A stretch of DNA of 24,401 bases from a virus. Under the pieces are notes generated by a model. It did not search any database. It was given only the letters and a program-made list of their open reading frames with translations, and was not told the DNA's origin. The DNA lies in IMG/VR virus record IMGVR_UViG_3300031823_000025, positions 1-24,401 of that record. The stretch is one strand, 5' to 3'. Shown piece by piece: positions 1 to 24,401 of the stretch. The translations under genes were made by a program, and so were the position numbers. Position 1 is the stretch's first letter. Each line of letters starts with the position of its first letter.

Positions 1-1125
1 CGCCGTCGCGGCGGTTCCCGTGAACGTCGCGCCTATGCCGGAAACGCCATTGAAGTAAGTCAGGCCGCTGGTATCCGCCGCGCCGGTCGTCGCGGCCTGC
101 ACCGCGATGGCGGGGTTGATGCCCGCGATGGCGTTGGCGACCACAGCCTGCACGAAGGCGTCCGACGCCGCTTTGGTCGTATTGTCGGTCAACGCCTGCG
201 TCGTAACCGAGAGATTCGTGCCGTCTGTAGTGGCTCCGGTGATGCCGCCGAATACGCCGTTATTGTCGTACTGAACCTGCGTATTTGCGCCGCCGGGAGC
301 GCCGCCGATCCCGCGCATGGTGAAGTAATTCAGGGCGTCCGTAGCGATGTAGCAACCCTGATTCTTCGCAAGCGTGATTGACGACGCCGAGCCATCCAGA
401 TTGAGACCGTTGGGGCTGATGGTCAGCACTCCCGCGCCAATGTTCTCGACGAAACAGAACCAGCGACCGCCCGGAGACGCGGCGGGCAGTGTCAGAGTGC
501 AGGGACTTGCATCGTTGAAGCTGATGAGCTTGGCATTGTCCGCCGGGACGGCGGTATAGTTCCCGGTCTCTATCTTGACCGGCGCGCCCGGCCCTCCACC
601 CCTATCGCTGAAATAATTCGCGCCGTCCGTCGCGATGTACCAACCCTCTGTTTTCTGCAGCGGTTGGTTCGGCGTGAGTCCATCGAGATTCAGCCCGTTG
701 GGGTTGATCGACAGAATGCCATTGCCGGTATTCTGGACGAAGATGCACCACTGCGGAAACGGCGGCGTCGCGGGCAGTGTCAGCGTGCAGGGACTTGCAT
801 CGTTGAAGCTGATTAACTGGCCGCTATCGCTCGCGACGGCGGTATAGTTGCCTGTCTGCACATTGACGCCGCCGATGGCGGGGGCAGCCGCCGGAACGGA
901 CCTGATGCGCGATGCCGCGATCGCTGCCAGATCGAGCGCGGCGGCTGCCGCCGGATCCGGTCGCGCGGCTTGCGGCGGCGCCGGTGGCGGGGCGGGCGTA
1001 ACAGGTGCGTCCACGCCGCTGAACTGGGCGGCGATAGCTTTCCAGAATCGCCACCATGTCAGGTTCGTCGAACCGTCCGGATTCTGCAGATTGACCGGGT
1101 AATCCGGTACCCGACTGGCGGGCAC
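1..1125 (-). CDS. Tail fibre-like protein, 3' end cut by window edge
   Basis: The minus frame stays open for 375 codons from a GTG at 1125 to the window edge, with no stop. The GTG lies 3 nt after the stop of the gp10-like gene, so translation is probably coupled. The N-terminus (PDYPVNLQNPDG, then a Trp-rich stretch) is followed by a Pro/Ala-rich linker (about residues 45-80). Next come two 96-residue repeats, each with NYTAV, LISFNDASPCTLTLPA, NPNGLNLDG and YIATD. After them GGANTQVQYDNNGVFGG appears, a motif style common at the start of phage fibre shafts. Position last in the head-tail operon and the repeats support a distal fibre or tailspike that contacts the host. The receptor-binding end is outside the window. 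The role is inferred; the reading frame is secure. Confidence 0.8.
   Translation of the reverse strand, partial: MPASRVPDYPVNLQNPDGSTNLTWWRFWKAIAAQFSGVDAPVTPAPPPAPPQAARPDPAAAAALDLAAIAASRIRSVPAAAPAIGGVNVQTGNYTAVASDSGQLISFNDASPCTLTLPATPPFPQWCIFVQNTGNGILSINPNGLNLDGLTPNQPLQKTEGWYIATDGANYFSDRGGGPGAPVKIETGNYTAVPADNAKLISFNDASPCTLTLPAASPGGRWFCFVENIGAGVLTISPNGLNLDGSASSITLAKNQGCYIATDALNYFTMRGIGGAPGGANTQVQYDNNGVFGGITGATTDGTNLSVTTQALTDNTTKAASDAFVQAVVANAIAGINPAIAVQAATTGAADTSGLTYFNGVSGIGATFTGTAATA
283..858 (-). repeat. Two tandem 288-bp (96-codon) repeats in the fibre gene
   Basis: Units at 571-858 and 283-570 are in frame with an exact 288-bp offset. The best-conserved core, at about 484-525 and 772-813, is nearly identical in DNA and encodes ISFNDASPCTLTLPA in both. 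The remainder has diverged at the protein level, so the duplication is not recent apart from the core. Confidence 0.85.
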
Positions 1126-1128
1126 GCT

Positions 1129-2757
1129 TTAGCTGCCCCCCGCGCGCATATAGGTCTCGGCGCCCACGAGCGCCGCGAAGACCGGGTCCGAAACGCGCAG
1201 CCAGATCGCGCCGTCGCGATAAGATCCGAGGCGATTCACGACGAGGCGCGTGGCATAGTGGCCGCCCAATCCCATCGGAATTTCGATCTCGCGGCCCCAC
1301 GTATTGCCGCCATCGCGCGAAATGCGCAGCAGCAGCTTCGGGTTCGCGCCCTGCCCGGCCGCGAGACCCACGCCGGATTGAATGAAGAATTCGAGCCGGT
1401 CGAGGAATTGCCGCAGTCCGCCGGCGAAAGGCAACCGCACGATATGATCGCGGATCAGCGGAAAGCCGAGCGAACCGGGCGACGCCGGGGCGCCCACGGC
1501 GTCGTAGTAAGTCGATTCGTCGAGCTGATAGATGGCGCCGGGCGAGCCGTCGGCGCCGCCCGAGCCGATCAGATGCACGCCGAACGCATAGCAATGCGCG
1601 CGCTCGAAGGGCGCGTGCGGCACGCCGAGCTGGTCGGTGAAGTTGATCTCGTTCCAGACCCGGTAGCCCAGACGCGCCGATTCGGTGATGTCATACTCCC
1701 AGCCCGCATCGGCCGACGGGAAAATGTAGCGCACCAGGCTATGGCCGTTCCAGCGCAGCGTGTAACAGATGCAATCGTCGGTGGTCGGGTAAACGATGCC
1801 GCGGAGCGGGTCTTTGTTGGCCCATGCCGCTTCGACCGCGTGCGTCGAGATGCGTTCCGCCGCGAGCCCCAGCGCGTGCATGGCGACGATCGAGCCCGAA
1901 GCGTCCTGGCCGATCCAGAAAATATCTGAGGCCAGCTTGCATACCGAGGCGGCCGCGTTCGTGCCCACTTCGAGAAACGCGCCGGACTCGATGGCCATGG
2001 GAAACAGCGCGTTGCCGGTGTTGTACCAGATCTCGCCGCGCCGCGAGCCGAAGAAGTAGATGTACTCGAGGTTGACGATGAGCGCGACGATCTGGTCGGC
2101 CTGCCCCAGCAGCAGCGCAACGTTCGCGCCGTTCCATGTGGTGCCGTCGCCCAGATTCGAGAGCTGGAACTGCGCGTGGTTCGCGATATTGCTCAGGACG
2201 ATGAAATAGCCGTCCATGAAGGCGAGCCCGACCGCGCCGAAGAAATTGATGCCATCGATCGGGATTTCGGCGAAAACGCCGTCGCTCAGGCAGTAACCGT
2301 GGCCGGCGCTTACGATGAAGATCTGATCGACAGCCGCCCCGTTCGTGAAAATCTGCGCCGGCAGTCCGTCGTCGGCTACCGTGCCGAAGACATCCTGGTA
2401 GCCGAATGAAGCCTCGGTCGCGTTGTTGTTGCCGACCGCGCCGCCGCCGAGCTGCATACGCCAAAATGAAGCCCCGCTGATACCCCACACGGAACCGTTC
2501 AGGAGGCGAACCGGGTCGGGGCCATACTGCGTATCGAACTGGCACATGGCGCGCACGGGGCCATGAATATAGGTCCCGTCGGCGACGGTGGGGCAGAAGG
2601 GTTTCGAGCCGGGACGCGGATAGAGGGCGACGTCGGTTTTGCCCGTGCCCGGAACCTCCATGCCCTCGACCTGATAATTGATGGTCCGCGCGAAAGCTGC
2701 TGCCTTCGAAAGCGACTGATAGCTCGAGCCGGCGAAGTTCGGGAACCGCGCCATCAC
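1129..2757 (-). CDS. P22 gp10-like packaged-DNA stabilisation (tail hub) protein
   Basis: This 542-residue protein resembles the P22 gp10 family (Phage_stabilise), which plugs the portal-gp4 channel after DNA packaging and anchors the tail needle and spikes; P22 gp10 is about 472 residues. The N-terminus (NFAGSSYQSLSKAAAFARTINYQVE) and the seven-bladed style of repeated aromatic beta strands (GEIWYNTG, DIFWIGQD, RYIFPSADAGWEYD) fit this family. ATG at 2757 overlaps the stop of the upstream adaptor gene by 4 nt (ATGA). It sits exactly where gp10 follows gp4 in P22-like phages. Family assignment is from order and sequence feel; no search was run. Confidence 0.8.
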   Translation of the reverse strand: MMARFPNFAGSSYQSLSKAAAFARTINYQVEGMEVPGTGKTDVALYPRPGSKPFCPTVADGTYIHGPVRAMCQFDTQYGPDPVRLLNGSVWGISGASFWRMQLGGGAVGNNNATEASFGYQDVFGTVADDGLPAQIFTNGAAVDQIFIVSAGHGYCLSDGVFAEIPIDGINFFGAVGLAFMDGYFIVLSNIANHAQFQLSNLGDGTTWNGANVALLLGQADQIVALIVNLEYIYFFGSRRGEIWYNTGNALFPMAIESGAFLEVGTNAAASVCKLASDIFWIGQDASGSIVAMHALGLAAERISTHAVEAAWANKDPLRGIVYPTTDDCICYTLRWNGHSLVRYIFPSADAGWEYDITESARLGYRVWNEINFTDQLGVPHAPFERAHCYAFGVHLIGSGGADGSPGAIYQLDESTYYDAVGAPASPGSLGFPLIRDHIVRLPFAGGLRQFLDRLEFFIQSGVGLAAGQGANPKLLLRISRDGGNTWGREIEIPMGLGGHYATRLVVNRLGSYRDGAIWLRVSDPVFAALVGAETYMRAGGS

Positions 2758-3518
2758 GGATACCCGGTGTAGGTCAGATTCGGGTCATAACTGCCCGATC
2801 CGTCGTGGCCATCGGCGTAATCCGTGTAAGCCTTCGGGTTGCGCTGATTCACGTTTATCACGCGCTGCCGCGCTTTGAGCGCCCAGCCCGCGATCTTCTC
2901 GTTGCGCTTGCCCATTTCCTTCGTGCAGAGGTATTGGCAGCGCTCTGCGAGGGTGTAGATTGTCGCGTTTTCGTAACCCGGCGGAAACGTCCCGGCGACG
3001 GTAGCCGCGAGCGTGGCAGGGGCGACGAGCGCCCCCTGCGTCCAGAATTCGATCGAGTTGTAACTGACGGGTGGCCAGAAGTGCAGGATGCCATTCGGCC
3101 ATGCGGCCTCGTAATAGAGCGCTTCCGTGATGCCCTGCGGCGGCAGGGCCAGCACGGAAATATCGCCGTAGTCGCTGAAAGGCAGAATCGCCAGCGGGAT
3201 CCGCGCCTGCGGCGATACGGTCGTGAGGACGAGGTTGCATTTCAGGATCCGCACCGGGCGCGTGGTCACGAAGTCCGCGCCTGTCGGCCCGATCTGGTAA
3301 TCGCGATTGTTGTGGTTGAATCCGCTCGTTGTAATCGGGAAAGTGAACTCGGGCGTGGTGTACGGCATTCGCCGTTCGGCATTCCACTCGTCCACGAGCG
3401 CCAGCCATTCTTGAAGTACGTCCTGTTGAAGTTCCGGCCCCGCCGTGTATCCCGGCCTCAATTGGCAAGCGTGCCTAAGAACCCTCTGGTTGATGTAATC
3501 GGCAGCCGTGGATAGCAT
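2754..3518 (-). CDS. Head-tail adaptor, P22 gp4-like (second copy)
   Basis: The 254-residue protein has an N-terminal helical part (residues 1-48, ADYINQRVLRHAC, LQEWLALVDEWNAE), a central beta part with a Trp-rich LHFWPP segment, and a C-terminal helix (CQYLCTKEMGKRNEKIAGWALKAR). This is the layout of P22 gp4-like tail accessory factors that bind the portal ring. It is shorter than the 330-residue neighbour but shares its order of elements, so the two look like diverged paralogues. Start ATG is 3 nt downstream of a 20-codon frame (3522-3584), and its stop overlaps the gp10-like start. The adaptor role is inferred from fold layout and position between the coat and gp10-like genes. Confidence 0.72.
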   Translation of the reverse strand: MLSTAADYINQRVLRHACQLRPGYTAGPELQQDVLQEWLALVDEWNAERRMPYTTPEFTFPITTSGFNHNNRDYQIGPTGADFVTTRPVRILKCNLVLTTVSPQARIPLAILPFSDYGDISVLALPPQGITEALYYEAAWPNGILHFWPPVSYNSIEFWTQGALVAPATLAATVAGTFPPGYENATIYTLAERCQYLCTKEMGKRNEKIAGWALKARQRVINVNQRNPKAYTDYADGHDGSGSYDPNLTYTGYP

Positions 3519-3521
3519 TGG

Positions 3522-3584
3522 TTAAGCCCGCCATTCGGGAGTCTCGTCTTCGTCTTCATCCGGCTCCGGCATCATCCGCCTCAT
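3522..3584 (-). CDS. Possible 20-residue acidic micro-protein
   Basis: A 20-codon frame (MRRMMPEPDEDEDETPEWRA) starts with an ATG that overlaps the stop of the 330-residue adaptor as ATGA, and ends 3 nt before the next adaptor start. It fills the only gap between the two adaptor genes. Its C-terminal half is strongly acidic. It may be a real micro-protein, or simply a coupling device that carries ribosomes to the next start. No family is recognised. Confidence 0.35.
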   Translation of the reverse strand: MRRMMPEPDEDEDETPEWRA

Positions 3585-4573
3585 TGCTGGCCTCGTCCGG
3601 GTTGCGCGGGCGGCGCGGTCGCGGCTTCGAGCAGCGCCGGATCGAGCAGGCGATTCGCCGCGTTCAACTGCATGATGCGCTTGACCGCCACTTTGCCGAT
3701 GTCGGCCACGATCTCGGCAGTCGCCGGGTTCACCGCCGCGCCATAGCGCGAGAGGCAACGGTAAGAGAGCGCCTGCTGGATGGCATCCTGGTAACCCGTG
3801 GGCAGGAATTGATTGACGCCCAGCGCGAAGGCCGCGACCGCGTTCCAGGTCTCGAGTTCGAGCAATGTCGCGGTCGGGCATGAGGGCACGGGGAACAAAT
3901 ATGCGCTCAGGGCTCCCGTGGCGCTCTCAGCCCAGTCGAGATAGAGTTCGTCCGCCGAGGTCGCGGCGGCGGCCAGATCCGCGTGGCCGAAATAGGTTTT
4001 GGATGAGACTATGCGCAGCGATTTGCGCGTTTTGCCCGCCCCGACGGTCGCGACGAGGACGGCCTGATCGACGCGCACCGGGCGCGGCGCGGTGGGCGAG
4101 AACGCGGGCACTCCCGAGATGGCTCCGAAGCCTGTCGAATCGATCGGTATCGAGAATGTGGTGGCCGAGAGCACGATGATCGGCCAGACGCCATTCGCCG
4201 TAGCCCAGCCGACGGTGAAGCCGGAGATCGCGACCACTTGCCCCGTTACGAGCGGCGGCACGATGGCCGCGGCGGTCATCACGGCGGGGCTGGCGTTCGA
4301 AATCGCGCTGATGGTGGTGGCTTTGCCCAGCAGAATCGCCCCGGCGAAGCCCGCGGGAACCGGGCCGAGCGCATAAGGGTTGGCTGCGGCGGTGAGGGGG
4401 TATTGGGCGGAGGCGATGCTGGGGATGAGTAATTCTTCGGTGCTCCAACCCTCGACCATGACGTTTAGCTCAGTCAGGAGGTCAAGAGATTCACTTGCCG
4501 AAGGGGCTCCCCCCGCATCGAGGATGTTGAGTGCCGTAAGCGAGTTGTTGATAATCGACTGACCTGTCGGCAC
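3581..4573 (-). CDS. Head-tail adaptor, P22 gp4-like, with inserted beta domain
   Basis: The 330-residue protein begins with TGQSIINNSLTALNIL and a helical LLTELNVMVEGWS segment (residues 8-45), typical of gp4-like adaptors. It ends with a long helical region (WNAVAAFALGVNQFL through AVKRIMQLNAANRLL). Between them, at about residues 86-160, lies a beta segment containing VVAISGFTVGW, ANGVWPIIVLSATTFSI and GFGAISG. This resembles the small domain seen in many phage proteins that reads roughly 'G..V.ISG.......NG.f.v.v.d.ttFt', sometimes labelled FCCH-like. The start is an ATG at 4573, 33 nt after the previous stop. It encodes the first of two successive adaptors; which of them binds the portal directly cannot be told. 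Confidence 0.7.
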   Translation of the reverse strand: MPTGQSIINNSLTALNILDAGGAPSASESLDLLTELNVMVEGWSTEELLIPSIASAQYPLTAAANPYALGPVPAGFAGAILLGKATTISAISNASPAVMTAAAIVPPLVTGQVVAISGFTVGWATANGVWPIIVLSATTFSIPIDSTGFGAISGVPAFSPTAPRPVRVDQAVLVATVGAGKTRKSLRIVSSKTYFGHADLAAAATSADELYLDWAESATGALSAYLFPVPSCPTATLLELETWNAVAAFALGVNQFLPTGYQDAIQQALSYRCLSRYGAAVNPATAEIVADIGKVAVKRIMQLNAANRLLDPALLEAATAPPAQPGRGQQ

Positions 4574-4606
4574 TCATTCCTCCGGGGGCGTTGGGGACGG
4601 CGAAAA

Positions 4607-5086
4607 CTACTTCTTGGGCTTCGGGTCGGCAGCTTCGACGGCGGCGACTTCGAGCGCTTTCAGGCGCTCGCCGAGCTGCAGCAGGAGTTCGTTCTGCGTC
4701 GCGAGTTTGCCTTCGCCATCCGCGATCTTCGCGATCAGCGCGGCTTTTTCCGCGCCCGGATCGCCGACGGCGGCGCGGACCACGGGATAAGGCAGCTTGC
4801 GGAAACCGTCTTTGAACGCGGCTTCCATCTGCGCCACATTCGCGACCTCTCTGACGCGACCATCGGCGTGATAGACGGCTTTCGGGAACGGGTGGTCTTC
4901 CGGGTTGTACTTCGGGCGCGGGTCGGCTTTTTTCGGGCCGGGAACGCCGGCCGCGCGGGCCTTCGCGGCATCGGCCAAGTTTAAGATCATGTCTCCGTTT
5001 TCGCGATGCGCTTTGGCGTGGGCTGCAAGTGACACCTGCAGCCCGTCGCTGTTGTCATAATCCATGCCGATAACCGTGACTGACAT
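4607..5086 (-). CDS. Conserved phage structural-module protein, function unknown
   Basis: The protein has 159 residues. The N-terminus (SVTVIGMDYDNSDG) is followed by a Lys/Pro-rich stretch and a motif around residues 60-98 (NPEDHPFPKAVYHADGR, then a helix ending AAFKDGFRKLPYP). That motif is familiar from small proteins near phage capsid genes. Residues 110-150 are predicted coiled coil (KAALIAKIADGEGKL, LLLQLGERLKALEV), with a Lys-rich tail. It could be a minor head protein or assembly factor, judged by position only. The ATG at 5086 is preceded by AAGGA about 12 nt upstream, and the 51-nt gap upstream contains a hairpin. Confidence 0.7.
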   Translation of the reverse strand: MSVTVIGMDYDNSDGLQVSLAAHAKAHRENGDMILNLADAAKARAAGVPGPKKADPRPKYNPEDHPFPKAVYHADGRVREVANVAQMEAAFKDGFRKLPYPVVRAAVGDPGAEKAALIAKIADGEGKLATQNELLLQLGERLKALEVAAVEAADPKPKK

Positions 5087-5112
5087 AAGTTTTTTCGATC
5101 CTTTTTCTCTCT

Positions 5113-5131
5113 GGTACCCGTACTCGGGACC
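5113..5131 (-). other. Hairpin in the 5087-5137 intergenic gap
   Basis: GGTACCCG and CGGGACC pair around a TACT loop with one bulged A. It lies between the stop at 5138 and the start at 5086. No U-run follows on the minus strand, so a processing or stability hairpin is as likely as a terminator. A GCCAATAA just upstream (minus strand, about 5143) weakly resembles a sigma-28 -10 box, but no convincing -35 goes with it. Confidence 0.3.
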
Positions 5132-5137
5132 TTGTAT

Positions 5138-5533
5138 TTATTGGCGTTTCAGCCACTCACTTAGTGCATGGGCGAAATACAAATCCATGTCCTCATAGGT
5201 CCTCGCGGCGGGACTGTCCGTAATGGCATCCGCGCGGGGGATCGGATAGCGGGGGCGCTTCAGCCGCCCCACTCCCTGAAGTGCGGCGAACGCCCCGCAC
5301 GCATCCCACTTATCGACGGAACGCTCGCGGCCGCCATTCCGCCGCAAGGATCTTACCCTCTCGACTTCCGCTCGATCGCGCTCGGCGGCGATCCGCATCT
5401 CTTCCGCCATTTCCCGCTGGGCGCGTCTCAAGAAATTACGTCCCGGAGGGTTTAGCGGTGCCTGAGATCCATTTGGGAATGCGCAGCGAAGTAAAGCGGC
5501 GGGCATGGGTAACCCGCCGCGCGCGTCTCGCAA
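5138..5533 (-). CDS. Hypothetical protein, charged helical centre
   Basis: The frame encodes up to 131 residues from a TTG at 5533, one base after the upstream stop; an ATG at 5506 (residue 10) is an alternative start. A very charged helical stretch at about residues 35-70 (RRAQREMAEEMRIAAERDRAEV) is followed by a conserved-looking C-terminus (TYEDMDLYFAHALSEWLKRQ). No family is recognised. It sits between a signal-peptide protein and a probable head protein. Antisense frames are also open here because of GC bias, but this one has the more protein-like composition and the operon's strand. Confidence 0.55.
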   Translation of the reverse strand: MRDARGGLPMPAALLRCAFPNGSQAPLNPPGRNFLRRAQREMAEEMRIAAERDRAEVERVRSLRRNGGRERSVDKWDACGAFAALQGVGRLKRPRYPIPRADAITDSPAARTYEDMDLYFAHALSEWLKRQ

Positions 5534-5534
5534 C

Positions 5535-6599
5535 TCATCTCGATTGCACGGTGTAGTGCAAAAGCATCCCTGGGCTGTTCACGACCTGAGCCGAGCTGGC
5601 CGACTGATTGAAGTTTTCCGACACGAGCAAAAACGTCATGTCGGTAGTTAAATTGATAGGAGTGGCGGGCGTCAGGCGCGAGACCTTGAACGCTCCGGCG
5701 GTCGTGGCCGCCATATTGCCTGTGGTCGAGCTCGTCGTTACCGTGCCGCCGATGGCGACGGGCGTCACGACGCTGGCGGTTTCAGTCGCGCCGGGCGCGG
5801 GGAACGCGATAGTCGAGAACGCGCCTCCGGATATCGACGTGAGCGTGGTGGTCGCGACGCCATAGAGCACGTCCACATATTTGACGGTCACGCCCTTGTT
5901 GATGAGCGGCTGAAAGGTGTTGATCGGGATGATGCAGGTGAGCGTATTCACGCTCGCGCCGGCGTTGGTCACTTTAATCTGGTTGGCGGGCACAAACGAC
6001 GCCCCCAGATCGAGGAAGCCCTGCAGGTTGGGGCCGCCGGTCGCGACGGCAACCTGGGCATCGTAAGTGCCGGTCGTTCCCCAGGCGCAATCGCCGGGTC
6101 CCACGGCAAACGTAAATGTTTGCTGGTAAGGCGTCCATACCCCGGTCGTTGCGTCACAATCTATGATTTCGCCTCGCGCGGGCCAGAAGTGCGGAAGGTA
6201 AGTGTAGTTCGTCCGCGTGCACGGCCCATAGTCGGTGAACGCCGCCCCGAAGGCGAAGCCGTTGGTTCCGGGGTTGACGGATTGCGTCGGAAGCAGAGCC
6301 AGCCACGCGGTCTGCGCGTTGGCGTGCGCGGCGGCGATGGTGGTATTGAGACCGCGCGCCACGGTCACGTAGGTCTGGCCCGACGCAATGGTGGTCGTCA
6401 GAACCTGCTCGTATTCGAGATCGACGTAGACGCCGGTCCGGTAAAGCACGTTCGTGGTGGACGTGAGGCAGAGAGTCGTCGCGGTCGCGGTTTGTGCGGC
6501 GCAGAGCGTCGTCGAGGGCACGGCGGTCTGGGCGAACGCGGAGGCCGCAATTAAAGAGATGCCCGCGGCCAGCAGGGAAATGCGAGTGAGAGTTTTCAT
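5535..6599 (-). CDS. Sec-signal protein encoded just after the coat gene
   Basis: The protein has 354 residues. Residues 1-23 form a classic Sec signal peptide (KTLTR, a hydrophobic core, ASAFA before Q24). The mature part is Thr/Ala/Gly-rich and beta-like, with several Cys (for example TTLCAAQ, TTLCLTS, YGPCTRT, EIIDCD, GDCAWG). It contains GVYVDLEYEQVLT and SGQTYVTVARGLNTT, followed by AHANAQTAWL. A good Shine-Dalgarno (AAGGA) lies 10 nt before ATG 6599. Gene order would suggest a decoration or head-fibre protein, but a signal peptide would send it to the periplasm or cell surface. That makes a surface-exclusion or secreted factor another possibility. Confidence 0.7.
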   Translation of the reverse strand: MKTLTRISLLAAGISLIAASAFAQTAVPSTTLCAAQTATATTLCLTSTTNVLYRTGVYVDLEYEQVLTTTIASGQTYVTVARGLNTTIAAAHANAQTAWLALLPTQSVNPGTNGFAFGAAFTDYGPCTRTNYTYLPHFWPARGEIIDCDATTGVWTPYQQTFTFAVGPGDCAWGTTGTYDAQVAVATGGPNLQGFLDLGASFVPANQIKVTNAGASVNTLTCIIPINTFQPLINKGVTVKYVDVLYGVATTTLTSISGGAFSTIAFPAPGATETASVVTPVAIGGTVTTSSTTGNMAATTAGAFKVSRLTPATPINLTTDMTFLLVSENFNQSASSAQVVNSPGMLLHYTVQSR

Positions 6600-6632
6600 G
6601 GTTTTGTTGTCCTTGTTCCTTTGACTTCCGTG

Positions 6633-7856
6633 TCAGCCGAGAACCGCGCAACTGAAGTATTCGGAATAACGGCTGCCGATGCCGAAGATGCACTCCATCC
6701 TGACTGTGGTGTTGCCCGCATAAGGCCCGCTCGAATTCCACTGCCAGATGCAGCGGATCGAGATGTTGGTCTCGGGGTCCGTCATGACGGTGCACATCGA
6801 GCCGTACTTCGAAACGTCTTCGAGTTCGATGAAGGCCGCTGTGTAAGCGCCCTTCTGCATCGCGATCGCGTTCGTGTAGCCGACGCCCGAGGCGTTGGCC
6901 ATGGTGATGACCGCAGTGTCGATGGGCGAGCCCGAGCAGTTCTGGTAAGGGCCTTCCGTGACCATGGCCGGGAAAATCTGCATGGTCAGCGCGCCGGCGG
7001 CGTCGTTGACCGGGGCGGTGAGCTGCCATTGCGCGAGCACGCCGCCGGTATTCAGCCGCGAATCGGGATTGACCGCATAGACGCCCGCGAAGGTGAAGCG
7101 CTCGTTACCGGCGAGGATGGTCGTCCCCGAGCCCCAGCCGGTGGTGAGGATGGAGCTGCCGGACTGCCCGGCGCCGTGCACGGTGCCGACGGTGACCCAG
7201 GTGCCGGGGGTGATGAACGGCGTCTGCTCGTCGTCCATGAAGTCGAAGTCGAACTGGCGTCCGACGCGCCCTGTCAGGAATTCTTTGCCGATGATCTGCG
7301 CCGGGTTAAAAAACGCCGCGTTCGCTTTGACGATGGGCTGCGCAAACGCGCTCGTGAAGATCACGACCCGGTCGTCAAAAGGCGCGAGAAGCTGATTCAG
7401 CTTGGTCTGCGCGCTGGCATAAGTGTCGGTCGTGGTGGGGGGCGTGCCCGGCGTCCCGACCCAGTTGGGCGACGTGGCTGCGATGTACTGCAGCATCAGC
7501 AGGTCGATCCGGTTCGCCATGTGGATGGCGCCCGGCTTCAGGTAGTTTTTGCGCTTGTCTTCATCCAGAAACATCGCGTCTTCGCGCGAGTTGTACATGA
7601 AGTTGTAGTTCACCCAGAAGGCGATCTGCAACGGCACGGTTGTCCGGACCAGGCCTTCGGGATTGAACCCCATGCCGGTGCCGCCGATCGATTTGATCGG
7701 GCGCAGCATGTCGAGCGAATCGCCGATTTTTACCGCTTCTTTGAAATACTTCTCGTCTTCGCGTCCGACGAACGCGGGCACGACGCAGTTGTTGGAGAGC
7801 ACCTCCATGGCGTCGGCGGTGTGTTCGCGGCGGATTGTTTCAAAATTGTCAGCCAC
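6633..7856 (-). CDS. Major capsid protein, P22 coat-like
   Basis: The 407-residue protein matches the size range and features of P22 gp5-type coat proteins (P22 gp5 is 430 residues). The N-terminus NFETIRREHTADAMEVLSNNC leads into a helical region and then VGREDEKYFKEAVKIGDSLDMLRP. A basic-acidic patch around NSREDAMFLDEDKRKNY, Gly/Thr-rich beta segments (residues 220-330) and a C-terminal SYFSC-type strand follow. The start is GTG at 7856 with a strong AGGAGG 5 nt upstream, the best ribosome-binding site in the window, as expected for the most abundant virion protein. It follows the scaffold gene, as in P22. Confidence 0.85.
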   Translation of the reverse strand: MADNFETIRREHTADAMEVLSNNCVVPAFVGREDEKYFKEAVKIGDSLDMLRPIKSIGGTGMGFNPEGLVRTTVPLQIAFWVNYNFMYNSREDAMFLDEDKRKNYLKPGAIHMANRIDLLMLQYIAATSPNWVGTPGTPPTTTDTYASAQTKLNQLLAPFDDRVVIFTSAFAQPIVKANAAFFNPAQIIGKEFLTGRVGRQFDFDFMDDEQTPFITPGTWVTVGTVHGAGQSGSSILTTGWGSGTTILAGNERFTFAGVYAVNPDSRLNTGGVLAQWQLTAPVNDAAGALTMQIFPAMVTEGPYQNCSGSPIDTAVITMANASGVGYTNAIAMQKGAYTAAFIELEDVSKYGSMCTVMTDPETNISIRCIWQWNSSGPYAGNTTVRMECIFGIGSRYSEYFSCAVLG

Positions 7857-7870
7857 ACGGGCCTCCTGTG

Positions 7871-7884
7871 GGAGCTTCCGCTCC
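7871..7884 (-). other. Stem-loop just upstream of the coat gene ribosome-binding site
   Basis: GGAGC and GCTCC pair around a loop that reads GGAA on the minus-strand RNA, a stable tetraloop type. It stands directly before the AGGAGG at 7861-7866. It may protect the 5' end of the coat mRNA or tune translation. Confidence 0.35.
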
Positions 7885-7976
7885 AGGTTGGAAGGGACTC
7901 GCGCGGCGTCTTCCGCCTATGCGTTGGGGGGTTGCGGCGCGCGTGAAACCCGCGCTGCGGGAAACTGGATTAGAAA

Positions 7977-8144
7977 ATGACACCGGCTTTGAAAGCCAAA
8001 ATCCGCGCCCTGATCCGCGAGCGGAATAGCTGGCGCAGACATGCGGACATGTGGATCAATATCGCGAGCCACTACATGGAGATGGCCCACCACGCGGCCC
8101 GCGAGCACCGGGCCATGAAACGCCGGAAGCGATCCCGAGCCTAG
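7977..8144 (+). CDS. Small basic helical protein (55 aa), plus strand
   Basis: A 55-codon frame fills the gap between the scaffold and coat genes on the opposite strand. The protein is very basic and rich in His, Met and Trp (RERNSWRRHADMWINIAS, HHAAREHRAMKRRKRSRA). It is predicted to be largely helical and would bind nucleic acid well. Its TAG shares the tetranucleotide CTAG (8141-8144) with the stop of the scaffold gene on the other strand. The ribosome-binding site is weak. No family is recognised; composition and position are the only support. Confidence 0.45.
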   Translation: MTPALKAKIRALIRERNSWRRHADMWINIASHYMEMAHHAAREHRAMKRRKRSRA

Positions 8145-9130
8145 TTCCGCCCGGCCTGGGCGCGCCGCCAGACCTTGTAAGCCGGGTTGATCGTATGAGT
8201 GCCTGCGAGGTAAATCTCGGGCTTTCCGCCCGGAGTGGCCGTTCCACCCCGGACGGAGGCCTCCGCGCTCGGCCGCGGCTTCGGAGGTTTCGCGGCGTCA
8301 TCCGCCTTTTTCTTCTCCTCGGCCGCGGTCTTGCCTTCTACTGTGGCAGGTTTACTGTCTCGCGCCACTTTGCCTTCGAATCTGTGAAATGCCACGAGCG
8401 CTTCGATCTCGCCCTTCGGCCCCGACTTATACAGGTCGATCAGGCCCTGCAGTTTGGCCGGCTCCTTGAGCCAGTGATAGAAGCAGTCGTCGTTATGGGG
8501 CGAGCGCGCGATGGCCCAGAAAAGCGACGGGCACTCCTTGCCCAGATCCACGCTGAGCGCCGCGCCCGTGCCCGCCTTCAGGACTTCATCCCAGTCCTCG
8601 TATTTCGCCGGGGCGGCTGCCATGCGCTCGTTATACCCGTCGATGGTCGCCTTGACTTCCGCAGCCTGCGCATCCTCGGCGGTCTTCTTGTCGATCAGTT
8701 TTTGGGCGATCTGCTCGGTCTTCGCGGCGGCGAACAGTTCGTCGCTCGCGTAGTCTTCGCGCTTTAACGCCGCCCCTGGCGTCGCGACGGTCGCGGCGAC
8801 CGGCTTCGGGGCTAGCGCGTCGAGCCGGGCGCGCAGCTCGCCGATTTCCTGGTCGCGTTTCGAGAGCGCGCGGCGGAATTTCCTTTCATCGCCCGAGGCC
8901 CGTTTCTGCGGCTCGGCTGCCGCTGCTGCCGCTGCCTTGGCCGCGTCGTCGGCGGCTTTGGCTTTTACGGGGTCGGCGGCGATCGCGCGCGCCTCCTGCG
9001 TCTGCTTGTAGAGTTCGCTCGGCGTCAGGACTTTTTCTTCGGCTGGCGGAATTACTATGGCTTCAGGTTCCAGAATCGTCTCCTTGTGGCGTTTGTTGCT
9101 GTTGCTGCTGCGCGGCCTGCGCACTCGCAT
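8141..9130 (-). CDS. Scaffolding protein
   Basis: The protein has up to 329 residues. It is Ala/Lys/Glu-rich and mostly helical, with coiled coil at about residues 60-112 (RALSKRDQEIGELRARLDAL) and a basic C-terminal helix (INPAYKVWRRAQAGRN). That C-terminus is typical of scaffolds that bind the coat's inner face. It lies between portal and coat, as in P22. The only ATG (9130) overlaps the portal gene by 68 nt and gives an Arg/Ser/Asn-rich start unlike the rest. A strong AGGAG (9080-9084) points instead to a non-AUG start: CTG at 9073 (6-nt spacing) or ATT at 9076, giving an N-terminus LEPEAIVIPPAEEK. The start is therefore uncertain, the gene secure. Confidence 0.78.
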   Translation of the reverse strand: MRVRRPRSSNSNKRHKETILEPEAIVIPPAEEKVLTPSELYKQTQEARAIAADPVKAKAADDAAKAAAAAAAEPQKRASGDERKFRRALSKRDQEIGELRARLDALAPKPVAATVATPGAALKREDYASDELFAAAKTEQIAQKLIDKKTAEDAQAAEVKATIDGYNERMAAAPAKYEDWDEVLKAGTGAALSVDLGKECPSLFWAIARSPHNDDCFYHWLKEPAKLQGLIDLYKSGPKGEIEALVAFHRFEGKVARDSKPATVEGKTAAEEKKKADDAAKPPKPRPSAEASVRGGTATPGGKPEIYLAGTHTINPAYKVWRRAQAGRN

Positions 9131-11339
9131 CGGCTGCCTCGCTTGCGTCCTGCGTGCTCGACGCCGCGGCTGCCACCTGGGCGTTCGCGGCCATTTCCTT
9201 CTGATGCTGCAGATCGACGGCTTGCCCCGCCGTATCGTGTGCGAGGCCCGTCAAATGCTCAAAGGTATCGGCCAGGGTCTGCGCCGTATCCACCTTGGCC
9301 GCGATCCGCGCGACTTCGACTTTGGTAAGCGAGTCCACGAGCTTGATCCATTTGTCGGCTTCGATTTTTGGTAACCCGGCTTGCATGGCCTGATGCATCT
9401 GCTGCAGGCCCGCAGTCAACTGTTGAATGCGCTGCTGGGCCTGTTGCAGTTGTCCCTGCACCTGCGCCGCGTTCGGCTGATCGCCCGCGCCGCCGGGTAA
9501 AAGGTCCGCGATCTGATCCGTGCGCGGATCCCCGTCGCCCAGCATTCGCAGATAAGCCGCGGCCACGCCGGGTATCTGCAGTAATCCGGGCGCCGCTTTG
9601 AACAGGCTCTCCATCGAACCCTGCGCCTGCTGCGTTTTGGTCTGCGGCGACGGCCCTGCATCAACCCGCACCGAATAACGCCCCAGCGCGATATCGTGCC
9701 GCTGCATCTTCGGCTTGCCGTCCGCGTTCTTCTGGCCCGACGGGTGCGGGAAATCCTGGTTAATCAGCTTTTGTTCATTCTGGCCGTCCGCGCCGATGAT
9801 CGTCTGCGCGCGCGGCGCATCGAGGATCTTGGGGAAAATGCGCAGCCAGCGCTGATACATGACCGCGACGCCCGAATTCACGCCGTCCGGATAAGAGAAT
9901 GTGCCCTTCGACGATTCGGCCTGCAGGGCGCGGATGGCTTCGCCGGACTGATCCGCCGTGCGTTTGCCGAGCGATGTCGCGGAGTAAGCGCTCGCGGCCT
10001 GGATCGCGTCTTTGAAGAAACTCGCCAGCGCGATGAGCCACTGGATAGAGGCTTCCATCATGTTGCGCTGCGGCAGCGGCGCGAAAGTCGGCCGGCCCGT
10101 CGTCTCATCGACCATCTGGACGGGCTCGACCGCGAGCCAGGCATGGTCCTCGGTGGTCGCCGTCGCCCACTTGTTGACGCCGTCGTCGCCGATATCTTCG
10201 AACTGGCCCTTGGTTCCGATGAACGGCGCGCGCGGCACTTTGCCCGCGATCTCCATCATGGAAGTCGCGGTAAAGTTCAACGCCCGATTAGGCCCGATCA
10301 TCCCGGCTGCGAGCGACCCGCGATGCAGTTTGCCGTCGATGTAGGTCTCCGGGCCGAGAATCGCGAGCGCCGGAATATAGCCGTCGATGAACTCTTCTTT
10401 TTTCAGTTCCTCGCAGGCGTCGATCACGTATTTCGTGCAGGTGCGCACCGGGACCATGCGCTCGTATTCGCTCTGATCGCCCGTCGCGTCTGTCTTGACG
10501 GCCACGCCTTTCGGCAGGCGTTTGGCGTCGGCGTCGAAACGGAAGATGTTATCCGTGTACATCCGTTTCTTGCGCAGCTCGACGGTCACGCGCCAGAATT
10601 CCGCGACCCAGAACGGCCCCTGGCCGCCCGTCGTCCAGGTATTCATCGACGCGTAATTGCCGGCCCACCCGAACATCGATTGCGCGCTGCCCGCCCAGCT
10701 CTTGAACGCGGCAAGAAATCCCCGGTCGAGCACTTTGCGCTTTTTGCCGTACGCGAGCTGGTACGCCTCGCGGTCGAGAATGACCGGGCCTTTGAGGGCC
10801 ATCAGCGCGTCTTCGCGGTTCTCGCCCCTGGCCAGCGGATCGAACCACCACATGGCCGGGTCGGGATTCGGGACCACGTAAATTTCCTGGTCGAGCGATT
10901 CCTCGTCCGCATAGCGCGTCCCGTACTCGATAACCCCGTAGCCGGTGATGGCGCTGTGTCTGCCCGCCGCGACGTAGGCCTGCGTGGCGTCCGACGCATA
11001 TTCCGTCTGGCGGATGACGCCCGCGATCACGTCGGCGGTTTCGGCGTCGGCCCCCGCGCCCACGGGATGGCAGATCGGCCCCGGCGGATTCAGGCGAATG
11101 TCGGTCTCGACCTGCGCGATGGCCGGCGCGATCTCGTTGATCTCGATCATGGGGCGGCGCTTGGCGCGGCGGCGTGCGCGCTCCTTCTCGTCCCACTGAA
11201 GCCCCTGCCCGACGTACATCTCGAGACGCAGCTTCATCTGCTTGCGCAGATCGCTCTCATGGTCCTGGCACCGGTCGAGGAAGCGACGGGCCATGCGCGG
11301 GATGTCGTGGTCGTCGGTTTCGAGGGGATCGGTGGCCAT
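9063..11339 (-). CDS. Portal protein, P22 gp1-like
   Basis: The 758-residue protein is close in length to P22 gp1 (725) and has the family's N-terminal hallmarks: RPMIEINEIAPAIAQVETDIRLNPPG (about residues 62-87), PVGAGADAETADVIAGVIR, then TGYGVIEYGTRY. It forms the 12-subunit ring through which DNA is pumped and to which the terminase and adaptors dock. Residues 600-720 are Gln-rich coiled coil (QGQLQQAQQRIQQLTAG), matching the helical barrel of long P22-like portals. The tail is Gln/Thr-rich. The region 10651-10735 (residues about 202-230) is copied exactly at 11618-11702. Confidence 0.88.
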   Translation of the reverse strand: MATDPLETDDHDIPRMARRFLDRCQDHESDLRKQMKLRLEMYVGQGLQWDEKERARRRAKRRPMIEINEIAPAIAQVETDIRLNPPGPICHPVGAGADAETADVIAGVIRQTEYASDATQAYVAAGRHSAITGYGVIEYGTRYADEESLDQEIYVVPNPDPAMWWFDPLARGENREDALMALKGPVILDREAYQLAYGKKRKVLDRGFLAAFKSWAGSAQSMFGWAGNYASMNTWTTGGQGPFWVAEFWRVTVELRKKRMYTDNIFRFDADAKRLPKGVAVKTDATGDQSEYERMVPVRTCTKYVIDACEELKKEEFIDGYIPALAILGPETYIDGKLHRGSLAAGMIGPNRALNFTATSMMEIAGKVPRAPFIGTKGQFEDIGDDGVNKWATATTEDHAWLAVEPVQMVDETTGRPTFAPLPQRNMMEASIQWLIALASFFKDAIQAASAYSATSLGKRTADQSGEAIRALQAESSKGTFSYPDGVNSGVAVMYQRWLRIFPKILDAPRAQTIIGADGQNEQKLINQDFPHPSGQKNADGKPKMQRHDIALGRYSVRVDAGPSPQTKTQQAQGSMESLFKAAPGLLQIPGVAAAYLRMLGDGDPRTDQIADLLPGGAGDQPNAAQVQGQLQQAQQRIQQLTAGLQQMHQAMQAGLPKIEADKWIKLVDSLTKVEVARIAAKVDTAQTLADTFEHLTGLAHDTAGQAVDLQHQKEMAANAQVAAAASSTQDASEAADASAQAAQQQQQQTPQGDDSGT

Positions 11340-11353
11340 TCTAAACTGGGTTC

Positions 11354-11473
11354 ATGAGCTGGTGGCGCTGGGCCGGAGCGGCGGCATCATTCGCCTTCGG
11401 ATGTTTGGCATTCGGAATGGCCGCGGTGTCGGCCTGTCGGCTCGTGGCGATTATTCGCCGGAAAGGACGCTGA
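11354..11473 (+). CDS. Small single-pass membrane protein (39 aa), plus strand
   Basis: The frame encodes MSWWRWAGAAASFAFGCLAF followed by more hydrophobic residues and a basic IIRRKGR end. One membrane segment spans about residues 5-32, with a positive cytoplasmic tail. The TGA overlaps the ATG of the next plus-strand gene (TGATG), so they look like a two-gene unit running opposite to the portal gene, whose start is 14 nt away. It could be a membrane effector or a lysis helper; no family is recognised. Confidence 0.5.
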   Translation: MSWWRWAGAAASFAFGCLAFGMAAVSACRLVAIIRRKGR

Positions 11474-11924
11474 TGGCCGCATTGACTCGCCGGTCGTTCC
11501 TCGCCGCCGCAGCCGCCGCGCTGGTTCACGATCCGGAGCGCGCGCTCTGGGTACCCGGCGCGAAACTGATTTCGATCCCGGCGGCGCGGCCCGTCGAATG
11601 CCTCATAATGCGCGTGAGCGTAATTGCCGGCCCACCCGAACATCGATTGCGCGCTGCCCGCCCAGCTCTTGAACGCGGCAAGAAATCCCCGGTCGAGCAC
11701 TTCGGTCGTTCCTCGCCGCCGCAGCCGCCGCGCTGGTTCACGATCCGGAGCGCGCGCTCTGGGTACCCGGCGCGAAACTGATTTCGATCCCGGCGGCGCG
11801 GCCCGTCGAATGCCTCATAATGCGCGTGAGGTGGTGCCGCAATCCGTACACCCGGGTCGAATGGATCATACGCGACTCAGAATTTAAATTGGACCCGGCC
11901 CTGGCCGTGCGCGTGTTCGGCTAA
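11473..11924 (+). pseudogene. RR-leader small protein, disrupted by 212-bp insertion
   Basis: The reading frame begins MAALTRRSFLAAAAAALV followed by HDPERALWVPGAKLISIP. This leader-plus-motif layout (twin-Arg-like RRSFL, DPERxLWVPGxK) recurs in small phage proteins encoded near portal or terminase genes, by memory of the family. A 212-bp duplication breaks the frame after residue 49, and the shifted frame stops at 11781. Deleting one 212-bp unit (for example 11619-11830) restores 79 residues ending in RDSEFKLDPALAVRVFG and TAA at 11922-11924. The stop shares CTAA with the opposite gene. It may be an assembly artefact rather than a true pseudogene. Confidence 0.65.
11491..11830 (+). repeat. 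Exact 128-bp direct repeats flanking an 85-bp portal-gene copy
   Basis: 11491-11618 is identical to 11703-11830 at all 128 bases (offset 212). The 85 bases between them, 11618-11702, are identical to 10651-10735 inside the portal gene, in the same orientation. One G is shared at the first junction; no longer homology is seen at the second. The layout X-P-X is what a template jump into the portal gene and back to the start of X would leave. Confidence 0.95.
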
Positions 11925-12271
11925 TTCGCCGTATTGACGAGCTGCCCGTTTGGCCTCACAAGCTTGCTCTCCCCGTCCCGCTCTTCGCACGTCGCGGCAT
12001 ATTCGGGCCGCTCGCCGCGCAGGGCGCGAGCGTATTCCTCGGTGGCCGCGATCTGGTTGACGTCCAGATCGGCCAGATGCCGCAGATACATCACGGCAAA
12101 AGTCTCATCGAGAAAATTGCGATGCTCTTTCTTCGCCGGGTTGGGGTCGTCGCCGCTGATGACGGTCAGGCCCTGCCGACACGCAAGAGCCATCCCGTCC
12201 GCAGATCTGTACAAGACATCGGTGTTTTTCGAGCGGTATTGCACGATCAGGTGCGTTGCGGGCTTCGGCAT
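11921..12271 (-). CDS. Hypothetical protein (116 aa)
   Basis: The protein begins PKPATHLIVQYRSKNTDVLYRS, a beta-like start, and continues with a helix-rich C-terminal half (FLDETFAVMYLRHLADLDVNQIA, then EYARALRGERPEY). No family is recognised. Its ATG overlaps the stop of the previous 55-residue gene by one base (TGATG), and its stop overlaps the plus-strand RR-leader gene by 4 nt. It is co-transcribed with the terminase and portal genes, so a packaging or head role is possible. Confidence 0.65.
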   Translation of the reverse strand: MPKPATHLIVQYRSKNTDVLYRSADGMALACRQGLTVISGDDPNPAKKEHRNFLDETFAVMYLRHLADLDVNQIAATEEYARALRGERPEYAATCEERDGESKLVRPNGQLVNTAN

Positions 12272-12438
12272 CAGTGTTTCCAGCTCCTTGCATTTTTCGC
12301 GAAGTTGGCTTCCTCGCGCTCTTTCGGGTTCTGCGACCGCGCCGCCTGCGCGAGATTCTTCACGCTCAGCTTCTTGCCCTCGGCTATGCCGAGGCGCTTG
12401 TGCAAGAGGCCGCGATGCGCCGGGTTGAGCGCGATCAT
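12271..12438 (-). CDS. Small basic protein (55 aa), paralogue of the next gene upstream
   Basis: A 55-residue frame (MIALNPAHRGLLHKRLGIA, then EGKKLSVKNLAQAARSQNP, ending KNARSWKH) starts at an ATG overlapping the preceding stop as ATGA and ends one base into the next start. The core G(L/I)AxGKK(F/L)SVKNLA is shared with the 70-residue protein at 12435-12647, so the two are tandem paralogues. It is basic and predicted helical, possibly DNA- or portal-binding. The coupling at both ends and the paralogy make it convincing despite its length. Confidence 0.7.
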   Translation of the reverse strand: MIALNPAHRGLLHKRLGIAEGKKLSVKNLAQAARSQNPKEREEANFAKNARSWKH

Positions 12439-12647
12439 ACGTTGCTCATGGCCCCCGGCTTCGGACGGCGCTTGCGGGCGTCGGCGAGGCCGCCGCCGGG
12501 GCGGGTGTTCGCGAGGCTCGCGAGGTTCTTCACGCTGAACTTCTTGCCGGGCGCGAGGCCCAGCGGCCCGCGCAGTTTTTCGAGCGCGGCTGGCCTCAGG
12601 TCTGCGGGCTGCTGAAACGCGGTCGTTGTCTTCTGCGGCCAGGCCAT
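12435..12647 (-). CDS. Small basic protein (70 aa) after the terminase gene
   Basis: The start ATG at 12647 has GAGG 6 nt upstream and gives MAWPQKTTTAFQQPADLRPA; an in-frame ATG at 12668 overlaps the terminase gene and lacks such a site. The core LGLAPGKKFSVKNLASLANT is paralogous to the following 55-residue protein, and the C-terminus is Arg/Lys/Pro-rich. No known family. Position directly after the large terminase suggests a helper in packaging or head assembly. Confidence 0.65.
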   Translation of the reverse strand: MAWPQKTTTAFQQPADLRPAALEKLRGPLGLAPGKKFSVKNLASLANTRPGGGLADARKRRPKPGAMSNV

Positions 12648-12658
12648 CGTTTTCCTCT

Positions 12659-13948
12659 TCAGCTCCATTCCGTGGGCGGATCGTAACGCGCCTGCGCCCC
12701 CGGCGTCGCGATTCTGCGCTCAGTTTTCGGCATCACGATGCCCTGCGCGGCGTAGCCGAACGCGTCGGCTCCATGCGAGGCCCAGTCGTGGACGGGCTTC
12801 ACGGTCGCAGTGCCCATGTCCTTGACTTCGCCGTAGCGGTAGTACCGCAGGCAATTCAGGCCGTCGGCGCATTTGTCGGCGTCGAACCAGCAGTTCGGCG
12901 CTATCGTTCGCGCCGTCTCGATACGGTCCGCGACGGCGCGTTTCGGCAGGATGCGGATCGAGCGGCCAGCGGTCCGCATGGCCTGATCGAGACTCCCCGA
13001 AAGCATTCCGCTGCAGGCGTCCCACGGCAGGTAGTCCGTACCGTAGATATAGCCTTTGGCCTGCAGCAGGCCCAAATAGTGCTGCATCTTCTGGCCTGAA
13101 TCCTCCAGGTAGTCGATGAAGCGGTATTCGGCCATGAAGACCTGGAAGAACCATATCGCGGTCTTGTCGCCTTCGCCGAGATCCCACGCCGTGTGGACGG
13201 GCTTCAGCGGATCGTACGCCACGCGGCGGATGCGGCCTTCGGCTTCGGCGGCGCGCATCTCTTTCGCGTAGATCGCGCCTTCGAGCATCCGCTTCGGCTG
13301 GCCCAGCCAGACATGCGCATACATGTCCGGGTCCGAAATCGCGAGTTCTTCGCGGCCTTTGCGGAGCACTTCGGACGCCCAGGGGTTATCCGTCCACAGC
13401 ACCTTGACCACAACAGCTTCGGACGGTGGATGGACGACGAACCGCTGATAGGTCTCGTCCGTCGCCAGCTCGGGATTGAAGCTGACCCAGATTTCGGACG
13501 CGACCGGGTGCGTCGGCGGACCTTTACGCACGGTGTCGATCAACTTGACCCACGAATCTTTGGATACGTTGGCCGCTTCTTCCACCCACACCACGTCCGC
13601 CCCTTCGAGCGATTTGATCGCAGAGACGTTGTGCTTCAGTCCCGCGAACACAAACTCGGTCCCGTTCGCCCCGATGATTTTGCGCTTCTCGACGGTGTAG
13701 AACTCCGCCATGCCCAGGTTGGTGATCTGGCTGGCGAGCGTGCGGTGAACCGATTCCTGGATCGACGCCATGAGTTCGCGCGTGCAGACGATCAACATCT
13801 TGCGGCGCATTCCCAGCACGAGCAGCGCGCGCGCGAAATTCCAGCTTTTCGCGCCGTCGCGACCGCCGTAGGCGACTTTGAATCGCGCGGGCTGAAACAG
13901 AAAGTCGAGCGCCAGCGGGAAGAGCGCTCGCGGAAGCTGTGGGTTCAC
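12659..13948 (-). CDS. terL: Terminase large subunit (packaging ATPase and nuclease)
   Basis: The 429-residue motor pumps DNA into the prohead and cuts concatemers. The Walker A is YGGRDGAKSW (residues 27-36), with Ala in place of the usual Gly before Lys-Ser, a variant seen in other terminases. Walker B is VVWVEEA (119-125) and the coupling motif is SFNPE (156-160). The RNase H-like nuclease shows AWDLGEGD (254-261, Asp256), LPWDA (307-311, Asp310) and HDWASHGADAF (387-397). All expected acidic residues are present, so it looks active. The start is GTG at 13948, 9 nt after the previous stop. Confidence 0.93.
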   Translation of the reverse strand: MNPQLPRALFPLALDFLFQPARFKVAYGGRDGAKSWNFARALLVLGMRRKMLIVCTRELMASIQESVHRTLASQITNLGMAEFYTVEKRKIIGANGTEFVFAGLKHNVSAIKSLEGADVVWVEEAANVSKDSWVKLIDTVRKGPPTHPVASEIWVSFNPELATDETYQRFVVHPPSEAVVVKVLWTDNPWASEVLRKGREELAISDPDMYAHVWLGQPKRMLEGAIYAKEMRAAEAEGRIRRVAYDPLKPVHTAWDLGEGDKTAIWFFQVFMAEYRFIDYLEDSGQKMQHYLGLLQAKGYIYGTDYLPWDACSGMLSGSLDQAMRTAGRSIRILPKRAVADRIETARTIAPNCWFDADKCADGLNCLRYYRYGEVKDMGTATVKPVHDWASHGADAFGYAAQGIVMPKTERRIATPGAQARYDPPTEWS

Positions 13949-13957
13949 GGAGGCTGG

Positions 13958-14509
13958 TCAGTACCCCGTGCAGATGAACCTGAAGGTGTCGGTAGTCGTG
14001 TTGGGGCCGGTAAAGGTCACTGCCGACCCGCTCACATAGCCCGCCGTGAGGACGCCGATATTAGTTGCAATGGTGGTTGCGTCCTGGGCCGTGCACAGAT
14101 AGCTCGTAGCGGAGGTGAACGCGGGCGAAATGGTGGTCACGGCATAGGTAGAGGGCGATCCGGTGGCGAGTAACCCGATGCCAATGACCGTCCGCAGCGT
14201 TCCCCGGACCGTCGACGGGCAGGCGGCGGTCGTCGCGCAGTCCGCAAAGCTCGACACCGGCACCACGGTCGCGGTCTGGCCGGCCAGCGTAGCCAGTTGC
14301 GTGTTGATGTTTGCGAAATTGGTATTCGCCAGAACCCAGTTCGCATTCGACTGGATAAGGTTGTTGACTGTGAATGCGCCAGCGCCGTCGGGCAGCGCGG
14401 GCATAGTCGTAATGGTCGCGGCCTGGGATGCCACGATGTAGAGGAGCGCGCCCGCCGCCAGGCCTGCGAGGCCGGTGAGCGAGAGATTGCGAAGCGTGGG
14501 TTTCATCAT
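13958..14509 (-). CDS. Sec-signal protein inserted between terminase genes
   Basis: The protein has 183 residues. A basic start (MMKPTLRN) is followed by a hydrophobic segment at about residues 10-30 ending VASQA before ATIT, read as a Sec signal peptide or a single membrane anchor. The rest is Thr/Ala/Ser-rich with four Cys near ADCATTAACP, SYLCTAQ and FICTGY. ATG overlaps the small terminase stop as ATGA. No family is recognised. It shares an exported, Thr-rich, Cys-bearing style with the protein at 5535-6599. Export suggests a cell-surface or periplasmic role, or a virion decoration. Confidence 0.65.
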   Translation of the reverse strand: MMKPTLRNLSLTGLAGLAAGALLYIVASQAATITTMPALPDGAGAFTVNNLIQSNANWVLANTNFANINTQLATLAGQTATVVPVSSFADCATTAACPSTVRGTLRTVIGIGLLATGSPSTYAVTTISPAFTSATSYLCTAQDATTIATNIGVLTAGYVSGSAVTFTGPNTTTDTFRFICTGY

Positions 14510-15039
14510 AGTTTTACGTCTCCGGGGCGCACGAATTCAATGGTGAGCGAGGCGGCGACCGGGCCGCCCGCGGCGCCGGTCAGCTCGACCGCGGCCGCAC
14601 GGAAAGCCGGGATCTTCGCGCGCAAGAGCGCCTGATGCAGCATTTCCGAACGTTTCCACGTCCCGAGCGGCGGCGCGCCGGGAACATCGCGGACGCCCAT
14701 GACGGCGGGAATGCGAATCTGGCCTTTGCGTTTCCCGCTCCGAAAGAGCACGGCGGGCGCGGACTCGAACTCTTCCTGCGGATAACAGAACCGCCCCTGG
14801 TATACGTTTGGCTCATACACGCCGACGAGCGCGCGCTGGACCGCCGCGTCATAGAGCGTCTGCGTCGCCTGTTCGTCCGCTTCGGCGAAGGCCTGCACAT
14901 AGGCCGGATCGGTTTTGAGCCAGCGATAATGCTCGCCGCGATCCATGTGCACGGCGGCAGCGGACGCGGTCAAATCGCCGAGGATCACGTAGGCGGCGAG
15001 GAAAGCGCGTTTTTTGTTGATGCGGGTCTGCGATTTCAC
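14506..15039 (-). CDS. terS: Terminase small subunit-like protein
   Basis: From GTG 15039 (GTGA overlap with the hydrolase stop) the protein has 177 residues; a longer in-frame start at 15096 would overlap that gene by 60 nt and is less likely. An N-terminal helix-turn-helix (KKRAFLAAYVILGDLTASAA, then HYRWLKTDPAYVQAFAEADEQ) is typical of small terminases that recognise the packaging site. The C-terminal half, with a basic patch FRSGKRKGQIR, probably oligomerises. The adjacent large terminase, one gene downstream, supports the call. Confidence 0.75.
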   Translation of the reverse strand: MKSQTRINKKRAFLAAYVILGDLTASAAAVHMDRGEHYRWLKTDPAYVQAFAEADEQATQTLYDAAVQRALVGVYEPNVYQGRFCYPQEEFESAPAVLFRSGKRKGQIRIPAVMGVRDVPGAPPLGTWKRSEMLHQALLRAKIPAFRAAAVELTGAAGGPVAASLTIEFVRPGDVKL

Positions 15040-15509
15040 GGTTTTGCTGCAGCAGCCGAGACGATCCCGTACAGATCTCCCGGACTGATGAGCCACGGCG
15101 CGCGCGGCAGCGTCAGCGCGCCGCAGGCGGCGAGAGCCGAAGCGCAGAATTCCGAACAGAAGACATCGTGATCGTCGTGCTGGCCCGAACCCGTCTTATA
15201 GCCTAGCAGGCCGAGCGTGTCATACGATTTGCCGTTCGCGCCCGCGCAGAATCCGGCAATAAAAGCGGCCATGAAAGCTTCTCGCCCGGCTGCCGCCCCG
15301 ATCTCGACGATTTCCCACTCGGGTTGCTCCAGATCGAGAACGACCAGGGCTACTCCGTCGAACTCCCGGCTGGACCAACAAAGAGCCGCGCCTCTCTCGC
15401 CGCCCACCCACAGCTCAACATGACTGTACGGGCTGTGGGTCGCGGCGGCGATCAGTTTCGACCACTCGCTTGATGTCTGAGCGGCGATCTTGAATGCGAG
15501 CGCGATCAC
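15036..15509 (-). CDS. Permuted papain-like (NlpC/P60, YiiX-type) hydrolase
   Basis: The start is GTG 15509, overlapping the previous stop as GTGA, giving 157 residues. SPYSHVELWVGG places a likely catalytic His at residue 30, and VFCSEFCASAL places a likely catalytic Cys at residue 118. The His-before-Cys order is that of circularly permuted NlpC/P60 enzymes (YiiX/YebB type), which cut amide or ester bonds in peptidoglycan or lipids. GKSYDTLGLLGYKTG between them is also typical. It could be a lysin, an ejection enzyme or a modifier of host lipids. The hydrophobic small genes upstream might serve as holins. Confidence 0.75.
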   Translation of the reverse strand: MIALAFKIAAQTSSEWSKLIAAATHSPYSHVELWVGGERGAALCWSSREFDGVALVVLDLEQPEWEIVEIGAAAGREAFMAAFIAGFCAGANGKSYDTLGLLGYKTGSGQHDDHDVFCSEFCASALAACGALTLPRAPWLISPGDLYGIVSAAAAKP

Positions 15510-15850
15510 GCAGCGAGGACGGGCGGGCTGAGGGCCGCCTGCGCCGCCTGCAGGGTGTTCAGCGCGGCTACTATGCCGTCGATGGCTTTCGATACCGACT
15601 CGGGGGCCGCGACGGGCACGACGGACGCGGCAATGGCCGTTACGGCCGCTTTCTTGGCGGCTCCGGATGCGGGGACGGGCAGGAACAATTGTTCCGCTCC
15701 GACTACTGCGTTGAAGACCGCGTCGAAGGCCGGGCCGTAGACGGGCACGGCGGCGATGGCGGGTTCGAGGGCCGTGATGACGGGATTGACTTTTCCCACC
15801 ACCGCCTCGATCTTGCCGAAAATCGAACCGAGAACCGAGAGGAAACTCAC
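15506..15850 (-). CDS. Hydrophobic Ala/Val-rich protein (114 aa), holin candidate
   Basis: The protein begins MSFLSVLGSIFGKIEAVVGK and is rich in Ala, Val and Pro throughout, with several moderately hydrophobic or amphipathic helices but no clear long membrane span. It is coupled to the papain-like hydrolase downstream by GTGA and sits 2 nt after the preceding gene. Small hydrophobic proteins next to a hydrolase are often holins, but the weak hydrophobicity makes that tentative. Similar Ala-rich proteins of unknown role are common in soil phages. Confidence 0.6.
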   Translation of the reverse strand: MSFLSVLGSIFGKIEAVVGKVNPVITALEPAIAAVPVYGPAFDAVFNAVVGAEQLFLPVPASGAAKKAAVTAIAASVVPVAAPESVSKAIDGIVAALNTLQAAQAALSPPVLAA

Positions 15851-15852
15851 GG

Positions 15853-16350
15853 TTATGCCGCCGCCGTAGGTTTTGGCTGCGTCTGTGAAGGCGAAGACGC
15901 GCCCCCGACCGCCGTGACGAGCGCGGGCAGAATCGCGGCCATGGCCGTCGAAATCGCCGTCGCGAGAGACGAAGCGATGATCGGCACCATGGTGGTCGCC
16001 AGATCCGCCACATTCGCCGCCACCTGCTCGGCCGAAACGCCGACGCCGCCAACGATGGCGTCGCCCGTCGCCGTGCGCACGGGGCTCACGGTCTGCTGGT
16101 TTTCGGTCATGCCGGACTGCCCGGCTTGCACGAGTCCGAGAGTCGCCAGGTGTTTAACGGTCTGATTGTCCTGGGCGACGCTCAGGTTGAACGCCTGCCA
16201 CGCGCTGTCGTTCGCGCCGTTATTGCCGGTGCGCCTGCGGGCGTCGGCGGTGTTGTCTTCGACGAGCTGCTTCATGTTGAGAGCGACTTCGCCGGAATTC
16301 GGGTTAAGGACCGCGACGGGATATGCGTATGCGGCGTTCGGATCGGACAT
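15853..16350 (-). CDS. Hypothetical phage protein (165 aa)
   Basis: ATG 16350 (MSDPNAAYAYPVAVLNP) is preferred because AGGAG lies at 16363-16367, upstream at 12 nt. In-frame ATGs at 16386 and 16410 lack such a site, and 16386 falls at the predicted transcription start of the motif at 16392-16418. Features are an extended Asn-rich N-terminal half (GEVALNMKQLVEDNTADARRR), NQQTVSPVRT in the middle, and an Ala/Val-rich helical stretch at about residues 105-150. No family is recognised. It begins the operon that runs into the terminase genes. Confidence 0.65.
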   Translation of the reverse strand: MSDPNAAYAYPVAVLNPNSGEVALNMKQLVEDNTADARRRTGNNGANDSAWQAFNLSVAQDNQTVKHLATLGLVQAGQSGMTENQQTVSPVRTATGDAIVGGVGVSAEQVAANVADLATTMVPIIASSLATAISTAMAAILPALVTAVGGASSPSQTQPKPTAAA

Positions 16351-16391
16351 GTTTTGCGTTTTCTCCTGTGGAATTACGAGGCTCATTGGTG

Positions 16392-16418
16392 TAATCGCCG
16401 AAACGCGCAAAAACGCGG
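16392..16418 (-). promoter_or_regulatory. Candidate phage promoter, sigma-28-like motif copy 1
   Basis: Minus strand reads CCGCGTTT, 11 nt, GGCGATTA. It matches copy 2 in both halves and in spacing. Predicted transcription would start near 16385, giving a leader of about 35 nt before ATG 16350. The -35 half overlaps the terminator stem and T-run of the NusG-like gene. Confidence 0.5.
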
Positions 16419-16435
16419 CCCGCCTTCACGCCGCG
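16409..16435 (-). terminator. Intrinsic terminator after the NusG-like gene
   Basis: On the minus strand CGCGGC, a 10-nt loop and GCCGCG are followed by TTTTT (16413-16409). The stem overlaps the last codons and the stop of the NusG-like gene. Confidence 0.65.
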
Positions 16436-16902
16436 CCCACATCGGCCGCGTCGATCTCGACGGCCACGGAGCGCCCCAGTATCGCGACCGGCACAGTCAG
16501 AGTTGTTGTCAAGCCTGTCGCGCCCCGCACGCGGGTTACGATGCCGGTCACGCCTGCAAACGGGCCGCGCGCCACGGTGATGGTCGAGCCTGCCACATAT
16601 GGGCAGGGCCGAACGGCACGCGGCGCGCGCACCAGACGTCTGAGATCGGCGATTTCGGCGTCCGCAATCGCAGCCGGCCGGCCGTCGATCAGCAGGATCG
16701 AAGCCACGCCGCGGGTGCGCAGCACTTCAATGCGCTCATCGGTCTCCGGATCGAATCGGGCAAAAATGTAGCCGGGAAAAAGCGGCCGCGTCACGAGCGC
16801 GATACGGTCGGTCCAGCGGGATTCCTCGGTGTAGACCGGCAGAAACTCGGGAATGCCCAGCGCCCGCAACTGGTCGCGGACCGCGAAGGCATAGCGGGGC
16901 AT
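16426..16902 (-). CDS. NusG/RfaH-like transcription elongation factor
   Basis: The protein shows a NusG N-terminal domain: WFALALMPRYAFAVRDQLRALG, FLPVYTEE, RPLFPGYIFARFD, then GVASILLIDGRPAAI. A C-terminal KOW domain follows: GSTITVARGPFAGVTGIVTRV. It would bind RNA polymerase beta-prime and promote read-through, like RfaH or specialised NusG paralogues. The first ATG in frame (16902) lies 6 codons after the conserved Trp that starts the domain's first strand. No ATG, GTG or TTG exists between that Trp (16920) and the upstream stop, so translation probably starts at a non-standard codon further up. An apparent promoter and terminator make it a separate transcription unit. Confidence 0.82.
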   Translation of the reverse strand: MPRYAFAVRDQLRALGIPEFLPVYTEESRWTDRIALVTRPLFPGYIFARFDPETDERIEVLRTRGVASILLIDGRPAAIADAEIADLRRLVRAPRAVRPCPYVAGSTITVARGPFAGVTGIVTRVRGATGLTTTLTVPVAILGRSVAVEIDAADVGAA

Positions 16903-16982
16903 GAGTGCCAGCGCGAACCAGCGCCGGCAGGGAGCGGCTGCCGCCGGAGGTTCAATTCCGCGGTAGAGGCCGGGCGCCCGCG

Positions 16983-17005
16983 GGGACTCCGTCCCTTCGA
17001 GTCCC
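16983..17005 (-). promoter_or_regulatory. Hairpin in the leader of the NusG-like gene
   Basis: GGGACTC and GAGTCCC form a 7-bp perfect stem with a 9-nt loop. It falls between the predicted transcription start near 17041 and the NusG-like coding region. It may be a translation control or a recruitment site for the NusG-like protein itself. Confidence 0.4.
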
Positions 17006-17047
17006 AGGCCGTCGCATATGGAATCTTGCGCTGGCAGCTCACTTATG

Positions 17048-17074
17048 TAATCGCCGGATGGGGGAAAAACGCGG
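17048..17074 (-). promoter_or_regulatory. Candidate phage promoter, sigma-28-like motif copy 2
   Basis: Minus strand reads CCGCGTTT, 11 nt, GGCGATTA, followed by CATAA and then GTG at 17042. It is the best match to copy 1. Predicted transcription starts near 17041 and would read the NusG-like gene after a leader of about 120 nt. Confidence 0.5.
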
Positions 17075-17102
17075 CAACTGCGGTTACGCCCGGGCTGCCG
17101 CG
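17065..17102 (-). terminator. Intrinsic terminator after the 84-residue gene
   Basis: On the minus strand CGCGGCA and TGCCGCG pair across a 19-nt loop and are followed by TTTTT (17069-17065). The stem overlaps the 3' end of the 84-residue gene. The long loop weakens the call. Confidence 0.5.
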
Positions 17103-17338
17103 GCGCGTGAAACCGATTTCTCGCTGTCGCGTGGTCCGTTGGACCGCGCCGCCACAGCCGCCCGGTTCCGTTTGCGCCGCTCGATCTCGCGCTCGTCGGC
17201 CTCGGCCTGCAGGGTGTAACAAGCCGCCGTGCGCAGCCGGTTGGCGAGTTCAGGATTATAATCCCGCGAGCCGCCGCGCTCAAAGGATTCAGCCAGTTCG
17301 ACGAGAAATTGGGTGCAGTTCACGGCTTTCCTCCCCAT
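17084..17338 (-). CDS. Small charged helical protein (84 aa)
   Basis: The protein begins MGRKAVNCTQFLVELAESFERGG and contains DYNPELANRLRTAACYTLQAE followed by DEREIERRKRNR. It is mostly helical with a basic Ala/Arg-rich end. The ATG is 2 nt after the previous stop. It ends inside the terminator stem. No family is recognised; the non-repetitive N-terminal 60 residues look like real coding sequence. Confidence 0.6.
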   Translation of the reverse strand: MGRKAVNCTQFLVELAESFERGGSRDYNPELANRLRTAACYTLQAEADEREIERRKRNRAAVAARSNGPRDSEKSVSRAAAARA

Positions 17339-17340
17339 TT

Positions 17341-17613
17341 TTACCCGCGCTGGTGCTGCAGTTGCCAGGTGCGGATTTCGCGCACGTCGGCCTGGATCGC
17401 ATCCAACCGCTGCACGAGCGAGTTAAAATCCCGCAACGAAACGTTGTTTTCTTCGATCCACCGCACGCGGCGCTCCAGTTCTTCCACATGCGCCGACTCG
17501 GCGGCGTTCGTGCGCCCGGCTGTGTCGCGCCGTATCAGCCAGTTGATGAGCAGGGTCAGGACGGACGACAAGATAGCCACGAGCAGGCTCGCGACCGCAA
17601 TCGAGAAAGTCAT
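17341..17613 (-). CDS. Small membrane protein with coiled coil, possible lysis factor
   Basis: The protein has 90 residues. One membrane helix spans residues 3-27 (FSIAVASLLVAILSSVLTLL), followed by a basic RR and a coiled coil at residues 40-82 (VEELERRVRWIEENN, LVQRLDAIQADVREIR). ATG overlaps the previous stop as ATGA. The layout fits an inner-membrane spanin or a small holin accessory, but the link to lysis is only inferred. Confidence 0.65.
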   Translation of the reverse strand: MTFSIAVASLLVAILSSVLTLLINWLIRRDTAGRTNAAESAHVEELERRVRWIEENNVSLRDFNSLVQRLDAIQADVREIRTWQLQHQRG

Positions 17614-18074
17614 GGCGTGCCTGATTTGCCAACGGAGAGAGCCCCGCGTTCGGTGATCTTGAAACTGCGGAAGCCGGTGTTCGCGCTGGTGACAACGTCG
17701 AATGCGATCGCGCAGGGCACTTTGTCGTCGAGCACCTTCAGGGTCACTTTCGCGATGAGCGAGAAAGCTTTCAGTCCGATCGCTTTAATCAGCTTCGGGT
17801 AATCGATCGAGCGCTCGACGCCGCGCCAGCCGAGCTCAACCACATACCGCGTACCTGCTGCCTCGCATGTCTCGTTCGCCGGGGCGTCCTCGAAGCGGCT
17901 GCGTATCGCGGCGCGCAGCGCGGTTTCGCGCGAGATCAGGGCGCGCAGCGGAGCGAGCTGCTTGTCGATATCGCCCAGCTCATCCACTTGGGAGACGAGT
18001 TGCTGGGCGGCCAGTTGCTGCGCGGTTTTCTGGCTGGTGTCGAGAGCGGTTTTTTTGGATGGAGCGGCGGTCAC
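17610..18074 (-). CDS. Coiled-coil phage protein (154 aa), function unknown
   Basis: The start is GTG 18074. Residues 10-65 are helical coiled coil (KTAQQLAAQQLVSQVDELGD, then QLAPLRALISRETALRAA). A compact domain follows (GTRYVVELGWRGVERSIDY, then KLIKAIGLKAFSLIAKVTLKVLDD), and the end is FRSFKITERG. Phages often carry coil-plus-small-domain proteins of this build among early-middle genes; exact function is unknown. The candidate promoter at 18082-18108 ends 7 nt before the GTG, so its mRNA may be leaderless. Confidence 0.65.
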   Translation of the reverse strand: MTAAPSKKTALDTSQKTAQQLAAQQLVSQVDELGDIDKQLAPLRALISRETALRAAIRSRFEDAPANETCEAAGTRYVVELGWRGVERSIDYPKLIKAIGLKAFSLIAKVTLKVLDDKVPCAIAFDVVTSANTGFRSFKITERGALSVGKSGTP

Positions 18075-18081
18075 ATATTTT

Positions 18082-18108
18082 TAATCGCCGAACGGCGCGG
18101 AAGTGCGG
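18082..18108 (-). promoter_or_regulatory. Candidate phage promoter, sigma-28-like motif copy 3
   Basis: Minus strand reads CCGCACTT, 11 nt, GGCGATTA. The -10 half and spacing are identical to copies 1 and 2; the -35 half differs at two bases. The GTG start of the 154-residue gene begins 8 nt after the -10 half. Confidence 0.5.
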
Positions 18109-18123
18109 TACCATGTCGGAGTG

Positions 18124-18135
18124 CCGTCGCGACGG
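18124..18135. promoter_or_regulatory. 12-bp perfect palindrome, operator candidate
   Basis: CCGTCGCGACGG is its own reverse complement. It lies in the 128-bp divergent gap between the minus-strand 154-residue gene and the plus-strand operon that includes a double helix-turn-helix protein. Binding by that protein would allow control of both directions. Confidence 0.35.
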
Positions 18136-18160
18136 ATGACATAGTTCGGTCGGACGGTAG

Positions 18161-18200
18161 TGCTGGGAGCGGGACTTGAGCCCGCACGGTCAGGAGCGTG
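18161..18200 (-). other. tRNA-Leu 3'-end-like sequence, attachment-site candidate
   Basis: On the minus strand GCGGG, CTCAAGT and CCCGC form a 5-bp T-arm with a 7-nt loop that matches the tRNA T-loop at all but position 54. It is followed by TCCCAGCA and then CTA where CCA would stand. The preceding ACG/CGT arm resembles a Leu/Ser variable arm. No matching 5' acceptor half or D-arm exists upstream, so it is not an intact tRNA. Phage attachment sites often copy tRNA 3' ends. It may also be a chance hairpin next to the ribosome-binding site. Confidence 0.35.
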
Positions 18201-18202
18201 AA

Positions 18203-18484
18203 ATGCCAAAGAGCAAAGTGCCCGCGCACGTCGTCAAACGCGACCGCGAGGGTCTTATCCGTTGCCGCGTCTGCGGCTGCACCGAGAACGACGCGTGCCC
18301 AGCCGGATGCAGTTGGTACGATCTCGACCTCTGCACGGTCTGCCGTGCGGTCGTGGTTGCCATCGCGGAGTGGACCGACGCCGCGCGGCACGTTAATCGG
18401 GCGGCTCTGTGGCGCGAAGTCGGCCGTGAAGTCAGAGGCGAGGTCTTTTCGATCCGCCGCGGGCGGCAACGGAGCGCCGCGTGA
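18203..18484 (+). CDS. Cys-rich zinc-binding-type protein (93 aa)
   Basis: ATG 18203 is chosen over an upstream in-frame TTG/GTG-type start because AGGAG lies 6 nt upstream (18192-18196). RCRVCGCTENDACPAGCSWY followed by DLDLCTVC holds six Cys (CxxCxC, CPxGC, CxxC). It is a widely seen small phage domain thought to bind zinc; function is unknown. The C-terminal third is Arg-rich. It begins a plus-strand operon of three overlapping genes, against the main gene direction. Confidence 0.75.
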   Translation: MPKSKVPAHVVKRDREGLIRCRVCGCTENDACPAGCSWYDLDLCTVCRAVVVAIAEWTDAARHVNRAALWREVGREVRGEVFSIRRGRQRSAA

Positions 18485-19062
18485 GCGCCGCAAAATCAGC
18501 GCCGACCACAGAACACAGGAATGAAGCGTGGCTCTCGAAATCCGCCGCCGCGCGGTTCCTGGGCGTGTCGGAGCGCCAGATCGAACGCCGCGAGCAGCAG
18601 GGTTACATCGAGAAACGCGTACTACCGCGCGATCCGCATGAATCGATGGCGCGCGTCGAGTACTCGCGGGCCGACCTCGAGGCCCTGAAAGCCGGGAAAC
18701 CGAATATGTATGCGCGGGAGGTGTCAAATATTATTGACAGGTCGCGGCCTGTCAATGAAACGGGGAAGCTCGGCGATCTGGCGCATCCGCTCAGCCAAAC
18801 GGCGCTCGCGATCCGTGGCCGGCCAGCGGGGGTTGATGGTTTTGCGGCTCTCGCCGCGCACCTGGCGCGGCTGTCTGCCGCGTATGCGCCCGCCGAAGCG
18901 GTGCCGTGGCTCTCACTGCGCGATGCGGCGAAATATTCTGGCCTTCCGCGTCGTTATCTTCTCGACGCGGCCCGCGATGGCGCGCTTTTCGCCCGCGACG
19001 TCTCGGTTGGCGGGGCACGCTCGCGGTGGATGTTCAACCGGGAAGCGCTGGGGAGGTTATGA
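18481..19062 (+). CDS. Double helix-turn-helix DNA-binding regulator
   Basis: GTG 18481 overlaps the previous stop as GTGA; 193 residues. Two excisionase/MerR-type winged helix-turn-helix units are visible. Residues 16-72 read WLSKSAAARFLGVSERQIER, then REQQGYIEKR and YSRADLEALKAG. Residues 143-193 read WLSLRDAAKYSGLPRRYLL, then AARDGALFARDV and FNREALGRL. The linker (75-135) is low in order. Two linked binding units suggest recognition of direct or inverted repeats. It could be an excisionase-like architectural protein or a transcription switch controlling the divergent gap. Confidence 0.8.
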   Translation: MSAAKSAPTTEHRNEAWLSKSAAARFLGVSERQIERREQQGYIEKRVLPRDPHESMARVEYSRADLEALKAGKPNMYAREVSNIIDRSRPVNETGKLGDLAHPLSQTALAIRGRPAGVDGFAALAAHLARLSAAYAPAEAVPWLSLRDAAKYSGLPRRYLLDAARDGALFARDVSVGGARSRWMFNREALGRL

Positions 19063-19385
19063 GCGTTCTCGCGTGCCCGTTCTACGGCGCATCGATCCAT
19101 CTCGATCAATTAATTCGCATTGGGGCAGATGGGAGTAACCGGTGCGCGCTCATCGTAGGAGCGCACTCGCCGTGTTTCATGACGGCGGTCGAAAATCGCC
19201 CTGCGGATTGGGAGGATTGCCCGCGAAATCCGGAGTTTGTCGCTCGTTGCACCTGGCCTGTTGGCGACGAAGAATCGGTGTACCGCAGGCGGACGGATCG
19301 CTTGCAGACGGCGGCCGTGGATCTGATGCGGCTGATCGCGGTCAGAGACGCGGTTGTAGCTGAAACCGTCACGCCGCCGGGTTGA
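19059..19385 (+). CDS. Small conserved Cys protein (108 aa)
   Basis: ATG 19059 overlaps the previous stop as ATGA, with GGAGG just upstream. The N-terminal CPFYGASIHL, then RCALIVGAHSPCFMT and DWEDCPRN, form a Cys-His pattern known from small soil-phage proteins of unknown role and likely to bind a metal. The C-terminal third is a helix (RRRTDRLQTAAVDLMRLI). It ends 17 nt into the 3' end of the opposite-strand sigma gene. Confidence 0.7.
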   Translation: MSVLACPFYGASIHLDQLIRIGADGSNRCALIVGAHSPCFMTAVENRPADWEDCPRNPEFVARCTWPVGDEESVYRRRTDRLQTAAVDLMRLIAVRDAVVAETVTPPG

Positions 19386-20001
19386 ACCGCCGCCGCAGCT
19401 CCGCTATAGCGGCGTTATACTCGCGGCGCACCGCTTTCACCCCCATCCCGAGCCGGCGCGCCGTTTCGACGCGGTTGGGCTCATCTCGGGATCCGTAATA
19501 CATCCCGAGTACCCGCCGCTGGACCACGGGCAGGCTGCCGACGGCGTCGATCAGCCGGGTGGCCATGCGCGTGGCATCGAGATCTTCCACGACGGTCGGT
19601 TCGACCGCCGGTTCAGCGATATATCCGCCATCGGTCGCGAAAATACTCGGTCTGGTCTGCTCCTCAAACCGGTGTTTCTTGCCGCCCACGAGATCGAGCA
19701 TTGCGCCGCGGACGCGTTTCCGGGCAAATACCGCAAACGGAACTTCTGGATGCGCCAGCGGCCGGAAACACGTCGCCGCGTGCAAGAGCGCGAGGTTTCC
19801 GGCGCCGATCAGGTCCGCGAGATCGAAACCGGGCGGAAGCCGCCGGTGGAGCGCGTGCGCAATCCCCGCTACAAGGCTTAAGTGGTCTGCAATGAGAGAA
19901 TCGCGCTCCCGGCGAACGCGAGCGCGGAGTTCCGGTGCATCGTCAATGGGAGTAACAATCTTCCGCATGATCGACAAAAGAGACATCGCTCTCGCGCTCA
20001 T
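19369..20001 (-). CDS. Phage-encoded sigma-70 family factor, FliA-like
   Basis: The protein has up to 210 residues. Region 2 spans about 38-105: HLSLVAGIAHALHRRLPPG, DLADLIGAGNLALLHAATCF, then FAVFARKRVRGAMLDLVGG. The RVRGAMLD end resembles the RIRGAMLD of FliA-type sigma factors. Region 4 spans about 148-205: LPVVQRRVLGMYYG, ETARRLGMGVKAVRREYN. Region 3 is mostly replaced by a Pro/Glu-rich linker, shorter than in FliA. It would redirect host RNA polymerase to phage promoters. In-frame ATGs at 20001, 19986 and 19968 are all possible; none has a clear ribosome-binding site. Confidence 0.85.
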   Translation of the reverse strand: MSARAMSLLSIMRKIVTPIDDAPELRARVRRERDSLIADHLSLVAGIAHALHRRLPPGFDLADLIGAGNLALLHAATCFRPLAHPEVPFAVFARKRVRGAMLDLVGGKKHRFEEQTRPSIFATDGGYIAEPAVEPTVVEDLDATRMATRLIDAVGSLPVVQRRVLGMYYGSRDEPNRVETARRLGMGVKAVRREYNAAIAELRRRFNPAA

Positions 20002-20283
20002 GCGTCCGGGGCGGGGTGGGCTTGCCCTGTTTGGGATGATATCGCACTTTCAGCAACTCCGCGTTGATTTCTGGTTCCCGCTATCAGAAGAGAGTGGGTT
20101 TTCGGGGTTGAAACGACGGAACGCTGCAGGGCGGGTGAGTGAGGCGGGCGCGGAGCGCCCTTCCATGCGGTGAGTTGAAGAGCGGCGCGGAGCGCATCGT
20201 TATTTTCGAGCGACGGCGGCGCACTACTACCAGAGTCTTATCTCCGTATCTAATACAAAAGGTATAGGTTACGCATCACGGCA

Positions 20284-20312
20284 TTGACTGTGCAAGATTG
20301 CCAGACTATCTT
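20284..20312 (+). promoter_or_regulatory. Sigma-70-like promoter with dyad in its spacer
   Basis: TTGACT (20284-20289), a 17-bp gap and TATCTT (20307-20312) match the sigma-70 form with ideal spacing. The dyad TGCAAGAT/ATCTTGCA (20291-20315) begins in the spacer and covers the -10, so a bound repressor would block it. Confidence 0.45.
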
Positions 20313-20315
20313 GCA
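20291..20315. promoter_or_regulatory. 8-bp inverted repeat, operator candidate
   Basis: TGCAAGAT and ATCTTGCA are perfect inverted repeats separated by 9 nt, overlapping the plus-strand promoter. Confidence 0.45.
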
Positions 20316-20424
20316 GACCTACTCTGCCATATTCTGCGCCGCGCGGCGCGGAGACACGGCTGGCGGAGGGAAAATCCGGGAAAACGGGGAAGCGACCGGC
20401 GCGGAAAAAGGTGGGGAAACGGGC

Positions 20425-20442
20425 CGTCAAGTCTGCTTGACG
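20425..20442. other. Perfect 7-bp hairpin
   Basis: CGTCAAG, loop TCTG, CTTGACG. It lies 49 nt downstream of the winged-helix gene's stop in the minus direction. It has no U-run on either side. It may be part of a bidirectional termination zone, or an operator. Confidence 0.4.
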
Positions 20443-20450
20443 CCGTGCTC

Positions 20451-20468
20451 ACCATACTTTTGTATGGT
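20451..20468. other. Perfect 7-bp hairpin with TTTT/AAAA loop
   Basis: ACCATAC, loop TTTT, GTATGGT. It stands 23 nt after the stop of the winged-helix gene. Both this and the hairpin at 20425-20442 are perfect, which is more than expected by chance in so short a gap. Confidence 0.4.
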
Positions 20469-20491
20469 TTCGCCGTTTGTTCGGCTAGTTG

Positions 20492-21622
20492 TTACGCGGT
20501 GCGGCTGAAACTGCGCTCCGCGTCCTCGCGCTCGTCCGGATTCGCGGCCGCGAGCTGGCTCTGGTAAAACTCGTGCTCATCGGCCGGCAAATCCCCCCGC
20601 CGCAGCAGCTCGATCATGTCCGCCAGGCTGCGGACCCGGTTCTCGCGGGCTACGCGCGCCCCCTCGGCTTTAGCGCGGGCCTCGGCGGCGATATTATGCC
20701 GCCAGGCCTGGATGCGTCCGCCGATTCTGGCCTTTACGAGTCCATGCGTGATGGGATTGGTGCGGTTACCCGTCTTCCGCCAGTCCGAGCCCATCGCGCG
20801 GATCATGTCGGCGACCGCGTCGACGGGGGGAACCGGGTGGTTTCCCGAGACCTTGAGCGCTTCGCGCCAGATGAACCGCGCGTCGCCCTGGTCGCCGGTG
20901 CCGCAGACATCGATGAGCGCGGTCATCACAGCCGTGAGATCGAGCGCGGCGTCATCGGATTTCCCGGCTGTCACGGGGATCCCCGGCTCGGCGAAATCGG
21001 CGAGAGCGACGCCCTGCGCGGCGGGATTCGCCTCCGCCGCCGTGTGGTCGAGCTTCCAGTCGATCAGCTCTGCGGGCGTCAGATGCCAGCGGCCTTTGCC
21101 CCGGAAATAAAAATTGCGATTCACCGTCGTGCCGATGGCGGCATCGGCGGCCCAGCGCGCAAGCACTTCGTCGAATCGCCGGATCCGCCACGACGCGCCG
21201 AACGGACTGTGCGGCGCGAGCGTCCCCCAGCGCTCGATGATGCCTTTGCGCGCGAGACGATCGAGGCAATGCCCCACCGTGCGATGAGGCATGGCGACTG
21301 CGCAGGTTATGCCATACAGCGCATCGAGCGATGGCTTGGTGGCGCGGGCGACCTTCGTTATGCTGGCGTTGGCCACGAGCACGCCCTGATCGCCGGGAAG
21401 CCGCGTGGGCTTCAGCGTCCACATGGCGCGGAACACAACGCTCTCCGAGAGTGTCATGATCTGCTGCACGAACCAGCCGCGCCGCGGGACCGGGCTATTG
21501 CGCGGCACATGGGCGGGCCGCTCGTACCAGTCGCCCAGCGTGCGGTTGCGTTTGCGGCGCGTTTGTTGCGCGGGGCTGCTCAGAGGGGATCGTGTCCTTC
21601 CCCGAGCGCGGCGAAGAGCCAC
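20492..21622 (-). CDS. Winged-helix protein, putative replication initiator
   Basis: The protein has up to 376 residues. The basic N-terminus is followed by an unusual aromatic stretch (DWYERPAHVPR, RRGWFVQQIM). Residues 65-140 look like a winged helix (ALYGITCAVAMPHRTVGHCL, LARKGIIERWG). The middle is unassigned. Near the C-terminus come ARAKAEGARVAREN, and FYQSQLAAANPDEREDAE. Size, helix-turn-helix and last place in the early operon resemble phage replication O-type proteins, but no motif proves it. ATG 21622 overlaps the previous gene by 43 nt; a CTG at 21583 would overlap by only 4 nt. Confidence 0.6.
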   Translation of the reverse strand: MALRRARGRTRSPLSSPAQQTRRKRNRTLGDWYERPAHVPRNSPVPRRGWFVQQIMTLSESVVFRAMWTLKPTRLPGDQGVLVANASITKVARATKPSLDALYGITCAVAMPHRTVGHCLDRLARKGIIERWGTLAPHSPFGASWRIRRFDEVLARWAADAAIGTTVNRNFYFRGKGRWHLTPAELIDWKLDHTAAEANPAAQGVALADFAEPGIPVTAGKSDDAALDLTAVMTALIDVCGTGDQGDARFIWREALKVSGNHPVPPVDAVADMIRAMGSDWRKTGNRTNPITHGLVKARIGGRIQAWRHNIAAEARAKAEGARVARENRVRSLADMIELLRRGDLPADEHEFYQSQLAAANPDEREDAERSFSRTA

Positions 21623-21903
21623 GCCCGAATGTCGGCGGCATCCGCAATCGCCCCCACGCCGGCGCGCAGCTCGGCCAGCGCCGCGCGCGAGCGGTCGTCA
21701 TGGTGCGGATTGGCATCCCAGGCGGGCGATTGAATCCATTGCGAGAGATAAGCGCGAATGTACGCCACGTCGCGGACCGTCAGGTCGCCGGGATCGCCGA
21801 GAAAAACGCGGATGGCCCGCGCGAGGACACCGGAGGTCTCGTCGCGCCAGTATTTCGGCGCGTCCGCCGGGTCAGTCGGTAATGGCACCAGGCGCGGGCT
21901 CAA
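21580..21903 (-). CDS. Small conserved protein (107 aa), function unknown
   Basis: The start is TTG 21903, overlapping the previous stop as TTGA. It contains DAPKYWRDETSGVLARAIRV, FLGDPGDLTVRDVAYIRAYL and QWIQSPAWDANPH, an all-helical pattern that looks conserved. The C-terminal half is Ala/Arg-rich. Its position right before the probable replication gene hints at a helper role such as a loader or inhibitor. Confidence 0.65.
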   Translation of the reverse strand: MSPRLVPLPTDPADAPKYWRDETSGVLARAIRVFLGDPGDLTVRDVAYIRAYLSQWIQSPAWDANPHHDDRSRAALAELRAGVGAIADAADIRAWLFAALGEGHDPL

Positions 21904-22175
21904 AATTCCCCCTTATCGTAGAGCATTTTCAGCAGCAGCCTGATATCGCCTTCGAGCGCCTGCACGGCGCTCGCCAGCGAATGCAATGTGCCGTGGTAAT
22001 CGTCCGCCGCGACCGGCAGGTGCGCGATCTCCGTCCGGATGCGTTTTTCCGTGGCGCAGAGCCTGCCCCACAGCACGATGGCGGGCGCGGCGCCGGGCGC
22101 GGCGCCGGGCGAAGCCGCAGGAAGCGGCGACGCATAAACGGGACGAGGCCTCACCGCCGGACATGTTTTCGCCAT
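21900..22175 (-). CDS. Small protein (91 aa) with Pro/Ala-rich start
   Basis: The C-terminal 50 residues (RLCATEKRIRTEIAHLPV, then YHGTLHSLASAVQALEGDIR and LLLKMLYDKGEF) look like a conserved helical domain, possibly coiled coil. The N-terminal part is Pro/Ala-rich and covers two exact 12-bp tandem repeats (22083-22106). A frame starting at ATG 22233, coupled ATGA to the upstream stop, gives a plausible N-terminus (MTGSTRTVHFRPPPPDQPS) but turns Arg-rich after about residue 40. One base lost or gained at the repeat would join both. The start is therefore doubtful. Confidence 0.55.
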   Translation of the reverse strand: MAKTCPAVRPRPVYASPLPAASPGAAPGAAPAIVLWGRLCATEKRIRTEIAHLPVAADDYHGTLHSLASAVQALEGDIRLLLKMLYDKGEF

Positions 22176-22229
22176 TGCTCGGTTGATCCGGCGGGGGCGG
22201 GCGAAAGTGGACCGTTCTCGTGCTGCCGG

Positions 22230-22700
22230 TCATTGAGGGATCTCCGGCGCGGGCAGTTCCTTGAATCGCTGCTCCATGACAAGCTCGAAGACCGTGCGGC
22301 CGCCCGCGACGAGCATGTAGGGCGTGAAGACCTGGATATTAGAAACCATCCCGGTCTCGATCAGCGCCACCTGCGCCTCAACCCAGCGGTAGAGTTGCCG
22401 CCATGCAATGCGCTCAGCCTGCGCCGTCAGAATGGCGCGGTCGGCTGGGCCTTTATGCAGGTGGCTGCGCGCGGACCAGAGTTTGTCGAAAATGGCGCTT
22501 ACCTTGGCCGGGATCTGAAACGGAAATTCGAGACGGTCCTGCTCAAAGTGAAACTCGATGCCGGCCATTTTGCGATCGCTGTATATCGCGGCGACGCGGG
22601 TCGCACCCGCTTCGACGAGCTTCGACGTGATTTCTCCCGCGCTGCGCTCGACGGGCACATCGGTCGTGCCCATAAATAGGGCTTTCTTTTTGCCGCTCAT
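22230..22700 (-). CDS. Conserved phage protein (156 aa), function unknown
   Basis: ATG 22700 overlaps the DUF6745-like stop as ATGA. Sequence reads KKKALFMGTTDVPVERSAG, then LVEAGATRVAAIYSDRKMAG, IEFHF and LEFPFQIP. The helical C-terminal half holds AERIAWRQLYRWVEAQVALI and TGMVSNIQVFTPYMLV. This beta-then-WRQL-helix layout is recalled from many phage proteins with no known role. The AWRQLYRWV helix is the best mark for a family search. Confidence 0.7.
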   Translation of the reverse strand: MSGKKKALFMGTTDVPVERSAGEITSKLVEAGATRVAAIYSDRKMAGIEFHFEQDRLEFPFQIPAKVSAIFDKLWSARSHLHKGPADRAILTAQAERIAWRQLYRWVEAQVALIETGMVSNIQVFTPYMLVAGGRTVFELVMEQRFKELPAPEIPQ

Positions 22701-23896
22701 GACTCCGCCGCGAGCACGTACTGGCTCTTGCTCAACGAAAACGTCCACGCCTTCGCAGCCAGGTAATCCGATTGATCCGGCGGGACGCGAATCACGTAAA
22801 CGGCGGACGTCGACGGGCAGCGCAGCCGAAGGGCCACGATGCGGCGTTCCGGGTCATCAGGCAGATCGATGGCCAGCAACTCGCCGTCGCCGCCGCGATC
22901 AATAATTACGGCTCCCGCGTCATTGATGAAGCGGTCCTGGCCGTAGCGCTCGATCATGACGCGCCGGACTTCCGCGTTCCGCTCGTCGAGAACATGCCGC
23001 ACAGTGATCCAGTCTGGCCGAACCACCACGAAGGCAGGCACCATGACGCCGTGCCAGAAGTAAAGGTTTTCGACGTCAGATTCAAGAGCGGCGTACCGTT
23101 CGCCGTGAAGCCTTCGCCTTTCGTCGAGGCGAACGGTGGGTTTTGCGACCCAATACAGGGTATCTTCGGTGAAATGCAGTAGCCACGCACCCGACAGAAA
23201 GGCGCTATAAACAGGTTCCGCCCACGCTTGGACGCAGCTGTGTTTCAACTGGACCGCACCGATGTAAGTTGTCGCGATCCACGACAGATCGAATCTCCAA
23301 CCCCACCATCCCCACGTCTGGATGCACCACGCGGCGAATCGCTGAATAGCCCGAGCGTCCCGAGCGGCCCGAGCGTCCCGAGTGGCCTGAGCGGCCCGAG
23401 CGTCCCGAGCGGCCAGAGCGGCCTGAGCGGCCTGAGCGTCCCGAGCGGCCATAGCGTCCAGAGCGTCCTGAGCGGCCCGAGCGTCCCGAGCGGCCATAGC
23501 GTCCTGAGCGGCCTGAGCGGCCATAGCGTCCCGAGCGGCCAGAGCGTCCAGAGCGGCCATAGCGTCCTGAGCGGCCATAGCGTCCCGAGCGGCCAGAGCG
23601 TCCAGAGCGTCCCGAGCGTCCCGAGCGGCCATAGCGTCCTGAGCGTCCAGAACGTCCAGAGCCACAGGGGCATGGGCAAGACGAATTCTATGCATCACCT
23701 CGAACACGTATTTGTGCAAGGACGGCTGGTCGTCAAGGCTCCATCCCGCGCGGAGACGCACGATTTCCCGCTCGATTCCCAAGGCCGACAGATAGCGCGC
23801 GAGATGGCCTTCCACCTCGCGCTCGTCCAGCCTGCCCGGATAATTGCAAGCCTCCGCGAAGGGAGCTAAAAGACCGCGCGAATCAGTCGACGACAT
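22697..23896 (-). CDS. DUF6745-like protein with Ala-rich triplet repeat
   Basis: Start ATG 23896 (MSSTDSRGLLAP) is preferred over 24010 because it has GAGG 9 nt upstream and a short overlap with the preceding gene; 399 residues. Residues about 84-183 are a run of three-residue units [D/A]-A-[R/Q/M/L]. The C-terminal part matches the pattern remembered for DUF6745: LHGERYAALE, LYFWHGVMVP (281-283 WHG), ITVRHVLDERNAEVRRVMI, ERYG, VYVIRVPPDQ and AWTFSL. Proteins of that family often carry similar short repeats before this region. Function is unknown. A cargo or toxin-like role is possible but unproven. Confidence 0.75.
   Translation of the reverse strand: MSSTDSRGLLAPFAEACNYPGRLDEREVEGHLARYLSALGIEREIVRLRAGWSLDDQPSLHKYVFEVMHRIRLAHAPVALDVLDAQDAMAARDARDALDALAARDAMAAQDAMAALDALAARDAMAAQAAQDAMAARDARAAQDALDAMAARDAQAAQAALAARDARAAQATRDARAARDARAIQRFAAWCIQTWGWWGWRFDLSWIATTYIGAVQLKHSCVQAWAEPVYSAFLSGAWLLHFTEDTLYWVAKPTVRLDERRRLHGERYAALESDVENLYFWHGVMVPAFVVVRPDWITVRHVLDERNAEVRRVMIERYGQDRFINDAGAVIIDRGGDGELLAIDLPDDPERRIVALRLRCPSTSAVYVIRVPPDQSDYLAAKAWTFSLSKSQYVLAAES
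23346..23663. repeat. Tandem 9-bp repeats, about 35 units, inside a gene
   Basis: Units have the form NNAGCGKCC on the plus strand. Only the first two bases (CG, TG, AG, AT) and the sixth (G or T) vary. On the minus strand codon 1 is GAC or GCC, codon 2 is nearly always GCT, and codon 3 is CGG, CAG, ATG or CTG. All three plus-strand frames are open as a by-product. Confidence 0.9.
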
Positions 23897-24233
23897 TCCG
23901 TATCGCCTCAGGCGAATACTCCCGCTGAATGCGGATCTCATAGTTACCCGGCGAGAGCGAAACCGGGCCGTGCTCTTCATGCACGAAGGTCGCGCCGGGA
24001 TCGCCCGCAATCGAAACGCCCTCGCCGGAAACGCGGACGAAAATACCCTCGCCGATTTCCAGCACTTCCGCTGTCTCGAGATCCGCCAGACGATGCGAAT
24101 GCCCGGTCGACTCCCCGTATGCGACAGCGCCGTCCGGACGCTTCCTCGATGCGCCCGCCGGAAGTTTGTCGCGCCTGATAAACAGCACGTCCCCCTGTCT
24201 TTTCAATTCGCCGATTTTGCTCGCCATTTTCAT
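23883..24233 (-). CDS. Conserved protein (116 aa) paired with DUF6745-like genes
   Basis: The protein reads RQGDVLFIRRDKLPAGASRK, then AYGESTGHSHRLAD, ATFVHEEHGPVSLSPGNYE and IRIQREYSPEAIRNVVD. It is a small beta-rich fold with conserved His in GHSHR and HEEH, perhaps metal-binding. From memory it often sits beside DUF6745-like genes in bacteria; that pairing was not checked. ATG 24233 is one base after the previous stop, and its stop overlaps the DUF6745-like start by 14 nt. Confidence 0.7.
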   Translation of the reverse strand: MKMASKIGELKRQGDVLFIRRDKLPAGASRKRPDGAVAYGESTGHSHRLADLETAEVLEIGEGIFVRVSGEGVSIAGDPGATFVHEEHGPVSLSPGNYEIRIQREYSPEAIRNVVD

Positions 24234-24234
24234 T

Positions 24235-24401
24235 TCATCCCTTCGTTTCGCAGTCTGGCGCGATGCGCGCGCCTCGCTTGCCCATCATCTCGCGCTCGAG
24301 ATCGTCCCACCGCCCGCATCTCGCCAGATATCGGAAGCGGCGGCGAAGCTGCGGGTCGGCAATGTGATCGAAACTCGGCGTCGGCACAGTGGGAGCGCCA
24401 T
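24235..24401 (-). CDS. Partial small protein, 5' end cut by window edge
   Basis: The minus frame from 24399 to TGA at 24235-24237 encodes at least 54 residues, including PSFDHIADPQLRRRFRYLAR, CGRWDDLEREMMGKRG and RIAPDCETKG. It is basic and predicted helical. It lies in the same orientation and one base ahead of the next gene, so it belongs to the early operon. The start is outside the window. Confidence 0.6.
   Translation of the reverse strand, partial: GAPTVPTPSFDHIADPQLRRRFRYLARCGRWDDLEREMMGKRGARIAPDCETKG

Follow-up and report, generated by a model that had tools for sequence, protein, structure and literature searches.

A three-copy motif in an uncultured P22-like phage probably marks promoters recognised by RNA polymerase with a FliA-derived sigma factor that the phage itself encodes; leaderless or near-leaderless late mRNAs would be made from them. 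Judged from sequence, we put the probability of this reading at about 0.85. The DNA that was analysed, an IMG/VR virus record of 24,401 bases referred to here as the window, contains CCGC(G/A)(T/C)TT-N11-GGCGATTA, also written CCGCRYTT-N11-GGCGATTA, in exactly three copies, each on the minus strand. By computation we show the motif and its placement, the homology of the sigma factor, the conservation of both, and the agreement between sigma region 4 and the -35-like half of the motif.

The motif and the genes that follow it

The copies lie at 16392-16418, 17048-17074 and 18082-18108, each of them between genes. The -10-like half, GGCGATTA, occupies 16392..16399, 17048..17055 and 18082..18089. 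The -35-like half is CCGCGTTT at 16411..16418 and 17067..17074, and CCGCACTT at 18101..18108; all of these are on the minus strand. The first copy ends 5 nt upstream of ATG 16386 and the second 5 nt upstream of GTG 17042. An ATG also stands 5 nt after the third, directly followed by TGA; the usable start there is GTG 18074, at 7 nt, and the predicted +1 is at or beside it. The earlier note had reported three copies 5–7 nt before an ATG or GTG, two of them with identical halves and no fourth in the window. All of this was borne out: the matches are exact, the copies with identical halves are those at 16392 and 17048, and no further copy was found in the window with up to three mismatches allowed. 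By itself the octamer GGCGATTA occurs four times in the window, the fourth at 11446 (+), where no partner half was found. The comparison with shuffled sequence that the note had proposed gives an expectation of 0 copies. The octamer is biased toward the late strand, which was set aside as weak and not used as evidence, because the reverse complement contains a TAG stop and the bias is partly a coding effect.

Since the motif had been noticed and not predicted, a look-elsewhere test was run. Shuffled windows held on average 7.9 triples of repeated 8-mers with a second similar 8-mer, and the real window held 926, a number inflated by tandem repeats. The similarity of the three copies is unconvincing when taken alone, because such triples are common in GC-rich sequence. 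This version of the test, which took no account of start codons, was rejected as not discriminating and was replaced by one in which each of the three copies had to be followed, 4–9 nt after its end, by the start codon of a frame of at least 60 codons. With that condition the motif was the only triple in the window, and there were none in 100 shuffles.

The genes concerned are all on the minus strand. Downstream of the site at 18082 are gp154 (17610..18074) and a gene for a small, membrane-type, holin-like protein (17341..17613), which has a weak PHROG match (phrog_20, E 0.0056) and homologs in the related contigs L013 and L035. The site at 17048 lies between an 84-codon ORF (17084..17338), for which no Pfam or PHROG family was found, and the gene for a NusG-like protein of the UpxY/RfaH type (16426..17040). 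The site at 16392 precedes a gene of 177 or 165 codons (15853..16386), the shorter form depending on a second start, ATG 16350, with AGGAG upstream of it. Beyond this gene are the packaging and structural genes, among them those for the terminase small subunit (14506..15096; homology and synteny), the terminase large subunit (12659..13948; Pfam Terminase_3), a P22-type portal protein (9063..11339; Pfam P22_portal, 325 bits) and a P22-type coat protein (6633..7856), which matches P22 coat proteins. By its portal, coat and terminase large subunit sequences the phage is a P22-like podovirus.

Two other regions of the window were recorded. At 11491-11830 a 128-nt stretch is repeated exactly, in direct orientation (11491-11618 and 11703-11830), and between the repeats (11618-11702) are 85 nt of DNA identical to the portal gene at 10651-10735; this is either an assembly artefact or a recent rearrangement. 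At 22697-24010 there is a DUF6745 protein with long tandem repeats of the AARDA/AAQDA type.

The NusG-like protein matches Pfam NusG with 54 bits and also phrog_6386, and it aligns with its relatives. Among NCBIfam models those for UpxY and RfaH score best; the window protein is under the curated UpxY cut-off (83.5 vs 100 bits), and its counterpart in L015 is above it (101.4 bits). Named phage records gave only remote matches. The resemblance to the NusG paralogs RfaH, UpxY and LoaP lies in these best-scoring models and in the location of the gene ahead of a long operon; the difference is that this gene is phage-encoded and stands beside a phage sigma factor. GTG 17042 is one base out of frame with the NusG-like ORF, and there is no in-frame ATG, GTG or TTG between the promoter and the first conserved strand of the protein (window 16920-17050); this may reflect an indel from sequencing or assembly, or else an unusual start.

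The phage sigma factor and the FliA promoter

The sigma factor is encoded at 19369..20001 on the minus strand. Its match to Pfam Sigma70_r2 (26.2 bits) is above the cut-off and that to Sigma70_r4 (17.4 bits) is below it. The best solved relatives are FliA chains (9wsm, 9wsf and 6pmi), and the NCBIfam FliA and FliA/WhiG models rank first, with scores well under the curated cut-offs for full-length proteins (57.8 vs 201 bits and 52.4 vs 189.6 bits). In an alignment for which an E. coli FliA sequence served only as a guide, regions 2 and 4 are joined directly, and region 3 is absent in all of the phage copies. By sequence, then, the phage protein is FliA-derived but not a full FliA, with region 3 absent and scores below the cut-offs. 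A sigma factor having regions 2 and 4 only resembles the ECF (group 4) sigma factors (PMC6372665); the phage protein differs from these in being closest to FliA and in the FliA-like spacing and -10 of the sites. No relatives of it were detectable in named phage records, and bacterial MAGs yielded a single weak match, in Planctomycetota. The coat protein had no match in bacterial genome contigs.

The E. coli FliA promoter is TAAAGTTT-n11-GCCGATAA, and the aer transcript of E. coli begins 6 bp beyond the -10 octamer (PMC2859248). The octamers in the window are separated by the identical gap of 11, and by inspection GGCGATTA matches the FliA -10 at 6/8 positions; the -10 of the relative L013 is an exact match. 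The -35 halves in the window match TAAAGTTT at 4/8, 4/8 and 2/8 positions (inspection), and the halves of the relatives differ too. The likeness to bacterial FliA (sigma-28) comprises region 2, including RVRGAMLD, the gap, and 6/8 positions of the -10; among natural FliA promoters, that of aer has GCCGACAT (PMC2859248, PMC4183435). The phage system departs from it in a sigma factor without region 3 and with a weak region 4, in the -35 half, and in having phage late genes downstream instead of flagellar genes.

These comparisons qualify several statements of the earlier note. Its 11-nt gap and 6/8 match at the -10 are right by the published promoter (PMC2859248); the poor match of the -35 halves had been passed over. 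The FliA-like sigma factor that it reported stands as regards region 2 and homology, and falls short of a full FliA for want of region 3. The start that it expected 6–8 nt after GGCGATTA would fall on the start codons themselves, with a leaderless implication that it had omitted.

Leaderless or near-leaderless late mRNAs are predicted because 5–7 nt separate the -10 from the start codons of the window, and the FliA +1 is at 6 bp. In the relatives the distance is mostly 5–9 nt; the exceptions are gp154 of L023, which starts about 20 nt downstream of the -10, and NusG of L015, which starts 12 nt downstream.

In most relatives gp154 follows the sigma gene, and in the L013 phage it is fused to the C-terminus of the sigma factor in one continuous 390-codon frame (1354-2523 on the reverse complement of L018, which is from the same record as L013). 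The adjacency and the fusion suggest that gp154 is a partner of the sigma factor. No Pfam, PHROG or NCBIfam family was found for it. Its predicted fold (mean pLDDT 82) had no match in the PDB and weakly matched only uncharacterised phage proteins.

The element and region 4 in related phages

Related contigs were gathered by alignments of the terminase, coat, NusG and sigma proteins; single-sequence scans with sigma or NusG gave almost nothing, and alignments were required. The order sigma, gp154, NusG is kept in many relatives, which carry -10 variants of their own, of the type GSCGAYTA, just before gp154 and/or NusG. In L015 there are three copies of GATCGTTY-N11-GCCGACTA, before gp154, a holin-like gene and NusG. 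Two copies each were found of GCACTTTT-N11-GCCGACTA in L023, of GCACGTTT-N11-GCCGATWR in L012 and of GCACGATT-N11-GCCGATAA in L013. The only three occurrences of TGCCGACT in the L006 contig precede gp154, a lipoprotein-like gene and NusG, and the 13.9 kb of L005 contain GGCGACTA just twice, once ahead of gp154 and once ahead of NusG. The -10 is GTCGACTA in L025 and GGTGACTA in L029 and L030. Around the -10, within-phage identity is about 0.25–0.35 beyond -23 and rises to 0.5–0.83 in a block at -22 to -15, which overlaps the FliA -35 position; a second block at that position is seen in six phages.

Four phages also have the -10 before a serine recombinase gene located far upstream of sigma (L021 2863, L021 being the wider stretch of L015; L024 247; L032 2370; L033 2456). 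In L032 it occurs with an identical flank before the phage's own sigma gene (9949) and before gp154, which suggests autoregulation; in the other phages that were checked, the sigma gene was not preceded by it. No motif was found before gp154 or NusG in L027, L028, L035, L036 and L039, or at two NusG loci from records without a detected sigma factor. Two local features were recorded in the promoter regions of relatives. In L013 a GIY-YIG homing endonuclease-like ORF, recognised by eye (9090-9941, minus strand), separates the late promoter at 8950 from the NusG gene, and in L006 a near-palindromic CTTTTTCAAAAAA / GCGATTTTTCAAAAAATCGC element is present in two promoter regions (1124-1160 and 1714-1780).

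To count such sites, the octamer pattern G-N-Y-G-A-Y-T-D was used, which was written after several of them had been seen. In the related contigs 4,684 start codons begin a frame of 100 codons or more, and the pattern stands 4–10 nt before 57 of them. An octamer of the -10 type precedes the in-frame start at this distance in 20 of 34 gp154 and NusG genes, against 0.74 expected, an excess that is large, though partly circular.

The strength of the -35 varies with the state of region 4. The sigma factors of L024, L029, L030 and L032 have lost the region 4 helix-turn-helix by deletion, and Pfam detects no region 4 in them. In each of these four phages the sites share the -10, and the -35 is not conserved (identity 0.12–0.38 vs a background of 0.29–0.31). 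The strongest -35s, with identities of 0.58–1.0 (window 0.83; L015 0.75; L023 1.0; L013 1.0; L006 0.58), occur with sigma factors that, where known, have a full-length region 4. The agreement is imperfect: L010, L025 and L033 have a full-length region 4 and a weakly conserved -35, and in L013 region 4 is below the detection score although the -35 is perfect. It is nonetheless the strongest argument that the phage sigma factor would be what reads the sites.

There is precedent in other phages. The phiEco32 sigma factor gp36 is without region 4 and its promoters are without a -35 (PMC8948821), as in the relatives described here that have no region 4. Both gp36 and gp47 of phage 7-11 send host RNA polymerase to a few late-gene promoters, as proposed here for the window phage, and transcription in these systems starts 6–9 bp from the element (PMC8948821, PMC4331800). 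FliA-like character is not described for either; the 7-11 protein is closest, at about 50% similarity, to sigma-24 and other members of the sigma-70 family (PMC8948821, PMC4331800). Their consensus sequences are GTAAtg-(16)-aCTA or tAATGTAtA, in contrast to the FliA-like element with a gap of 11 that is placed on the start codon here.

Proposed late transcription and its alternatives

From these results we infer recognition by the phage sigma factor, late timing, the point of transcription start, leaderless translation, and the roles of the NusG-like protein and gp154. Recognition of the -10-like GGCGATTA would fall to region 2 of the sigma factor, and that of the -35-like CCGC(G/A)(T/C)TT to region 4, at the FliA spacing of 11. 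Presumably made early, the sigma factor would then activate three same-strand transcription units: gp154 and the holin-like gene from the site at 18082, the NusG-like protein from that at 17048, and, from that at 16392, the gene that leads on to the cluster for packaging and structure. On this long cluster the NusG-like protein may act as an anti-pausing or antitermination factor of the RfaH/UpxY type. RNA would start on the start codon, or 1–3 nt from it, making the late mRNAs leaderless or nearly so. That a phage sigma factor and cognate promoters drive the NusG-like gene and the late operon had been proposed in the earlier note, and the sigma homology, the conserved syntenic elements and the match between the state of region 4 and that of the -35 support it.

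The sites might instead serve a host sigma factor, FliA or another alternative one, the phage sigma factor having some other function. The -10 and the gap of 11 are like those of the bacterial FliA promoter, exactly so for the -10 of L013; but the -35 half is not that of FliA and varies from phage to phage, it is missing where the phage sigma factor has no region 4, no motif was found at the NusG loci from records without a detected sigma factor, and in L032 the sigma gene too has the motif ahead of it. We regard this reading as improbable. Still less probable is that the motifs are operators, bound by a phage repressor or activator and lying upstream of late genes by chance, even though an intergenic repeat of about 27 nt may be an operator and an excisionase/MerR-like helix-turn-helix protein is encoded nearby (18481-19062). 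The motif is not palindromic, the spacing and orientation of its halves do not change, its distance from the start codon hardly varies, and its conservation follows the phages that contain sigma and the state of region 4. That short and constant distance could also point to translation signals, either ribosome-binding or leader-peptide elements, and GGCGATTA resembles in part a sequence complementary to the 16S rRNA end. The variants GCCGACTA, GTCGACTA and GGTGACTA in the relatives do not fit an anti-Shine-Dalgarno sequence, however, and a conserved second block 11 nt upstream is not expected of a ribosome-binding site, which makes this the most improbable of the readings.

A more serious alternative, which competes only with the leaderless part of the preferred explanation, is that the phage sigma factor uses these promoters to make mRNAs with conventional leaders, and that translation begins at a Shine-Dalgarno start farther downstream, such as ATG 16350. 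The AGGAG ahead of that codon, the distant gp154 start in L023 and the out-of-frame GTG of the window NusG gene are consistent with it. At most sites the in-frame gene start is 5–9 nt after the -10, with no room for a ribosome-binding site, and we consider conventional leaders rather unlikely, though much less so than the other alternatives.

Phage sigma factors with promoters of their own are already known, as in phiEco32 and 7-11. In the open-access literature, which is incomplete and does not take in subscription papers, we found no description of a FliA-derived phage sigma factor lacking region 3, or of late promoters that abut start codons. As a tentative picture, and one somewhat less probable than its converse when taken in full, there would be an uncultured family of P22-like phages in which the late genes are run by a minimal, two-domain, FliA-derived sigma factor, with promoters on the start codons, leaderless late mRNAs, gp154 as a sigma-bound partner, a phage NusG of the RfaH type, and region 4 and the -35 lost together.

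From sequence, the promoters that a phage sigma factor uses are notoriously difficult to predict (PMC4331800). In this family the sigma factor and its promoters are both available, and so is the way they change together, with region 4 and the conserved -35 naturally lost in the same phages; this joint change across relatives makes recognition of promoter by sigma factor directly testable with small proteins. The element provides a means of predicting late genes in these uncultured phages, and the system points to gp154 as a likely partner of the sigma factor. If the late mRNAs are indeed leaderless, a whole class of phage genes would, unusually, be translated without ribosome-binding sites.
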